This document shows positions 1 through 64,000 of a stretch of 64,000 nucleotides of DNA, piece by piece. The translations under genes were made by a program, and so were the position numbers. The notes beneath the pieces are model-generated. The model did no database searches. It had not been told where the DNA came from and saw nothing but the letters and a program-made list of their open reading frames with translations. This DNA is from Chryseobacterium gambrini (GTDB lineage: Bacteria > Bacteroidota > Bacteroidia > Flavobacteriales > Weeksellaceae). Each line of letters begins with the position of its first letter. Position 1 is the stretch's first letter. The DNA lies in assembly GCF_900156825.1 (NCBI RefSeq), contig NZ_FTOV01000008.1, positions 62,001 to 126,000 on the forward strand, given 5' to 3'.

Positions 1-2
1 AA

Positions 3-134
3 CCAATTGGCTTTTTTATAAAGTACAAGGTTACATTTAATAAATTAACAATGGAAATCGAGCCAAATGAAGGATTTGAATATGATCCATCTGATATTTT
101 TCATCTCGCATGGTACGCTAGAGAATACAAGTAA
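3..134 (+). CDS. 3' end of an unrecognised gene (partial)
   Basis: An open frame enters from the left edge and ends at a TAA at 132-134, giving about 43 residues that finish HLAWYAREYK. The tail is mixed acidic and aromatic with no motif I can name. An internal ATG at 51 could be a start, but the frame is open through the edge, so this is more likely the end of a longer gene. The family is not recognised. The downstream rteC suggests it belongs to the same ICE regulatory end. Confidence is limited because so little of it is visible. Confidence 0.4.
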   Translation, partial: PIGFFIKYKVTFNKLTMEIEPNEGFEYDPSDIFHLAWYAREYK

Positions 135-575
135 GGCTATTAAATTCTTGAACGGAAAGATTTAATTACAAAAATTCCCAGATTAGATTAGGGTACAATA
201 GAAGAGATTACTTAAATGGTGGTCTCTTTTATGCATTAATTCTAACCAGAATTTTGATTAAAAATCTTTTGTTTCATTTTATATTAGATAAAAGGTATAA
301 ATTTCATTGGTTTAATTTTTACAGTATCTTAAAGAATAATCTTTGTTTTATTGGGAAATAATAATTTTTTAATGAGCAAACATATTTCATTCAATTGCAG
401 ATTATGAGTATATTCGTACGAATTCTGATTTAGTGTCGGCGAATAATAACTGGCCTAAACTATTGATTATTAGAAAAAAAATATATTGTATATTTAATTT
501 TATATCTCAACGTGGAGAGATATAATTTAAAGGGAAAACGACTGTGTGGAGGTTATTCACTTTAAAAAAGTAACC
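135..575. other. Non-coding stretch upstream of rteC
   Basis: About 440 AT-rich bases with no convincing reading frame. The only structure I can point to is the inverted repeat at 500-525 just before rteC. No tRNA-like cloverleaf, attachment-site-like repeat or terminator with a T-run was seen. Confidence 0.5.
500..525 (+). promoter_or_regulatory. Hairpin in the rteC leader
   Basis: TATATCTC at 501-508 pairs with GAGATATA at 517-524 around an 8-nt loop, plus one A-T pair outside (500/525). It ends about 50 nt before the preferred rteC start. There is no T-run behind it, so it is not a typical terminator. It could be an operator dyad or a leader structure. The function is inferred from position only. 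Confidence 0.35.
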
Positions 576-1418
576 ATGAAACAATTATATAAAAATATTC
601 TATTATCAATCGAACAACAGGAGAAGAATCTAGAACGAAGTACGAAAAGCACCATTGAAGAAGCTTATCATATGGTTTCTTTTCTTCGCCAATTATTAAG
701 CGATCTTAAAACCCAAATTGCTAAAAATGGTTTTGCTACAGCCGACGACGAAGTAGTCTTTTTTAAGACTGTCAAGCCCGAGATTTTAGGAAAACTCATT
801 TACTATAATAAGCTTGTCCGTTTGGAAGTTATTAACCCGGAACTTTATGATTTGGTACAAGCTTATTACAACGAGCAGATCAAGCTTTTAAATAAAGAAT
901 ATAAAAAGCACCTGGAGAGTTCGGATTTTTACTGGTATTATCGTTCTGGTCGCTGCGATAAAGACAATTCCTATTTTAGATTAGGTAATATTAATTTCTT
1001 CGATGGTGTAGACAGTTTTTTCTTTGAAGTTGATATTGAGTTTTCTACCTATTATGATTATAAAGTCGCTCAGATCATAGCGATGGACTTGCTTTTTTCC
1101 TATTATTTGTCGAAAATTAGTCAGAAAGACTCCAATAACACCGGCAGTTCCCCTATGCCTGAAAATGGAAATTTTTCTTGGACGGATTCCAAGAATGCGT
1201 TAATTGAACTGATTTATGCACTACATGCCGCAGGTAGTGTGTCTAATGGAAGAGCTGGCCTGCGAAAAATGAGTAAACTATTTGAGGAAGTGTTTGAAAT
1301 CAAATTGGGGGATATTCATCATGCATTCCATCAGATGAAGTTCAGGGCAGGAGAGAAAACCAGCTATTTACTTTTCTTAAAAAGTTCTCTAGAACAATAT
1401 ATGGATAGAGAACTTTAA
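576..1418 (+). CDS. rteC: RteC-family regulator of ICE excision
   Basis: A 280-residue protein from ATG 576; a GTG at 546 would add 10 residues but has less support. The C-terminal third, with the segment WTDSKNALIELIYALHAAG followed by a basic turn, matches the RteC family, whose CTnDOT member is a winged-helix activator that turns on excision genes. There is no signal peptide or membrane segment, so it acts in the cytoplasm on DNA. It stands alone, with a 318-bp gap before the next gene and a weak terminator at 1445-1474. In CTnDOT, RteC is controlled by RteA/RteB; those genes are not in the window and may lie to the left. Family assignment is good; the target promoter is unknown. Confidence 0.85.
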   Translation: MKQLYKNILLSIEQQEKNLERSTKSTIEEAYHMVSFLRQLLSDLKTQIAKNGFATADDEVVFFKTVKPEILGKLIYYNKLVRLEVINPELYDLVQAYYNEQIKLLNKEYKKHLESSDFYWYYRSGRCDKDNSYFRLGNINFFDGVDSFFFEVDIEFSTYYDYKVAQIIAMDLLFSYYLSKISQKDSNNTGSSPMPENGNFSWTDSKNALIELIYALHAAGSVSNGRAGLRKMSKLFEEVFEIKLGDIHHAFHQMKFRAGEKTSYLLFLKSSLEQYMDREL

Positions 1419-1736
1419 GGTAGGTAGTAAATCTATTGTACAAGACAGGTAATCAAATCGATGACCTGTTTTTTATTGCCGAAATTTATGCTGTCCCGTT
1501 ATACTGAATTTATTCGTAGGAATAATTAACCTGAAATTTACACAGCTGGTTTCGACAGTTCATACTTTTAGTATGTACCAATATACTAGTCATAGGATAC
1601 CAATGCAAACTGGCGCCACTATTAAAAAAATAACGAAAAAAAAGTTCATTTCTCTTGGTATATCCTTGATACTACCTTGTACGATTTAGCGGAAAATCAA
1701 GGCCAATTTTGGTATGTAAACCAAATGTAAAAGGCT
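1419..1736. other. Non-coding gap between rteC and the HTH gene
   Basis: It holds a terminator-like hairpin at 1445-1474 and several short AT-rich dyads, for example CATAC/GTATG around 1561-1575 and repeated GGTAT/ATACC words between 1575 and 1720. No reading frame or tRNA-like fold stands out. It is a plausible promoter-operator region for the small HTH gene at 1737. Confidence 0.4.
1445..1474 (+). terminator. Probable terminator of rteC
   Basis: ACAGGT (1445-1450) pairs with ACCTGT (1464-1469) around a 13-nt loop, followed by T residues to 1474. The stem is short, so it is a weak intrinsic terminator, but it sits 27 nt past the rteC stop. Confidence 0.5.
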
Positions 1737-2036
1737 ATGAATATAGATCGAGTTGAATTCCTCGCTTGGATGGATCGTATCATGAAGCGATTTGATATAC
1801 TCGCAGGGGATCTTGAAATCCGCGACAAAAAGAGATTGAGTATCGACGGTGATGAACTGCTCGATAATCAAGACGTGCTTCAAATGCTAAAGATCACTTA
1901 CCGATGTCTTCAGCGTTACCGTACAATCGGCAGAATAAAGTTTTTCACTATCAGTGGTAAAATTTATTACAAGAGTTCTGATGTGCAACAGTTTATTAGA
2001 GACAGTTATCACGGCGGAAAATATAGGCAAAAATAG
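1737..2036 (+). CDS. Small helix-turn-helix (excisionase/MerR-like) protein
   Basis: A 99-residue protein. The region around residues 40-95 (LDNQDVLQMLKITYRCLQRY, then a beta-wing-like KIYYKSSDVQQFI) has the HTH_17/excisionase layout: a recognition helix, a basic turn and a strand that reads a tyrosine-rich hairpin. Such genes sit directly upstream of DUF3945 and topB genes in many Bacteroidota ICEs, as here. In CTnDOT the equivalent small proteins (Xis2c/Xis2d type) help excision and activate operons. The N-terminal 40 residues are charged and helical. Role as an excision or transfer regulator is inferred from family and position. Confidence 0.75.
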   Translation: MNIDRVEFLAWMDRIMKRFDILAGDLEIRDKKRLSIDGDELLDNQDVLQMLKITYRCLQRYRTIGRIKFFTISGKIYYKSSDVQQFIRDSYHGGKYRQK

Positions 2037-2108
2037 GTTTCTAACGGAATAGATATAATACTGTAACGATTCCCATTCTACTTTCGATAAACTTAAAACT
2101 TTTTTATT

Positions 2109-3521
2109 ATGAACGAACAAACAATCACTGACGAAAAGGTAGCCAAAGCGTTAGAGCCGCTGTCCGATATCCTATTGGTTCTTGACAAAGTTAAGAACAG
2201 GATCGAAGCTGTAAAAGGAGTTGATAAGGATGGGAAACTGGAAACAGGAGAGCCCAAACAGAAGAATTTGTTGGATTTTATTCGCGTAGACAAAAGCGAT
2301 ATTTTCAGCAATTTCTTTTCTAATTTCTGGCGAAAACTCAACGATCCTACAGGATACAAGTTCTTTAAAATTGCCGACATCGATATGGAGGCGATAGCGA
2401 AGAAATTACAATCTGCTCTCGATAATCCAACACCGGAAGGAAATAAATTGCTGGACGCATTGGAAGTGAAACATGACAATAAACAAAAAAAACAAGATAT
2501 GGAAACGAAACAAGAAGTTAATCAAGGGAAAACCAAAGATGATGCAAAAAATGTGAATCGTTATAATGCAGATGAAATTGACTGGAATACAGCTCATAAA
2601 TTTGGCTTGAACAGGGAGCTGTTAGAGAAAAATGGACAATTGGACAAATTGCTAAAAGGATACAAATCAGATACAATATTTAAGATTGAAGGAAATTTTG
2701 AAGGGCTCGCATTAAAAGGCGATGCTCGTCTTTCTTTAAGACAAGTCGATAATAAGATTGTTATTTTGACGCATGGTATACGACATAAAGCTCCTTTGGA
2801 AAATCCTTTTTATGGCCATAGATTTACAAGAGAGGATAAGGAGAACCTGATAAAAACTGGAAATATGGGACGGGTGGCTGAACTGACGAATACACAGGGT
2901 ATTACAGTAAAGTCATTGATCAGTTTGGATAAATATACAAAGGAGCCGGTATCATATCCGCTTGAATGGATTAAAATCAATGATAAATTTGGTGGCGTAA
3001 AGTTAAGTAAGGAACAAAAGCAGGAACTCATGGAAGGAAAGCCCGTGCTCGTTGATGGTATGGTAAATACAAAAACAGAGGAACTGTTCAGCCAAACGTT
3101 GCAGTTCAGCGCTGATGACAGAAAAATTGTATTTGCCGGCAATAAAGAAACCCTGAATATTGAACAACAGCTTACAAGGGTAATTCCACCTGTCTTTAGA
3201 GACCGACAGCTTAGCGAAAAAGAACAGGATCAGCTAAAAGAGGGTAAAGCTATTTATCTGGAAGATCTTGTCAATAAGGATCAAAATAGAATATATTCAG
3301 GTTATGCCTTCTACAATGAACAAAAAGGAAAGGTTGACTTCTCCTTCCAAAAACCTCATTTGGAAAATCAGCTGGAGCAAGTCCTGGGTGATACAAATCA
3401 AGAGAAGAAACAGCGACAATCTCCGGTGCAAAAAGATGATTCAAAACAGGCCGCACGTAATACTGCAAAGACTGATGCGCAAGAAAGAAAGACCCCTACA
3501 AGACGACCGAAACTTCACTAA
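2109..3521 (+). CDS. DUF4099/DUF3945 ICE accessory protein
   Basis: 470 residues, acidic and soluble. Residues about 158-190 (IDWNTAHKFGLNRELLEKNG) match DUF4099. Three imperfect DUF3945-type repeats follow, each built as L/FSxEQ...LxxGKxVxVxxLVN. The clearest two begin near LSKEQKQELMEGKPV and LSEKEQDQLKEGKAI. The tail is lysine- and glutamine-rich and disordered. The family is common on Bacteroidota conjugative elements next to topB and its biochemical job is unknown. It ends 11 nt before topB, so the two are probably cotranscribed. The DNA-processing role is guilt by association. Confidence 0.75.
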   Translation: MNEQTITDEKVAKALEPLSDILLVLDKVKNRIEAVKGVDKDGKLETGEPKQKNLLDFIRVDKSDIFSNFFSNFWRKLNDPTGYKFFKIADIDMEAIAKKLQSALDNPTPEGNKLLDALEVKHDNKQKKQDMETKQEVNQGKTKDDAKNVNRYNADEIDWNTAHKFGLNRELLEKNGQLDKLLKGYKSDTIFKIEGNFEGLALKGDARLSLRQVDNKIVILTHGIRHKAPLENPFYGHRFTREDKENLIKTGNMGRVAELTNTQGITVKSLISLDKYTKEPVSYPLEWIKINDKFGGVKLSKEQKQELMEGKPVLVDGMVNTKTEELFSQTLQFSADDRKIVFAGNKETLNIEQQLTRVIPPVFRDRQLSEKEQDQLKEGKAIYLEDLVNKDQNRIYSGYAFYNEQKGKVDFSFQKPHLENQLEQVLGDTNQEKKQRQSPVQKDDSKQAARNTAKTDAQERKTPTRRPKLH

Positions 3522-3532
3522 AGTAAGCCATT

Positions 3533-5617
3533 ATGAAAGCAATCTTAGCAGAAAAGCCCTCTGTAGCACATGAACTAGCCCGAATTGTAGGAGCAACTGA
3601 AAGAAAAGATGGATATTTTTTGGGGGGTGATTTTATGGTCACATGGGCTTATGGACATCTTGTAGGACTGGCGATGCCTGCGGACTATGGAATAAAGGGG
3701 TTCAATAGGGAATCCCTTCCCATCATACCAGAAAATTTTATGCTTACCTGTAGAAAAGTAAAGGCTGGTAATGGTTATGTTTACGATGAAGGTTCAAAAC
3801 GGCAATTAGAAATAATTGGCGAAGTTTTCGAAAAGTGCGACAGTATTATTGTTGCTACCGATGCGGGTAGGGAGGGTGAAGTAATTTTCCGATACATATA
3901 TGAATATTTAGGCTGCGGTAAATCATTTGAGAGGCTTTGGATCAGTAGTTTAACCGAGAAAGCAATCATAAGCGGATTAAACAATTTGAAGCCTGGTGCT
4001 GATTTTGATGGTCTCTATTATGCCGGACGCGAGCGGTCACAGTCTGACTGGATGATCGGGATCAATGCCACGCAAGCCCTGACGATCAGTTTAGGGGATG
4101 GTTTATATTCTTTAGGGCGTGTTCAGACACCTACTTTATCGCTTATCTGTAAAAGATATATAGATCATAAATCGTTTGAAGTAAAAAGCTATTTCCAGAT
4201 TGAGCTGGAACATCAAAAAGAGGGGACTATTTTCAAGAGTTTATCGGTTGATAAATGGGAAGAACGAACTAAAGTAGAATCTGCAATAAGATCTATTGGG
4301 CGTGCTGGAACTGTACTTGTTGTGGATGTTGAAAAGAAATCCGGTTCATTGCAGGCACCATTACTTTTTGATTTGACAGGCTTACAAAAAGAGGCCAATA
4401 GGAAACTGGGTTTTTCCGCAGAAAAAACGTTGGAAATAGCGCAGATCTTGTATGAAAAGAAATTGATAAGTTACCCCCGTACGGGATCAAAGTACATTCC
4501 AGAGGACGTTTGGAGCGAAATTCCAAATCTGATTGTCGCTTTAGGGGCTTCCAATGCTTTTAAAGAAAAGGTCGAAGAGGTTAAATGGGAGAGATATAAC
4601 AAACATATCGTCAATGACGTGAAGGTAACTGACCATCATGGAATTTTAATAACCGAGAATATTCCTAGCATTTTGAACGCGCACGAAAATGCATTGTATG
4701 ATTTAATAGCCTGCCGACTTCTTGAAGCTATTTCACCAGCCTGCCACAGGGAAACTACTTCGGCAATATTAGAAATACTCCATTATAATTTTGTAATTAA
4801 AGCAATAAAGATTACGTCCCCAGGCTGGAAGTCGATCAATGGGATTTTTAATGAAGAAGAGGACAATGCTATTTATGACCTGCCAGATTTACAGAAGGGC
4901 GATCTCTTGCAGTTAAGCACTGCGACGCTTCTTTCCAAGAAAACAAAGCCACCCGCATTATATACTGAAGCAGAACTTTTATCAGCAATGGAAAATGCCG
5001 GTAATAGCATTACGGATATTGAGGAGAGAAAAGCACTTAAAACCATTGGGATAGGTACACCTGCTACCCGTGCTTCGGTTATTGAAACGCTTTTCGACAG
5101 GGATTATATCCGTCGGGAGAAGAAGTCGATCATTCCTACTGAGAAGGGCCTTCTTGTTTATCAGATAGTAGAAGATAAAAAGATAGCAGATGTTTCTATG
5201 ACGGCGCAATGGGAACTTTCATTCGAAAAGATACAGAATAATGAAATGTCTGCTAAGGAATTTCATGCTGAACTTGAGAAGCTAACCCAAGAGGTTACCA
5301 AGGAGCTCCTGACCGAGAAAATTGCGGAGACGGGTCCTCAAGATCTTTACTGCCCTAAATGTAGTAGTAAAGCCTGTTTGCGTGAAAAGGTAATCAAATG
5401 CTGTAGTGATGAATGCGGATGGATACTTTTTCGAAAGGTGTGCGGAATACAATTAACATATAAAATTGTAGAAGCTTTGCTTACCAAGAAAAGAACACCA
5501 TTGATCCGCAAGATGGTCGGTCACAGTGGAAAGCCATTTGATGCCTATATTGTGTTATCAGAGGATGGTACTACTTCTTTTGAATTTGAGCAGAAAAAGA
5601 AACGAAAGTTCCGATAA
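3533..5617 (+). CDS. topB: DNA topoisomerase III (type IA)
   Basis: 694 residues. The TOPRIM part shows AEKPS with Glu7 and ATDAGREGE at 108-116. The catalytic tyrosine is Tyr314 in ISYPRTGS. A cysteine cluster near residues 600-630 (CPKC, then CC and DEC) looks like a degenerate zinc-binding tail. Type IA enzymes cut one strand by a 5'-phosphotyrosine link and decatenate or relax negatively supercoiled DNA; ICE-borne copies are thought to help process transferred or excised DNA. All expected motifs are present, so it should be active. It follows the DUF3945 gene by 11 nt and is closed by a strong terminator. Confidence 0.93.
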   Translation: MKAILAEKPSVAHELARIVGATERKDGYFLGGDFMVTWAYGHLVGLAMPADYGIKGFNRESLPIIPENFMLTCRKVKAGNGYVYDEGSKRQLEIIGEVFEKCDSIIVATDAGREGEVIFRYIYEYLGCGKSFERLWISSLTEKAIISGLNNLKPGADFDGLYYAGRERSQSDWMIGINATQALTISLGDGLYSLGRVQTPTLSLICKRYIDHKSFEVKSYFQIELEHQKEGTIFKSLSVDKWEERTKVESAIRSIGRAGTVLVVDVEKKSGSLQAPLLFDLTGLQKEANRKLGFSAEKTLEIAQILYEKKLISYPRTGSKYIPEDVWSEIPNLIVALGASNAFKEKVEEVKWERYNKHIVNDVKVTDHHGILITENIPSILNAHENALYDLIACRLLEAISPACHRETTSAILEILHYNFVIKAIKITSPGWKSINGIFNEEEDNAIYDLPDLQKGDLLQLSTATLLSKKTKPPALYTEAELLSAMENAGNSITDIEERKALKTIGIGTPATRASVIETLFDRDYIRREKKSIIPTEKGLLVYQIVEDKKIADVSMTAQWELSFEKIQNNEMSAKEFHAELEKLTQEVTKELLTEKIAETGPQDLYCPKCSSKACLREKVIKCCSDECGWILFRKVCGIQLTYKIVEALLTKKRTPLIRKMVGHSGKPFDAYIVLSEDGTTSFEFEQKKKRKFR

Positions 5618-5639
5618 TTTTCATGATGTGATTTGGTGT

Positions 5640-5680
5640 GAAGCCTGAGATCCCCGGTGATTTCAGGCTTCTTTTTTTTT
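5640..5680 (+). terminator. Intrinsic terminator after topB
   Basis: GAAGCCTGA (5640-5648) pairs with TCAGGCTTC (5663-5671), followed by an unbroken run of T to 5680. It lies 22 nt past the topB stop. This is a textbook rho-independent terminator. Confidence 0.9.
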
Positions 5681-5792
5681 ATCTCATTTTTTCAATTAGG
5701 AAAATGACGGACTTCTTAGGTTAGAATACCCCCTAAACTGCTTTACGAGGGCTTCTGTGGCTAGGTTTACCTAACAAGTAAACAATTGACAC

Positions 5793-6230
5793 ATGAAAAA
5801 AGAGCAAAAGGATTTTTCCTACTACCAATTAAAGCTACAGGAACATATAGAAGCGAGTTTTCCTGAAAAATTAGAGGATACGAAATTTATCGCCCAACGG
5901 GCGCGGTGGGCAGCTAATGCTTATGATGGAGCTTTCAGGTCAGGCAACCATATTACTAAATGCGATGAAATAGCCGATTACATACTTTATGAGGGGCTTC
6001 ACTTTTCAAAATTCACTACGCTTTTTGAGGTGCTGACATACGAGTTCAGCGACCTGCTGTTTGATTTTGAATTCAGGGATTTTGCATTAAAAATACTTCC
6101 TACCTGCGAAGAGGTTTTTGCAAAGTATGATCTAACCGATGATTTTGCATATTCAAATGATTATGACCTGCTATACATAGAAATGACAGGTTTCATCGCC
6201 ATATGGATCGAGCAACATGGCATTCAATAA
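5793..6230 (+). CDS. DUF1896 family protein
   Basis: 145 residues, soluble and aromatic-rich. The pattern of an N-terminal [10 protein letters not shown] helix, [10 protein letters not shown], and a C-terminal block ending in [15 protein letters not shown] fits DUF1896, a family known almost only from Bacteroidota conjugative elements and typically placed just ahead of a giant methylase-helicase gene. Its stop overlaps the start of that gene by 14 nt, so the two are translationally coupled and probably act together. No catalytic motif is visible and the function is unknown. Confidence 0.8.
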
Positions 6231-9200
6231 GAGGCAGCACCTCCAGCAGAATATTGATGCTCTGAAAATTGCTTTCAATGTTGAAAATAAAAAACGTAAA
6301 CCAACATCGGGCGAAGAGCAACAATTGTCATTATATGTGGGATTTGGCGGGCTAAAATGTGTGCTTAATCCAGCCGAATTACCAGAAGACATTGAAAAAT
6401 GGAATAGCAGTGAAAAGCCATTGTTTGCTCTGACAAAAGAACTCTACGGTTTATTACGTGAACACGCTAAAAATGATATTGAATATAAAAATTGGGTCAG
6501 CGGTGTTAAGAGTTCTGTATTAGATGCATTCTATACACCAAAAGAAATAACCGAAGTTATCGTGTCAGTAATAGGAGGGGATGATTTAGGAATCAATAAA
6601 GTACTCGAACCCTCAGCGGGTGTTGGCGCCTTTATTCATCCTTTTAAAAACAAAACGAACCTTCGTGTTACGGCCTATGAACAAGATCCTTTGACCGGAA
6701 AGATTTTGAAACTACTGCATCCAGAGGCAGATGTACGAGTGACTGGTTTTGAAAGTATCGCTGATCAGGAAGAAGGACTTTATGACCTAATTGTAAGTAA
6801 TATACCCTTTGGGACGAGTTCCGTATTTGATCTTTCCTTTGCGAGAGGTAAGGATGAAGCACGTAAAATTGCAACCAAAAGTGTTCACAACTATTTCTTT
6901 TTAAAGGCTACAGATAAGCTTAGGGAGGGCGGTATCCTGGCCTTTATAACCTCACAGGGTATTATGGACAGTCCATCCAATCAGCCCGTCCGCGAGGCAC
7001 TGATGCGGGAGCACCTGTTAGTCACTGCAATAAGACTTCCTAATAATCTATTTGAAGGGGCAGGAACGGAGGTAGGGAGTGATCTGATCGTTTTGCAAAA
7101 GAGCAGCGATAGAGATTCGTTATCACATCGGGCAAAAGATTTTATCCATACAGTATCAGGTGACCAGGGTTCACACTGCAATACCTTGTTTTTTAATCCT
7201 AACCATATTGTATCCACCCGATACATTGAGGATACAGATGCATATGGTAAAAAGAGGACAATCTATCTGCATGATGGCGGAACAGAAGGGATCGCCAGTG
7301 ATCTCAAAGAAAAGCTTGCAGCCGATTTCAGCACCTTTTTTAATTTCAAACTATACAATGGTTTTGCTGTTAAAATGGATTCAGATTCGCAACAAAAGGA
7401 TATTTTGCAAACTCCCTTGGGAGGAGATTCTACTTCTAAAAGTAAAAATACACGGAATAATGATGAGCAACCTGTTCAACTAAGTTTATTTTCTGACCAA
7501 CAAATTGATAGTTTTACGCAACGTTCGTTTTCAAAAAAAACAGTTCGTAAAACGAAGCAACAAAGTAAAGTACAGCAACTTTCGTTATTCGAACATGCAT
7601 CTACAAATGATAAGACAAAGACGACAGATTCTGACCAAAGCATCAGAGATAATAATACAAAACGGAGTAAAAAAACTGCTGATCTAAAAGATAATCAATC
7701 GAATAGAGCACATGCGCTTTCTCTTTTTTCAGAAATTACTGAACAGGCCGAACTAATGGAGTCAGTTGTGTTTGAAGGAGAAAAAAAAGAATACTATAGG
7801 GATAACACTTTGGTGGCTTACAATGGTAATGTTGGATCAATCAAATGGAATTTCCGGAAAGGACAGTACATTTTTCACCCGCTTATACTTGCTGTAAAGC
7901 AAAAAAGTAGGATCGAAGATTATATAAAATTTAGGGACTGTTATCATAACTTATATCACTATGAGGTAACTCAGAAAGAAGAAGATACTTTAGGTCGGAG
8001 ATTGCTCAATATTCAGTATGACGCATTTGTAAAGAAATATGGCAATTTAAATGCTGCGGAGAATATCAAAGTTATTAAAACAGATGCTTCGGGAAATGAA
8101 ATCCCTTATCTGGAACGTGTTATTGGAGGAATAATACACAAAGCGGACATTTTTGACCATCCCGTTAGTTTTTCAACTGATGATTTAGCAGTCAATAGCG
8201 CCAGTGAAGCGTTATCGGCTTCCCTTAATCTTTCTGCTAAAGTTGATCTTGATTTCATGTTTAACATTTCTGGAATTTCAGTTGAAGAGCTGAAAGAGCA
8301 GTTGAAAGGAAGGATTTATTTTAATCCGCTCCTGGGATTATACGAAACCTCGCAAACATTTTTATCTGGGAATGTTGTCGAAAAGACAAAGCAGCTTAGC
8401 AAATTTTTTTCGGAGCATGTCACAGACCAACAGGGTGAAGAAAGTTTAAAAGCTCTCCAAGAGGTTCGACCTACTTTAATATCATTTGAAGAGCTGGATT
8501 TTAATCTTGGTGAACGCTGGATTGACACAGACATTTATAGCAGGTTTGCCAGCCATCTTTTTGAAACGAAAGTCTCAATTCAATATACTGAAAGTTCGGA
8601 TGACTTTTCAGTGCAATGCAGCGGCAGCAATATAATCATAACAGAAAAGTATGCGGTAAAGTCAGACAGTAGAAATTTTGACGGACTGAATCTCTTACGG
8701 CATGCATTAGTCAATACCACACCGGATATTACAAAGAAAGCGTATTTAGCAGACGGTACTGAGGTAAAGGTGCGGGATATGGAAGCTATTCAAGCTGCAA
8801 ATAGCAAAATTGATGATATTAGAAGGGCTTTTACGGACTGGTTATTCGACCAAAGTGAAGAATTTAAAGATGGACTCACTGAAAAGTATAATGACTTATT
8901 TAATTGTCATGTGCGGCCACAATACGACGGTAGCCATCAGGCTTTTCCTGGGCTCAACCGAAGAGCTGTAGGTATTGAAGATCTATATGGTAGTCAGAAA
9001 GATGCGGTATGGATGATCAAATGTAATGGTGGCGGGATCTGCGACCACGAGGTTGGTGCTGGAAAGACGTTAATTATGTGTACTGCTGCCCAAGAAATGA
9101 AGCGGCTGGGATTGGTTCATAAGCCGATGATTATTGCTTTAAAAGCCAATGTACATGAAATCGCCGAGACTTATCGCAAAGCATATCCCCACGCCAAACT

Positions 9201-11565
9201 ATTATATCCTGGAAAAAAGGATTTTACTCCGCAGAACCGACTGAGAATCTTCGGCGAAATAAAAAATAATGATTGGGACTGTATTATTCTTACGCATGAG
9301 CAGTTCAGTATGATTCCCCAATCGTCAGAACTTCAAAAAGAAATTTTGAATATTGAACTGGAAGGAATTGAGCGTAATCTTGAAGTTTTGAGATCGCAGG
9401 GTAAAGATGTTTCCGGTGCAATGCTTAAAGGAGTTGAGATCAGGAAAAAAAACCTAAATGTAAAGCTGAAAATCCTGGAAAGCGACATTGAAAACCGAAA
9501 AGATGATGTGGTTGACTTTAAAATGATGTGTATTGACCACTTGTTCGTGGACGAGAGCCACCGATTTAAAAACCTGATGTTCAATACCCGGCATGAACGT
9601 GTTGCAGGATTGGGAAATGCACAGGGGAGTCAGCGGGCTTTAAATCTACTGTTTGCAATCAGAACCATACAGGAGCGTACGGGGAAAGATCTTGGAGCCA
9701 CCTTTTTGTCAGGTACCACAATAAGTAATTCTTTAACGGAGCTATATCTGTTGTTCAAATACCTGCGTCCAAAAGCACTGGAAAGACAGGGGATAAACTG
9801 TTTCGACGCATGGGCGGCAATTTATGCTCGAAAATCGGTTGATTATGAATTTTCGGTAGCCAATAATATTGTTCAAAAAGAAAGGTTCAGGCATTTCATT
9901 AAGGTTCCTGAACTGGCGCAATTTTATTCGGAGATAACAGACTATAGGACAGCTAAGGATATAGGAATTGACCGTCCTGAGAAAAAAGAAAGCTTAGTTC
10001 ATATCCCCCCAACACCGGATCAGGAAAGATTCATAAAGAAATTAATGGAGTTCGCGGAAACCGGAAAGGCCGAATTGTTGGGAAGAGAGCCACTTTCTCC
10101 GACAGAAGAGAAAGCTAAAATGTTGATCGCAACAGATTATGCGCGGAAAATGTCGCTTGATATGCGTATGATCTCCTCTGAGTACGGTGATCACCCCGGT
10201 AATAAGGCATCTGTTTGTGCCGCGAACCTTGCCAAATATTATAGAAGATTCGATGCTCAAAAAGGGACACAATTTGTTTTTTCAGACTTGGGAACCTACA
10301 AGCCGGATCAGTGGAATATTTACTCGGAAATCAAGGGCAAGCTAATGCATGACTATGATATTCCGGCTCATCAGATCCGCTTTATCCAGGAGGCTAAAAC
10401 TGGCGACCATCGGAAAGAACTTATTAAAGCTACCAATGAGGGAAAAATACGGATACTCTTTGGTTCAACGGAAATGCTGGGTACGGGTGTTAATGCTCAA
10501 AAGCGTGCGGTCGCTGTACATCATCTGGATATTCCTTGGCGGCCTTCTGATCTGGCCCAGCGTGATGGACGTGCCATAAGAAAGGGGAATGAGATTGCCA
10601 AGCACTTTGGAAACAATATAGTAGATGTCTTTATTTATGCCGTTGAAAAGTCTTTAGACAGCTACAAATTTAACACACTATATAATAAACAGATTTTTAT
10701 TGACCAATTGAAGAGTAATAATGTAGGTGTGCGGACTATCGATGAGGGAGCCATGGATGAAAAAACGGGAATGAGCTATTCGGAGTATCAGGCTATTTTG
10801 TCAGGTAACACAGATTTGCTGGAGAAAGCTAAATTGCAGAAGCGGATTGCAGCCCTCGAAGGAGAAAAAATGTCATTCATGCGGTCTAAGAGAAGTTCAT
10901 TATATAAACTTGAAACTATTTCAGAAGATTTGAAGACTGGCAAGTCACTTCTTGAACGTCTAAAAACAGATTGGACTAATTTTAATGAACGTGTTAAAAA
11001 AACTGATACTGGAAACATTATAAACGCTATTAGTCTCGATGGCTTGAATGAAAAGGCTACAGTGAAAGAAATCGGTGACCACCTGAATAAGTTATCATTT
11101 ACTATGAGAACAGGAGGAGATTATAGGGAAATTGGCTCATTATATGGCTTTAGACTTTTGGTGAAAACAGAATTTTCTGAAAAGAAGGATTCTTTAGAAA
11201 GAGATAACCGTTTTTTCATCAGTGGTGAAGGTAACTTAAAATACACACATAATAATGGAATTATGGCAAGTGACCCGGAGCGTGCTTCCTTGAATTTTCT
11301 AAGCGCTTTGCAGAAGATTCCGGGATTGATAGAAGTGGAGGAAAAGAAGGTTTCTGCATTAACAAAAGATGAGCTGGTACTTCGTGAAATTGTATCTGGA
11401 GACTGGAAAAAGGACGGAAGTTTAGAGGAGTTGAGAATTCAGTTAGCTGCGATGGAGCGGAAAATCCTATTATCCCTGGATGCGGGTAAAGAGAACGTTC
11501 GACAAGTAGAAGATATTGTAACAAAGAATGAACCTTCAAAAAAAATATCGCATCTTAAACCGTGA
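6217..11565 (+). CDS. N6-adenine methylase / SNF2-type helicase fusion
   Basis: 1,782 residues. The N-terminal methylase has an SAM-binding EPSAGVGAF (131-139) and a catalytic NIPFG (195-199) where many enzymes have NPPF. A disordered linker of about 380-510 carries QLSLF at 421-425 and 454-458 and ALSLF at 500-504, which look like sliding-clamp-binding peptides. The SF2 helicase part has VGAGKT near 946, a DESH box near 1112, LSGTT, and [11 protein letters not shown] near 1448. A coiled-coil-rich tail follows. The family is typical of CTnDOT-like ICEs. Likely roles are modification of the element's DNA and remodelling or protection during transfer; both are inference. Coupled to the DUF1896 gene. 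Confidence 0.85.
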
Positions 11566-11591
11566 GAATATACAATCAGGTGCCGGTAACT

Positions 11592-11630
11592 CTATAAAAA
11601 TAGCCCCTTCATATGATGTATGGAGGGGCT
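11592..11630 (-). terminator. Terminator between the helicase and hc1 genes
   Basis: AGCCCCTTCATA (11602-11613) pairs with TATGGAGGGGCT (11619-11630) with one G-U pair. On the minus strand it is followed by a T-rich run (complement of 11592-11600), which fits termination of the hc1 gene. The plus side has only a short T stretch, but the stem could also end the helicase transcript. Confidence 0.75.
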
Positions 11631-11635
11631 GGATT

Positions 11636-11812
11636 TTAGGCTTTAGAAGCTTCCACAGACGTTTTTCTAAACTCCTTAAAAAGTTTTTCAAGTTCTAGAG
11701 ATGCTTTGCGAGCTCTTGTTCCTGCAGCTTTGTTTCCTTTTTCGGCTTGTAATTCCGCATCAGTTTTGAATGCTTCTACAGCAACGTTAATTTTTTCGAT
11801 AAGTTCTTTCAT
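11636..11812 (-). CDS. Histone H1-like protein Hc1
   Basis: 58 residues from the ATG at 11812; the frame stays open upstream but the cysteine- and phenylalanine-rich extension looks untranslated. The sequence MKELIEKINVAVEAF followed by KGNKAAGTRARKASLELEKL matches the short Bacteroidota Hc1-like family: a helical, lysine-rich DNA-binding protein. The motif NKAAGTRARKAS is almost invariant in the family as I know it. It is a small nucleoid-type protein that may coat or compact DNA. It stands alone between two convergent blocks with its own terminator. Confidence 0.85.
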   Translation of the reverse strand: MKELIEKINVAVEAFKTDAELQAEKGNKAAGTRARKASLELEKLFKEFRKTSVEASKA

Positions 11813-11901
11813 GTTCAAGTAGAATAATTTTTCAGAGCAAAAATAGACTTTTATTAATTTTAAACCAAAAAAACACATGTACTTGCCTTCAAACAGCAAA
11901 A

Positions 11902-13887
11902 TTAATCCGGTCGGATCAGATGAGCAAGATCAGGATCATTCTGTATACGTGACATTTCTTTCTCTATAATAACAGTGACATCCTGTTTAATCTGTTTATA
12001 ATTTTCGTTAATTTCCTGTTCCATATTATCTTCACCAGATTCGGATAGGAAAGAACGTATCTGCGGAATGGGTTGATAATTCTTGGTCTCGTTGGCGACC
12101 TTCTCGGTATCTACAACGATCTGGGCATGGAATATCTTTTGTTCTATTTTTTCACCAAAATTGTCAGCTACGGCTCCAACAAACATCCCCTGTGATAAGG
12201 TTGAGATCTTTGATGCAGGAATCAGGCTATCGAGCTGTGTGGAGATGGAAGAGCTGGTATCATTTCTGTTGATACTAATGGATTGTCTTTTTTGTACAAT
12301 TTTCCCGAACCTTTCTGATAATGTTTTTGCAGTGTCGCCAACCACTTGTCCCGCAAAAATATTACCTACTATATTTTGGATTACTTTAGATTCTTTATCG
12401 CCATAATCTCGCGTTAACATTGAAAAGTCTTGCAATCCCAAGCATACGGATATTAAATTACTCCTGGCGGAGGCTATCAAGTTGTCCAAGCCTCGAAAAT
12501 AAATTTGGGGTAGCTCATCGATAATCAGCGAGCACTTTAGCTGCTTTTTTTTATTGATTAGACGAACAATTCTTGAATTATAAAGTCCTAGCGCAGCGGA
12601 ATATATATTTTGTCTGTCCGGGTTACTACCAACACATAAGATCTTGGGTTCATTTGGATTATTGATGTCAAGTGAAAAATCATTCCCGGTCATTACCCAG
12701 TATAATTTTGGAGATATGATTCTTGATAATGGTATTTTTGCGGATGCGATCTGACCCTGTAGCTGGTCTTGTGCTCCACCTTCCCACGCATCCAAAAAAG
12801 GGCTTAAGTAGTTCTCAAGTTCTGGATAGCTTGTCAGAATCGTAAATAGATCGGAGTATTTCTTATTTAGAAGTTCAATGGCATGGGGAAACGTACAATA
12901 AATACCGTTTTGATATATCTTGAGGAACCAAATAATGGAGGCGAGCAGAATGATGGGTGATTCTACAAAAAAATCTCCCTGTTTCTGAATCCATGTCCTG
13001 TTTAAATTTAACATTATCGTATAGGCAGATTCGTACGCATCGGAAATATCACTCAAAAATGAGGGGCTTAAAGGATTACATCGATGACTGCGACGGGGAT
13101 CATCAAAGTTTAAGACGTAAAACTGTGGTTTAACGTTATACTTATCATAATGTTTCAACAAATGGTTATAAACGATTAATGAAAGATCGTCGAATTTGAA
13201 ATCGAATACATACATAGAGAATCCTTTCTCAATGTGCTGCTTGATATAATTGTTTATAATAGCATAACTTTTTCCTGATCCTGGAGTACCGGCGACTATT
13301 GCAGCACGGAAAGGATTAACAACATTTATCCATCCATCGTTCCATTTTCCTTGATAATAGAATTGTGTAGGTAGATTAATGGAGTATTCATTTTCGATAA
13401 GACGGCTTTCCTGCATGAAACTTTCATTTTCGTTGTTGAAAGGGTCGTCCATTAACCTGTTTTTTAGTAGCCTGCTCATCCATAAGCCAGCTACCATCAG
13501 CAGGATAAATCCCGCTGAAGTAGTAAGTATATAAAGTGGATTTGAAATTTTAAGGAGCGGAAAATTTAAAAGAAAAAGAACTGAACCGGATATCAGGCAT
13601 ATGTAAATGTTTTTCCATTTAATTTTTTCATTTTTTACACCTTTGGTCCCAAGGCAACTGAGCGCCAATAAGATCAACGCAAATACTTTACTATATAGCG
13701 AATTGTCGAACAGGCCGGCTGTCCTTTGAAAGTTCTTTAATATCCTTTCCAGAACCTCAAGTGTCCATCCCTGGTCGTAGAAAAAAGAATAACAGAACCA
13801 GTAGAAATTCATAAGTACCAATAGGATACTAACTGCACGCATAAAGGCCATAATTTTGGCTAATCCTCGCAAATCGTCTTCTTGCAT
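11902..13887 (-). CDS. mobC: MobC-type conjugative coupling protein
   Basis: 661 residues with three to four hydrophobic segments in the first 140 (about 15-37, 64-80, 93-112, 118-138), then a cytoplasmic ATPase with Walker A GTPGSGKS at 200-207 and Walker B LIIDELPQIYF near 445. This is the TraG/VirD4-like T4CP layout of Bacteroidota MobC proteins: it links the relaxase-DNA complex to the transfer channel at the inner membrane. A 14-bp palindrome covers its ribosome-binding region. Two plus-strand orphan genes separate it from mobBA, which is unusual because mobC normally follows mobB. Confidence 0.88.
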   Translation of the reverse strand: MQEDDLRGLAKIMAFMRAVSILLVLMNFYWFCYSFFYDQGWTLEVLERILKNFQRTAGLFDNSLYSKVFALILLALSCLGTKGVKNEKIKWKNIYICLISGSVLFLLNFPLLKISNPLYILTTSAGFILLMVAGLWMSRLLKNRLMDDPFNNENESFMQESRLIENEYSINLPTQFYYQGKWNDGWINVVNPFRAAIVAGTPGSGKSYAIINNYIKQHIEKGFSMYVFDFKFDDLSLIVYNHLLKHYDKYNVKPQFYVLNFDDPRRSHRCNPLSPSFLSDISDAYESAYTIMLNLNRTWIQKQGDFFVESPIILLASIIWFLKIYQNGIYCTFPHAIELLNKKYSDLFTILTSYPELENYLSPFLDAWEGGAQDQLQGQIASAKIPLSRIISPKLYWVMTGNDFSLDINNPNEPKILCVGSNPDRQNIYSAALGLYNSRIVRLINKKKQLKCSLIIDELPQIYFRGLDNLIASARSNLISVCLGLQDFSMLTRDYGDKESKVIQNIVGNIFAGQVVGDTAKTLSERFGKIVQKRQSISINRNDTSSSISTQLDSLIPASKISTLSQGMFVGAVADNFGEKIEQKIFHAQIVVDTEKVANETKNYQPIPQIRSFLSESGEDNMEQEINENYKQIKQDVTVIIEKEMSRIQNDPDLAHLIRPD

Positions 13888-13889
13888 AA

Positions 13890-13903
13890 GTGAAAATTTT
13901 CAC
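13890..13903. promoter_or_regulatory. Perfect 14-bp palindrome at the mobC start
   Basis: GTGAAAATTTTCAC is a perfect palindrome located 3 bp outside the mobC start codon, covering the place where a ribosome-binding site would lie. It could be a repressor site or a small translation-blocking structure. No cognate protein can be assigned from sequence. Confidence 0.45.
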
Positions 13904-14119
13904 CATAGATATTATCTCAGCGGATGAAAATTTGGGAAGTTGTTCCAAGCGGTATAAGTTGTCCTGTAATGTCTTATATCAAGGGTAAAAACCAGTTTTT
14001 AGAGACACGAAAAATTGGTGTGAAATGTGGGTTTTTAAAATTGGAATATTTTCAGAGAATTTCTATTTTGAGATAAAATTCATATTATTAAAAAGAATTT
14101 CGAAAGTAAATATATTATC

Positions 14120-14374
14120 ATGCTGGATACAATCGGACAATATGAAGAACATTTTAATAAGCAGACTTTTAGAATTACATTTAAAACCCGTGATTTCCAG
14201 ATTGTTTTATTGAAAAAAGATTTAACGAAGGACCAAGAAGAATTTTCCGTTTTATTAGATGGGCTGGTTCAGACTCTTATTAAGCGAGATGGAAAATGGC
14301 ATTTTGCACATGGCGAAGATAACGATCTGGCAGAAGACATCTGGCGCCAAATAGCTCTTCGTTATAGGTTATGA
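14120..14374 (+). CDS. Unrecognised small soluble protein
   Basis: 84 residues. It starts at an ATG preceded by an AT-rich tract and shows alternating hydrophobic strands followed by a charged helix, with WHFAHGEDNDLAEDIWRQI near the end. No signal peptide, cysteine cluster or known motif was recognised. It lies on the plus strand between the minus-strand mobC and mobB genes and is probably paired with the next small gene 64 nt downstream. A shorter overlapping frame from 14025 is judged a shadow. Existence is likely from codon use; function unknown. Confidence 0.55.
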   Translation: MLDTIGQYEEHFNKQTFRITFKTRDFQIVLLKKDLTKDQEEFSVLLDGLVQTLIKRDGKWHFAHGEDNDLAEDIWRQIALRYRL

Positions 14375-14438
14375 TATCCAAGTTAGCCTAATCGTCTACA
14401 TTTTTGGGAATTCAATCAATATAAATTATAGGTCATTT

Positions 14439-14726
14439 ATGAAAGTAGATTTGAGGATACCTAAAAAGTTTGTTATATATCCAAAAGGGGCGGTCTTTTC
14501 AAATTTTGATAATGAGGTGGATCATAATGTGGCATTTTGGATACAGGGAAAGAATTACTGTGCTGAATGTACGGCCAGTAATTTTCACGGGCTTGTATGG
14601 TGGAATGATGAACTGGGATATTGGTGCGTTGAAATATGGCAGGATCGCGTCTATAAAAGTTCATATATGGCAGAGAGATTAGAAGACCTTATTCAAGAAG
14701 TGCAGGCCACTTACGGTTTTTTGTAG
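14439..14726 (+). CDS. Unrecognised small tryptophan-rich protein
   Basis: 95 residues with eight aromatic residues clustered around AFWIQGKNYCAEC and LVWWNDELGYWCVEIWQD, and a C-terminal helix AERLEDLIQEVQATYG. The compact, aromatic-rich fold could be a small alpha/beta binding domain. It follows the 84-residue gene on the same strand and ends 36 nt before the convergent mobB stop. No function can be named; together the two genes look like a small inserted pair within the mob module. Confidence 0.6.
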   Translation: MKVDLRIPKKFVIYPKGAVFSNFDNEVDHNVAFWIQGKNYCAECTASNFHGLVWWNDELGYWCVEIWQDRVYKSSYMAERLEDLIQEVQATYGFL

Positions 14727-14762
14727 GCTGTACCATCTTTCTGACGCTTTTGTTGGCGATTA

Positions 14763-16040
14763 TCAGGTGGGACGTTTTTTTCGTTTTTTCTTCATCTGAT
14801 ATTCAAAGGCTTGCTCTTCGGGATCTTCGGCAAATGTGCCAGTGAGTAGTGATTCGAGGAACCCAAAACCATCAATGTTAGAAAGATTTACCATAAAATC
14901 AAAAAACGGATGTAAGTGATCAGATGTGGTTGTATTATTAGTTGAATTTGTCTGATTAATAATAATTGGCTGTACTATTTTATTTTGGTTCAGTTTTAAG
15001 TCGTGACTAGAAAATAGTTCTTGAAAGACATTCGCTGAGAGTTGCTTTCCTAGTTGGGAACCGTTAAACACATTCCTTGTATTATGGTCTATGAAGGTAA
15101 TGCCGTAAATTCTTTCTTGCTCATTTCTCCTGATAACAGTATTAATGCCATGCTGGATCAAATAGTCCTTAAAAGTCATTTCGTTGGAATTTAGCTGCAT
15201 TGCCTGCTGGATTACTTCTATAATGGAAGATTTAGCTGATGCGCTGTTCGCTCTACTTTTATCAAAATGAGCCCTGAGTTCTTGTAGTCCTGCCTGTTTA
15301 CCAAACAATGAAGATTTAAAGGGATTGCTTACTTTATTCCCATTTTCATTTGTAGCGAAATAAACCAATCCCTCTTTGATTTCCCCTCGATATTCCTTTT
15401 TGATGTGCTCAGACGTTATATTAAAAAGCGACAACAATGCGTTGTAACTGCCCAGGCTCTGGAATTGGTAATATTTTGGAAGATGACGAACAATAGATGC
15501 GATCTGAGCTTTGATATTTCCTGTGGCAAAATTCACAGGATTTAATGGGATGCTGGACTCAAAGAACTGCTTTTCAGGTGCAGGCGATAGGTTAAACTTT
15601 GTTTCGAGTTCTCTACAGATATCCATTGATTTTTTCTTTTCAAATGAATCCGGAATTTTAATACCCTTACAATCAACTGTTGTTGATACAATGTGTATAT
15701 GCGTACGTTCGATGTCAGTATGCTTGAAGACGACATAAGGTTGTTCGCCATAGCCCAATTTTTGCATGTATTCCTCAGCAATCTTTATATAGTCCTCATC
15801 AGAAATACTATCGTTTGGATCTGGATTAAGTGAAATATGAAGCGCTGTTTTTTCGGTGTTTTTATTTGCCAGTAAATAAGGGGCAAAAGAAGTTAAGAGT
15901 TGCATTGCCGTATAATTTCCGTCAGCAGTTTCCTTCATATGATGAAGGTGCAAAATCTCGCCATTATTATTGAGAACTTTGCTGTGGTTGTACAGTAAAG
16001 CTCCATATATATTAGTTCCTCTTCCGATTTTTGCGACCAT
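14763..16040 (-). CDS. mobB: MobB relaxase
   Basis: 425 residues. The relaxase signature VVFKHTDIERTHIHIV (His107, His114, His116) is the three-histidine metal-binding motif, and N-terminal tyrosines (Tyr12, Tyr17 in IYGALLYNHSKV) are candidates for the DNA-nicking residue. It nicks oriT, stays covalently bound to the 5' end and is led to the channel by MobC. The start codon overlaps the mobA stop by one base (TAATG), so the two are translationally coupled. The C-terminus is polar with a basic KKKRKKRP tail that may aid DNA binding. Motifs are complete and the family call is firm. Confidence 0.9.
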   Translation of the reverse strand: MVAKIGRGTNIYGALLYNHSKVLNNNGEILHLHHMKETADGNYTAMQLLTSFAPYLLANKNTEKTALHISLNPDPNDSISDEDYIKIAEEYMQKLGYGEQPYVVFKHTDIERTHIHIVSTTVDCKGIKIPDSFEKKKSMDICRELETKFNLSPAPEKQFFESSIPLNPVNFATGNIKAQIASIVRHLPKYYQFQSLGSYNALLSLFNITSEHIKKEYRGEIKEGLVYFATNENGNKVSNPFKSSLFGKQAGLQELRAHFDKSRANSASAKSSIIEVIQQAMQLNSNEMTFKDYLIQHGINTVIRRNEQERIYGITFIDHNTRNVFNGSQLGKQLSANVFQELFSSHDLKLNQNKIVQPIIINQTNSTNNTTTSDHLHPFFDFMVNLSNIDGFGFLESLLTGTFAEDPEEQAFEYQMKKKRKKRPT

Positions 16041-16483
16041 TAATTTTCTTTTTTTAGCAGGTACTCTGTTTCAAACTGTTTGGTGAGAATCAGTATTTCC
16101 TTACATAAATTGGCTAATTCAAGGGTGTGTTTTTCCAATTTACCAACATATAGTATCGTTTTTTTATCACTGAAGTTTGTATGTAGCACCTTAACAACCT
16201 GGTTATAATTTACGCCGATGGCTCTGAATTGTGCGAAGAAATGCGATAATTTTGTTGTGTATTCGTTTGCGCCAGCATCTATTTTAATTGATTTTATGCG
16301 TCTCTCAAATAATAATGATACAATAAACTTTGCTTTTGTATCCAGTCCACTCTGCTCGAAAAGTGATAAAAACTTAGTGTTTTCTGCATCTGTCAATCGG
16401 AATACATAGCGGTGTATCGCCCTGTTTATTTTTGGATTTCTCCCGCCTTTGTGTTGAGCTTTCATATCTTTTTGCCAAAACAT
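16040..16483 (-). CDS. mobA: MobA relaxosome accessory protein
   Basis: 147 residues, or 141 if the second ATG at 16465 is used. The N-terminus is basic (HKGGRNPK) followed by a ribbon-helix-helix-like segment RYVFRLTDAENTKFL; the C-terminal half is helical. This is the MobA/MobC accessory type that binds oriT and loads the relaxase. It overlaps mobB by one base and its promoter side abuts the 655-bp gap with the hairpin cluster, which supports oriT lying there. Confidence 0.82.
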   Translation of the reverse strand: MFWQKDMKAQHKGGRNPKINRAIHRYVFRLTDAENTKFLSLFEQSGLDTKAKFIVSLLFERRIKSIKIDAGANEYTTKLSHFFAQFRAIGVNYNQVVKVLHTNFSDKKTILYVGKLEKHTLELANLCKEILILTKQFETEYLLKKEN

Positions 16484-16584
16484 ATCTGATTTTAGAATAG
16501 CAAACTGGGTTTTTGCTTATTCTTTCCTAAGTCGGCGTTTAATAGCCGAAAAGAAAACTATACCTAATAAAAAAATTAAATAGT

Positions 16585-16694
16585 ACATCCGACTTCGGAG
16601 GATGTGCTAAGCTCTCGGCAGGAGCAAGTCGTTTTGGGGCACAAAACGAGTTTTGAGGCACTCAAAACACAACTTGCTCTGTTCACGGGAACAG
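16585..16694. other. oriT: Candidate origin of transfer (oriT), multi-hairpin
   Basis: Four nested or adjacent dyads are directly visible. ACATCC/GGATGT is at 16585-16605. An outer stem GAGCAAGT (16622-16629) pairs with ACTTGCTC (16672-16679) and encloses two hairpins: CGTTTTG/CAAAACG (16630-16648) and GTTTTGAG/CTCAAAAC (16650-16668, 3-nt loop). CTGTTC/GAACAG follows at 16679-16694. Position directly beside mobA and the dense dyads are typical of oriT. The nick site itself cannot be assigned from sequence. Confidence 0.65.
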
Positions 16695-16898
16695 AAATAA
16701 AAAAAATATTACACTGGATGTTAATCCTAAATGGATTAAGTCAATTTCGGAAAAGATAGGTTAGTATGCTCATGGTAGCTAAAATGTCTAGTAAAACTGT
16801 TTTCCTTTACAGCAATTGGGGAAGATTGGTAAAACTGCATTTTGGTCAGTAAAGTAATATGTCAATAAGTAGGTAATAAAAGTATTAGGTTTTAAAAA

Positions 16899-16930
16899 CA
16901 TAAAAGTGTAAAAGCATAAAAGCGGTAAAG
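16899..16930. repeat. Four tandem 8-bp iteron-like repeats
   Basis: CATAAAAG, TGTAAAAG, CATAAAAG and CGGTAAAG follow each other with an exact 8-bp period. Related GGTAAAA words recur on either side up to the traA start. This resembles a partition or autorepressor binding array upstream of a ParA gene. The binding protein is unknown; TraA or one of the DUF3408 proteins would be candidates. Confidence 0.5.
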
Positions 16931-17138
16931 TTGGCAAAATGTCTTATGCATCTACGTGTGAATGGTTTTACATTTTCATTTATGGTCATATTTTCTACTT
17001 GGTAATAATACAAAAGGTAATAGAACAAATTATGTCTAAGGTTTTGTAAATAACCATTTTAGAAGTTAAAAGGTAAAATATATTTCTGTGTTCCCGCTTT
17101 GGGGGTTAAATGGTAAAATGATTAATAATATATAAGCA

Positions 17139-17906
17139 ATGGAAAAAACGAAGAAAACTTTAAAGGTCAGCATTTATACTCAAAAAGGAGGGGTAGGGAA
17201 GTCCACAATCACAACTTTGTTGGCAAGTGTCCTGCATTATCGATTAGGTTTTAATGTTATGGTTATGGACTGTGACTTCCCACAGCATAGTCTGAGTAAT
17301 ATGCGAGAAAGAGATAAAGTAAGTATCATGAAAAGTGAATATCACAAGAAGGCAGCTATGAAGCAGTTCCAGACCATTAATAAGAAAGCGTACCCGATTA
17401 TAAAGAGTAAGGCGGATACAGCTCTGGAAGCAGCTTTAGAGAATATAAGTCAGCTTTCTGTTGAGCCAGATATTGTATTCTTTGATTTACCGGGTACAGC
17501 CAATACTAAAGGCGTGTTAACCGCGTTAAAGTCGATGGATTTTATTTTTTCTCCGATTACTGCTGATCGTCTGGTCGTGGAGAGTACACTTTCGTTCAGT
17601 AAGGCCTTTCTTCAGCTTCCTCCCTCAGATGATGAGAACGAAGGGCTAGCCCTCTGGCTGTTTTGGAACCAGGTTGACGGTCGTGAAAAGACTGGTCTCT
17701 ACAATGCATACCAAGAGGTGATCGAGGAGCTTGGTCTACTTATGATGAAAACAGGTATTCGGGATAGTAAGCGGTTTAGAAAAGAGACGGATGATACGAT
17801 TAATTACGTTTTTCGATCCAGTCTGCTACCAGCTGAATTGCAGCTATTGAAGGTTACTCGCTTTGACCTGTTTATAACGGAGTTTCTAAAGATCATTCAC
17901 TTATAA
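17139..17906 (+). CDS. traA: TraA, ParA-family ATPase
   Basis: 255 residues with a deviant Walker A KGGVGKST near residues 17-24 and a Walker B-like IVFFDLPG near 110. ParA proteins bind ATP and DNA non-specifically and position DNA or complexes. As the first gene of Bacteroidota tra operons this protein is called TraA; its precise role in transfer is unclear. It begins the long plus-strand operon, with 12 nt to the next gene. The repeats upstream suggest it may be self-regulated. Confidence 0.88.
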   Translation: MEKTKKTLKVSIYTQKGGVGKSTITTLLASVLHYRLGFNVMVMDCDFPQHSLSNMRERDKVSIMKSEYHKKAAMKQFQTINKKAYPIIKSKADTALEAALENISQLSVEPDIVFFDLPGTANTKGVLTALKSMDFIFSPITADRLVVESTLSFSKAFLQLPPSDDENEGLALWLFWNQVDGREKTGLYNAYQEVIEELGLLMMKTGIRDSKRFRKETDDTINYVFRSSLLPAELQLLKVTRFDLFITEFLKIIHL

Positions 17907-17917
17907 ATTTTAAAGAA

Positions 17918-18319
17918 ATGGCAAGAGGAAAGGAACGAAAAGATTTTGACAGACCTGTCGTCGATGAAGATTATCTTATGCAGATTATGAGTGGGGATGA
18001 GCCGGCACCAGATAAGATTATCGATAAACAGGATGAACAAAAAGAGAGCAAACCCCGCGAACGGGCAAAGTCATCATTAGCTAAGAAAGTTGATTATGAA
18101 GAAACGTTTCTGGTCAACCGTTTTCCTTCGGGAAGAAGTGGTAAGGTTGTATACATTCGATCGGAATTCCATGAACGTTTGCTACGGATCGTACAATTGA
18201 CAAGGGAAGATAAAGTAACGCTGTACTCTTACATCGACAATATTTTGGAATATCATTTCAGGGAATTTGGAGGTGACATCACTGATTACTTCAATGACCG
18301 CTTTAAACCGATAATATAA
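17918..18319 (+). CDS. DUF3408 family tra protein (copy 1)
   Basis: 133 residues. An acidic, disordered N-terminal half is followed by a C-terminal ribbon-helix-helix-like segment: VVYIRSEFHERLLRIVQLTREDKVTLYSYIDNILEYHF. DUF3408 proteins sit next to traA in CTnDOT-like operons and are often called TraB or TraC. The pairing of a ParA ATPase with a small RHH protein resembles a ParA-ParB/CopG system, so DNA binding is the likely role. It is followed immediately by a shorter paralogue. Confidence 0.78.
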   Translation: MARGKERKDFDRPVVDEDYLMQIMSGDEPAPDKIIDKQDEQKESKPRERAKSSLAKKVDYEETFLVNRFPSGRSGKVVYIRSEFHERLLRIVQLTREDKVTLYSYIDNILEYHFREFGGDITDYFNDRFKPII

Positions 18320-18325
18320 TTGACA

Positions 18326-18622
18326 ATGAAAAAGACACAAAACAAAGTTGAAGTTACCATTAAGGTAAATCAAGAAACAGGAATTGCTAAGGGAACATAT
18401 GAAAAGTTGTTCCTGAACAAAAAAAATATGGAAAAAAGAGGTGAAAAAAGTATCTATTTGCGGGAAGAGTACGACCAACGTTTATCCCGGATTGCCCAAA
18501 TCATTAGCGGAGATAAGATCCCCCTCCACAGCTACCTCGACAATATACTTTCACATCTTTTTGACCTATTTGAGTCGATGATAATTGAGGAATTTGAAGC
18601 TAACTGTAAACCTATTTTTTGA
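18326..18622 (+). CDS. DUF3408 family tra protein (copy 2)
   Basis: 98 residues from ATG 18326, 6 nt past the first copy's stop. The segment SIYLREEYDQRLSRIAQII, then IPLHSYLDNILSHLFD, aligns by eye with the RHH-like block of the upstream protein (YIRSEFHERLLRIVQL, LYSYIDNILEYHF), so the two arose by duplication. It lacks the long acidic N-terminus of copy 1. A heterodimeric DNA-binding pair is possible. Confidence 0.75.
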   Translation: MKKTQNKVEVTIKVNQETGIAKGTYEKLFLNKKNMEKRGEKSIYLREEYDQRLSRIAQIISGDKIPLHSYLDNILSHLFDLFESMIIEEFEANCKPIF

Positions 18623-18628
18623 TTTGTT

Positions 18629-19246
18629 ATGGAAGCTGTAATACAAATTGTGATCCTGTTCTGCCTTTTTACAATTATCGTTTTGCTTGCTATTGATAAG
18701 GTTAAAATAGTTAAGTCCGTGGAAACACCGGAACCGAAGGCGGTTTCTTCCCAATTACCCGACGTTATGGGCAAAACCCATAAGGACGCAGATCATAGCT
18801 TAAGAGAAGAAAGAATTAGCGGTAGGCCATTGATAAAACCTAAAAATAATGAATTTGATCAACCTAACAAAGTTTTGGAAAATCCATTAAAGCCACAACT
18901 GGAGAGTGAACTACCTATTGATACGATCGAGGATGAAGAATGGTTGGAGGATGAATTTCCACCTTATGATGAAAGATTCAGTCAGGGTGTTTCTCTTGAA
19001 GAGTTGTTGACGGTAGGAAAACTTCTCCAGCAAAATGATCTCGGATCGGAGCAGCAAAATAAGGTAATTGATGTTATGCAAAAAATACAGGGGACGGATT
19101 TATACAATGTTTTAGAGAATACAATTGAAGGTGCTTCCCAAAGGGTAGCAATCTTACTTGATAAAACTTTAGATAGCAAGAACTTGAACGATCTGGCGCC
19201 ATCTGAAGGCAACTTGGACGATTTTGACATTGGTAATTTTTTATGA
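18629..19246 (+). CDS. Membrane-anchored TraD-like protein
   Basis: 205 residues. A single N-terminal hydrophobic helix (about 4-22, IQIVILFCLFTIIVLLAI) is followed by a charged, proline-rich linker and an acidic C-terminal domain with WLEDEFPPYDERFSQG and two predicted helices. Position four in the tra operon and this layout fit the Bacteroidota gene usually named traD. The partner and role are unknown. It lies 6 nt downstream of the second DUF3408 gene. Confidence 0.6.
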   Translation: MEAVIQIVILFCLFTIIVLLAIDKVKIVKSVETPEPKAVSSQLPDVMGKTHKDADHSLREERISGRPLIKPKNNEFDQPNKVLENPLKPQLESELPIDTIEDEEWLEDEFPPYDERFSQGVSLEELLTVGKLLQQNDLGSEQQNKVIDVMQKIQGTDLYNVLENTIEGASQRVAILLDKTLDSKNLNDLAPSEGNLDDFDIGNFL

Positions 19247-19408
19247 GTGGGTCAATTTCGATTGGAAGGTAGAGCTTGACGAAAAACAATGCAGTAATGG
19301 GACACTATAGGAATAATTAGTATTTCATTATCTCATTCTGCTCATCCTTTTCCTGTTTCCGCAGATTTTAGCAGTCTTGGAATTAAGAAAAACTAAAATC
19401 AAAATGTT

Positions 19409-20200
19409 ATGGAAACAAACTTGCCAGTATTTAAATGGGAAAATTTTGAGTTTATCATTGATGTTCAGAACAACAATGTATGGGAAAAATCAGATCCAAA
19501 AAATATCTATTTGTTATGGCAAATGGACGATCTTGGGAAAGACGGTTACACATTTGAGCACTACGAGGAATCTACCGGTAGATGCGTCAAGGTCAATCTG
19601 CCCCCGTTAATGACTTTAGATCCGAGTGGTATGGCTTTAAAATACAATAAGTCCCTGGAAGAAATTAAGGGGGCAAGTGATTTTGAGGTTATGGTAGATC
19701 AGGGCTTGCTTAAAAATCGAATTTCTTCCGGTCAACTTCCAACTATTACAATTGGCGATAGTATTTTCTATGCAGATGCGCGAATAGATCTATTAAGGCC
19801 CAAAGATGATTTTTCAACAATGGGAATCCGTTTTGACGACCTTGACGATTATTATGTTGTGGAAACCAACACTTATGCATTTCCCTATAATCCGCGAACG
19901 CATGAAATTGCAAAACTGGACTATGAGAATATTACTGAATATCCAAAGGATCTGTTATTTGTTGAAATTCCAGATGTGAAGGTACTCGATCCTGTCGGCT
20001 GGAACAGGCGAAACGGATGGCCTGAAACAGATGATCTAAAGTGGGTTGGATTGACGCTCGAATTTGATGCTAAGATCATTCCCTGGAAACAAACGGGGAT
20101 AGATGATCTTATTACTGAAAATAGATTAAAGAAACCTATCCAGAAAGCCGTCAAAGCACAGGAAAATTCTTTCAAAAACAAAAGAGGACCAAAGCTATAA
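19409..20200 (+). CDS. Unrecognised protein within the tra operon
   Basis: 263 residues, soluble, rich in aspartate, tryptophan and proline, predicted mostly beta. The C-terminus is basic (KAQENSFKNKRGPKL). I see no signal peptide, membrane segment or known motif. A gap of 162 nt precedes it and a clear terminator follows, so it may have its own promoter and act separately from the channel genes. It could be a phage-tail-like or regulatory accessory; I cannot assign a family. Confidence 0.6.
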   Translation: METNLPVFKWENFEFIIDVQNNNVWEKSDPKNIYLLWQMDDLGKDGYTFEHYEESTGRCVKVNLPPLMTLDPSGMALKYNKSLEEIKGASDFEVMVDQGLLKNRISSGQLPTITIGDSIFYADARIDLLRPKDDFSTMGIRFDDLDDYYVVETNTYAFPYNPRTHEIAKLDYENITEYPKDLLFVEIPDVKVLDPVGWNRRNGWPETDDLKWVGLTLEFDAKIIPWKQTGIDDLITENRLKKPIQKAVKAQENSFKNKRGPKL

Positions 20201-20225
20201 TTATATAGATGGGTAACAATAAGGA

Positions 20226-20258
20226 GCCGTCAAAGTTGAGTACTTTGGCGGTTTTTTT
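20226..20258 (+). terminator. Intrinsic terminator before traE
   Basis: CCGTCAAAG (20227-20235) pairs with CTTTGGCGG (20243-20251) with one G-U pair and is followed by seven T. It splits the tra region into a regulatory block (traA to 20200) and the channel block (traE onwards). Confidence 0.85.
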
Positions 20259-20400
20259 GTCCCAAAATATGCCCAATTAGGAAACCTTAGGCCAATTTAG
20301 TCCGCTCTATACCACTCTTCCCAATTTCATTTCATTCCGGTGACACCTTTGTTTCCAAGCCCGCACAGACGGGGATTACGAACAAAAAATGTAATGAAAC

Positions 20401-20709
20401 ATGAAAAATCGAAGACTAAAAATTCTGTTAGTATTTGCTATTTGCCTTTCCTTCCAAAGTGTGCTCCTAGCCCAAGGAAATGGTGTAGCAGGTATCTCAG
20501 AAGCAACCCAAATGGTAACCAGCTATTTTGATCCTGCAACCAAGCTGATCTATGCGATCGGTGCTGTCGTGGGACTGATTGGAGGGGTGAAAGTGTACAA
20601 CAAGTTTTCTTCTGGAGACCCTGACACGAGTAAAACAGCGGCGAGCTGGTTCGGAGCTTGTATTTTCCTCATTGTGGCAGCAACAATACTGCGTTCATTC
20701 TTTCTATAA
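20401..20709 (+). CDS. traE: TraE (DUF4134), pilin-like membrane protein
   Basis: 102 residues with an N-terminal signal peptide ending near LLAQG and two hydrophobic helices (about 48-66 and 84-100) separated by KVYNKFSSGDPDTSKTAASW. This matches DUF4134/TraE, the small VirB2-like inner-membrane subunit of Bacteroidota type IV secretion systems. It begins the channel block after a 142-nt leader past the terminator and is followed 8 nt later by traF. Confidence 0.88.
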   Translation: MKNRRLKILLVFAICLSFQSVLLAQGNGVAGISEATQMVTSYFDPATKLIYAIGAVVGLIGGVKVYNKFSSGDPDTSKTAASWFGACIFLIVAATILRSFFL

Positions 20710-20717
20710 AATTGACT

Positions 20718-21053
20718 ATGAAGTATCATATCAATAAAGGAATAGGAAGGACGGTTGAATTCAAAGGTTTGAAAGCTCAATATCTTTTTGTTTTCGCCGG
20801 TGGACTGCTTACAGTTCTCATTCTTGTGATGATCATGTATATGGCTGGAATTCATACGTACATCTGTTTGAGTTTCGGAATCGGTGCTGCATCAATTATA
20901 ATCTGGAAAACTTTCGCACTTAATGCAAAATATGGTGAGCATGGGCTAATGAAACTTGGTGCAAGAAGGGTGCATCCCCGATACATTATTTGCCGTAAAC
21001 CAGTCCATAGGTATTTAAAAAGAAATCTCACCACCAAAAAACAAATTTTATGA
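20718..21053 (+). CDS. traF: TraF (DUF4133), VirB3-like membrane protein
   Basis: 111 residues from the ATG at 20718; the longer open frame reaches back into traE and is not needed. Two closely spaced hydrophobic helices (about 26-66) and a basic C-terminus (RYLKRNLTTKK) fit DUF4133/TraF, the VirB3-like partner of the TraG ATPase. Its stop overlaps the traG start by 4 nt (ATGA), implying coupled translation. Confidence 0.86.
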   Translation: MKYHINKGIGRTVEFKGLKAQYLFVFAGGLLTVLILVMIMYMAGIHTYICLSFGIGAASIIIWKTFALNAKYGEHGLMKLGARRVHPRYIICRKPVHRYLKRNLTTKKQIL

Positions 21054-22417
21054 GAAACATATCCAAAACGACCACCTTGGAAAGTAGATTTCCATTGCTG
21101 GCAGTAGAAAATAATTGCATCATCTCAAAGGAAGGAGATATCACGCTATGTTTTCAAATTTTTCTTCCTGAGCTCTTCACCGTAGGAGCAGATGTTTACG
21201 AATCTATTCATTCTACATGGAGCAAGGCTGTAAAAACACTTCCTGATTTTACCATTGTGCATAAGCAGGATTGGTACTTAAAAGAAAAATATAGACCCGA
21301 CTTAGAAAATGCTGAGCACAGTTTTTTATCGCGCTCCTTTCAAATGCATTTTAACGAACGCCCTTTTTTAAATCACTACTGCTATGTTTTTATAACCAAA
21401 ACTACTAAAGATAGGATGCGCATGCAAAGCAATTTCAGTAGTCTTTGTAAGGGAAACTTAATCTCAAAGGAGGTAAGAGATAGGGAAGGTATGCGACGAT
21501 TTGTAGAGAACGTTGCGCAATTCCAGCGTATCATCAATGACAGTGGATACATCAAAATGAATCAGCTCGAAGAGTCTGACATTATCGGTACTAAAGATGG
21601 TCGTGGATTATTGGATCAGTATTTCACACTATCACGCGAAAAAGATGTACCCTTAGAAGATCTGGCACTCGGTGCCGAGGAACTAAGAATTGGAAGCAAC
21701 CGAATGGTATTGCATGCTCTTTCAGATACCGATGATCTACCCGGTGCCGTTTCTGAATCGCAACGCTATGACAGATTATCGACCGACAGAAGTGACTGTA
21801 TGTTATCCTTTGCCTCCCCGGTTGGTCTAATGTTGAGCTGTAATCACATTTATAATCAATACCTCTTCATTGACAATAGTTCCGATAACTTACGAAAGTT
21901 CGAAAAATCTGCCCGTAATATGCATTCACTCGCAAGATATAGCCGTGCCAATCAGATAAATAGGGAATGGATCGAAAGGTATTTGAATGAGGCACATTCT
22001 CATGGGTCTCCTTCTATTCGGGCGCATTTCAATGTATTTGCCTGGTCTGAAGATCGAGAAGAATTACGACAAATAAAGAACGATGTAGGAAGTGCCCTGG
22101 CATTGATGGAATGTAAACCACGTCACAACACAGTTGACGCTGCCACATTATTTTGGGCGGGGATACCCGGCAACGCAGGTGACTTCCCCTCTGAAGAATC
22201 CTTTTACACCTTCATTGAACCAGCTCTTTGCTTTTTTACAGAGGAAACGAACTATAAGGATTCATTGTCGCCATTTGGGATCAAACTCGCAGATAGGCTG
22301 ACTGGTAAGCCAATTCATTTGGATATTTCGGACTTGCCTATGAAAAAAGGTATTATTACCAATAGAAACCGTTTCATTCTGGGGCCATCTGGGGGTTGGC
22401 GGGCTACCCTTAATTGA
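21050..22417 (+). CDS. traG: TraG (VirB4-like ATPase), N-terminal part, split
   Basis: The first 455 codons of traG. The sequence from MRNISKTTTLESRFPLL to RNRFILGPSG follows the CTnDOT TraG/VirB4 family, which energises channel assembly at the inner membrane. Right after GPSG, where SGKSFF should complete Walker A, the frame enters a 53-nt insert with a hairpin and ends at TGA 22415-22417. Everything upstream looks intact and conserved in style. Removing the insert would restore a single frame of about 838 residues, a usual TraG length. Either the gene is broken, or ribosomes or RNA processing skip the insert. Coupled to traF. Confidence 0.85.
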   Translation: MRNISKTTTLESRFPLLAVENNCIISKEGDITLCFQIFLPELFTVGADVYESIHSTWSKAVKTLPDFTIVHKQDWYLKEKYRPDLENAEHSFLSRSFQMHFNERPFLNHYCYVFITKTTKDRMRMQSNFSSLCKGNLISKEVRDREGMRRFVENVAQFQRIINDSGYIKMNQLEESDIIGTKDGRGLLDQYFTLSREKDVPLEDLALGAEELRIGSNRMVLHALSDTDDLPGAVSESQRYDRLSTDRSDCMLSFASPVGLMLSCNHIYNQYLFIDNSSDNLRKFEKSARNMHSLARYSRANQINREWIERYLNEAHSHGSPSIRAHFNVFAWSEDREELRQIKNDVGSALALMECKPRHNTVDAATLFWAGIPGNAGDFPSEESFYTFIEPALCFFTEETNYKDSLSPFGIKLADRLTGKPIHLDISDLPMKKGIITNRNRFILGPSGGWRATLN

Positions 22418-22443
22418 GTAGCCCGCCAACCCTCCAAAAAAAT
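22391..22443 (+). other. 53-nt hairpin insert in the traG Walker A codons
   Basis: GGGTTGGCGGGCTAC (22393-22407) and GTAGCCCGCCAACCC (22418-22432) form a perfect 15-bp stem with a 10-nt loop. A CTCC plus seven-A tract follows. Cutting out 53 nt joins TCT directly to GGA AGT GGA AAA, restoring P-S-G-S-G-K-S. TGG occurs at both ends (22390-22392 and 22443-22445). The loop has a stop in each of the two traG frames: TAA 22411-22413 and TGA 22415-22417. A glycine codon lies on each side, GGG at 22391 and GGA at 22444, exactly 50 nt apart. Confidence 0.85.
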
Positions 22444-23616
22444 GGAAGTGGAAAATCATTCTTCACCAACCACATGGTGAGACAGTATTATGAACAAGGG
22501 ACGCATGTACTTTTAGTGGACACTGGAAATTCTTATCAGGGTTTATGTGAGCTTATCAAAGGAAAAACGAAAGGCGGTGATGGCGTTTATTTTACTTACA
22601 CCGAAGATAATCCGATTGCGTTCAACCCTTTCTTCACGGACGATAATGTGTTTGACATCGAAAAAAGAGAGAGCATCAAGACGCTTATCCTTACCCTTTG
22701 GAAACGTGATGACGAAGCGCCGAGGCGTAGTGAAGAGGTGGCTTTGTCAAATGCGGTTGCGGGATACATCGAGCAAATAAAATCATCCTCTGTTCAACCA
22801 AGTTTTAATGGCTTTTATGAATATGTGAAAGGAGATTATAGAAGGGTCCTTCAGGAAAAGGAAGTCCGCGAAAAAGATTTCGACCTGGCAAATTTTCTAA
22901 ATGTGCTGGAACCATATTACAAAGGTGGAGAATATGACTATTTACTAAACTCAGAAAAAGAGCTTGATTTGCTTAATAAGAGATTTATTGTTTTTGAAAT
23001 TGATGCAATAAAAGATCATAAAATTCTATTTCCTGTTGTGACAATAATCATAATGGAAACCTTTATAAATAAGATGCGTAGGTTAAAAGGTGTTCGTAAA
23101 ATGATACTAATTGAAGAAGCCTGGAAGGCCATTGCGAAGGAAGGAATGGCGGAATATTTAAAGTATCTCTTTAAAACGGTTAGGAAGTTTTTTGGCGAAG
23201 CCGTAGTGGTAACCCAGGAAGTGGACGACATTATTCATTCACCGATTGTACGTGAAAGTATTATTAATAATTCAGACTGCAAGATACTGCTCGATCAACG
23301 AAAGTACGCTAATAAGTTTGATGATATTCAAAAAATGCTGGGGCTGACCGAACGCGAAAAATCTCAGATTTTAAGTATTAATCAGGATAATGACCCCACA
23401 CGCCTCTACAAAGAAGTTTGGATCGGTTTAGGTGGAACGCATTCCGCAGTATATGCCACAGAAGTTAGCCACCACGAGTATTTGGCGTATACAACTGAAG
23501 AATCTGAAAAATTAGAAGTGATGAATCTTGCGCAGGAAATGGGTGGCGATGTTGAGGGAGCAATCAAGAAAATATCCTTACGAAGGATCAAGGGACTGTC
23601 GAGAGAAGACAATTAA
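22414..23616 (+). CDS. traG: TraG (VirB4-like ATPase), C-terminal part, split
   Basis: The remaining coding part of traG, in a frame shifted from the first. Useful sequence begins at GSGKSFFTNHMVRQYYEQG (from 22444) and contains Walker B LIEEAWKAI, VVVTQEVDDI, and the ordinary TraG C-terminus. A TTG at 22414 overlaps the first part's TGA (TTGA), so stop-restart translation is conceivable. That product would have PTLQKNGSGKS, lacking the first Walker A glycine. The rest shows no decay, which argues for either a very recent lesion or a mechanism that joins the parts. Confidence 0.85.
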   Translation: MSSPPTLQKNGSGKSFFTNHMVRQYYEQGTHVLLVDTGNSYQGLCELIKGKTKGGDGVYFTYTEDNPIAFNPFFTDDNVFDIEKRESIKTLILTLWKRDDEAPRRSEEVALSNAVAGYIEQIKSSSVQPSFNGFYEYVKGDYRRVLQEKEVREKDFDLANFLNVLEPYYKGGEYDYLLNSEKELDLLNKRFIVFEIDAIKDHKILFPVVTIIIMETFINKMRRLKGVRKMILIEEAWKAIAKEGMAEYLKYLFKTVRKFFGEAVVVTQEVDDIIHSPIVRESIINNSDCKILLDQRKYANKFDDIQKMLGLTEREKSQILSINQDNDPTRLYKEVWIGLGGTHSAVYATEVSHHEYLAYTTEESEKLEVMNLAQEMGGDVEGAIKKISLRRIKGLSREDN

Positions 23617-23647
23617 CTATTTAATAACAATCCTAAAAATTTAGAAA

Positions 23648-24280
23648 ATGAAAAATTTTATTATCACCGTAGTAATGGTGTTAACAGTATCCATTACCCA
23701 AAAAGTACAAGCACAGTGGGTCGTAACCGACCCGACAAATCTTGCTTCGGGAATTTTAAATTCCGCCAATGAAATTGTACAGACCTCTAGTACGGTATCA
23801 AATGTTGTGAAAAATTTTAACGAAGTCAAGAAAGTTTACGAGCAGGGGAAGGAATACTATGATAAGCTAAAGGCCGTAAACAATTTAGTCAAAGATGCCA
23901 GGAAGGTGCAGCAGACGGTATTGTTGGTCGGAGATGTCAGTTCCATGTATGTAAACAATTTTGGGAAAATGTTGAATGACAAGAATTTTTCTCCGAATGA
24001 ACTTATGGCTATCGGTAACGGCTATTCTGCACTGTTAAATGAGAGTACTGATCTGCTTAAGGATCTCAAGCAGATCGTTACTTCCAGCAGTCTTTCATTG
24101 AATGATAAGGAACGAATGGAAATTATCGACCGCGTATATAAGGAGGTCAAAGAATACCACAGCCTTGTTCGATACTATACGAGTAAAAATATTTCTGTCA
24201 GTATTCTTCGTGCAAAGAAGCAAAACAATACCAAAAGGGTAATGGAATTATATGGAACAGATGGACAAAAGTATTGGTAA
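23648..24280 (+). CDS. traI: TraI (DUF4141) periplasmic transfer protein
   Basis: 210 residues with a signal peptide (cleavage near VQAQW), then long amphipathic helices that are probably coiled-coil, and a C-terminal RVMELYGTDGQKYW. This fits DUF4141/TraI, a VirB5-like secreted component of Bacteroidota channels. It directly follows traG by 31 nt; traH, which lies between traG and traI in CTnDOT, was not found. Confidence 0.85.
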   Translation: MKNFIITVVMVLTVSITQKVQAQWVVTDPTNLASGILNSANEIVQTSSTVSNVVKNFNEVKKVYEQGKEYYDKLKAVNNLVKDARKVQQTVLLVGDVSSMYVNNFGKMLNDKNFSPNELMAIGNGYSALLNESTDLLKDLKQIVTSSSLSLNDKERMEIIDRVYKEVKEYHSLVRYYTSKNISVSILRAKKQNNTKRVMELYGTDGQKYW

Positions 24281-24295
24281 ATCAGAAGAAAAATT

Positions 24296-25315
24296 ATGGA
24301 ATTTAATAATCTACATGAGCTCCTTCGGGGGCTCTACGATGAGATGCTTCCGATGTCTGCTACAATGGCAACTGTTGCCAAAGGTGTTGCCGGATTGGGT
24401 GCATTGTTCTATGTAGCACTAAAAGTGTGGCAGGCATTGAGCAGAGCTGAACCTATCGATGTTTTCCCTTTACTGCGACCGTTTGCGATTGGAATCTGCA
24501 TCATGTTTTTTCCAACCATCGTACTGGGAACTATTAATGCAGTTTTAAGCCCGGTTGTTCAAGGAACACATAGTATGCTGGACGATCAGGTGCTTGACCT
24601 CAATAAGTTACAGGAGCAGAAAGACCTATTGGAAAAGGAAGCAACACTGAGAAATCCAGAAACAGCCTATCTGGTCAATAACGAGGAATTCGACAAAAAA
24701 CTGGAAGAGTTGGGATGGGCGCCAAATGATCTGGTTACGATGGCGGGAATGTATATGGATCGCACGGCTTATAATATGGAGCAGGCAACAAAAAAGTGGC
24801 TTCGGGAACTGCTGGAAATTCTCTTTCAGGCAGCTGCTTTGGTTGTCGATACAATTCGAACATTTTTTCTGATCGTGCTGTCGATTTTAGGCCCCATAGC
24901 ATTTGCGATCAGCGTATGGGACGGCTTTCAAAGTACGTTAAGCCAGTGGCTGACAAGGTATATAAGTGTTTACCTATGGCTTCCTGTGGCGGATATGTTC
25001 AGTGCAATGCTTGCGAAAATCCAGTCTTTAATATTAGAGCGGGATATTGAAATGCTCAATGATCCAACATTTATTCCCGACACCAGTAACACCGTATATG
25101 TGATATTCATGATCATTGGAATTGTTGGTTACTTCACCATACCTACGGTAACGGGATGGATTATTCAGGCTGGTGGCGCTGGGAATTTTACCAGAAATGT
25201 TAGTCAGATGGCTATGCGTAGCGGAAATGTCGCAGCTGCTGGTGCTGGAGCTGCCATCGGCGAAGTAGGAGGTCAGCTTATGGGTAATAATCAAGGTGGG
25301 CAAAAAACGAAATAG
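24296..25315 (+). CDS. traJ: TraJ, VirB6-like polytopic membrane protein
   Basis: 339 residues with hydrophobic segments near 30-50, 62-84, 180-205, 215-235 and 260-285, a periplasmic charged region in the middle (about 95-165), and a glycine/alanine-rich C-terminus. This pattern and position match TraJ of CTnDOT, the VirB6-like channel protein. 15 nt separate it from traI and 2 nt from traK. Confidence 0.87.
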   Translation: MEFNNLHELLRGLYDEMLPMSATMATVAKGVAGLGALFYVALKVWQALSRAEPIDVFPLLRPFAIGICIMFFPTIVLGTINAVLSPVVQGTHSMLDDQVLDLNKLQEQKDLLEKEATLRNPETAYLVNNEEFDKKLEELGWAPNDLVTMAGMYMDRTAYNMEQATKKWLRELLEILFQAAALVVDTIRTFFLIVLSILGPIAFAISVWDGFQSTLSQWLTRYISVYLWLPVADMFSAMLAKIQSLILERDIEMLNDPTFIPDTSNTVYVIFMIIGIVGYFTIPTVTGWIIQAGGAGNFTRNVSQMAMRSGNVAAAGAGAAIGEVGGQLMGNNQGGQKTK

Positions 25316-25317
25316 TT

Positions 25318-25941
25318 ATGGAGTTTAAAACTTTAAGAAATATAGAGAATAGCTTTAGACAGATCCGGCTATACGCTATTGTTTTTGCATTGCTTTGCTT
25401 TGGAGTGACTGGATTTTCAGTCTGGAAATCCTATTCTTTTGCAAATGTACAACGGGAAAAGATTTATGTTTTGGATCAAGGTAAATCGCTAATGTTGGCT
25501 TTATCTCAGGACGCTGCCATTAATAGGCCGGTTATGGCCAGAGAGCATGTGCGTAGATTTCACGAGCTGTTTTTTACGCTTGCTCCGGACAAAGCGGCTA
25601 TTGAAAGTAATATGAAACGCGCATTTGATCTGGCAGATAAAAGTGCCTACGACTACTACCATGATCTTTCAGAGAAGGGATACTATAATAGGATTATCTC
25701 TGGTAATGTGCAGCAACGAATTGAGGTTGATAGCGTTGTATGCAATTTTAATTCTTACCCCTATGCTGTAACTACCTATGCCAAGCAGTTCATTATCAGA
25801 TCTAGTAATCTGACGAGGCGAAGTTTGGTCACTTCCTGTACACTCTTGAACAGTGTGAAATCAGATAATAACCCACAGGGATTTCAGATTTTGAAATTCG
25901 GTGTATTAGTAAATAAGGACGAGGAGGTTGTTGAGCGGTAG
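25318..25941 (+). CDS. traK: TraK, VirB8-like inner-membrane protein
   Basis: 207 residues: a short cytoplasmic N-terminus (MEFKTLRNIENSFRQIR), one transmembrane helix (about 18-38), and a periplasmic domain with RPVMAREHVRRFHELFF and SSNLTRRSLVTSC. This is the Bacteroidota TraK layout, equivalent to VirB8, which bridges the inner-membrane and outer parts of the channel. A 63-nt gap to traL is the only sizeable gap in this block. Confidence 0.87.
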   Translation: MEFKTLRNIENSFRQIRLYAIVFALLCFGVTGFSVWKSYSFANVQREKIYVLDQGKSLMLALSQDAAINRPVMAREHVRRFHELFFTLAPDKAAIESNMKRAFDLADKSAYDYYHDLSEKGYYNRIISGNVQQRIEVDSVVCNFNSYPYAVTTYAKQFIIRSSNLTRRSLVTSCTLLNSVKSDNNPQGFQILKFGVLVNKDEEVVER

Positions 25942-26004
25942 AAATAAGTTGTTAACGAATGAAAAAACTGCATAACAAAGGTTCATTATAGCTAAAAAAC
26001 TAGT

Positions 26005-26292
26005 ATGAAAAATTTTAGAAATACAATCGAAACCGAGTTAGAAAAACTCGATAATAGGTGGCAGGCATTACCGCTGAAGACCCAGTGCAGATATGTCATT
26101 ATTCTTTTTGCTTTTTACCTCACAATGGGGGTTGGTGTGCTTGTCAAGGTATGTTATGATCTGGGCAAAGAGGATCGGCAAATGGAGATAAGCCATATAG
26201 AATCTCCCTCCATTAGTGAAGGCTCATCAGCGAGGAAGGATTCTACCATAATTAACTATAAAAAATATAGAAATGGAAGAGAAAGAAAATAA
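26005..26292 (+). CDS. traL: TraL (DUF3989) small membrane protein
   Basis: 95 residues with one transmembrane helix (about 33-52, YVIILFAFYLTMGVGVLVKV), a charged N-terminus and a polar tail. The DUF3989/TraL family occurs only at this position, between traK and traM. It overlaps traM by 20 nt in another frame. Role in the channel unknown. Confidence 0.82.
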   Translation: MKNFRNTIETELEKLDNRWQALPLKTQCRYVIILFAFYLTMGVGVLVKVCYDLGKEDRQMEISHIESPSISEGSSARKDSTIINYKKYRNGRERK

Positions 26293-27622
26293 ACGGATAA
26301 GTTTAATCGTCGATGATGAAACTGGGGGTGATAATTCCAGTTTAACCGAGAGCAAATCAAAAGTTGACAAGCTCAAAAAACCGTTGATTTTTGGGCTCCT
26401 GGGAATTGTCTTTATTGCGTGCCTGTATTTGATATTTAAGCCGAAAAGCTCTGGTAGCGCAATAGATGAAAAGGGATTAAAAAATGTTGTTCCCGAAGCT
26501 ACGGACAAAGGTTTGCAGGCGGACAAACAAAAGGCATACGAGAAAGAGATGTTGGATGAAAAGGAAGCTGAAAAAAGAAGTTCATTGCAATCACTGGCTG
26601 ATTATTGGAATAACAACGGCGATAGTACTACAGCAGAATTTCCTGCTTCTACCGCAAGTGTTGGAAATACATCTGGAAATTATGGAAACCCAGGTTACCA
26701 AAATAATTCGTTAACGAGCTACAGAAATGCGCAAAGTACGCTGAGTTCCTTTTATCAAGATGATGACAGGGAGAAATTGGAATTGCGCAGGAAAGTTGAT
26801 CAATTGCAAGAGAAGCTTTCTGCAAAGGATGTTCCGGCTGCTCCTACCTTGAATGACCAGCTAACTTTAATGGAAAAATCATATCAAATGGCGTCAAAAT
26901 ATCTTCCTAGTGGAACTCAAGGAACGGATATGACAGCTTCAACAACTATTACAGATTCAGCAAATGGTACAAATCATAAAATTCAAAGTAAAACCGAAAA
27001 AACGGAGAGTTTAAAGGGAGTACGTAAAAGTATAGTGAGCGCTTTATATCGCGAACAAGATGACAGCACTTTCCTGGCAAGCCTGGAAGGAGAAAGGAAT
27101 CATTCCTTTTTAACGGTAGGGGCAAGAGAAAAAAAGGGGATTGCAAGAAATAGTATACGCGCTATAATTATGGAAACTAAAACTGTTACTGCGGATGGCT
27201 CTGTAAAACTGAGATTATTGGAAGATGCAACGATTGCAGGCTACAGCGTTCCCAAAGGGACGGAACTGGAGGCTGGTACAAAATTTCAGGGGAATAGGTT
27301 ACAGTTAAAAGTTTCATCAGTTGAGGTAAAGGGGAATATCCTGCCTGTTGAGGTACTTGCTTATGATGTGAATGGTCAATTAGGGTTATCCGTTCCAAGG
27401 TCTGACGAAATTAATGCTGCTGGGGAGATAGCTGCTAATATGAGTCAAAGTTCCGGTATGAATATTTCCATGTCGCGTTCAGCAGGACAGCAGGTTGTTG
27501 GGGACCTGACACGCGGTCTTGTGCAGGGAGTTTCGGGATATTTTTCAAAAAAAATAAGGACTGTCAAGGTGACCCTTAAAGCCGGCCAGCAAGTCTTGCT
27601 GGTTACGAAAAAGAATAATTAA
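26273..27622 (+). CDS. traM: TraM, VirB10-like protein
   Basis: 449 residues: cytoplasmic N-terminus, a transmembrane helix near 37-56, a low-complexity Asn/Ser/Gly-rich periplasmic linker (about 95-180), a short coiled coil (EKLELRRKVDQLQEKL), and a C-terminal beta-rich domain with SVPKGTELEAGTKFQGNRLQL, the VirB10/TrbI-like core that spans to the outer membrane complex. Family and position fit TraM. The start overlaps traL. Confidence 0.88.
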   Translation: MEEKENKRISLIVDDETGGDNSSLTESKSKVDKLKKPLIFGLLGIVFIACLYLIFKPKSSGSAIDEKGLKNVVPEATDKGLQADKQKAYEKEMLDEKEAEKRSSLQSLADYWNNNGDSTTAEFPASTASVGNTSGNYGNPGYQNNSLTSYRNAQSTLSSFYQDDDREKLELRRKVDQLQEKLSAKDVPAAPTLNDQLTLMEKSYQMASKYLPSGTQGTDMTASTTITDSANGTNHKIQSKTEKTESLKGVRKSIVSALYREQDDSTFLASLEGERNHSFLTVGAREKKGIARNSIRAIIMETKTVTADGSVKLRLLEDATIAGYSVPKGTELEAGTKFQGNRLQLKVSSVEVKGNILPVEVLAYDVNGQLGLSVPRSDEINAAGEIAANMSQSSGMNISMSRSAGQQVVGDLTRGLVQGVSGYFSKKIRTVKVTLKAGQQVLLVTKKNN

Positions 27623-27636
27623 CAAAAATTAAAAAG

Positions 27637-28524
27637 ATGAATATCATAAGGAATACAGTTTTATTAGTCCTTTTGGTGGGACTATTTATAAAAACTTTTG
27701 GACAACAATCTGATCTTGAAAAGGGAAGGGTCGAAGCCTATAGGCTTGAGGTAACCTACAACAAGACTACTCATTTAATCTTTCCTGTTGCGATAAGATA
27801 TGCAGATCTGGGTTCAGAGTTTCTAACTGCTGGAATAGCGGAAGATGCTCAGAACGTTCTGCGTGTTAAAGCTGCGGTAAAGGATTTTAGTGAAGAAACT
27901 AATTTTAGTGTAATTACAAAGGATGGGCAATTCTATAATTTTAATGTGACATACAATGGTTATCCGCAAACATTAAATTATGACCTGCTTAAAATGCAAC
28001 AAGAGGGTGAACGTGTCGAGCAAAAAAATGTCCAGTTTGAGGAACTTGGTTTTAACCCACCATCATTAACAGAAACGGTGATGAAGACCATTTATCAGCA
28101 AGACAAACGGTACATCAGACACATTGGATCTAAATCCTATGGTGTGCAATTTATCCTGAAGGGCATATTTGTGCACAATGGTAAATTTTACTTTCATACG
28201 GAGGTTAAGAATAAATCTAACGTTCCTTACTTAATTGATTATTGCACTTTCAAGATTGTGGATAAACAGGTTGGTAAAAGGACAGTATCGCAGGAAAAAC
28301 AGCTTGCACCATTACGTGAATATCCGATGATGGAGATCGTGTCAGATGAATCATCGGCATCAAATGTCGTGCTTCTCGATCAATTTACCATTAGTGATGA
28401 TCAGGTTCTAAAGATAGGATTGTATGAGAAGAATGGAGGTCGAAATCAGGTGTTAGAAATAGAGAATTCCGATCTGGTGAATGCGAAATCTGTTTCGGAT
28501 ATGAAAATCAAAATTAGTCAGTAA
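27637..28524 (+). CDS. traN: TraN (DUF4138), VirB9-like protein
   Basis: 295 residues with a signal peptide (cleavage near TFGQQ), then a beta-rich periplasmic protein with YNKTTHLIFPVAIRYADLGS and a second domain around GVQFILKGIFVHNGKFYFHTEVKN. This is the DUF4138/TraN pattern, a VirB9-like part of the outer-membrane core. It follows traM by 14 nt. Confidence 0.88.
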   Translation: MNIIRNTVLLVLLVGLFIKTFGQQSDLEKGRVEAYRLEVTYNKTTHLIFPVAIRYADLGSEFLTAGIAEDAQNVLRVKAAVKDFSEETNFSVITKDGQFYNFNVTYNGYPQTLNYDLLKMQQEGERVEQKNVQFEELGFNPPSLTETVMKTIYQQDKRYIRHIGSKSYGVQFILKGIFVHNGKFYFHTEVKNKSNVPYLIDYCTFKIVDKQVGKRTVSQEKQLAPLREYPMMEIVSDESSASNVVLLDQFTISDDQVLKIGLYEKNGGRNQVLEIENSDLVNAKSVSDMKIKISQ

Positions 28525-28535
28525 AAAAATATCTT

Positions 28536-29093
28536 ATGAAAAATTATATCATTGTTTTGATACTTATGCTTATAAGTATTCATGGATATTCCCAACGCAT
28601 GGTCTATAAACAAAAAGCGCTAGAGGTAAGTGTCGGAATGCTGGCAAGTAAAGATTTAAGTTCCAATTACTACGTCAATTTAACCGTAAATAGCTTCGGA
28701 AGGCGAGGGAACTACTGGATTTGGAGTGCAGAATTTCAGCGGCGTACTACAGATTATAAGCAGTGGACGCTCCCTTTGGAAAATTATTTGGGTGAGATTG
28801 GATATAGTGTACAGTTGCTTTCGGATGCAAGAAAGTTTATCACACTTAATGCGGGATTGACCGGTGTTGCTGGATATGAAGTTTTGAATCGTGGTGATAG
28901 CATACTTTCAGACGGTGCGCTGTTATTGAATGACGGTGGTTTCATCTTCGGTACTGCAGGTAGATTATCTCTTGAAACTTATTTGTCGGATAGGATCGTT
29001 TTGCTTTTGCAGGGGCGCGTTAGGGTGCTTTGGGGAACAGATTTGGATCAATTCAGACCCTTTTCAGGGATTGGATTACGCATTAACTTTTGA
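28536..29093 (+). CDS. traO: TraO, outer-membrane beta-barrel-like protein
   Basis: 185 residues with a signal peptide (cleavage near HGYSQ) and strands of alternating hydrophobic residues, ending IGLRINF with a terminal phenylalanine typical of outer-membrane barrels. Position between traN and traQ and length fit TraO. It probably forms part of the outer-membrane channel or anchors it. Confidence 0.83.
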   Translation: MKNYIIVLILMLISIHGYSQRMVYKQKALEVSVGMLASKDLSSNYYVNLTVNSFGRRGNYWIWSAEFQRRTTDYKQWTLPLENYLGEIGYSVQLLSDARKFITLNAGLTGVAGYEVLNRGDSILSDGALLLNDGGFIFGTAGRLSLETYLSDRIVLLLQGRVRVLWGTDLDQFRPFSGIGLRINF

Positions 29094-29105
29094 AAAAATA
29101 ATGTT

Positions 29106-29582
29106 ATGAAAAATATAATGCATATTAGTCAAATGTCATTTGGTACGCTTGTACTGGGTTTGATGGCGATTGTTGGAATTCTCTCCTTGTCAGGATGTAC
29201 AAAAGATAATTTGGATATCCAGGAGAATTTTCCTTTTGAGGTAAAGGTAATGCCTGTACCAAAAGATATTGCACTGGGTGAAACAGTGGAAATTAGAATG
29301 GCGATTATCTCCATTGGGGATTATGCTGAAAATAAGTATCACATTCGCTATTTTCAGAACGATGGACAAGGAACATTGAGATATTTTGATCATAAACCTT
29401 ATCTGCCAAATGATCTTTACCCGTTAATGCAAAAGGAATTCAGACTTTATTATACCTCTGAGTCATTTGTAGCACAGAATTTTGACGTATGGATCAGTGA
29501 TAGTTTTGGTAATGAAAAGCAGCTATCTTTCCAGTTTAACAATAAGAAGCTAGGCCCTATTATTATTGGTCCAATTAGATAA
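29106..29582 (+). CDS. traQ: TraQ (DUF3872) lipoprotein
   Basis: 158 residues with a lipobox-like LSLSGC near residues 27-32, so probably an outer-membrane lipoprotein. The rest is a single immunoglobulin-like beta domain (PFEVKVMPVPKDIALGETVEIRM). DUF3872/TraQ is the last channel gene in CTnDOT. traP (a primase-like gene) is absent between traO and traQ here. Confidence 0.85.
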   Translation: MKNIMHISQMSFGTLVLGLMAIVGILSLSGCTKDNLDIQENFPFEVKVMPVPKDIALGETVEIRMAIISIGDYAENKYHIRYFQNDGQGTLRYFDHKPYLPNDLYPLMQKEFRLYYTSESFVAQNFDVWISDSFGNEKQLSFQFNNKKLGPIIIGPIR

Positions 29583-29657
29583 TTTCTAAATCTGTAATTG
29601 TTTGTTACTTTTATAAAACGAAAATCCTACACTACCAGAATGAGCCCATGCTCGATT

Positions 29658-29683
29658 GGACGGCCTTAAAGCCGTCCTTTTTT
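29658..29683 (+). terminator. Terminator of the tra operon
   Basis: GGACGGC (29658-29664) pairs with GCCGTCC (29671-29677) around a 6-nt loop and is followed by six T. It closes the channel block and marks the start of cargo DNA. Confidence 0.88.
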
Positions 29684-29869
29684 GTTACAATTAAAGGATT
29701 GGTAATGTATGGTAATGCATTTAATTGGTAATTTATTGGCTGTTATTTCTTTATTAGATTAAAAATATTATATTTAAAAAACTATAGGCCGTAAATTACA
29801 CTATACGAAAACTTATTACAAAGCCAGCTCTGAGATCGGTCTTACTTTGAAAACTAATTAAAGGTTACA

Positions 29870-30640
29870 ATGAATTTTTACACCATTTCATTATTGGATG
29901 ATTTGGCTGGGCGAAATATCTCTAAATTTTGCAATTTAAACTTTGTGAAGCCAGCCGTTTTGTTCTCCGACCAACTGGAATTATCTGGGCGTTTGCAAAG
30001 TATTGTGGATAGCTTTTATGCTATTTTAAAAAAGCTTGATATTATTCCAAAAGAAGCATTTAAGAAGGAGCATGTATGTAGTTTTGATTTTACAGATTTA
30101 AATGATTACGAACCTATCGTGCTTGACGTTATTGCTAAGCTGAACTGGAAAGCCCAGGCTTTTAAGGATGTGTTTCCAGTTCATCACAGATATACAGAAG
30201 GGGACAGCATGCACCTTGTGGTTGGAATAGCATATTTGGAAGACATAAGGAATGGTTACTTGCATTTTGTTGACCTATCGGTCCCAAAGCATGTACTACA
30301 AGACGTGCCATCCGATGTTTCATACATAAAGGATTTACTAAAGTCGTATAATTTGGGATTTAAACAGACCCTTCAAAATTATATTGAATCCAAAGGTTAT
30401 AATTACGAACATTTTCAGCGCGACTCCAAGCTATGTCTTGGTGATTCTTTCTATCGGTTTTGGTTAAAAATTAAGATGTTGGAAGCTGTTGGTGATATCG
30501 CCTTTACTACCCTTAGCTTGAAGGAAATAGCATTCAAAAACAATTTTTCTGATTACGAGAACATGCACAAGGTTTTTGTAAGGAATGGAATTCGTCTTGG
30601 TGATATTCCGCGATTGGCCAAACTTAAGGTTGGTAAATAA
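29870..30640 (+). CDS. AraC-like transcription regulator
   Basis: 256 residues. The C-terminal segment LSLKEIAFKNNFSDYENMHKVFVRNGIRLGDIP aligns with the second helix-turn-helix of AraC proteins (LSLxEIAxxxGFxDxSxFxRxFKK). The first HTH is less clear. The N-terminal 150 residues are unlike any sensor domain I know. It is the first gene after the tra terminator and precedes the MauE-like gene, so it probably controls that cluster. DNA binding is well supported; ligand and targets are not known. Confidence 0.7.
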   Translation: MNFYTISLLDDLAGRNISKFCNLNFVKPAVLFSDQLELSGRLQSIVDSFYAILKKLDIIPKEAFKKEHVCSFDFTDLNDYEPIVLDVIAKLNWKAQAFKDVFPVHHRYTEGDSMHLVVGIAYLEDIRNGYLHFVDLSVPKHVLQDVPSDVSYIKDLLKSYNLGFKQTLQNYIESKGYNYEHFQRDSKLCLGDSFYRFWLKIKMLEAVGDIAFTTLSLKEIAFKNNFSDYENMHKVFVRNGIRLGDIPRLAKLKVGK

Positions 30641-30731
30641 ATATTTGGCATGTTTTTCCTCAAAATGGAAATATTATCATCAATATTGTCCGTATTATAA
30701 TTTCCTATATTGGCGAAATTTGTCATAATCA

Positions 30732-32228
30732 ATGCTAATGATTATGATAGTTGTAAATTTTATAGGGAAGCATTTTGTGAAGATTGTCAGTATTTTGCTG
30801 GCCTTGCTTTTTATGTATGCTGCCGCCAACAAACTATTAGATTTTGAAAACTTTCAGGTGCAATTGGCACAATCACCGCTTCTGAGCGCATATGCTGGGA
30901 TAATATCTTACGGAATTATTACCATTGAATTAATTGTTGCAGTCATGCTCTGTTTGAGTGATTCCAGACAGGCGGGGTTGTATGCATCCCTTGGATTAAT
31001 GAGTGCTTTTACCATTTATATCTATCTTATACTAAATTACAGTGACTTCATCCCCTGTAGTTGTGGAGGAATTCTTGAAAATTTAGGCTGGACCGAGCAT
31101 CTAATCTTTAATATTTGTTTTGTTGTTTTGTCTGCACTAGGAATTTTCGTTCTTGTTAGAAAAAACAAGGGGAAGACTTGGAACGCAATACTTTTATCAA
31201 TAAGTACGGTCATTGTCAGCTGTCTTGTTGTAATTATCATGTTTATCTCTTCGGAAAATATTATTAAGAAGGAAAACAACTTTACAAGACGGTTCTTGCA
31301 GCATCCTATTTTTGACGATAAAACGGTGAATTTGAGTGTGAATTCCTATTATTTTGCAGGAATAGCAGAGGGTAAAATCTATCTCGGAAATCTGACTACA
31401 CCATTGTTCATAGCAATGATTGATACCGGTTTCCAAAACCTGACAAGAGTTAAGATAACTTTGGATAAGAAAGACTATCCCTTTAGAAATATCCAGCTTC
31501 AAGTCAAGTCCCCTTACTATTATCTGTATGATGGTAATGTACCTATTATCTATCGTGGGAAACTTAATGATTCTATAGCACATACAATTAGCTACGGGGA
31601 TGCATTTTTCAATCAACTATCGGTTTTAGATTCAGGGAAATTTGTACTCCGCGTACAAAAAAGGTCCGATAAGCAATACTCGATGGCCTCGCTAGACCTT
31701 AACAAAAACCCGAAGCTTGAATTAAAGCCTACAGTTCTGGAGAAACAGATTGACGGTGTTTTTGATGTAGATGGTATCTTAGGAGTTGAAGCTGGTGCAG
31801 ATAAAGTAGTTTATACTTATTATTATCGAAATGAATACATCGTAATGGACAGTAACTTGAATATACGTAAGCGACTTAACACGATTGATACCACTAAAAC
31901 CGCGAATATATCTGTAACCAAGCTGTCTGACGGAAGAAAAAAAATGAATGCGCCATCTTTCAGCGTAAATAAAGGGTTTGCTTTGTTAGGTGATTTAATT
32001 TTAAACCGTTCGAATTTAAAAGGAAAACATGAACCGGCGGGCTCATGGAAAACTTCTTCTATAATTGATGTCTACAGGACAGATGAACAGCGGTATATAG
32101 GAAGTTTCTACATAAGGAATAAAAATGGTAAAGCGATGTCAGCTATGATAAGCGACGGGATTTACTTGTATGTGCTTGTTGACAACGAATTGCAACGCTA
32201 TAGGATTAGAAAGGACGCATTTAAATAA
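30732..32228 (+). CDS. MauE/DoxX-like membrane protein with large extracytoplasmic domain
   Basis: 498 residues. Four or five transmembrane helices in the first 175 residues carry SDFIPCSCGGI in a loop between the third and fourth, the cysteine motif of the MauE family, whose namesake is needed for disulfide-rich methylamine dehydrogenase. Residues about 190-498 form a beta-rich extracytoplasmic part, probably propeller-like, of unknown function. Several ATGs at 30732-30744 could start it. It lies upstream of the four-cysteine DUF6520 peptide, which suggests a redox link between the two; that link is inference. Confidence 0.75.
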   Translation: MLMIMIVVNFIGKHFVKIVSILLALLFMYAAANKLLDFENFQVQLAQSPLLSAYAGIISYGIITIELIVAVMLCLSDSRQAGLYASLGLMSAFTIYIYLILNYSDFIPCSCGGILENLGWTEHLIFNICFVVLSALGIFVLVRKNKGKTWNAILLSISTVIVSCLVVIIMFISSENIIKKENNFTRRFLQHPIFDDKTVNLSVNSYYFAGIAEGKIYLGNLTTPLFIAMIDTGFQNLTRVKITLDKKDYPFRNIQLQVKSPYYYLYDGNVPIIYRGKLNDSIAHTISYGDAFFNQLSVLDSGKFVLRVQKRSDKQYSMASLDLNKNPKLELKPTVLEKQIDGVFDVDGILGVEAGADKVVYTYYYRNEYIVMDSNLNIRKRLNTIDTTKTANISVTKLSDGRKKMNAPSFSVNKGFALLGDLILNRSNLKGKHEPAGSWKTSSIIDVYRTDEQRYIGSFYIRNKNGKAMSAMISDGIYLYVLVDNELQRYRIRKDAFK

Positions 32229-32339
32229 GAAACAAAACGAAATTGATGATTCTGGGAATTTTCAATGGATACGGATATATAGGGGATTAGCCGAAAACCC
32301 TGTAACAGATTAGGCAATAACCAATTAAATTATGATCGC

Positions 32340-32585
32340 ATGAAAAAATTATTATTACCAACTCTTATTGTAGCAATGGGATTTGGTGGTGCTTATGCAG
32401 GTAGTAAGGTAAGTAAAGCAATGCCAACTTATCACATAGAAGAAGGTCAATGTGTTGAGGTGCAACAGGAATGTAATGAAGCACCTGGCGTAATTTGTAC
32501 TTTGAATGATGATGGAGTTACGCAATTGTACAAATTCAAACTGAATGAGACAACTTGTTCTACTGCGCTTAGCAGAAGTAATTAA
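32340..32585 (+). CDS. DUF6520 small secreted cysteine peptide
   Basis: 81 residues. A signal peptide (MKKLLLPTLIVAMGFGGAYA) precedes about 60 residues with four cysteines (in GQC, QEC, VIC and TTC), enough for two disulfides. This is the DUF6520 pattern seen in Bacteroidota, often in several copies beside MauE-like or thioredoxin-like genes. The mature peptide may be exported and oxidised. Its role is unknown; peptide signal, toxin or RiPP-like precursor are all possible. A strong bidirectional terminator follows. Confidence 0.8.
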   Translation: MKKLLLPTLIVAMGFGGAYAGSKVSKAMPTYHIEEGQCVEVQQECNEAPGVICTLNDDGVTQLYKFKLNETTCSTALSRSN

Positions 32586-32593
32586 TAAGCAGG

Positions 32594-32623
32594 AAGGATG
32601 CCCTATTGGGCATCCTTTTTTAT
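32594..32623. terminator. Terminator between DUF6520 and peptidase genes
   Basis: GGATGCCC (32596-32603) pairs with GGGCATCC (32608-32615) around a 4-nt loop, followed by T residues to 32621. It overlaps the stop codon of the convergent S9 peptidase, so that gene ends inside the stem. Confidence 0.88.
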
Positions 32624-35113
32624 TTGATTATTTATCCAGGTTATATCTTTTTTATTCAATAGGAAGTAATCCCACCAGTCGAGTACCTTGGAACTTAGGT
32701 CTAATTCTTCAGGGGTTTCATTTAGGAATGAATGGTCTCCGTTATGATAAAAAAGTGCGACAACATTTTTTTGATAACGTCTGAGTCCAATATAAAACTC
32801 CATTGTTTGATTCCATGGTACAGTAGTATCATTTTTTCCAGCCCATAATAGTATCGGGGCATTTACTTTTTCAACATTTAAAATAGGACTATTTTTTATA
32901 TACCTGTTCTTATCTTCTGAAACAGTGGTGTGCATCTGATAAACTGTATTATATATAAAATAATTTGGTTTTCTAAAGTTATAATTATACGAATAAAAAT
33001 CACTGATAATATTACTAATTCCGGCACCAGATATGTAAGCAGCAAAGCGATTGGAATGCGTAGCTATAAAATTGGTTTTATAACCTCCATACGATTGCCC
33101 GCAAAGCCCAATTTTCGTGTGGTCGATATTGGTATTATTCAGTACAGCATCTAACGCATTGTTCACACATTCCAGCGCTGATAGCCCGGGGCCCTTTTCA
33201 CTGACAGTAGTATCTGGTAGGTATACAAAATAGCCCCGTTCAAGTAAGGTTCTTATCTGAGAGCCTTCAGGTAGTACTCTATTGGGCGAAAGATAATGGT
33301 TGGAAAGATTTCTTTGCATATCATATACTAGAACTATCATCGGGTATTTGTCCTTCGGATCAAAGTTGATTGGATAATATAAAATTCCATTAAGGTTCTT
33401 TCCAACTGCTGAATAGCCGTAAATTTCCTGTCTTATCTTTTTAGCCCTATTATCTTGAATATTGCCGTCAAAAATCATGTGTTTTTGCCCTCGGGTATCA
33501 TAACTGTACAGAGCTGGTGGCATATTATAATTTTCTTCCATGGTATAAAAGAATGTCATATCAGGATTATGCATCAAACCATTCATAGTTATTCTATTTT
33601 CCATTGGTGGTATAACCAGTTTCCATTTTCCAGAATCAAGCAGTTTGTAAGAGATTACATTTTTTTCTTTATCATATATCTCAACTATCATTCTTTCTGT
33701 AGGCAAAAAAGAAATCATTGTATAGTTATCTCTTTTAGAAACATAATTTATAATCCTGGTCATTTTTCCCTTTCCGACACTCAGACTGGTCAATTTCTTC
33801 TGTTTGATATTAAAACTCCAGAGATCATCACTGCTTTCAAAATAGACGTAATCTCCATTTTTGGAAAATACAGGTTGTTCTAATCCTGTTTTGTCAATCA
33901 GAGTTTCTTTTTTTCCATTGGAGTTGTACAAAATCCATTTGACACCATCTTTGCTAGCTAAAAACCATTTTCCGTCTGCTGAGCAAAAAACTTCATGATT
34001 AAGCAACAAGGGCCATTCTTTGGACAACCGTTTTACCAATTTAAAATTTCCTATGTCAGTCAAGGTATTTGATTTCAAATCATAAATTTTAGCGGCATTT
34101 AATTCCGGTTCGCTGGTAACAAAATTATGATCTTTGCGAGGTGGATAGGTGAGGAAATAACGATCGTTGTTAAGAGAATTAACTTCCTTATCGTTCGGAA
34201 CTACTATCTCTTGCAACTTGCTATTCTTCGTATGCCAAATCCAGAATTTTTTATTTATAAACATTTTGTAATGTTCATTGACATAAGGATCATTACCATA
34301 CCAAATTTCTAAAATGGGGTCTTTTTCTTCGGTGAATTTTACTCTTGCACTAATAAGGTAGGCTTTGCCCTCTTGTACTTCATTTAATTCAACTTCTGCC
34401 TGCTTGGGAAGATTCAGTTCCAACAACTTTTTACCAGAATTTTCAGGATCTATTACAATCAATTTGTCATTGTCAAGATCTGTTGTGGTTTCTGTAATGA
34501 CCAACTGTTTTAAAGAAGCAGTAAATTCCATTTTCCGGATGGAGTTCTGTGTAGAATAAATAACTTTTTCTTTATCTCCGGTGATCTCTATAATCTCCGA
34601 CCTACCAGCATTCTCTTTTTTGATGAATAGTTTACTTTTAGAATCGGTTATGACCACCCCATCTACTTCCGTCATATCCCAAAGCAGCTTTCCTGAGGTA
34701 TCAAAGATTCTAAGATGATGATCGCTGGTTAAAAGTGCATATCTGTTAAGTTTTTCTAAGATATAAGCCTTTAAATTATCCTCATACTTATAGGTCTTAC
34801 CGGTGATAAGATTTAGAAATTCGACCTTTGGTCCCGTCTGCGCCAATACACCTTCTTCTTTTAAAAAGACTATTTTGGAATGTGGTATCTTGTATATCGT
34901 TTTTGCAGCACCTTTTGTACTAATAACAAAAGAGCAGTTTCCATCTATTTTATTCGTTTTATGAATACCAATCCAATTTCCATTCGATGATATCTTTGGA
35001 ACACCGCCAAGTGTTGCAAATTTATCTTTCCATTTTGTTATGGTGTCATGATGTCCCTGCGCCGAAATCATTAGACATCCAGCAAACAATAATATAAAAA
35101 AAATATTCTTCAT
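32603..35113 (-). CDS. S9 family (prolyl oligopeptidase-like) exported peptidase
   Basis: 836 residues with a signal peptide (cleavage near SAQG). A long beta-propeller-like N-terminal part is followed by an alpha/beta-hydrolase domain with nucleophile Ser674 in GQSYGGY, Asp762 in GKNDTTVPW and His794 in NGDHSF, a complete catalytic triad. Such enzymes clip short peptides in the periplasm or outside. It is the last gene of the minus-strand SusC-SusD-peptidase operon; its start overlaps the susD stop (TGATG). Together they suggest uptake and processing of a peptide substrate. Confidence 0.88.
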   Translation of the reverse strand: MKNIFFILLFAGCLMISAQGHHDTITKWKDKFATLGGVPKISSNGNWIGIHKTNKIDGNCSFVISTKGAAKTIYKIPHSKIVFLKEEGVLAQTGPKVEFLNLITGKTYKYEDNLKAYILEKLNRYALLTSDHHLRIFDTSGKLLWDMTEVDGVVITDSKSKLFIKKENAGRSEIIEITGDKEKVIYSTQNSIRKMEFTASLKQLVITETTTDLDNDKLIVIDPENSGKKLLELNLPKQAEVELNEVQEGKAYLISARVKFTEEKDPILEIWYGNDPYVNEHYKMFINKKFWIWHTKNSKLQEIVVPNDKEVNSLNNDRYFLTYPPRKDHNFVTSEPELNAAKIYDLKSNTLTDIGNFKLVKRLSKEWPLLLNHEVFCSADGKWFLASKDGVKWILYNSNGKKETLIDKTGLEQPVFSKNGDYVYFESSDDLWSFNIKQKKLTSLSVGKGKMTRIINYVSKRDNYTMISFLPTERMIVEIYDKEKNVISYKLLDSGKWKLVIPPMENRITMNGLMHNPDMTFFYTMEENYNMPPALYSYDTRGQKHMIFDGNIQDNRAKKIRQEIYGYSAVGKNLNGILYYPINFDPKDKYPMIVLVYDMQRNLSNHYLSPNRVLPEGSQIRTLLERGYFVYLPDTTVSEKGPGLSALECVNNALDAVLNNTNIDHTKIGLCGQSYGGYKTNFIATHSNRFAAYISGAGISNIISDFYSYNYNFRKPNYFIYNTVYQMHTTVSEDKNRYIKNSPILNVEKVNAPILLWAGKNDTTVPWNQTMEFYIGLRRYQKNVVALFYHNGDHSFLNETPEELDLSSKVLDWWDYFLLNKKDITWINNQIKKDAQ

Positions 35114-36474
35114 CAGTAACCTGTATTTTGGGGTTTAAGGTTAGCGTTAAGTAGAATCTCTTTTTGTGGAATAGGCCAGAGTTTGTGGTAGTCTTTCCAA
35201 CTAGGTTTTGTATTTGGAAGGGTATTCAGTTTTCCGGTTCTTTTTAAGTCAAGAAAACGGTGTCCCATTTCTGTAAAAAACTCTCTCTTATTTTCAAGCA
35301 GAATTTCATCCATTAATAAATCTTTTGATATGGGCATGGCTAAAATGGGAATCTGTGCTCTCTGCCTTGTAGTGTTTAAATATGGCAAGGCTTCTGTAAA
35401 TTTATTTTGTTGAACAAGTGTTTCAGCCAGTAATAAATAAGCTTCCTCAAGTCTGAAGATAATGGAATATTCCATTGTGTTGTTAAAGTCCCGGTTTTTA
35501 TACTTTTCTGCTCGGTAATATGTGTTTCCATTAAAGTTAACAGCGGCAATCCAATGCTGTTTTCGCAGGTCACCGACAGAGAATGAGTTAATTAACGTTG
35601 CTGCCAATGCATATGTAGAAGGTGCGGCATTAACAAAATAGTATATCGACGCTTGTGGCAAGGACTGATTGTTGTGAGGCTTTAACTGCCATAAGATGTG
35701 CTTTTCCGTTTTTTGAAAGACCTTATTGATGTCATTCGTCATTTGATACAATGGACTTTGTGTAATTTCCTTCAGCGCGCTTTCAGCTTTATCCCACTCT
35801 TGCTTTGCCATGTAAACTTTAGCCAAAAGCAATCTTGCTACCATTCTATTGGGATAAATACGCTCAGCATTCCTATAATCATTTTGGAGAAGGAGAGAAA
35901 CTTCAAGCAGGTCGCTTTCCATTTTTGAAAGGACTTCTGTAGAAGCGGTTTTATTGATCGTATTATTGATGTTATAATTAGTGGTCTCAGGATAAGGAAT
36001 ATCACCATAAAGTTGGTTAAGATAGAACAACATAATGGTTCTAGTCAGTAGTGCCTCACCTCTTAAATATTTCTTATCTGAAGCTGTTATGGCAGTTGAA
36101 CCTTCGATGCCTTCCAAGATGGAATTAGCCGTGTAAATATGCTTATAGGAGTTTGCCCAAAGACTATAAACAATACTGTTTGTATCTATTTGCTGGTTAA
36201 GAAAAATATCTCTCGTGTCTGATGCAGCTGTTGTATAATTATCTAGTTCATCAGTATATGCGCTTAAATTGGTTTCCAGGTTTGCGCCGGCGATGGGCGA
36301 GTTTTTCATTACATCAGCATACAACGCCGCCAATGCCGAATTAGCTGTTTGTACATCTTTAAAAACAGCCTCTCTATCGATCTGATTGTCAGGAATGTCA
36401 ACTTCAATTAATTTTTCGCATGATGCAGTAATCAATATTACAATCATCATTATTATAAATTTTGTTTTTTTCAT
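35113..36474 (-). CDS. SusD/RagB nutrient-binding lipoprotein
   Basis: 453 residues with a lipoprotein signal (ITASC near residue 19), so anchored at the outer membrane. The body is TPR-like helical with SusD family features (AVFKDVQTANSALAALYADV, EAYLLLAETLVQ, and RREFF-like NKREFFTEMGHRFLDLKRTG). It forms the lid over the SusC transporter and binds substrate. It follows susC by 11 nt and is coupled to the peptidase gene. Confidence 0.92.
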   Translation of the reverse strand: MKKTKFIIMMIVILITASCEKLIEVDIPDNQIDREAVFKDVQTANSALAALYADVMKNSPIAGANLETNLSAYTDELDNYTTAASDTRDIFLNQQIDTNSIVYSLWANSYKHIYTANSILEGIEGSTAITASDKKYLRGEALLTRTIMLFYLNQLYGDIPYPETTNYNINNTINKTASTEVLSKMESDLLEVSLLLQNDYRNAERIYPNRMVARLLLAKVYMAKQEWDKAESALKEITQSPLYQMTNDINKVFQKTEKHILWQLKPHNNQSLPQASIYYFVNAAPSTYALAATLINSFSVGDLRKQHWIAAVNFNGNTYYRAEKYKNRDFNNTMEYSIIFRLEEAYLLLAETLVQQNKFTEALPYLNTTRQRAQIPILAMPISKDLLMDEILLENKREFFTEMGHRFLDLKRTGKLNTLPNTKPSWKDYHKLWPIPQKEILLNANLKPQNTGY

Positions 36475-36485
36475 TTTAATAGATT

Positions 36486-39400
36486 TTAAAGGTTAAATTG
36501 AGCTCCAAAGGAATAGGTTCTCAGAGGGGGCAAAAAACCAGGAATCAAGGCCTCTGGATCTACTCCAAAGAATTTTGTCCATGTCCAGAGGTTTTGTCCT
36601 TGAAAGTAAATTGAAACACTTTTAAAAATTTCGTTTTTCAGGGGTATTTTGTACGTTAATTGTAAATTTTTTAGCCGTATGAAAGATGCATCGGAGACTG
36701 TAGCCGTACTTGATCGGAACAGGGCATGGTTACTTGCGTTTTTGGTACTGTAAGGCATATAAAATCCAGAAGGATTACTTTCTGACCATACATTTAGGAC
36801 CTCAACAGGTTGATTGTTCATTAAACCCGGCATCGTCATTACTGAATTGTAGTTTAATCCTTTCTTTTTTACAAATTGGAATAGTAGTGAGAGGTTCCAA
36901 TTCTTAAAAGACACATTGTTATTCCATCCGCCAAAAAATCTGACACCAAGATTTTCTATAACTTGACGATCATCCGGAGCTGATATCTTACCATCACCAT
37001 TGAAGTCTGTGAACTGATATTGACCTGTTGCTGGGTTAATGCCTTCCAATTGATAAAGCTTAATAATGTTCGTGGGTTGTCCTACTACGTACTGATTGGC
37101 GTAGGAAGAGCCTGCAAGTCCAGGAAATGATAAAAGCTTGTTTGTGGGAAAACTAATATTAAAACCAGATTCCCATCGGAAATTTTCTCCTGTTATAGGA
37201 CGGCCTGATAGTTCAATTTCTAAACCGGTATTTTGAATTGTTGCTGGTAGGTTCGCTATCACATTTGTAAACCCAGTTACTGCCGAAAGCTGGTAACCTA
37301 CCAACTGGCTGGAAGAACGGTTACGATACCACGCTGTTGTAATGTTTAAACGGTTTTTGAAAAAGCCCAGTTCAAGAGCTGTCTCTAATTTTCTTGTAAT
37401 TTCCCAACTGTAATCTGGGTTATAGAGACGAGACGGAGATAGACCTGTAATGTTATTGTAAATCGAGGATGATGACACAATATAGTTATCAAGAAATTGA
37501 AAATCACCGATATTGTCGCTACCCGCAGAACCGTAACTTCCTCTAAGTTTACCAAAACTTAGCCATTTCAAATCTTTGAAAATTCCTTCTTTTGAGAAGA
37601 GCCAGGCCATTCCTACTGCTCCAAAATTGGCGAAGCGTTTGTTGGGACCAAAACGGCTGCTACCGTCCCGTCTTCCTGTAACGTTGACAATATATTTACC
37701 ATCAAATTGGTAATTAAGCCGTCCAAATAGTGCAGCATAACGGTATTCGATATCGGAATCTTCAAAGGTTAATATGGTTTTTGCCGCAGAAATGTTAGTA
37801 ATAAACTGGTTGCTCTCAAATCCAAATCCAAGGCGATCATCCGTTTGGCGATCACTCTTCTGGAAGCTTCCTCCAACAAGTGCATCCAATTTATGTTTGT
37901 TCCAATTCTTCTGCCAATTTATTTGTGGCTCAATTATATATGAGAATATCTCTTGGTTCTTTTTATTTGCTTGTGAATTAGCACTTGATGTTCCAGCTCC
38001 TAAATTTGGATTGTAAATGGTGTTCGGAGTTAAAGCTAATTCATTAATAGTAGTATAATTGAGACCTGCATTCAATTTGATTTTGAGATCTTTATAAAGA
38101 CGGTATTCGGAATTGAAATTACTCTGTAATGTTTTTGTGTCATTATTATATGATGCATTATAAGCAGCCAATGGATTTGTGAATGTGTTATTCGCCCAAT
38201 TGAGATTTCCGTCGTCCTTATAAAGTGGGGGTGATATGGGGGATAACAAATAGGCATTTCTGGTCATATCTGTCATAACAACGTTATTTTTCTGTTGAGA
38301 GAACATATTTGATATACTCATTAGAAACTTGTTGTCTTTAGAAAGATGTGAAATGTTTGAATTGAAATTGTTGCTATTGTATTTGAAATCGTTGCCAAAT
38401 ACAGTTGATTGTTCGTTATGCCCCAGACTTATCATGAAATTTGTTGTTTCACTTCCACCACTTAATGAAAGCTGGGTGTTACTTAAGGTTGCTTTTTTGC
38501 CGATTAAAGTCTTAACCCAATCGGTCTCATGATTTTGATCCCAGGTACCATTAATATCATAGGCATTGACAGGGTATGTGTTAATTTTGTCATTTGCATA
38601 AGCATCACGACGCATTTTTAGGTATTGATCTTTATTCAATAATTTTAAGTTTGAAATGTTTTCGCTGATTCCATAATTGGTAGAAAAATTCAAACGAACT
38701 GTCCCCGTTTTTCCTTTTTTAGTAGTGATTAAAATGACTCCGTTCGCACCACGGGAACCGTAGATTGCAGTAGCGTCGGCATCTTTTAATATCTCAAAAC
38801 TTTCAATATCATTTGGATTAATACTATTCAAAGGGTTGATATTTCCAGTTGGAAAAATAGTAGAGGAAATCTGGGATTTTTGAGATAAGATTTCACTGAA
38901 TGGAACGCCGTCTATGACATATAGTGGAACATTACCACTTGGATCGGTAAAAGTGCCTGTTCGCAAACTGTTCTGTCCCCTTATCTGAATATCGAAACCA
39001 CCGCCGGGAACGCCACTATTCTGCACAATGTTCACACCTGCCATACGACCTTGGATGGAAGATAATACATTGGTTACAGGTTGATTTTCTATTTCTTTTG
39101 CTGTTACCTTAGAAATACTACCAGTACGTTCCTTGTCCTTTACATTGTAATATCCAGCATTTAGGATAACTTCCTCTATAGATTGTACTTTAGATGCTTC
39201 GCGTAAGGTATCTGCTTTTGCGATAGCGGGGTCAGAAAATTCAATATTATCAGCTGTTAGTCTGTTCTTTTTTCGTCGAATAATGACGCTATTATTATTT
39301 ATTAAAGCTTCAACCGGTATATCTTTTAATAGCTTGTTTAAACAGTCAATTACAGGTTCGTTCTTACACTTTAGCGGTTGTACCGTATAATTTTTTAGGT

Positions 39401-39575
39401 CATCAATAGAGTAGTTATACTGTATGTTGTTTTCGGTTAGAAATTTTTCAACTGCTTTTGTTGCAGGAGTTTTACCGATTTCAAAAGTTACCCTCATTTG
39501 CGAGAGATTCTGTTGGGCATGTAGCCCGTGCCAGCCGAATAATAGAAATACAGCGGCACTGCATAAAATTTTCAT
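36486..39575 (-). CDS. SusC/RagA TonB-linked outer-membrane transporter
   Basis: 1,029 residues: signal peptide, an STN domain (about 25-100) that usually talks to a FecR anti-sigma factor, then directly the plug with the SusC signature ILKDADATAIYGSRGANGVILITTKKG, and a barrel ending in FGAQFNL. The carboxypeptidase-D-like domain that normally lies between STN and plug is missing; only a short linker (ADTLREASKVQSIEEVIL) is seen. It imports a substrate with SusD using TonB energy. The STN domain and upstream FecR and sigma genes imply substrate-induced expression. Confidence 0.92.
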   Translation of the reverse strand: MKILCSAAVFLLFGWHGLHAQQNLSQMRVTFEIGKTPATKAVEKFLTENNIQYNYSIDDLKNYTVQPLKCKNEPVIDCLNKLLKDIPVEALINNNSVIIRRKKNRLTADNIEFSDPAIAKADTLREASKVQSIEEVILNAGYYNVKDKERTGSISKVTAKEIENQPVTNVLSSIQGRMAGVNIVQNSGVPGGGFDIQIRGQNSLRTGTFTDPSGNVPLYVIDGVPFSEILSQKSQISSTIFPTGNINPLNSINPNDIESFEILKDADATAIYGSRGANGVILITTKKGKTGTVRLNFSTNYGISENISNLKLLNKDQYLKMRRDAYANDKINTYPVNAYDINGTWDQNHETDWVKTLIGKKATLSNTQLSLSGGSETTNFMISLGHNEQSTVFGNDFKYNSNNFNSNISHLSKDNKFLMSISNMFSQQKNNVVMTDMTRNAYLLSPISPPLYKDDGNLNWANNTFTNPLAAYNASYNNDTKTLQSNFNSEYRLYKDLKIKLNAGLNYTTINELALTPNTIYNPNLGAGTSSANSQANKKNQEIFSYIIEPQINWQKNWNKHKLDALVGGSFQKSDRQTDDRLGFGFESNQFITNISAAKTILTFEDSDIEYRYAALFGRLNYQFDGKYIVNVTGRRDGSSRFGPNKRFANFGAVGMAWLFSKEGIFKDLKWLSFGKLRGSYGSAGSDNIGDFQFLDNYIVSSSSIYNNITGLSPSRLYNPDYSWEITRKLETALELGFFKNRLNITTAWYRNRSSSQLVGYQLSAVTGFTNVIANLPATIQNTGLEIELSGRPITGENFRWESGFNISFPTNKLLSFPGLAGSSYANQYVVGQPTNIIKLYQLEGINPATGQYQFTDFNGDGKISAPDDRQVIENLGVRFFGGWNNNVSFKNWNLSLLFQFVKKKGLNYNSVMTMPGLMNNQPVEVLNVWSESNPSGFYMPYSTKNASNHALFRSSTATVSDASFIRLKNLQLTYKIPLKNEIFKSVSIYFQGQNLWTWTKFFGVDPEALIPGFLPPLRTYSFGAQFNL

Positions 39576-39632
39576 ATTTTTGCATGTATTTAAAAATTAA
39601 TAATTCCGTTCAGTTTTATTAGTTGGATACAG

Positions 39633-39656
39633 GACCGACGGTTGCGCCCGTCGGTC
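39633..39656 (-). promoter_or_regulatory. Hairpin in the susC leader (first locus)
   Basis: GACCGACGG (39633-39641) pairs with CCGTCGGTC (39648-39656): a 9-bp stem with a 6-nt loop, 57 nt upstream of the susC start in the minus direction. No T-run follows on the minus strand. The second susC locus has a hairpin of the same size at almost the same distance. Confidence 0.6.
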
Positions 39657-39727
39657 TTCTTTATTAAGTCCAACCTAACTTAGGGCAAATGTCTGGGATT
39701 ATGTCCGCAGTAATCAAAGACCGGAGT

Positions 39728-40558
39728 TTATTCCTCCAGTTCAAAAGTATTAACATTGGCTTTTTTTATATTTAGGTTTAATTGTATTGAGATATTTTCC
39801 ATTAGCTGATCTACCGTGGCGTCCTTACTTAAAATAGATATTTTTGAAGAGGCCCGGTCTGCGGGAAATATGATTTTAATCCCATAAGTCCTTTCTATGA
39901 TCTTTAAGGCGTCCTGTAAATAGAAGTCGGTAAAAGCTAGTGTAGCGCTTATCTTTTTCTTTTTGAAATCGCCTTGGGCTGTTGGTGCTACAGTAGCAAC
40001 TTGATTGGAGCCCATATTAGAAAATGTTTCTTTGGGCTGTATAATATAAGATTCTTTGGGTTTTGTAGAGTTGCTCACCTGAACCTTTCCCTCATACAGA
40101 TCAACGTTAAAAGTAGCGCCTGTTTGCACAACTTTAAATACAGTTCCTAAAACTTTAGCTTCATAGGAACCTGCATGTACAATAAATGGATGCTCTTTTG
40201 ATTTGCTTATCTTAAAGACTGCATCACCCTCAAGAAAAACATCTCTAGTATCAGAAGGAAAGGTTTTGTATACTGTTAACTTTGCACCTTTGGAAAGGGT
40301 AATATGAGAATTATCCTTTAAGGTTATTGCCAAATCACTATCCTTAGCGAAGTATATGTCAGGTAACACATACATTCTGTAAGTTAAAACAGTACTGATT
40401 AACAGCAGGATTGATGCTGCAATTGCAGATACAAAGCGGGTGATTTTTCTTTTTCTCTTTTTGGCTTCGTGCGCTCTTATCCGAGCGATAATAGCGAGCC
40501 AATCCTCTTCTGCCTCCTGGGGGGTGAGTGGTTCTACGTAAGGTTCATTATTGTTCAT
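39728..40558 (-). CDS. FecR family anti-sigma factor (first locus)
   Basis: 276 residues from the ATG at 40558; the upstream extension is not needed. A short cytoplasmic N-terminal part, one transmembrane helix near 44-64 (FVSAIAASILLLISTVL), and a periplasmic FecR domain with EGDAVFKISKSKEHPFIVHAG and VLGTVFKV. It relays a signal from the STN domain of SusC to the sigma factor. Genes run sigma, FecR, SusC, SusD, peptidase on the minus strand. Confidence 0.9.
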   Translation of the reverse strand: MNNNEPYVEPLTPQEAEEDWLAIIARIRAHEAKKRKRKITRFVSAIAASILLLISTVLTYRMYVLPDIYFAKDSDLAITLKDNSHITLSKGAKLTVYKTFPSDTRDVFLEGDAVFKISKSKEHPFIVHAGSYEAKVLGTVFKVVQTGATFNVDLYEGKVQVSNSTKPKESYIIQPKETFSNMGSNQVATVAPTAQGDFKKKKISATLAFTDFYLQDALKIIERTYGIKIIFPADRASSKISILSKDATVDQLMENISIQLNLNIKKANVNTFELEE

Positions 40559-40652
40559 AGAAAGGGGTCTTTTATTACATTTAGGAACGAAATGAAAAAA
40601 GATCCCCTCTTGGAGCATTTATTTAACTCTTTTTAACTGACTTTAACTTGTT

Positions 40653-41177
40653 TTAAGAGTTTTTATGAAAATTTTGAAGAAAAATTAGTGCTTCTGAAAT
40701 TTGTTTTTGCACAATTTTTTTTGACAAATTAAGCTGAACCGCAATTTTTTCCTGAGTGACGCCCTCAAGCTTGTTCATAGTGAACATTTTCTTGCTTGAA
40801 GTCGGAAGTAACTCAATGCTATCCTGCATTGCTTGCAATTGTTGTTCTTTAATGAGTTTAGAATCCAACTGATCGACAGCATCATCAGGTGTTTCAGGAA
40901 TATTATAATTATTTTCAAATATATGTTTTCGTTGTGTCTTGAAAAATTTTGAAATTTCTTGATTACAGGTCTTAAAAATTATATTTTCAGTATTAGCACC
41001 TCCCAGAGACTCTTTATATTCCCATAGATGGAAAAACACATTTTGTACGATATCACGAATATCATTTCTGTCCTTAACCTTTCCATTGATATAATGAAAC
41101 ACACGTTCCCGATATGTATTATATATGGATTTATACATATCCTCGACATCAATTATATGTTTAGAAAAGAAAGTCAT
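40653..41177 (-). CDS. ECF sigma-70 factor (first locus)
   Basis: 174 residues with sigma region 2 (VFHYINGKVKDRNDIRDIVQNVFFHLWEY) and region 4 (LEGVTQEKIAVQLNLSKKIVQKQISEAL). It is the first gene of the FecR-SusC-SusD-peptidase block and is presumably held by FecR until substrate binds SusC. Its target promoter is likely that of susC, inferred from other Bacteroidota loci. Confidence 0.9.
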   Translation of the reverse strand: MTFFSKHIIDVEDMYKSIYNTYRERVFHYINGKVKDRNDIRDIVQNVFFHLWEYKESLGGANTENIIFKTCNQEISKFFKTQRKHIFENNYNIPETPDDAVDQLDSKLIKEQQLQAMQDSIELLPTSSKKMFTMNKLEGVTQEKIAVQLNLSKKIVQKQISEALIFLQNFHKNS

Positions 41178-41802
41178 TAAAAAGGTTTCGGAGATCTCGC
41201 TTTACAAATTTAATTATATTTTATTGAATGAGTTAATTTTTGTAATAGATTTGCATTAAACCTTGCAATTATTTGAATAATTTTATGTAAAATTGGAATT
41301 GCTCAATAATTGTCTAAGATATGTGTAATTACATCCTTTGATGGTGAAATTAAATTTCGTTTAAAAAATATTTATATATTTACATCCTAAAATTTATCGA
41401 AAACAAATAAAGCGTAAGCTGTCAACTGGTTAGAGAAAACTGCGAATCTTCTTTACAACCATTTTTTGACAGACTTACGCCCGTGTACCATTATATGGGC
41501 ATGGGCTAGGTCGTCTATATGGTTGTCGGGTTCTCGCAGTACCTCTCTAACATAGCGTCATAGTTCCATGCCTTTTGTATTTTACCCCTAAAAAGTACAT
41601 AAGTGCAAATTCGTAATAACATCTATTATATTACGACAGGTTTTGGCGTTATCGCAGTTTAATTTTGTTTTTAAAGAATTAGAAATGAAAAGCTAAGCAG
41701 AGAGAATTATTCAAAATTCCGTGAAAACCCCTATGTTTTAGTTTTTATAAAATAAATATATTGCGAAGCCAAAAAGCGACCTATAAGAACACATTAAAAC
41801 CG
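41178..41802. other. Intergenic region between sigma and transglutaminase-like genes
   Basis: 625 AT-rich bases between divergent genes. The main content is a set of crossed inverted repeats at 41412-41551. A TATATTTA at 41375-41382 could be a Bacteroidota -7 element for a transcript that begins just before them, but no good -33 partner was seen. From 41560 to 41802 nothing stands out. Confidence 0.5.
41412..41551 (+). ncRNA. Candidate structured RNA with pseudoknot topology
   Basis: Three helices are visible. A: GCGTAAGCTGTCAA (41412-41425) with the matching arm at 41466-41480, one bulged base. B: GTTAGAG (41429-41435) with CTCTAAC (41545-41551), and ACTGCGA (41439-41445) with TCGCAGT (41534-41540). 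C: CCCG/CGGG (41480-41483 with 41527-41530) and ACCAT/ATGGT (41487-41491 with 41519-41523). A and B cross, so both can only form together as a pseudoknot or else alternate. The strand is assumed; no known RNA family was recognised. Confidence 0.5.
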
Positions 41803-43305
41803 ATGAGACAAATTATTTTACTTTACTATTTTATAGTTGGATGTTATTGCTATGGCCAACGATTACCAAAACTTCCTGAAACTCCTCAGCAAGCTAATTT
41901 AAATAGTGTTCCGGTGATTCGGAATGAGACATCCAATTTGTCTTCTAGAATGAATAATCACCCAAATTATGTTAATCCACAGAAGAAAGTTAATTACCAG
42001 TCCGATCAGGAGCATCTAAATAAAGAAGTTGAACGTCAGATGGCAGAGATTCGTGCGGAAGCATTTTCAAGAAATTTTAAGCTATCTCCATTGTCAGACA
42101 AGAAAGGAACTAGTGCATATTACAATGCATTTGAACATCTTTCAAAACTTGATTCTGAAAGTTATTCAATTGCTGATGCAGTTTTTATAGTGGAAAATGC
42201 ATACAATAACAATGATAAAAATTTTCAGGTAACTTATCAGGGTCAAATCCAGAAAGCCACAAATATCATTCGTAAAGAAATAAAAAATAGTGGAATTGAA
42301 GATTCCGACAATGTTTCTAAAAACTTATCCATTTTCAAATACTTCGCGGAAGACAGTAAACTTAACGGAAAAGTAGTGCATAAAGCAATGAAGTATGATT
42401 TTGATGATTATATGGGCGCAAAGGATTACTCCAAAATGTTTGTTTCCAAGTTGATGAAAACCAATACAGGACAATGTCATTCGATGCCCTTGTTATACCT
42501 TATTTTAGCTGAACAGATCGGTGCAGAAGCTTATCTGGTTATGTCTCCTAATCACTCCTACATTCGGTTTAAAGATGCTGATGGTGAAATGCTAAGTGTA
42601 GAGCTCACCAATGGAATGTTTTCTGCCAATTCATTTGTGCTTAATTCTGGCTATATCAAGGCTGAGGCATTAAAGAATAAATTGTATATGCAGAACCTAA
42701 GTAAGCAGGAGATCTTATCACAGACCTATGTTGATCTTGCCAGTGGATATATTCATAAATATGGTTATGATGAATTTGTATCCAAAGTTTTAGATAAAGC
42801 ATTAGCATTAAATCCAAATAATATTAATGCTACGCTATGGAAGAGCAATACCGATCAAATGCGCTTTATGCAAGCCTGTGCTAGATTTGGTATTGATCCT
42901 GAAAATAAGGATCAGCTACAAAATATCCGTAATTATCCACCATTAGAAGAACAATTTCTTAAAATTAAGTCTGACTTCGATTATATAGACCAATCAGGCT
43001 TTACGCAGATGCCACTTGACCAATATGAAAAATGGCTTGGCTCATTACGGAGTACAGAAAACAAGCAAAAAAGTGCCGAAATCGCCGAGCGTATTAAAAT
43101 CATAAATGCGCAGAAACTTAGGAAAGCGAAGGAGCGAACAAAACCGGTGCCTCCAAAAAAGGAAAAGCCCAAAGATTATAGAATACTTAGAGAATTATTA
43201 ACCATTAACCAAAAACAAACAAATTATGAGAAAGATTTTATTTTTTCTTGTGTTGTTCCTGCTAAGCTTTTCCCAAGCGCAGGTAAATCACAAGAAAAAG
43301 GTTAG
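41803..43305 (+). CDS. Secreted transglutaminase-like protein (copy 1)
   Basis: 500 residues from ATG 41803; the frame is open to 41761 with a TTG. A signal peptide (cleavage near CYCYGQ) suggests export. Cys225 in TGQCHSMPLLY, His251 in SPNHSYIRF and Glu267 in SVELTNG form a transglutaminase/cysteine-protease-like core. A TPR-like helical part and a lysine-proline-rich tail follow. The last 27 codons overlap the toxin gene's start in another frame by 80 nt, so the true end may differ or an ancestral stop was lost. A shorter paralogue lies at 47364. It may process or display the neighbouring toxin; that is inference. Confidence 0.7.
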   Translation: MRQIILLYYFIVGCYCYGQRLPKLPETPQQANLNSVPVIRNETSNLSSRMNNHPNYVNPQKKVNYQSDQEHLNKEVERQMAEIRAEAFSRNFKLSPLSDKKGTSAYYNAFEHLSKLDSESYSIADAVFIVENAYNNNDKNFQVTYQGQIQKATNIIRKEIKNSGIEDSDNVSKNLSIFKYFAEDSKLNGKVVHKAMKYDFDDYMGAKDYSKMFVSKLMKTNTGQCHSMPLLYLILAEQIGAEAYLVMSPNHSYIRFKDADGEMLSVELTNGMFSANSFVLNSGYIKAEALKNKLYMQNLSKQEILSQTYVDLASGYIHKYGYDEFVSKVLDKALALNPNNINATLWKSNTDQMRFMQACARFGIDPENKDQLQNIRNYPPLEEQFLKIKSDFDYIDQSGFTQMPLDQYEKWLGSLRSTENKQKSAEIAERIKIINAQKLRKAKERTKPVPPKKEKPKDYRILRELLTINQKQTNYEKDFIFSCVVPAKLFPSAGKSQEKG

Positions 43306-44281
43306 CCAAAAAAAGGAGTGGATCAATCCTGTTAAGCTGACAAAAGAAGAGCGCTCCCGTCCTTACATGGCGGAAGTTCTAAAAACTAGAGATAGTCTTA
43401 GTCCGGAAGAGGCCGAGAGAAGGAGAAAGAATATTGCTGCTGGAAATCCTTTTAAAAAATATGGGTACTATCCAAAAGTTGCAACATTAAGCAAAGGGAA
43501 ATACCTTGAATTTCACGATCAGGATAGTGTTGTCACTATCGGATCAGTACGCTTCAATGTCAAAAAGGGTGAGGTTGTCGATTTTCTGGAATTCGATCTT
43601 GACGATCCAGATGCCCAACCAATTGGAGACACACATGGTCGTTGGATAAGTCCCGATCCGCTAAGTGAGGAGTTCCCAGATTGGACCCCATATAACATGT
43701 CATTTAACAACCCTGTGAAATTTAAAGATCCAACAGGGCTTGCGCCAGAAGATGCAGTTGAATGCTGTTGGGGACTATTTCGTTTAATGCCGCTTTTGGA
43801 GAATTCATCTGTGCGTCCCAGCCCAGTTGTCGAAACTGTTACTAAAACCTCTGAGACAACCGGAAAAGTATCAAATGAGCATCATTTAATACCGCGACAA
43901 CATAAAAATCACGAAATTGTAAAGCAAGCAAGGGAAGAAGGTTATAAATTTGAAGGAAAAGAAAATAAGCTGACTGTGGAGAAGTTCAATAAAGCTACTG
44001 GAGAAGGCAGGCATGGAAACCATCCAAAGCTCAATGAACAAATTAAGCAATTGCTTGATGAAATACCAAAGTCTGAGGCATTAAATGGAGTTAGAAATCT
44101 GAGGGATAAAGCAAAAGATGCGATAAATAATAATCCTGATACAAAATTGAATGATCTAAAATTGAAACAAGCACCGCCGATTAAAAAGGATAATATTAAT
44201 GTTAATAATCCTCCGGCTCCTGTTTTAATGCCTGTTCCCAAACCCAAAGATCCATGCGCAGGGATACCTGGGTGTGCGTAA
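43226..44281 (+). CDS. Compact secreted RHS-tail toxin with AHH-type nuclease domain
   Basis: 351 residues. A signal peptide (cleavage near SQAQ) is followed by a short N-terminal region, then a lone RHS-core end motif at about 138-171 (GRWISPDPLSEEFPDW, then YNMSFNNPVKFKDPTG), with no YD repeats. The next domain has HHLIPRQH (219-226) and GRHGNHPKLN (261-270), the conserved histidines of HNH/endonuclease VII-fold AHH nucleases of polymorphic toxins. The proline-rich tail ends in DPCAGIPGCA. It probably cuts DNA or RNA in a competitor cell. A DUF2314 gene begins 17 nt downstream, as expected for an immunity gene. Confidence 0.75.
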   Translation: MRKILFFLVLFLLSFSQAQVNHKKKVSQKKEWINPVKLTKEERSRPYMAEVLKTRDSLSPEEAERRRKNIAAGNPFKKYGYYPKVATLSKGKYLEFHDQDSVVTIGSVRFNVKKGEVVDFLEFDLDDPDAQPIGDTHGRWISPDPLSEEFPDWTPYNMSFNNPVKFKDPTGLAPEDAVECCWGLFRLMPLLENSSVRPSPVVETVTKTSETTGKVSNEHHLIPRQHKNHEIVKQAREEGYKFEGKENKLTVEKFNKATGEGRHGNHPKLNEQIKQLLDEIPKSEALNGVRNLRDKAKDAINNNPDTKLNDLKLKQAPPIKKDNINVNNPPAPVLMPVPKPKDPCAGIPGCA

Positions 44282-44297
44282 TTAAAATAAATATGAA

Positions 44298-45065
44298 ATG
44301 AATAATAGTGCAAAAATCGAAGAAAACGATCTTTATAATTACAACCTATATAAGGCAGCAAACACGTTATGGTATTTTAATGAGTTGATTTATGCAGGGT
44401 TTTCTGGATATAACTCCGTTAAATTTAAAAATAAAAAGGGAGTTTATGTCTGGTTGGAAAAGGTAAATATTGAAGATATTTATTTTGTGGGTGAACTCGC
44501 TGAAAATGGTATTTCTCAACAAGTATTAATTAATGATGTAATTGATTGGATGATTATCGAAGATGGACGTTTGATTGGCGGCTACACGATACGACATTAT
44601 AGAGATACGCTCGATGAAGATACTAAGGTTTCATTTGATAATGACTTTGGCGTTAAAATTGACGATGGCAATGATTTTTTTAAACCAGATTTAGTAACGC
44701 CAGAAGGAGCAATTATCACAATTGAAAACTTTTATTCAGAAAAGAATTTGATGGGGGTCTTATCCTGTAAAGACTTTATGGAGGAAGCTAAACATTTGTT
44801 AGAAGAAAGGTCGGTGAACGTTACTGAGGAGCTACAACTTGAAATTGCGGGAACCTTGAAGGCATCTTTCATTGAAGACCTAGAATCTAATGGATTTCCC
44901 TCTTTTAATAATATAGAACGGAATTTTATCTTAATGGAGAAGCATGATAATAAATGTCTGATCCGAGAAAAGGTAATTTATCCTGATGGTGTTACAGTAA
45001 ACAATACATTATGGGTGGCTTATTCAGAAGCTCAGGAATGGAAAGTGCTGAATAATATAGAATAG
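44298..45065 (+). CDS. DUF2314-like immunity protein (copy 1)
   Basis: 255 residues. YNLYKAANTLWYFNELIY, then VYVWLEKVNIED and the block VIDWMIIEDGRLIGGYTIRHY, match the DUF2314 pattern, a family found as immunity proteins of polymorphic toxins. It begins 17 nt after the nuclease toxin and is soluble with no signal peptide, so it would act in the producer's cytoplasm. A second copy is at 46222. Confidence 0.72.
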   Translation: MNNSAKIEENDLYNYNLYKAANTLWYFNELIYAGFSGYNSVKFKNKKGVYVWLEKVNIEDIYFVGELAENGISQQVLINDVIDWMIIEDGRLIGGYTIRHYRDTLDEDTKVSFDNDFGVKIDDGNDFFKPDLVTPEGAIITIENFYSEKNLMGVLSCKDFMEEAKHLLEERSVNVTEELQLEIAGTLKASFIEDLESNGFPSFNNIERNFILMEKHDNKCLIREKVIYPDGVTVNNTLWVAYSEAQEWKVLNNIE

Positions 45066-45103
45066 TGTTTTTGATAAAGGTAAGCAGTTATTAAGTGATA
45101 TCG

Positions 45104-46081
45104 ATGATGGATGATAAATATTTAATCTTTAAAAAAGATGAACTGGCAAAATCAAGAATCTTGGCTAGGGAACTAGCTATTTCTGAGAGTGATTTCATTA
45201 AAATCCAAAACTGGTTTGACTTATTACTTTTTAAGCATAAAGAATCATCTAGTGATAGGGAAGAACAATTAAAAACAGAACAGGATCTCGAAATCGCTTT
45301 TAACGAACTGATTTCATCAGAAATTGAGAGGAAAAGCTATAAATACATTTTGCCTAAGTTATTGAATTATAATAATGAATTTAATGGTGCTTTTTTAAGA
45401 TCGTTATATGTAGCAAGGTTAGGAGCATTACTCAGAGATAATTTGATAGCCAAGTTAGTAAATGATAAGATGACTGTCTATTCGCCAGAAGATTTTTTTC
45501 ATATTACTGTTTATCTTAGAGATAACTATTTCGTTTCGCCTAACAGTAATTTCATAGAAGACATTCTAAAAATAGAACACGTTCGTGGTATTTTTAAACA
45601 GGCTACTGACGATGTTAAGTTTTCAACTTTGAAAAATATACTGCATATTATTCAGCAAAAGACCTTTCACCATGATATTATCTGTTTTAAAAAGATTTTA
45701 AAATTGGTTTCGGCTAAGGATGTCGCATTAATTGATTATCTGAAAAAATTTCAAGTGGAAAATCAGCAGGGCTGCTATAAAATCTTGAATGGCATTTTTA
45801 ATTTAGAGCTTTCTGAAGACGATTGGGATGATTTTGACATTAAAGTTCAGCTTATTAATTTCTTTGATACTGGGCGTGGTGCTAATCCATCCGCAGGTTG
45901 GAAAAAGAAATTTCAGGAGCTTTCAGGAATTATTGATAGTAAAAAGCTTTTACTAACCGCCAATACAATTTTGAAAAATGACAATTGCAAAAACTTTGAG
46001 TTTGATTATGGGGCGCAATGGGGGGATGATACAGCAAAACGATTTTTGAAATCGGCACAGTGGATAAGAGCTATTTTGTGA
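45104..46081 (+). CDS. Unrecognised helical protein between immunity paralogues
   Basis: 325 residues from ATG 45104; a GTG at 45095 is also possible. It is mostly alpha-helical, resembling a HEAT- or ARM-like repeat protein, with no signal peptide. The end, GAQWGDDTAKRFLKSAQWIRAIL, resembles the point where DUF4132-like proteins continue, so it may be a truncated relative. This is a weak impression only. It sits between the two DUF2314 genes and may be another immunity-type gene. Confidence 0.6.
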   Translation: MMDDKYLIFKKDELAKSRILARELAISESDFIKIQNWFDLLLFKHKESSSDREEQLKTEQDLEIAFNELISSEIERKSYKYILPKLLNYNNEFNGAFLRSLYVARLGALLRDNLIAKLVNDKMTVYSPEDFFHITVYLRDNYFVSPNSNFIEDILKIEHVRGIFKQATDDVKFSTLKNILHIIQQKTFHHDIICFKKILKLVSAKDVALIDYLKKFQVENQQGCYKILNGIFNLELSEDDWDDFDIKVQLINFFDTGRGANPSAGWKKKFQELSGIIDSKKLLLTANTILKNDNCKNFEFDYGAQWGDDTAKRFLKSAQWIRAIL

Positions 46082-46221
46082 TGAATAATCCTCGATAAAT
46101 TGAGATCAGTTTGAACTGCATTGTATAACCCAAATACAATGGGTAAAGTTATAAATTAAAAGATGTCTCCCCGGCTATAATACGATAACCATAAAACAAC
46201 GGTGACATTCACCTGTGAAAC

Positions 46222-46989
46222 ATGAATAAAAGTTTTCAGTTAGAGGTAAATCAGGATTATCTCTATTTATTATATAAAGCAAAAAATACAATCTGGTATT
46301 TCAACGAGCTAGTTAAAAGTGGTTATTCTGGTTATTCTGCGATCAAATTTCAGAACAAGGATGGCATTTTTGTTTGGTTGGAAAATATCAGGATTGAAGA
46401 TAGCTATTACTGTGGAGTTTTGTCAGAAAGTAATGAGCCGAAAAAAGTCCCTTTAAATACAGCTATAGACTGGATGATTATTGAGGGGCAAAGAATGCTT
46501 GGAGGCTATTCTATAAGACATTATTGGAATACGCTGGGAGAAGAGGAAAAACTCAATTTTGAAATAGAATGTGGATTTCGAATTGACAAGGGTAATGATT
46601 TTTTCAGACCAGATCGTTCTACGCCTGAAGGTGCAATTTTAAGTATTGAGGAGTTTTATAGCCACAAAGATCTTGATGGAATTATTTCCTGTAAAGATTT
46701 CAGAAAGGAAGCTGAGAATATTATGATAGAACATTCTGTAGAAATTAATGAGAAGACCCATGAGATGATAACATCAGCCTTGAAAGTATCATTTTTTGAA
46801 GAGTTAGAGTTAAATGGGGTTCCAAAATTTGAAGGTTTAGACAGGGTTTTCAGCATTGAATATCAAAGGGAAGATCAGCAATTAATAGAGGAGAAGGTTA
46901 TTTACAGTGACGGTACAGTTACGATAAATAGGCTGTGGGTATGGTATTCTGGCAAAGATGGCTGGAAAGTATTGAACCTTGTTGAATGA
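46222..46989 (+). CDS. DUF2314-like immunity protein (copy 2)
   Basis: 255 residues, the same length as copy 1 and similar throughout: YLLYKAKNTIWYFNELVKSGYSGYSAIKF, AIDWMIIEGQRMLGGYSIRHYW, GNDFFRPDRSTPEGAILSIEEFY. The divergence is high enough to suggest an old duplication. No toxin lies directly upstream, so it may protect against a toxin variant not encoded here. Confidence 0.72.
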   Translation: MNKSFQLEVNQDYLYLLYKAKNTIWYFNELVKSGYSGYSAIKFQNKDGIFVWLENIRIEDSYYCGVLSESNEPKKVPLNTAIDWMIIEGQRMLGGYSIRHYWNTLGEEEKLNFEIECGFRIDKGNDFFRPDRSTPEGAILSIEEFYSHKDLDGIISCKDFRKEAENIMIEHSVEINEKTHEMITSALKVSFFEELELNGVPKFEGLDRVFSIEYQREDQQLIEEKVIYSDGTVTINRLWVWYSGKDGWKVLNLVE

Positions 46990-47002
46990 AATTAATTATG
47001 AA

Positions 47003-47335
47003 ATGCGAATAGAGATGAAATTAGAAGATATTATTAAAGCAATCAGACGCAATTCACTAGCTACCTTGTTAGGCGATCAGTATATAGAGCTGGATTTTGA
47101 CAAGATTATAATTTTTGCAGAACATTCTGTTAGTACAGATACAGAATATCGGTTTTTTAAGTCAAAAATAGGCATGGGCGAATTGCTAAAAGAGCATAAT
47201 ATTAGTTATGAACGTCTGTGCTCGTTGAAGGAATTAAGCCGACTAATAGATTTGTTCCTTGCGAAATATGATAAAAAAACCGATGATGTATTGGTGATCG
47301 AAATCATTGATCATCTTGATAACAATAAAATCTAA
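47003..47335 (+). CDS. Unrecognised small soluble protein
   Basis: 110 residues from ATG 47003 (ATG 47015 also possible). It is helical with a central beta hairpin and an acidic end (KKTDDVLVIEIIDHLDNN). It starts 14 nt past the second DUF2314 gene and precedes a secreted transglutaminase-like gene by 28 nt, so it is likely in the same operon. No family recognised. Confidence 0.6.
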   Translation: MRIEMKLEDIIKAIRRNSLATLLGDQYIELDFDKIIIFAEHSVSTDTEYRFFKSKIGMGELLKEHNISYERLCSLKELSRLIDLFLAKYDKKTDDVLVIEIIDHLDNNKI

Positions 47336-47363
47336 TACTCTTTATGATTAAGAGTTCCAAATT

Positions 47364-48389
47364 ATGAAATACTTTATTATTACCCTAGTTCTTTCAATAA
47401 CCAATTTTGCCAAAGCACAACAAAATAAGTTTTACGATGATGCTTTTCAGACGATAAATAATATGTTGGTTGATAAACAGGCTTATAGTTTTAAAACTGC
47501 TGTGCTAAGTGTTGAGGATGCTTATTATCAAGGTAAGCTGGATACAGTCGAAGTAAACCGGAAAATAAAATTCATGGCCAACTTTGCAAAAAAAATTATA
47601 GAAAGTAGAGACTTGACCTATGACGGAAACGATAGAGTAGCAGTGAGTAAATATGCCGCTATATTTTCAATTATCTGCCAAGAAACACCGATTGTTATGA
47701 ATAAGGATACGCTTCATTATAAACCCTTTTCTTATGATTTTAATGACGTATTTGGTCATAAAGAGTTAACAAACCTTTTTGTTTCCAAACTGGTCAATAC
47801 GCAGAAAGGTAACTGTAATTCTCTACCATACCTATATAAAATACTTGCAGAAGAGATTGGTGCTGATGCGAGTTTGGCGCTAGCTCCAAACCACATCTAT
47901 ATTAAGCATAATATAAAGTCAATAGGTTGGTACAATACGGAATTGACGAGTGGTGTTTTCCCACAGGATGCATGGCTTATGGCATCGGGATTTATACATT
48001 TGGATGCAATACAGAACGGTGTTTATATGAAGGCTTTAACTGATCGTGAAAGCCTTGCCCTATGTTTGGTGGATCTTGCCAATGGCTATAAGAGATCGTT
48101 TCCCGAAAATGATGGAAGCTTCGCCCTGAAATGTGCGGAAAGAGCTTTGGAGGTTTATCCTTATTTAGTGACTGCATTGATTTTAAAAGCAGAAACGCAT
48201 AAGGAGCAATATCAAAAATTAGTTGCTACTGAACCAAAAGCAAAAGAATTGCTTTCTTTGTTGAATAAAGAATATAAGCATATTCATGAAATAGGTTATC
48301 GAAATATGCCTGAAGGAATGTATTTGGAATGGTTGGTTTCTTTGAAAACTGAACGAAAAAAATATGAAGACACGAGGTTGTCCCATTAG
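47364..48389 (+). CDS. Secreted transglutaminase-like protein (copy 2)
   Basis: 341 residues with a signal peptide (cleavage near AKAQQ). Cys151 in KGNCNSLPYLY, His177 in APNHIYIKH and Glu193 in NTELTSG align with the core of the 41803 protein, and the two share a helical TPR-like continuation. It lacks the lysine-proline tail of copy 1. The pair brackets the toxin-immunity cluster. The substrate is unknown. Confidence 0.7.
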   Translation: MKYFIITLVLSITNFAKAQQNKFYDDAFQTINNMLVDKQAYSFKTAVLSVEDAYYQGKLDTVEVNRKIKFMANFAKKIIESRDLTYDGNDRVAVSKYAAIFSIICQETPIVMNKDTLHYKPFSYDFNDVFGHKELTNLFVSKLVNTQKGNCNSLPYLYKILAEEIGADASLALAPNHIYIKHNIKSIGWYNTELTSGVFPQDAWLMASGFIHLDAIQNGVYMKALTDRESLALCLVDLANGYKRSFPENDGSFALKCAERALEVYPYLVTALILKAETHKEQYQKLVATEPKAKELLSLLNKEYKHIHEIGYRNMPEGMYLEWLVSLKTERKKYEDTRLSH

Positions 48390-48532
48390 TTCGGTTTAGT
48401 TTTTAAGTGTAGACTCAAATAAATTTCCCTTTAACAAAAGATATTATAGTATTATAGCAGTCCGGAATTATTAAATTATGCCAAAAATTATGAACTTTAA
48501 ATCATAGTTAGGACATATAAATAATTCAAATT

Positions 48533-49168
48533 ATGACGAATGAATATAGAGATGCTGTAAGAAACCATTATTTGATACTCAAAGAACAAGGGATAATTTC
48601 AAATAATATGCTGTACTTAACTCCAGCGAAGGTTAGAAATGAGTGTATTATGAGCTACATGGAAATTTCGAACCATTATGATATGCGTACACTCAAAAAT
48701 TTCATGGATAAGTCGATGAAGGACGAGGTTTCGCTTTTGGAAGTTAAAATGATTAATCCGGCAAAATTTAAGCCTTTAATTTACTTCCTGAAAAAGGACA
48801 AGAATACTTCTGAACTAGCTATAGAAATGGCGGCCTGGCTTTTGAATTTTACACCACGTCCGTATAGCTATTTTGCATATTTAAAGCACAAGGAAACCGG
48901 AAAACCGATCAATCCATATCTGGAGCAGCATGGTGTATCCGATTCGATGTTATCTGTTCAAGTGAAAGCCCCTGAAAACTTTCATGAGCCAATTTCGCCG
49001 CAAAGTCATACACTGGAGATTGTTAGAAATGAATTAATGAATGGGAATGCAGTGGAAGGAGATTCTAACTATGCTGAAACTCCAGTTATGATTGAATATC
49101 CTTCTGGCGTTAGGGTCATTGTTAAAAGTTCGGATATTTCTTTTATATCAAAGCTGATCAAAATATAA
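48533..49168 (+). CDS. Unrecognised protein with an IS66-accessory-like tail
   Basis: 211 residues, soluble. The last 30 residues, TPVMIEYPSGVRVIVKSSDISFISKLIKI, resemble the end of IS66-type accessory proteins (YPNGVxxxxxSxDxxxLxxLI). The front part is helical and ends with a proline- and aromatic-rich stretch. No transposase lies nearby and no terminal repeats were seen. It could be a domesticated or remnant transposon protein; the match is short and weak. Confidence 0.5.
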   Translation: MTNEYRDAVRNHYLILKEQGIISNNMLYLTPAKVRNECIMSYMEISNHYDMRTLKNFMDKSMKDEVSLLEVKMINPAKFKPLIYFLKKDKNTSELAIEMAAWLLNFTPRPYSYFAYLKHKETGKPINPYLEQHGVSDSMLSVQVKAPENFHEPISPQSHTLEIVRNELMNGNAVEGDSNYAETPVMIEYPSGVRVIVKSSDISFISKLIKI

Positions 49169-49236
49169 ATCTGATTATTTCAAAGAATTACGGTAAACCG
49201 TAAAATCTCTGTGTTTTGTTTATTATTTTTGGGATA

Positions 49237-49419
49237 ATGACGAAAGAAATAACGCTAGGATCGCTTCCAGAGAATAAAAAGTTTATTTTTGGGGGTGTAG
49301 AATTCACTAAAAAATTCAATACGGATAGGGAAGACGAGTTTACGATCTGCCACATTGGAGATACCGAATTTGCAGTTTATATTTCAGGCTGTGCCTGGGT
49401 TAAATATGAAAGTGAATAG
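49237..49419 (+). CDS. Unrecognised small protein
   Basis: 60 residues from ATG 49237. A compact beta-rich sequence with KFIFGGVEFTKKF and ICHIGDTEFAVYISG, containing two cysteines. No signal peptide. It is followed by a strong terminator shared with the convergent repressor gene. No function can be given. Confidence 0.5.
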   Translation: MTKEITLGSLPENKKFIFGGVEFTKKFNTDREDEFTICHIGDTEFAVYISGCAWVKYESE

Positions 49420-49434
49420 CAACAGTTATCTTCA

Positions 49435-49479
49435 AAAACAATCGGAAGTCTCCTAAGGTGACAGGCTCCCGATTGTTTT
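49435..49479. terminator. Bidirectional terminator
   Basis: AAAACAATCGG (49435-49445) pairs with CCGATTGTTTT (49469-49479). The A-run on the left and T-run on the right let it stop both the small plus-strand gene and the convergent repressor gene. Confidence 0.82.
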
Positions 49480-49490
49480 CCTAAATTCAC

Positions 49491-50273
49491 TCAATTCTTT
49501 ATAGCTGCCTTTAATTCCTTTATTTCCTGCATTAATCTCAATAACATTGATTTTACATCTTCGCTTGCAAAGTCGATAATCTCAAGTTCCTGGGGTGAAT
49601 AGCTGCCAGCATGTTGCCAGATTTCCCATAAGTCAGAAAAAGGAATTTCATAGTTTTCATAGAAGCTTTCATTTGATTTCACGGTGATGGACTTTTTATT
49701 TACGCTTTCTATCCGCTTAAATATAAAATCGGTTCGCGTGATAAGGAGATAGACTTTACCTAATTTTATATCACTAATACGCTCTACGTATTCTCCAATA
49801 ACATAAGTACCATCTTTGTAAGGGGGCATGGAATCGCCTTCTGCGGGAAAAGCCCTATACTTACCATTTCTTAGAAATGGAAGAGACATTGTCTGTAACC
49901 CCTCGATGTATTCAGGATCTGCATATCCTTTAAGATAGCCCATTTTAGCTTTGTAAGGAACTATTTCTATCTTGTTTTCCCCTAATGAGTCCGTCTTAAT
50001 AGGAAGCAGTATTCTGTTATCCGGCAGATTGAGCATTTCTTCCAGTTTATATTTTCTGAGGTCAACAGTCAATAATAGATCTGTACTAATATGATAATAG
50101 CGGGAAATACCTAACAATACATCCAGGGGAGGAGTGTATTTCGCAGTTTCATATTTTGCGTATGAATCTCTGGAAATCATCAATTTCTCAGCAATTTTTT
50201 CTTGTGAGAGATTAGGAGCCTGTTTAAGTCGCAAATACCTTATGTTATCCGCTAGAATAGAGAGTGTTGACAT
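49491..50273 (-). CDS. LexA-like HTH repressor with S24 peptidase domain
   Basis: 260 residues from ATG 50273. The N-terminal XRE-type HTH is near residues 20-60 (LSQEKIAEKLMISRDSYAKYE). The C-terminal S24 domain has nucleophile Ser148 in EGDSM and a lysine in FIFKRI at Lys186. The usual Ala-Gly cleavage site corresponds to Met-Gly here (AKMGYLKGY). It is divergent from the polymerase pair and a palindromic operator lies between, so it probably represses dinB-dnaE until DNA damage. It substitutes for LexA/UmuD-type control of this ICE cassette. Confidence 0.85.
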   Translation of the reverse strand: MSTLSILADNIRYLRLKQAPNLSQEKIAEKLMISRDSYAKYETAKYTPPLDVLLGISRYYHISTDLLLTVDLRKYKLEEMLNLPDNRILLPIKTDSLGENKIEIVPYKAKMGYLKGYADPEYIEGLQTMSLPFLRNGKYRAFPAEGDSMPPYKDGTYVIGEYVERISDIKLGKVYLLITRTDFIFKRIESVNKKSITVKSNESFYENYEIPFSDLWEIWQHAGSYSPQELEIIDFASEDVKSMLLRLMQEIKELKAAIKN

Positions 50274-50274
50274 T

Positions 50275-50319
50275 TTGTGACAATTTATCACAACAAAAGT
50301 AATATAAATTGTGATAAAT
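50275..50319. promoter_or_regulatory. Operator dyads between repressor and polymerase genes
   Basis: ATTTATCACAA (50283-50293) is perfectly inverted in TTGTGATAAAT (50309-50319), with a further half-site TTGTGA at 50275-50280 facing the first. Three half-sites in the 77-bp divergent promoter region fit cooperative binding by the repressor at 49491. The assignment is positional. Confidence 0.7.
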
Positions 50320-50350
50320 CTTCTCAATTTTGCTAAATAATTTAGTAAAC

Positions 50351-51499
50351 ATGAATCGGTCTATCGTACATATGGATTTAGATACCTTCTTTGTTTCCTG
50401 CGAGCGGCTTGTAAACTCACAGCTTAATGGTATCCCATTGATTATTGGTGGAGGAGACCGCGGTGTGGTTTCTTCCTGTAGTTATGAAGCAAGAACTTTC
50501 GGCGTTAGATCCGCCATGCCAATGAAAATGGCGCTACGTCTTTGCCCACAGGCTAAAGTAGTGAAGGGCGATATGGAATTGTACAGTAAGATGTCCCAAA
50601 CTGTTACAGAAGTTATTGAAGAAAGCGCACCGGTAATGGAGAAAGCTTCCATCGATGAGTTTTATCTTGACCTTACCGGTATGGATAAATTTTTCGGGGC
50701 ATATAAATGGACGAATGAGTTAGGTGCCAAAATTGAAAAAGAAACAGGACTTCCGATCAGTTATGCTTTGTCAATAAATAAAACAGTGAGCAAAATTGGA
50801 ACGGGGGAATCCAAACCTCACGGTCATCGTGAGATACCTTCAGTAGGCGTTCATTCATTTTTAAACCCTTTGTCGATCAAAAAGATGCCTATGGTAGGGA
50901 ATGCAACTTTTCAGCTATTTTCAAGAGTTGGAATAAGAACTATAGGCACCTTATCAGAAATGCCGGTTGAGGTGCTCCAACAGATGATCGGAAAGAATGG
51001 TGTTGATCTATGGAAGAAAGCCAATGGAATTGATGAAACTCCTGTCGTACCATATTCAGAGAGAAAATCAATCTCGAAAGAGAGAACCTTTAGTAGCGAT
51101 ACGATGGATGTGTATGAAGTTAGAAGTATTATTTCGGGAATGGCTGAACAGTTGGCCCATCAGCTTCGCCAGGAAAAATGGTTGACAGCAACCGTAGTAA
51201 TTAAGATCAGGTATTCAAACTTTGACACCGAAACCAAACAGAGCCGTGTAAGCTATACATCATCTGATCATACTTTAGCAAGAGTTGCGCTTGAACTTTT
51301 CGATAAGGTATATGTGCGAAGAATGCGTCTCCGTTTAGTGGGTTTAAGATTTACTGATCTTGTCCACGGTAGTTATCAGATGAATTTATTTGAGGATAAT
51401 GCTGAGCTCATCAGCCTTTATCAGGCAATGGATAATATTAAGAATCGTTTCGGAAAAGATGCGGTCGGCAGAGCCGTGGGTTTTAATTTTTCACGCTAA
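50351..51499 (+). CDS. dinB: Y-family DNA polymerase (DinB/Pol IV-like)
   Basis: 382 residues from ATG 50351. Catalytic acids are visible: Asp9 in HMDLDTFF and Asp102-Glu103 in SIDEFYLDL. A clamp-binding QMNLF lies at 343-347. It copies past damaged bases with low fidelity. It is the first gene downstream of the operator and lies 10 nt from the dnaE start, an arrangement like the imuB-imuC mutasome but with full catalytic residues and no imuA. Confidence 0.88.
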   Translation: MNRSIVHMDLDTFFVSCERLVNSQLNGIPLIIGGGDRGVVSSCSYEARTFGVRSAMPMKMALRLCPQAKVVKGDMELYSKMSQTVTEVIEESAPVMEKASIDEFYLDLTGMDKFFGAYKWTNELGAKIEKETGLPISYALSINKTVSKIGTGESKPHGHREIPSVGVHSFLNPLSIKKMPMVGNATFQLFSRVGIRTIGTLSEMPVEVLQQMIGKNGVDLWKKANGIDETPVVPYSERKSISKERTFSSDTMDVYEVRSIISGMAEQLAHQLRQEKWLTATVVIKIRYSNFDTETKQSRVSYTSSDHTLARVALELFDKVYVRRMRLRLVGLRFTDLVHGSYQMNLFEDNAELISLYQAMDNIKNRFGKDAVGRAVGFNFSR

Positions 51500-51509
51500 T
51501 TGCTCAACT

Positions 51510-54500
51510 ATGTATTTGAACTGCCATTCCTATCACAGCTTACGTTATGGAACGTTATCCATTGACGATCTTGTATGCCAGGTAGCCGCAATGGGTATTA
51601 AAGAGCTTGTTCTTACTGATATCAATACGATTACGGGCATTTATGAATTTAAGAAAAAATGTGAAGAGAAAGGAATAAAGCCGATTGTTGGTGTTGAGAT
51701 ACGTAAAGGGAGTGAATTGCTCTATATTGTCATTGCAAAAGAATTTACAGGTATAGGAGAGGTAAATCGGGTTCTAACATCTTATAATTGTGATGGTATC
51801 GATCTACCTGAGCGACCAGATTTTGAAAACTGTTGTATCATTTATCCACTGAATGCTCACAGACCTGAACAGCTTAATGATAATGAATATATTGGAATTC
51901 AGGAGGAAGAGCTAAATATGTTGATCCGCAAAGAATATCATAGGTTGATTCCCAAAATGGTCATATTGCACCCCGTGACTTTCAGCACGAAGAAGGAATT
52001 CAATCTGCACCGGATTTTGAGGGCTATTGATAATAATATATTGCTTTCTAAATTACCAGAAAGCGAAATTTGCTCGAAAACAGCATATTTAAAATCTCCA
52101 CAAGTAATTTTAAATGCCTACCGGAATTATCCGCAAATTATCCAGAATACAACTGTAATTCTTTCGGAGTGCAGTTTTGACTTTACATTCGAAACACCAC
52201 GCAATAGAAAATTTTATACAGGCTCTAAGAAAGATGACCTGAGGCTTTTAACACGTTTAGCTTTTGTTGGACTGGAAAGGCGTTATGGGAAAAGTCACGG
52301 AAAGGCAAAACAGCGGATCGAAAAGGAATTGAAAGTTATTGATGAACTTAATTTTAGTGGATATTTCCTGATCACATGGGATATTATCAGGTATAGTAAT
52401 AGTGTGGGCTTCATGCATGTTGGTAGGGGTAGTGGTGCAAATAGTATTGTCGCTTACTGTCTGGGTATTACCGATATCTGCCCCTTGGAACTCGATCTCT
52501 ATTTTGAGCGGTTTTTAAATGAGAACCGAAAAAGCCCACCGGACTTTGATATCGATTGGAGCTGGCAGGATCGGGATACTATATTGGATTATATCTTTGA
52601 CCGTTATGGTAAAAATTACGTTGCGTTCTGTGGGACGAATGTTGAGTTTAAGTACCGATCTATTATCAGGGAGGTAGGGAAGGTGTTTGGTTTACCGAAA
52701 GAGGAACTCGATGAATTGTCGAAATATCCTGAAAGAGTATTTCGAGATGAGATAGTACAGCAAGTTCAGAAATATGGAAAGCTCTTAGAAAAGTTTCCAA
52801 ATCAGCGTTCCATGCATTCTTGTGGGATTATTATTTCTGAAGAACCTTTGACAAATTTTACCGCACTGGAAATGCCGCCCAAGGGATTTCCGATCGTACA
52901 ATGGGATATGCATGTGGCAGAGGAAATCGGATTTGAGAAATTCGATATCTTATCCCAGCGGGGTCTGGGTACAATCAATGATACAGTTAGGCTTCTGGAA
53001 GAGAAAAGAGGAATTAAGGTAAACATCAAAGACACTAACATTTCCAAGGATGAAGAAAAATGCAATGAATTTTTAAGCCAGGGAAGGACAATAGGTTGTT
53101 TTTATATCGAAAGTCCTGCGATGCGCGGGCTGCTGCGAAGGTTAAAATGTGACAACTATAAAGTGCTGGTGGCAGCATCGTCTATTATACGTCCAGGGGT
53201 CGCTCAGAGCGGCATGATGCGGGAATATATCTTTCGGCACAACAATCCAGATAAGTTTGAATATTTCCATAAAGTTTTTGAAGACCAACTCGGAGATACC
53301 TACGGCATCATGGTGTACCAGGAAGATGTTATTAAGATTGCGCTGCATTATGGGGGAGTATCCGCAGCGGATGGTGATATTCTCAGAAGGGCAATGAGCG
53401 GAAAAGGTAGGTCACTTTCGGCACTTCAAAAAGTAAAAGACGATTTTTTTGCATCTTGCAGACAACAGGGACACCCGCAAGAACTGAGTGCAGAGATTTA
53501 CCGACAGATTGAATCATTTGCAGGCTACTCATTTTGCAAGGCACATTCTGCATCTTACGCTGTAGAAAGTTATCAGAGTTTATATCTGAAAGTATACTAT
53601 CCGTTGGAGTTTATGGTGTCAGTTATCAATAATATGGGTGGTTTTTACCGGACGGAGGTGTATGTTCATGAAGCAAGGATGTCTGGTGGAAAGATTATGA
53701 ATCCATGTGTAAACAGGAGTGAGCACCAAGCTACGATTTATGGCGATGAGATCTATTTGGGATTTATGCATCTTGAAAAAGTTGAATCAAGACTCGGACA
53801 ATTGATTCCCGAAGAAAGGAGACGAAATGGACAATACAAATCCATTGAAGATTTTATCAAACGAATACCTATTGGTATAGAAACATTGCAGATTTTGATT
53901 TTTATTGGGGCATTTCGGTTTACTGCTGTACCGAAGAATGAATTGCTTTTAAAAGCAAGGGTATTGCTTGGAGACTTTAAACCCGAACGTAGATTTGAAA
54001 CGTTGTTTGAAGAACCTGTGAAGGAATTTAAATTTCCAGAGTTGAAAAGGAACATCTTTGAAGATGCATTTGATGAGATTGAGATTCTATCTTTTCCGGT
54101 GTCTTGCACACCCTTTGATCTGTTGCAGACAAAGTACAGAGGAACTGTGATGGCCAATGACCTTGTACAATACCATAAAAAGCAGGTGAAGATGCTTGCA
54201 TATCTGATTTCGCGTAAGCATGTACCTACAAAGAGGGGGACTATGTATTTTGGAACCTGGGTCGATGTCAATGGAAATTACTTTGATACGGCTCATTTTC
54301 CAGATTCTCTTGAAAAGTATCCATTTCAAGGGGGTGGGTGCTATCTGCTTTTGGGAATAGTAGAAGTAGACTTTCATTTTCCTACGATTACAATAACTAA
54401 AATGGCAAAGATGCCATTTATTCCTGATCCACGATATTCGCACGATGAGGATAAGAAATACGAAGCACAGCAACGTATGAAAGAAGATGTGAGTATGACT

Positions 54501-54575
54501 TTTCGGGCACCTTATCCTCAGGAACATGAAATTGGATTACCAAGAATAGGTTTTGATAGCAAGTTAAAAGAGTAA
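51510..54575 (+). CDS. DNA polymerase III alpha subunit (error-prone DnaE-type)
   Basis: 1,021 residues from ATG 51510. The N-terminal PHP domain (NCHSYHSLRYG, then VLTDINTITG) is followed by the palm with PPDFDIDWSW, where the catalytic Asp-x-Asp is kept but the following residue is Trp rather than Phe, and a third acid in FEKFDILSQRG. A DnaE2-like fingers part (IRPGVAQSGMMREYIFRHN) and a helix-hairpin-helix part with the usual spacing are present. The C-terminal clamp/tau-binding region is short. Coupled to dinB, it is most likely an SOS-type translesion polymerase (DnaE2/ImuC-like). Confidence 0.85.
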   Translation: MYLNCHSYHSLRYGTLSIDDLVCQVAAMGIKELVLTDINTITGIYEFKKKCEEKGIKPIVGVEIRKGSELLYIVIAKEFTGIGEVNRVLTSYNCDGIDLPERPDFENCCIIYPLNAHRPEQLNDNEYIGIQEEELNMLIRKEYHRLIPKMVILHPVTFSTKKEFNLHRILRAIDNNILLSKLPESEICSKTAYLKSPQVILNAYRNYPQIIQNTTVILSECSFDFTFETPRNRKFYTGSKKDDLRLLTRLAFVGLERRYGKSHGKAKQRIEKELKVIDELNFSGYFLITWDIIRYSNSVGFMHVGRGSGANSIVAYCLGITDICPLELDLYFERFLNENRKSPPDFDIDWSWQDRDTILDYIFDRYGKNYVAFCGTNVEFKYRSIIREVGKVFGLPKEELDELSKYPERVFRDEIVQQVQKYGKLLEKFPNQRSMHSCGIIISEEPLTNFTALEMPPKGFPIVQWDMHVAEEIGFEKFDILSQRGLGTINDTVRLLEEKRGIKVNIKDTNISKDEEKCNEFLSQGRTIGCFYIESPAMRGLLRRLKCDNYKVLVAASSIIRPGVAQSGMMREYIFRHNNPDKFEYFHKVFEDQLGDTYGIMVYQEDVIKIALHYGGVSAADGDILRRAMSGKGRSLSALQKVKDDFFASCRQQGHPQELSAEIYRQIESFAGYSFCKAHSASYAVESYQSLYLKVYYPLEFMVSVINNMGGFYRTEVYVHEARMSGGKIMNPCVNRSEHQATIYGDEIYLGFMHLEKVESRLGQLIPEERRRNGQYKSIEDFIKRIPIGIETLQILIFIGAFRFTAVPKNELLLKARVLLGDFKPERRFETLFEEPVKEFKFPELKRNIFEDAFDEIEILSFPVSCTPFDLLQTKYRGTVMANDLVQYHKKQVKMLAYLISRKHVPTKRGTMYFGTWVDVNGNYFDTAHFPDSLEKYPFQGGGCYLLLGIVEVDFHFPTITITKMAKMPFIPDPRYSHDEDKKYEAQQRMKEDVSMTFRAPYPQEHEIGLPRIGFDSKLKE

Positions 54576-54601
54576 ATTAATTCAGATTTTGTATTATTTT
54601 G

Positions 54602-57088
54602 TTAATTGATATCTCTTTTTAGATTCGGATTTCCATATAGGTGTAAACATGCCCAAGCTGCTGGTGTAGGATATCGCTCATATACTTTCTTGTTTGCATT
54701 GAACATCGCCTCTGATACAGTTTGACCTTCTTCAAATGACTTTAAAAATTCTGGTAACCAATATTTTGGAACTGTAACATCTAGTGCCCAGCATGGCGCG
54801 ATGACAGCATCATAGCCCTGAGCAATAAATCTCTTAATCAAAGACGTTACGTTGTTCCTGAAAAACTCTGTTTTCATAGAGGCTGAATGGCAAACAAAGA
54901 AGATCAAAATTTTCCCTTTTCCAATGATGGTGTTTAAGTCATATGTGAAGTTACCTCCCTGAGAGATCATTTGGGTGTCGGAAATGTTTTTTGCACCGTG
55001 CGAGCATACTATATTGATCTCCGCAGATAGAGGAGTTTGTAATTGTATTTCCTGATGAACAACAAAAGAAAATTCTTGCAGCGTATTTTCAATATTTCCA
55101 TATAAGTAGCTCAGCGGAATATCTCCACTTTCAATAGGTATCCAGATAGATTTCCTGTAATCAAAATGTAATGGTTTAGTTCCCTTTTTTTCTAAAAGCC
55201 ATTCGGTCGAAAGGACATTAGTAACAGGAATATGTTTAGCGATAAAGTCCCCTACGCCATTTAGAAATAAGTTATGAGGAAATCTTGCCAGCTCCATATC
55301 ATTTACAATATACAGTCCCTGAGCCATATTATGAATTGACAACTTTCCAATACTAAGCTGTTTGATCATTCTAATTTCTTCATTTTCATACTCTTCGGGA
55401 TAGACCTGTCGTATACTTCGACTCTCTTTTACGGTATCATTAAATTCAAGATCAACAAAATAGTCACTATCAAGTAATTGTTTATATATACTATGATTCC
55501 AGTCCTTAAGAAGATGAAATGAAAATACATCATTAAATAACTGCAACTCGGATAATTGCTCCTCCGCAGAGGCAAGCCAGCACATTGCGATCCCGGTACT
55601 GAGTGATAGTTCCTTTTTAAATTCCTCCGTATTATCATAGAGTGTTTCTAATTCATCAACATTTATCTCCGGTAGAATTAATGGGACAAGTTCGGCTGAT
55701 TTTTTTTCTTGAAACAGGATACTGTAATCAGACTTTAGTACCATGGACAAAAGGAAAGCTGCAGCATTCTGCTTTTTTGTGCTATAGTCAATAAGTCGTT
55801 CTGAAATCATGATGGCAGTTTTGTTATCGTAAACAAAGTCTGCTGTATTTCTTGTTTCATTCAATTTAACAAGAGATTCCTTTAAATGCTTTTTTAGATC
55901 CTCTGAATCCGCATGAATGATATCCTTGTATTTTTTAACGTTCTCCGGTGGAACAATCATTTCAAATGTGGAAAGAAAAAAACCAAATCCACTGGCACTA
56001 AAGTCCGCAGATGGGTAAGTTCTTTTGATATTGTATAGGGTTAGAAGCCAAGGCGTAGCGTCGTTAATTCCTCCAGCCAAGATGTTTTCTCTTTCTGTAC
56101 GCAGATAATCGAGTAATTTCGATGGAAGAGATTGATCATGCATCATTAGTAAAACGGTGAAATATCCGTGATCGAGAGATCTCCTTTCATAGGCCGAAAA
56201 ATTGATTTCTGCAGGGATTTCAGTATACAATTCAATGGCAAATTCATAAAATTTAACATTTCTAAAAAATTTAAAGCTTTGCCAGATAATTTCCCTTGTT
56301 AACCTATCTGAATACGGCGGTTTCTTTTCTAGTAAGCAGGTTAAAGCAAGATTAATATAAATTAAAGAAGCATGGATGCTACCAATGTTGGAATATATGC
56401 GGAAACTATTAAAATAACCCGCTTCAGGGATACCGTCTTTATAGGATGACAGTATGATCTCTTCTGCAAAATCACGTCCGGGTTGATAATATTCGGAGGA
56501 GCTTAACCTATCAACAATAAGCCCAACGCTATGATAAAATAATTCTGGATTGTTGAGTGCTAGCAGTATTTGACGTAAGAATCCTGCCAGAGATATATTT
56601 GAGATAACCAGACCTTCATCCCAATTTAATTGCTTGGCATCATTCTGAAATTTCCGGATAACCAAAGTAGCCATCTTTTTTTTATTCTGATCGGAAATTG
56701 TTGAAATATCAAAATTATTTTCTGATAACCTCTGTTCTTTTTTCTTTTTATAGGAAGCTTCTAAAATCGGCTCCATCATTTTGATTGTATGATCATCCGG
56801 TTTATGATCCATAATAGAGAGGTCAAATAAATTAAAGTTTTTTGAGCCCAGAAGTTTGTTATAAAGCTCAAGGAAAAGATCAATGGAATACGGAAGAGAA
56901 TGATCACTATTTTGTTCTAAACTATGTAAGAAAGCTGGTATATGGTTCCGATACTCAAAGTAGTCCGTAGCCATACCGGAAATAATCTCCCGATAAAGGG
57001 TTGTCAGTTCATTTTGGTATCTGTTATGATTGTGAAGTCGTTCATCAGTAAGTTTTCTGTTGAAGTCCTGTACTTTTATTATATTCAT
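54602..57088 (-). CDS. CHAT-domain caspase-like protein with helical N-terminus
   Basis: 828 residues. The C-terminal CHAT domain (about 650-828) has the catalytic pair His697 in CSHGAKN and Cys733 in FFVCHSAS, plus VIAPCWALDV and AAWACLHLYG, typical of CHAT proteases. The first about 600 residues are helical and TPR-like. CHAT proteases act as effectors in several bacterial defence or death systems, but no sensor such as a gasdermin or Csx-type gene is adjacent, so the role here is open. It converges on the polymerase cassette and has its own divergent promoter region shared with the downstream sigma gene. Confidence 0.8.
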   Translation of the reverse strand: MNIIKVQDFNRKLTDERLHNHNRYQNELTTLYREIISGMATDYFEYRNHIPAFLHSLEQNSDHSLPYSIDLFLELYNKLLGSKNFNLFDLSIMDHKPDDHTIKMMEPILEASYKKKKEQRLSENNFDISTISDQNKKKMATLVIRKFQNDAKQLNWDEGLVISNISLAGFLRQILLALNNPELFYHSVGLIVDRLSSSEYYQPGRDFAEEIILSSYKDGIPEAGYFNSFRIYSNIGSIHASLIYINLALTCLLEKKPPYSDRLTREIIWQSFKFFRNVKFYEFAIELYTEIPAEINFSAYERRSLDHGYFTVLLMMHDQSLPSKLLDYLRTERENILAGGINDATPWLLTLYNIKRTYPSADFSASGFGFFLSTFEMIVPPENVKKYKDIIHADSEDLKKHLKESLVKLNETRNTADFVYDNKTAIMISERLIDYSTKKQNAAAFLLSMVLKSDYSILFQEKKSAELVPLILPEINVDELETLYDNTEEFKKELSLSTGIAMCWLASAEEQLSELQLFNDVFSFHLLKDWNHSIYKQLLDSDYFVDLEFNDTVKESRSIRQVYPEEYENEEIRMIKQLSIGKLSIHNMAQGLYIVNDMELARFPHNLFLNGVGDFIAKHIPVTNVLSTEWLLEKKGTKPLHFDYRKSIWIPIESGDIPLSYLYGNIENTLQEFSFVVHQEIQLQTPLSAEINIVCSHGAKNISDTQMISQGGNFTYDLNTIIGKGKILIFFVCHSASMKTEFFRNNVTSLIKRFIAQGYDAVIAPCWALDVTVPKYWLPEFLKSFEEGQTVSEAMFNANKKVYERYPTPAAWACLHLYGNPNLKRDIN

Positions 57089-57413
57089 ATACTTTTACAA
57101 ATCTTAGGGTGATAGGATGGCTTTATTACAGGGAAATCACAATCCAATTATACGGAAGTATTTGCCTTAATAACAAATTTAACTATTCTTGAGTATCGAG
57201 GCAATCAAAATTAGATTTAAGCAAATAATTCGGCTTTTTTTAGTGCTGGAAAACAAGTTGTTTTGATATATACTGAGCTGAACATTGCTGTTATTCAGGA
57301 TTTATTACTACCATTAATGCCGCTTAATAAACAAATCTACTTTTTGCAGACCTTAAGATTTCTTTTTTGAAATAAATATTTTCTAACTTTACTCTTCTAA
57401 CAATAGCCTTATT
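57089..57413. other. Divergent promoter region (CHAT gene / sigma gene)
   Basis: 325 AT-rich bases. A perfect dyad AAAACAA-G-TTGTTTT lies at 57250-57264. TAACTTTA at 57384-57391 resembles a Bacteroidota -7 box but its TTTG partner is too close. Nothing else notable was seen. Confidence 0.4.
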
Positions 57414-57998
57414 ATGACATCCAGAACAGAGATCGAAGAAAAGGCACTGCTAATAAAGTTCCAAAGCGGTGATAGGAGAGCAATGGATACACTTTTCCGG
57501 ATCTACCATCCCGCATTGATCTTTTTTGCCCATAGACTACTTGTCAATTTTGATCGGGCTAATGCACAGGAGATTGTTCTTGACGTTATGCTCAAAACAT
57601 TTGAATTACGGGAAACCTTTAAAAGTTATGACAGTGTTAGAGCATTTTTGTATATCTCCACAAAAAACAAGTGCTTTGATGTTATTGAGAAAGAGAAGGT
57701 ACGGTTAAATCGGATGAACAAATATTCGCAGGGGCTAGAGGAACTCGATGAGGAGAACATATTGAGCAAAATGATCCATACAGAGGTACTTCTTGAATTG
57801 AGTCAATCTATTGAGCTTCTTCCCGAACAATGTCGGAATATTATGCAAAGTTTAATGGATGGAATGACACCAAAAGAGATCGCTGAAGAATTTCATATTA
57901 GTATCAGTACGGTAAACAGCCAAAAGGCACGGGCTATTTCCATATTGAAAAAGACCCTTTCCAATAAGGGGATTGCACTTTTGCTTTTATGCATTTAA
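57414..57998 (+). CDS. ECF sigma-70 factor (second locus)
   Basis: 194 residues with region 2 (QEIVLDVMLKTFELRETF) and region 4 (MTPKEIAEEFHISISTVNSQKARAI). It opens the second sigma/FecR/SusCD locus. Unusually it is separated from its FecR partner by a PIN-like gene. The C-terminal NKGIALLLLCI is a short hydrophobic end typical of this sigma class. Confidence 0.9.
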   Translation: MTSRTEIEEKALLIKFQSGDRRAMDTLFRIYHPALIFFAHRLLVNFDRANAQEIVLDVMLKTFELRETFKSYDSVRAFLYISTKNKCFDVIEKEKVRLNRMNKYSQGLEELDEENILSKMIHTEVLLELSQSIELLPEQCRNIMQSLMDGMTPKEIAEEFHISISTVNSQKARAISILKKTLSNKGIALLLLCI

Positions 57999-58119
57999 CT
58001 TTTATACCATCCTTTATTCCTACCTAAATAAGTTTATGTCTTTGGTTAAATATCTGTATTTTTAACGTTTTAATTCCTAATTTCTTCTCGTGGAGAAGTA
58101 TGATTTCAAACAATAATAA

Positions 58120-59064
58120 ATGGAAAGAGTAGTATTTGATACCAATGCATATAGGTACTTAATTAAAGATTTAAGTTTTGATGATTTAGATGATTACATG
58201 CTTGAGATCCGAGCAAAGGAAAAGAAAAATAACCTGGAAGCATCCATTAGTCCAATTGTCATACAGGAACTCTTGGCACATGTCGCGGGCCGAAGTGGGA
58301 GCAGTTTATTTCAAAAGTCTTTAAACGCGATTAAAGCAATGTATCTTCATTGTTTTGATAATGGGTTTTCTAGAATGTTAGCTAGACCAGAAATGCTTGT
58401 GGCCAAATATATGTTTGGATTATCAAGTGAAAAGAAAGTGCAAACAGGCAATGCATTTATTGAAATTGTACGTGATTTGGCTACGTCTCCCACCAATGAA
58501 ATCTTTGAGCGTTTGGAAGATAACCTTAATAAAACCAAGAGTTTCGTAAAAAATGCAGAGCACTTATACGCGACATCATTTTTGACAAAGCTAAAGGAAT
58601 ATGATCCTGAGATGGAAGATTGGGCTGTTTTTCCTAATAATAAAGAGAAGCGGAGGAAACTTTTAAATGAGATCCGATCCGCTGAGTTCTCTCAATTTTT
58701 AGCAAGAGAGTATATAGAGCCAGTATTTAATTATTATGCTTTAGAACATCCTACACAAGTTAGGCCAGATGAGGTTCAGTGGACATTTTTGTGCACTAAA
58801 TTTGTGAATAATTTTCCAGAGTATATTGCATTGTACAAGTCAGTTTATGAAAATATAATAAACAGCCAGATCAATATGTTTGAAAATAATAGAGCTAATT
58901 TTTGGTGGGACACCCAATTGATGTTAAATGTCGGAGAGCATAAGATCGAAAATGATAAATTGTATTTTGTAACCTCTGATAAGGCCATGCTGAAAGTAGG
59001 TAGGGAGAACAATGCGAATTTATCCATTTTTACATTTGATGAATATATGGACTATCTAGGATAA
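58120..59064 (+). CDS. PIN-like nuclease domain protein
   Basis: 314 residues. The start VVFDTNAYRYLI (Asp7) and the end FVTSDKAML carry the spaced acidic residues of the PIN/VapC nuclease fold, which cuts RNA. The middle is long and helical, so this is larger than a VapC toxin. No antitoxin-like gene is adjacent. It lies between the sigma factor and its FecR partner, as if inserted there. It is probably an RNase, possibly tied to regulation or defence; the function is uncertain. Confidence 0.65.
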   Translation: MERVVFDTNAYRYLIKDLSFDDLDDYMLEIRAKEKKNNLEASISPIVIQELLAHVAGRSGSSLFQKSLNAIKAMYLHCFDNGFSRMLARPEMLVAKYMFGLSSEKKVQTGNAFIEIVRDLATSPTNEIFERLEDNLNKTKSFVKNAEHLYATSFLTKLKEYDPEMEDWAVFPNNKEKRRKLLNEIRSAEFSQFLAREYIEPVFNYYALEHPTQVRPDEVQWTFLCTKFVNNFPEYIALYKSVYENIINSQINMFENNRANFWWDTQLMLNVGEHKIENDKLYFVTSDKAMLKVGRENNANLSIFTFDEYMDYLG

Positions 59065-59200
59065 CTATCCGATGATATTGTAAGCATTTTTATTACCAGC
59101 AAAAGTAGCTGAAAAATTCCAGTGTTATTTTATTTAAAATATTTTCATTTTCTTTTGGACAAGCCCTCTATGTTTCCCGTTTCTATAATAAATACGAAAC

Positions 59201-60370
59201 ATGAAAGAGGAAGAATTGTTCGATGGATTCGAGATCACGGAACTACTCCATAAGTATATTACTGGACAAAAGCTCCCGTATTGGGACAGGGAGTTCCTGG
59301 AGGACTGGATCGAAGAACGTGAATCCAATAGAGTTATTTTCCAACAGCTGTTGGATCAACACCGATTGGCTGCTGATCTAATCGAACTGAAAGAATCTGG
59401 TTCCTCGACCGATGAAGAGCTCGCAAAATTCAATAAAATTCTTAATAAACCTGAACCAATGAGCATCTGGTTCAGGCTTATGACAGCAGCAGCAGTCCTT
59501 TTCACGATTTCAATTTCCATATGGCTTTATAAATTTTATCAGTCAGACAAGATTTTATCGACAGAAGTAGCAACAACTACCTTATCGGGAGATATTCTTC
59601 CGGGAAGTGATAAAGCAACGCTAACTTTTGAAGATGGTAGAGTTCTTTCGCTCGCAGGGGATAAGAAAGCTATAAAAGTAGATGAGCAGGGCACTTCATA
59701 TATGGATGGCACGAGCATATCACCAAATAAGGTACAGTTTGCAACACTAACAACGCCACGTAAGGGACAGTATAAGATAACACTTCCCGATGGTACTAAA
59801 GTCTGGCTAAATGCGGAGTCTTCTTTACGGTATCCTACAAAGTTCACTGATAAAGACAGATATGTTGAATTGCAGGGGGAAGGCTTTTTCGATGTGGCGC
59901 ACGACCAGACAAAGCCTTTTATTGTTGCTTCTAATGGACAGCAGGTGAAGGTACTTGGAACTAAGTTTAACATCAACAGTTATTCCAATGAACCTTCTGT
60001 CAGAACTACGTTAATCAGCGGACGAGTTGAATTGTTAAGTAGCCGTGATAAGGCAACTGTTATACTTGTTCCCGGCCAGCAAGCTAAGCTGGTCAATGAT
60101 GGTTTTGCGGTAAATTCCGTAGATACCGAACCTTTTATAGCATGGACTTCAAATGAGTTCCAGTTTAAAGGGGCGACTTTGCAGGAAGTCCTGAGACAAG
60201 TTGAACGATGGTATGGTGTTGACGTTGATTACAACAATATTCCAAATATAAAGGTTAACGGAACAATTTCAAGAGAAAAGAAACTCTCTAGTGTTTTATA
60301 TGCACTTGAAAAAATTACAGATTTACAAATTAATCTATCGAAAGGAAGGAGGATTCAGATTAAAAAATAA
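59201..60370 (+). CDS. FecR family anti-sigma factor (second locus)
   Basis: 389 residues. A helical cytoplasmic N-terminus, a transmembrane helix near 88-108 (LMTAAAVLFTISISIWLYKF), and a FecR periplasmic domain (LPDGTKVWLNAESSLRYP, GEGFFDVAHDQTKPFIVAS, VLGTKFNINSY), ending in a DUF4974-like domain with LQEVLRQVERWYGVDV. It pairs with the sigma factor at 57414 and precedes susC by 119 nt. Confidence 0.92.
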   Translation: MKEEELFDGFEITELLHKYITGQKLPYWDREFLEDWIEERESNRVIFQQLLDQHRLAADLIELKESGSSTDEELAKFNKILNKPEPMSIWFRLMTAAAVLFTISISIWLYKFYQSDKILSTEVATTTLSGDILPGSDKATLTFEDGRVLSLAGDKKAIKVDEQGTSYMDGTSISPNKVQFATLTTPRKGQYKITLPDGTKVWLNAESSLRYPTKFTDKDRYVELQGEGFFDVAHDQTKPFIVASNGQQVKVLGTKFNINSYSNEPSVRTTLISGRVELLSSRDKATVILVPGQQAKLVNDGFAVNSVDTEPFIAWTSNEFQFKGATLQEVLRQVERWYGVDVDYNNIPNIKVNGTISREKKLSSVLYALEKITDLQINLSKGRRIQIKK

Positions 60371-60404
60371 CGATTTATAGTTTCATATGTTGGCCTGAAA
60401 ATAT

Positions 60405-60428
60405 GCCGGAGTGTTAGCGCACTCCGGC
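60405..60428 (+). promoter_or_regulatory. Hairpin in the susC leader (second locus)
   Basis: GCCGGAGTG (60405-60413) pairs with CACTCCGGC (60420-60428): a 9-bp stem with a 6-nt loop, 61 nt before the susC start. No T-run follows. The size, loop length and distance closely match the first locus. Confidence 0.6.
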
Positions 60429-60489
60429 GATCGGGTCTACATTATAAATTTCCAGCAACGAAAATTACATTTTAACCCTACACAAATCT

Positions 60490-63400
60490 ATGAAAAAACG
60501 TGATTTTTCCAACAAGAAAAACATTCCGCCGTGGGTGGATCTGTTTTCCCACAGGAGAAAACTTCTGCGCAATGGTATAAATAGTGCAACGCTCTTTATA
60601 CTGCTTGCCAGCGGTACAGCTTTACAGGCTCAACAGATTAGCCTTTCCTTGCAGAAAGCGCCCTTGTCAAAAGCAATTTCCGAAATTCGGAAAGCGACAA
60701 AGTATGATTTTGTTTACAATGAGGATCTACTAAAAACAGTCGGCCCTATTACTGTAAACCTGAAGAATGCTTCGTTAGAAGAGACATTACGAACACTTTT
60801 CGCCAACCAACCGATCGCATTTGAAATTGCAGATGGGATTATCATTTTGCAGGAGCGGAAAGCATCGAATACTTCCAATTCAAAAAAAAAGGAAACCATA
60901 AAAGGAAGGATTGTCGATGAAAAGGGCAATCCATTAGCAGGGGCAACTATTCATGTTAAGGGCAGCAACTTTGTGACGAACTCTGATATTAACGGAAATT
61001 TTGAATTACCATCTGAATATTTAGACGAAAAACTGGTTTTATCCTACATAGGTTTTCTTCCAATTGAAATTGATGCAAATGTCAATCTTAATGTAATGCT
61101 TCAAAAATCATTATCATCGTTGGATGAAGCTATCGTCATTGCGTATGGCAAAACAACTAAAAGATACACAACAGGTTCTATCAGTAAAATTTCAGCAAAC
61201 CAAATCGAAAGCCGACCTGTAAATAATGTCTTATCTACTCTTGACGGATTAGCTCCCGGTCTGACAGTAACACAAAGCACAGGCGTAGCTGGTGGAGTAT
61301 TCAAGGTTGAATTACGGGGAAGAACGGCGCTGGATCGGTCTATTTCGGATGACCAGCCTTTATTTATCATTGATGGTATACCACAATCCGCAAATAATAC
61401 CAGTTTAAGTACAATACCTTCCGCAATTGGTAATCCAAGTTTAACAGCAACCCAGCCAGGAGGTGTAAGCCCTTTAAATGCACTGAATCCGCAGGACATT
61501 GAAAGCATTGAAATTTTAAAGGATGCAGACGCCACCAGCATTTATGGGAGCAGGGGTGCTAATGGGGTAATTTTGATAACAACCAAAAGGGGAAAACAGG
61601 GAAAAACTATCCTTAATTTAAATGCATACGCTGGTATTAGTAAAGTCCCCAACCCAATAGAAATGCTTAATACACAGCAGTATTTGACATTGAGGAAGAA
61701 GGCTTTCGAGCTGGATAATGTAACTCCTGATGAAAACAATGCTTTTGATCTTATAGTTTGGGATACCACACGCTATACTGATTTTTCTAAGCTTTTTCTG
61801 TCTAATAATGCTTCAAGAAGTAACATTCAGCTAAGTATTAATGGAGGAAATGAAAACACGCAATTTTTGTTTTCAGGTAATTATGCGAAGGAAAAAAGTG
61901 TTTTTTCGAAAGATTTATCTTATCTGAGAGGATCTTCTATGCTGAATGTAAATCATAGCTCTAAGGATCGGAAATTCAATCTCTTAGTTTCGGTAAACTA
62001 TAGTGCTGATCACAATAATATTATAAGTGTTGATCAGGCATCCAATTTGTCTTTACCGCCAAACATTCAATTATATAATAATGATGGATCTTTGGCTTGG
62101 GATGAAGGTGGAATTTCCTCAGGTTTCTGGAATCCTCTATCTTATCTGAATAGAAGGTATACTTCTAAGACAAAATCGCTTAATACCAGTGGGCAGATCA
62201 GCTATAAGGTGACAAGTGACTTGACTTTGAGAAGTAATATGGGCTATAATTCTGTTTTATTTGATGAATCATCCCTTTATCCTTTATCTGCGCAAAATCC
62301 TAATTATACTCCTTATCGTTATACGGATTTCGCTACAAATAAATTATCAGGATGGATCGTTGAGCCTCAGGCTGAATTTACGAGAACAGTTGGTCCGGGT
62401 AAATTGAATGTCCTTTTGGGTGGTACTTTCCAAGCTAAAGATCAAAATTTTGAAACCATTAATGCTACTGGTTATTCTAGTGATAATTTAATGGAATCTT
62501 TACAGGGAGCAACAAGTATCACAGGGAAAAAATCAGCTTCTCCATATCGTTATAACGCTTTCTTTGGTAGGGCACAGTATAATATATTGGGCAAATATCT
62601 GGCAACTGTTTCTGCAAGACGGGATGGCAGCAGCATTTTTGCATCGGAGAATAGATTTTCGAATTTTGGTGCTATGGGTTTAACCTGGATATTTTCAGAA
62701 GAAAAACTAATCAAAAATAGCCTTGGATTTTTGGATTTTGGGAAGCTTAGGACAAGTATAGGCACTACAGGTAATGATAAAATCAGTAATTACCAATTTC
62801 TGGATACATGGGCTACTAGCCCTATTACATATAGTAGAAATAGTGCTTTATATCCAAATAAACTGTACAATCCAGATTATAAGTGGGAGAAAACAATAAA
62901 GCGGGAAATTGGGCTTGATCTTTCTTTTTTGAAAGAAAGAATCATGCTGACAACGAATTATTATAACAACAGGAGCAGCAACCAGCTCATATCCTATAAA
63001 TTACCTTCTATAAGTGGATTTAGTACCATCATTAGAAATTTAGATGCGCTGATTGAAAATCAGGGCTGGGAATTCTCTCTTAATACAATAAATGTCCGAA
63101 ATGATAATTGGAAGTGGGAGAGTGCCTTGAACTTTACTATTCCTAAAAACAAATTGCTGTCCTTTCCGAATCTGGCGAACTCTTCTTATAACTATACTTT
63201 TGTTGAAGGACAAACTTTGAATGTAGGTTATGGATATAAATATCTAGGCGTTAATCCTACAACTGGATTATACGAAGTTGAGGACAAAAATGGCGATAAG
63301 ATATATGATATTAATGATTATGAGGTTTTTGGAAGTTTAGATCCTAAGTTTTACGGAGGATTTTCCAATACTTTGTCCTTCAAAAGAATTTCACTCAATG

Positions 63401-63831
63401 TGCTATTTTCTTTTAGGAAGCATACCGCTAAAAACTATAAGAGCTATCTCTATAGTAATATTGGGACACTCAATAATGTTCCTTCGCTAATCCTTGGAAA
63501 ATATTGGGAAGAAGAAGGCGATATTGCAGAACTTCAACGACCTTCCCAAACTACATTTGGATCCATTCAGACCGCTTATTCGAATTTGTTTTTGAACTCT
63601 TCTGGAGCTTATTCAGATGCATCATATATACGGCTGAAAAATGTGGTACTTAATTATGATCTGACTTCTAAATCTTTGCAGAACATTGGAATTTCCAATG
63701 CCCGAATCTATATGCAGGGAGAAAACTTGTTGACATTTACAGGATACGAATTGGGAGACCCTGAAACGCAGAATTGGTTAAGAACTCCACCACTAAGAAC
63801 GTTTACAATAGGAATGAATTTAACTTTTTAA
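60490..63831 (+). CDS. SusC/RagA TonB-linked outer-membrane transporter (second locus)
   Basis: 1,113 residues. Signal peptide, STN domain (about 50-118), a carboxypeptidase-D-like domain (about 138-205, IKGRIVDEKGNPLAGATIHV), plug with ILKDADATSIYGSRGANGVILITTKRG, and a barrel ending in TIGMNLTF. It has the full domain set missing from the first SusC. Regulated by the upstream sigma-FecR pair; it imports an unknown substrate together with the following SusD. Confidence 0.93.
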   Translation: MKKRDFSNKKNIPPWVDLFSHRRKLLRNGINSATLFILLASGTALQAQQISLSLQKAPLSKAISEIRKATKYDFVYNEDLLKTVGPITVNLKNASLEETLRTLFANQPIAFEIADGIIILQERKASNTSNSKKKETIKGRIVDEKGNPLAGATIHVKGSNFVTNSDINGNFELPSEYLDEKLVLSYIGFLPIEIDANVNLNVMLQKSLSSLDEAIVIAYGKTTKRYTTGSISKISANQIESRPVNNVLSTLDGLAPGLTVTQSTGVAGGVFKVELRGRTALDRSISDDQPLFIIDGIPQSANNTSLSTIPSAIGNPSLTATQPGGVSPLNALNPQDIESIEILKDADATSIYGSRGANGVILITTKRGKQGKTILNLNAYAGISKVPNPIEMLNTQQYLTLRKKAFELDNVTPDENNAFDLIVWDTTRYTDFSKLFLSNNASRSNIQLSINGGNENTQFLFSGNYAKEKSVFSKDLSYLRGSSMLNVNHSSKDRKFNLLVSVNYSADHNNIISVDQASNLSLPPNIQLYNNDGSLAWDEGGISSGFWNPLSYLNRRYTSKTKSLNTSGQISYKVTSDLTLRSNMGYNSVLFDESSLYPLSAQNPNYTPYRYTDFATNKLSGWIVEPQAEFTRTVGPGKLNVLLGGTFQAKDQNFETINATGYSSDNLMESLQGATSITGKKSASPYRYNAFFGRAQYNILGKYLATVSARRDGSSIFASENRFSNFGAMGLTWIFSEEKLIKNSLGFLDFGKLRTSIGTTGNDKISNYQFLDTWATSPITYSRNSALYPNKLYNPDYKWEKTIKREIGLDLSFLKERIMLTTNYYNNRSSNQLISYKLPSISGFSTIIRNLDALIENQGWEFSLNTINVRNDNWKWESALNFTIPKNKLLSFPNLANSSYNYTFVEGQTLNVGYGYKYLGVNPTTGLYEVEDKNGDKIYDINDYEVFGSLDPKFYGGFSNTLSFKRISLNVLFSFRKHTAKNYKSYLYSNIGTLNNVPSLILGKYWEEEGDIAELQRPSQTTFGSIQTAYSNLFLNSSGAYSDASYIRLKNVVLNYDLTSKSLQNIGISNARIYMQGENLLTFTGYELGDPETQNWLRTPPLRTFTIGMNLTF

Positions 63832-63840
63832 TCTACAGCC

Positions 63841-64000
63841 ATGAAAAAAATATTTTACTTTTTTAAGTTCGTTTCGGTTGTATCTTTTATAGCCTTTGTT
63901 TCTTGTGAAAAGTTTATTGAAATCGATAATCCTATTGATCAGTTAACTACTGATGAGGTATTTTCTGATTCAAGTACAGTAGAATCAGCTATCTTGGGTT
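63841..64000 (+). CDS. SusD/RagB lipoprotein, 5' end only
   Basis: The first 53 codons are inside the window. A lipoprotein signal (FIAFVSC near residue 22) and TTDEVFSDSSTVESAILG match the start of SusD proteins. It follows susC by 9 nt and is cut by the right edge. Confidence 0.88.
   Translation, partial: MKKIFYFFKFVSVVSFIAFVSCEKFIEIDNPIDQLTTDEVFSDSSTVESAILG

What the first reader, a model, noticed from the sequence alone, without database searches (positions are those of the whole stretch)
22391..22446. traG is split inside Walker A by a 53-nt hairpin insert that resembles a translational bypass element
Seen: a perfect 15-bp stem with 10-nt loop interrupts the codons for GPSG-SGKS. Removing 53 nt restores the motif and a single frame of about 838 residues. 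A glycine codon (GGG, 22391-22393) ends the upstream coding part and another (GGA, 22444-22446) resumes it, with exactly 50 nt between. Stops in both traG frames sit in the loop. Both halves are otherwise undecayed. Known: the T4 gene 60 bypass skips 50 nt between two GGA codons next to a stem-loop, and mitochondrial byp elements behave similarly. Inference: this could be a byp-like element placed in an essential ICE ATPase. The alternatives are a fresh disruptive insertion, RNA-level removal, or stop-restart translation at TTGA.
Basis: partly seen in the sequence, partly recalled or inferred. Interest (0 to 1): 0.9.

Follow-up and report, generated by a model that had tools for sequence, protein, structure and literature searches.

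The report
Ribosome-skipped hairpin in a conjugation gene
A 50-base hairpin that cuts a DNA-transfer gene in two has been kept, at exactly the same spot, in bacteria of three orders, and the pattern of what is conserved suggests that ribosomes jump over it to make one whole protein, a feat best known from one virus and some yeast mitochondria.

Summary
The same hairpin sits at the same Walker A position of traG in 22 places in 19 genomes of three Bacteroidota orders; 38 other traG loci read GPSGSGKS in one frame. Take-off GGG and landing GGA occur in 22 of 22; the gap is 50, 49, 47 or 46 nt. Both halves are under purifying selection. One insert-bearing stretch is 99.9% identical over 14 kb between a Chryseobacterium and Sphingobacterium multivorum, so it spreads with the insert in place. 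After the landing codon, codon choice is frozen in the arms of a small second stem-loop and varies in its loop, as in the T4 gene 60 layout. A 49-nt variant could not give Walker A by stop-restart. Trees suggest that the cassette moved between traG lineages. Best reading: a programmed translational bypass, confidence 0.63. Against it: no RNA or protein data; no stop beside the take-off codon; and 16 of the 19 hosts also hold an uninterrupted TraG that could help in trans.

The parts
21050..22393 (+). traG 5' coding part (448 codons), ending in the take-off codon GGG
   Evidence: ORF, translation, Pfam DUF3875 and start of P-loop_TraG; open over 447 codons or more in 21 of 22 insert-bearing copies
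22391..22393 (+). proposed take-off codon GGG (Gly)
   Evidence: GGG in 22 of 22 insert-bearing copies; this Gly codon is GGA, GGT or GGC in the 33 distinct intact copies compared
22394..22443 (+). 50-nt non-coding gap
   Evidence: length 50 in 13, 47 in 7, 49 in 1, 46 in 1 of 22
22393..22432 (+). take-off stem-loop: 15-bp stem, 10-nt loop holding stops of both traG frames
   Evidence: fold z -7.85; 150 of 150 stem cells paired in 10 sequences, 13 of 15 pairs never vary, the other 2 change on one side only (U-A to U-G, U-G to C-G)
22411..22417 (+). TAA (frame 2, 22411-22413) and TGA (frame 1, 22415-22417) in the loop; TTG 22414-22416 is the candidate restart codon
22444..22446 (+). proposed landing codon GGA (Gly)
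   Evidence: GGA in 22 of 22
22447..23616 (+). traG 3' coding part (SGKS... to stop)
   Evidence: at least 388 codons open in 19 of 22 copies
22463..22480 (+). conserved 3' stem-loop at the start of the second coding part: TCACCA / TGGTGA, 6-nt loop
   Evidence: codons 7 (ACC) and 11 (GTG) invariant in 20 of 20 distinct insert-bearing copies, not in intact ones; loop codons 8 and 9 vary; 60 of 60 cells paired, no pair varies; weak energy, z -0.06 in the window
22444..22491 (+). landing block with suppressed synonymous change (codons 0-15)
   Evidence: 10 of 15 usable codons identical in 7 chosen lineages against 5 of 81 further downstream, Fisher p 6e-7, boundary set after looking

Best explanation
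traG of this conjugative element carries a programmed translational bypass cassette. The ribosome reads ORF1 up to the Gly codon GGG in Walker A (GPSG), stalls against a very stable stem-loop that begins at that codon, the peptidyl-tRNA-Gly lets go, the 47-50 nt are passed unread, and the same tRNA lands on GGA; decoding goes on with AGT (S of SGKS), giving one TraG of about 837 residues with an unbroken Walker A. A small stem-loop about 20 nt past the landing codon helps to stop and place the ribosome, as 3'SL does in T4 gene 60. Ribosomes that fail end at TGA in the loop and give an N-terminal fragment. The cassette (gap plus short flanks) has been passed between traG lineages by recombination. 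Shown here: the sequence anatomy, conservation, selection, spread and mosaic pattern. Inferred: stalling, take-off, landing and the single product.
For: Same site and near-identical insert in 22 places in 19 genomes. Take-off GGG and landing GGA in 22 of 22, although that Gly is GGA, GGT or GGC in 33 distinct intact copies. The gap plus one extra Gly codon (53 nt) is what bypass needs. Frozen codons after landing with a stem/loop pattern: 10 of 15 against 5 of 81; 2000 random sets of 7 intact copies gave a mean of 0.52 and a maximum of 4 identical codons in the same stretch. The two stem changes seen keep pairing in the mRNA strand through U-G. Low dN/dS in both halves: at most 0.151 and 0.069 in clade A, 0.042 and 0.111 in clade B. 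99.9% identity over 14,002 aligned positions across two orders, insert included. Chryseobacterium sp. JUb7 (G043) shows no TraG match besides the two halves. The 49-nt copy differs from G137 by only that in-gene indel over 11 kb. Gly tRNAs predicted in the host loci scanned: UCC 4, GCC 1, one odd ACC, no CCC. Layout compared with gene 60 as described in PMC11194080 (passages).
Against: No RNA or protein data. 16 of the 19 hosts hold another TraG match at E 0 without internal stop, so help in trans is possible in most. The codon after take-off is GGT, not a stop as in T4; the stop comes after 7 sense codons. Take-off and landing codons are synonymous, not identical. No 5' stem-loop was found (61 nt upstream, z 0.25) and no KKYK-like peptide signal was shown. 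The 3' stem-loop is weak in energy and rests on constraint, not covariation: 0 pairs with changes on both sides, and shuffles equal the observed score. In 3 of 22 copies the second half is broken (G120, F. erciyesense, Niabella). Part of the local conservation could be a shared recombination tract. The 49-nt copy could be a one-base sequencing error in an A run.
Confidence: 0.63

Rival explanations
1. The hairpin is an inactivating passenger: traG is dead or conditional in these elements, which move with TraG supplied by another element in the cell, and the insert persists by recombination.
For: 16 of 19 hosts hold another TraG match at E 0 with no internal stop, including the window's genome (C19); the cassette seems to have moved between lineages; 3 of 22 copies have a broken second half.
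Against: Both halves stay under purifying selection at high synonymous divergence. Of the 3 hosts without such a TraG, JUb7 has no other match, C. pennae (G052) only distant ones of about 1025 residues, and S. multivorum only a distant one in two pieces. Frozen arms beside variable loop codons are not expected of a passenger.
Confidence: 0.15
2. The 50-53 nt are removed from the mRNA (a miniature intron cut and rejoined by host or element enzymes), and the ribosome reads a continuous message.
For: It also restores one frame whatever the gap length (50, 49, 47) and fits conserved sequence around the insert.
Against: The two Rfam matches in 3 kb reach only E 0.88 and 0.94, far under their cut-offs and on the other strand. 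50 nt is too short for known self-splicing introns and no bacterial enzyme for such mRNA splicing is known (recalled, not tested). It does not ask for two Gly codons read by one tRNA nor for a conserved stem-loop inside the second coding part.
Confidence: 0.12
3. Two separate polypeptides: ORF1 ends at TGA and ribosomes restart at the overlapping TTG, giving a split TraG that works as a heterodimer.
For: TTGA stop-start overlap in most copies; both halves are open reading frames in most.
Against: In C. pennae copy a the codon is CTG; in ZHDP1 the frame of the second half has TAG in the stem and no start codon before SGKS. The restart product lacks the first Gly of Walker A. In 375 class genomes (two candidates scored per genome) the only matches over the cut-off with an internal stop were the two insert-bearing ones and G427, broken elsewhere.
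Confidence: 0.08
4. A -1 ribosomal frameshift in the 4-nt overlap joins the frames and leaves about 17 extra residues inside the P-loop.
For: The second frame lies at -1 to the first in the 50- and 47-nt copies.
Against: No slippery heptamer is seen in the 4-nt overlap, the frame relation differs in the 49-nt copy, and the product would carry an insertion inside Walker A.
Confidence: 0.02

Closest known systems
Phage T4 gene 60 programmed bypass
   Same: About 50-nt gap, Gly take-off and landing codons, stem-loop at the take-off codon, second stem-loop early in ORF2, ORFs out of frame with each other (PMC11194080 passages; PMC5009743 passages).
   Different: No stop next to take-off, synonymous not identical codons, a longer stem (length of the T4 stem recalled), no 5' stem-loop or KKYK signal found, different gene, host phylum and kind of element; here many species carry it and it seems to have moved between gene lineages. 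Unproven here.
Mitochondrial bypass inserts (byp) of Magnusiomyces capitatus
   Same: Short inserts skipped by translation so that the interrupted genes still work (PMC5009743 passages; the name byp, their hairpins and their mobility are recalled).
   Different: There 81 sites in 12 of 15 protein genes, with take-off and landing codons not always matched; here one site in one bacterial gene with constant codons.
Prevotella loescheii adhesin 29-nt hop
   Same: A reported translational hop in a gene of a Bacteroidota species (PMC5009743 passage; phylum recalled).
   Different: Not followed up according to that review; other gene, other length; no relation tested.
TraG ATPase of CTnDOT-type conjugative elements, TIGR03783 / PF19044
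   Same: The host gene.
   Different: 38 of 38 other loci read GPSGSGKS in one frame.

Membership tests
T4 gene 60-type programmed bypass | take-off and landing codons read by the same tRNA | tested here: met
   GGG/GGA in 22 of 22; tRNA-Gly UCC predicted 4 times, no CCC, in the 30 loci scanned, which do not cover every tRNA match of the genome. Codons are synonymous, not identical; that UCC reads both is recalled.
T4 gene 60-type programmed bypass | non-coding gap of about 50 nt | tested here: met
   50, 49, 47, 46 nt
T4 gene 60-type programmed bypass | stem-loop at the take-off site | tested here: met
   15-bp stem from the last base of GGG, z -7.85
T4 gene 60-type programmed bypass | stop codon directly 3' of take-off | tested here: not met
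   next codon GGT; TGA after 7 sense codons, in the loop
T4 gene 60-type programmed bypass | 3' stem-loop at the start of ORF2 | tested here: met
   TCACCA/TGGTGA, arms invariant, loop codons variable; energy weak
T4 gene 60-type programmed bypass | 5' stem-loop upstream of take-off | tested here: not met
   61 nt upstream fold no better than shuffles, z 0.25
T4 gene 60-type programmed bypass | nascent-peptide signal (KKYK) in the exit tunnel | tested here: inconclusive
   Arg at -8 in 19 of 20 insert-bearing copies against Lys in 33 of 33 intact ones, but no such motif shown
T4 gene 60-type programmed bypass | single protein lacking gap-coded residues while the mRNA keeps the gap | not testable with these tools
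   needs proteomics and RNA sequencing
Mobile bypass element | same insert in gene lineages that do not form one clade | tested here: met
   2 (N half) and 3 (C half) changes on the trees, which cannot tell gain from loss; one clade rejected at p 0.034 on the N half, group named after seeing the data, C half not tested; mosaic flanks
Mobile bypass element | copies at several different sites or genes | tested here: not met
   all 15 core matches in GTDB r220 contigs are at the one traG site; a core with a changed sequence would be missed

The most novel reading that the evidence does not exclude
A mobile bacterial bypass cassette: a unit of roughly 110 nt (take-off codon, large hairpin, landing codon, small 3' hairpin) that makes ribosomes hop, transfers between traG lineages with short flanks in a homing-like way, and spreads with conjugative elements across three orders of Bacteroidota.
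Probability: 0.4. Interest if true: 0.95.

Novelty: new variant of a known kind. Interest (0 to 1): 0.88.

Why it matters
Among the passages of the review seen here (PMC5009743) the cases of long bypass are T4 gene 60, the yeast mitochondrial inserts, suggestive Streptomyces phage genes and an unfollowed Prevotella report. A bypass kept by selection in a motor protein of spreading conjugative elements would give a bacterial case with natural variants (gap 50, 49, 47; changed stems), allowing comparative tests of which parts of the T4 machinery are general. It would also mean that working conjugation genes can look broken to gene callers.

Tried and rejected
Copies elsewhere: the exact arms occur once in the window's genome. 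19 viral-contig matches to a loose hairpin pattern lie in other contexts, judged from their printed flanks; a pattern of the 3' part found none. The plasmid and phage collections gave no place covering 80% of an 83-nt cassette query, though traG relatives with a match to the longer traG stretch are there.

Control: in the family scan the same pattern read backwards hit 8 of 320 genomes, the true pattern 10 of 320. So hit counts alone prove little; what counts is that all 12 true hits lie at the traG codon.

Divergent inserts: a covariance model over 395 class genomes (stricter filters) matched 11 genomes; only G000 and G120 carry the insert. Read-out showed insert-free traG at the other traG places, and L140 is an intergenic terminator-like hairpin. 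A pattern scan of 375 genomes drawn from the phylum matched 2: the centre genome, and one at the same coordinates as G120.

Fresh insertion or assembly error: rejected by recurrence. The Niabella 46-nt gap was set aside as unreliable, because several TraG copies in that genome are broken.

Terminator on the + strand: no T run after the hairpin. Known RNA family: none over its cut-off. An overlapping short frame starting in the A run as the cause of the frozen codons: rejected by reading the copies, since the loop variants would change its residues and the ATG is absent in the 47-nt copies.

Covariation could not be shown: shuffles equal the observed score. The choice of codons 0-15 and of 7 lineages was made, so that p value is optimistic. 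Saturated pairs count as dN/dS 0, pairs with under 10 synonymous differences were dropped there, and F. erciyesense, S. multivorum and Niabella were left out of its clade summaries.

The first made me move odds from bypass (0.65 to 0.63) and frameshift (0.03 to 0.02) to the passenger reading (0.12 to 0.15).
Full report
What is there. It holds a CTnDOT-like conjugative element with mobA/mobB, traG, traJ, traK, traM and traN. traG reads as ORF1 21050-22417 and a second frame open from 22414 to 23616. Between GPSG and SGKS of Walker A stands a perfect 15-bp stem with a 10-nt loop. GGG at 22391-22393 and GGA at 22444-22446 are 50 nt apart, and both frames have stops in the loop. 22391-22434 folds at -36.5 kcal/mol, z -7.85.

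It recurs. A DNA search of 99 related genomes matched 35; in 6 of these, 8 places span the insert. A hairpin pattern in 320 family genomes hit 12 places in 10 genomes, all of one genus; the pattern read backwards hit 8 genomes, so position matters more than the count, and all 12 are in traG at the same codon. A scan of GTDB r220 contigs with the hairpin core gave 15 places in 13 named genomes: Sphingobacterium multivorum, S. corticibacter, S. humi (2), S. wenxiniae, Parapedobacter defluvii, Niabella defluvii, a Chitinophagaceae MAG, Myroides sp. 1354, Flavobacterium erciyesense, Chryseobacterium pennae (2), C. ureilyticum, C. sp. JUb7 and C. sp. ZHDP1. All 15 are at the same traG site. Five of them, in four genomes, are among the 12, so together there are 22 places in 19 genomes, from Flavobacteriales, Sphingobacteriales and Chitinophagales. 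By contrast 38 insert-free traG loci (37 places, as L109 and L115 are one gene) read GPSGSGKS in one frame; one of them, L113 of Niabella, breaks a few codons later. In 375 class genomes, with at most two candidates scored in each, the matches over the family cut-off with an internal stop were the two insert-bearing ones (G000, G120) and G427, broken elsewhere.

What is constant and what varies. Take-off GGG and landing GGA occur in 22 of 22. Gap length is 50 in 13, 47 in 7, 49 in 1 and 46 in 1. The 46 (Niabella) is unreliable, because several TraG copies in that genome are broken. The 49 (ZHDP1) is the only indel inside a long ORF in an 11-kb comparison with G137 at 97.5% identity; it is a real mutation or a single-base error in an A run. 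In ZHDP1 the frame of the second half meets TAG in the stem and has no start codon before SGKS; in C. pennae copy a the restart codon is CTG. These two cases speak against stop-restart. The first half is open over 447 codons or more in 21 of 22 copies (not Niabella) and the second over 388 or more in 19 of 22; the exceptions are G120 (340), F. erciyesense (85) and Niabella (108).

Selection and spread. dN/dS is at most 0.151 (N half) and 0.069 (C half) in clade A, and at most 0.042 and 0.111 in clade B; many clade A pairs are saturated at synonymous sites and count as 0. Chryseobacterium G032 copy b and S. multivorum share a 14,002-column alignment at 99.9% identity, insert included. Against the idea that the split traG must work on its own, 16 of the 19 insert-bearing genomes hold another TraG match at E 0 with no internal stop. 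The other three are JUb7 (G043, no other match; a draft), C. pennae (G052, only distant proteins of about 1025 residues) and S. multivorum (G359, a distant one in two pieces).

The landing side. Among 20 distinct insert-bearing copies (22 less 2 duplicates) and 33 distinct intact ones (38 loci less 4 that I left out and 1 duplicate), codons 0-3 (GGA AGT GGA AAA), 6-7 (TTC ACC), 11 (GTG) and 14-15 (TAT TAT) are fixed in the first set and none of them is fixed in the second; codon 20 (CAT) is fixed in the first set too. Codons 8 and 9 (AAY CAY) vary in the third base. This is the picture of a stem-loop TCACCA-N6-TGGTGA at 22463-22480: arms frozen, loop free. In 7 chosen lineages 10 of 15 usable codons in positions 0-15 are identical, against 5 of 81 in positions 16-119 (Fisher p 6e-7); 2000 random sets of 7 intact copies gave a mean of 0.52 and a maximum of 4. 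The boundary was set after looking, so the p value is optimistic. Upstream, positions -1 and -11 are fixed (2 of 12 usable codons among the last 15, against 3 of 74 further away). Arg at -8 marks 19 of 20 insert-bearing copies and none of 33 intact ones. The 3' stem-loop has little folding energy (z -0.06 in the window, -1.18 in S. wenxiniae) and no pair of it varies, so covariation is silent.

Movement. Trees of each half put the insert-bearing copies in separate groups: clade A (Chryseobacterium, F. erciyesense, S. multivorum) and clade B (other Sphingobacterium, Parapedobacter, Myroides, Chitinophagaceae), with clade B next to intact copies L025 and L112; in the C-half tree the Chitinophagaceae copy sits with L025, apart from the rest of B (21 rows for the N half, 20 for the C half, Niabella left out of both and F. 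erciyesense out of the second). The trees cannot tell gain from loss. One clade is rejected at p 0.034 for the N half; the C half was not tested this way. S. wenxiniae matches L025 and L112 mostly at 76-97% along the gene (two far bins of L112 at 69 and 70) but at 68-73% in the 25 codons on either side of the insert. Downstream of the insert that bin matches clade A at 88-90%; upstream only at 66-76%, not clearly better. So the insert arrived in clade B with a short tract of clade A-like DNA, or the site codons were reshaped by constraint, or both.

How it most likely works. The parts line up with T4 gene 60 as described in PMC11194080 (passages): take-off Gly codon, stem-loop there, gap of about 50 nt, landing Gly codon, 3' stem-loop. 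Differences: no stop beside take-off, GGG/GGA instead of GGA/GGA, no 5' stem-loop found. By standard wobble (recalled) tRNA-Gly(UCC) reads both codons; ARAGORN predicted it 4 times in the 30 host loci given to it, with GCC once, one odd ACC and no CCC (the loci do not cover all 80 tRNA matches). A ribosomal hop is the simplest account of an unbroken Walker A, gap lengths free of the reading frame, fixed Gly codons and a structured landing zone. Removal from the RNA would explain the first two points but not the last two. Help from a second TraG would explain survival in most hosts but not the frozen landing zone. No direct product evidence exists here.

In print. PMC5009743 (12 of 24 places shown, of a text held only in part) names T4 gene 60, yeast mitochondria, Streptomyces phage cases and an unfollowed Prevotella report; no conjugative element appears as a bypass case in the passages shown. 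Nine paper searches (some lists cut, such as 30 of 62 and 10 of 23) listed no paper whose title or shown abstract describes bypass in a conjugative element; preprints and most subscription journals are not held. PMC3711429 (passages) surveyed frame transitions and its main text has no hit for conjug or TraG.

Noticed in passing
L140:1510-1560: An intergenic terminator-like hairpin in another genome of the class has a loop (CTTAATCGAG) much like that of the traG hairpin (CTTAATTGAG); the insert may descend from a terminator.
   Followed up: no
L120 (F. erciyesense), about 300 nt after the hairpin: Identity to the S. multivorum element ends abruptly inside the second half of traG, and another TraG without internal stops lies within 7 kb.
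   Followed up: partly
L183 (G000:C24:140400-145200): A cluster of unusual tRNA predictions, with undecided anticodons and a Gly(ACC) prediction; perhaps phage-borne or decayed.
   Followed up: no
window 6217-11565: A 1782-residue protein with weak matches, below their cut-offs, to anti-phage methyltransferase and helicase families (MADS2, DISARM), possibly a defence gene carried by the element.
   Followed up: no
G360 (Niabella defluvii I65): Several TraG copies in this genome are broken by stops, which suggests indel errors in the assembly.
   Followed up: partly
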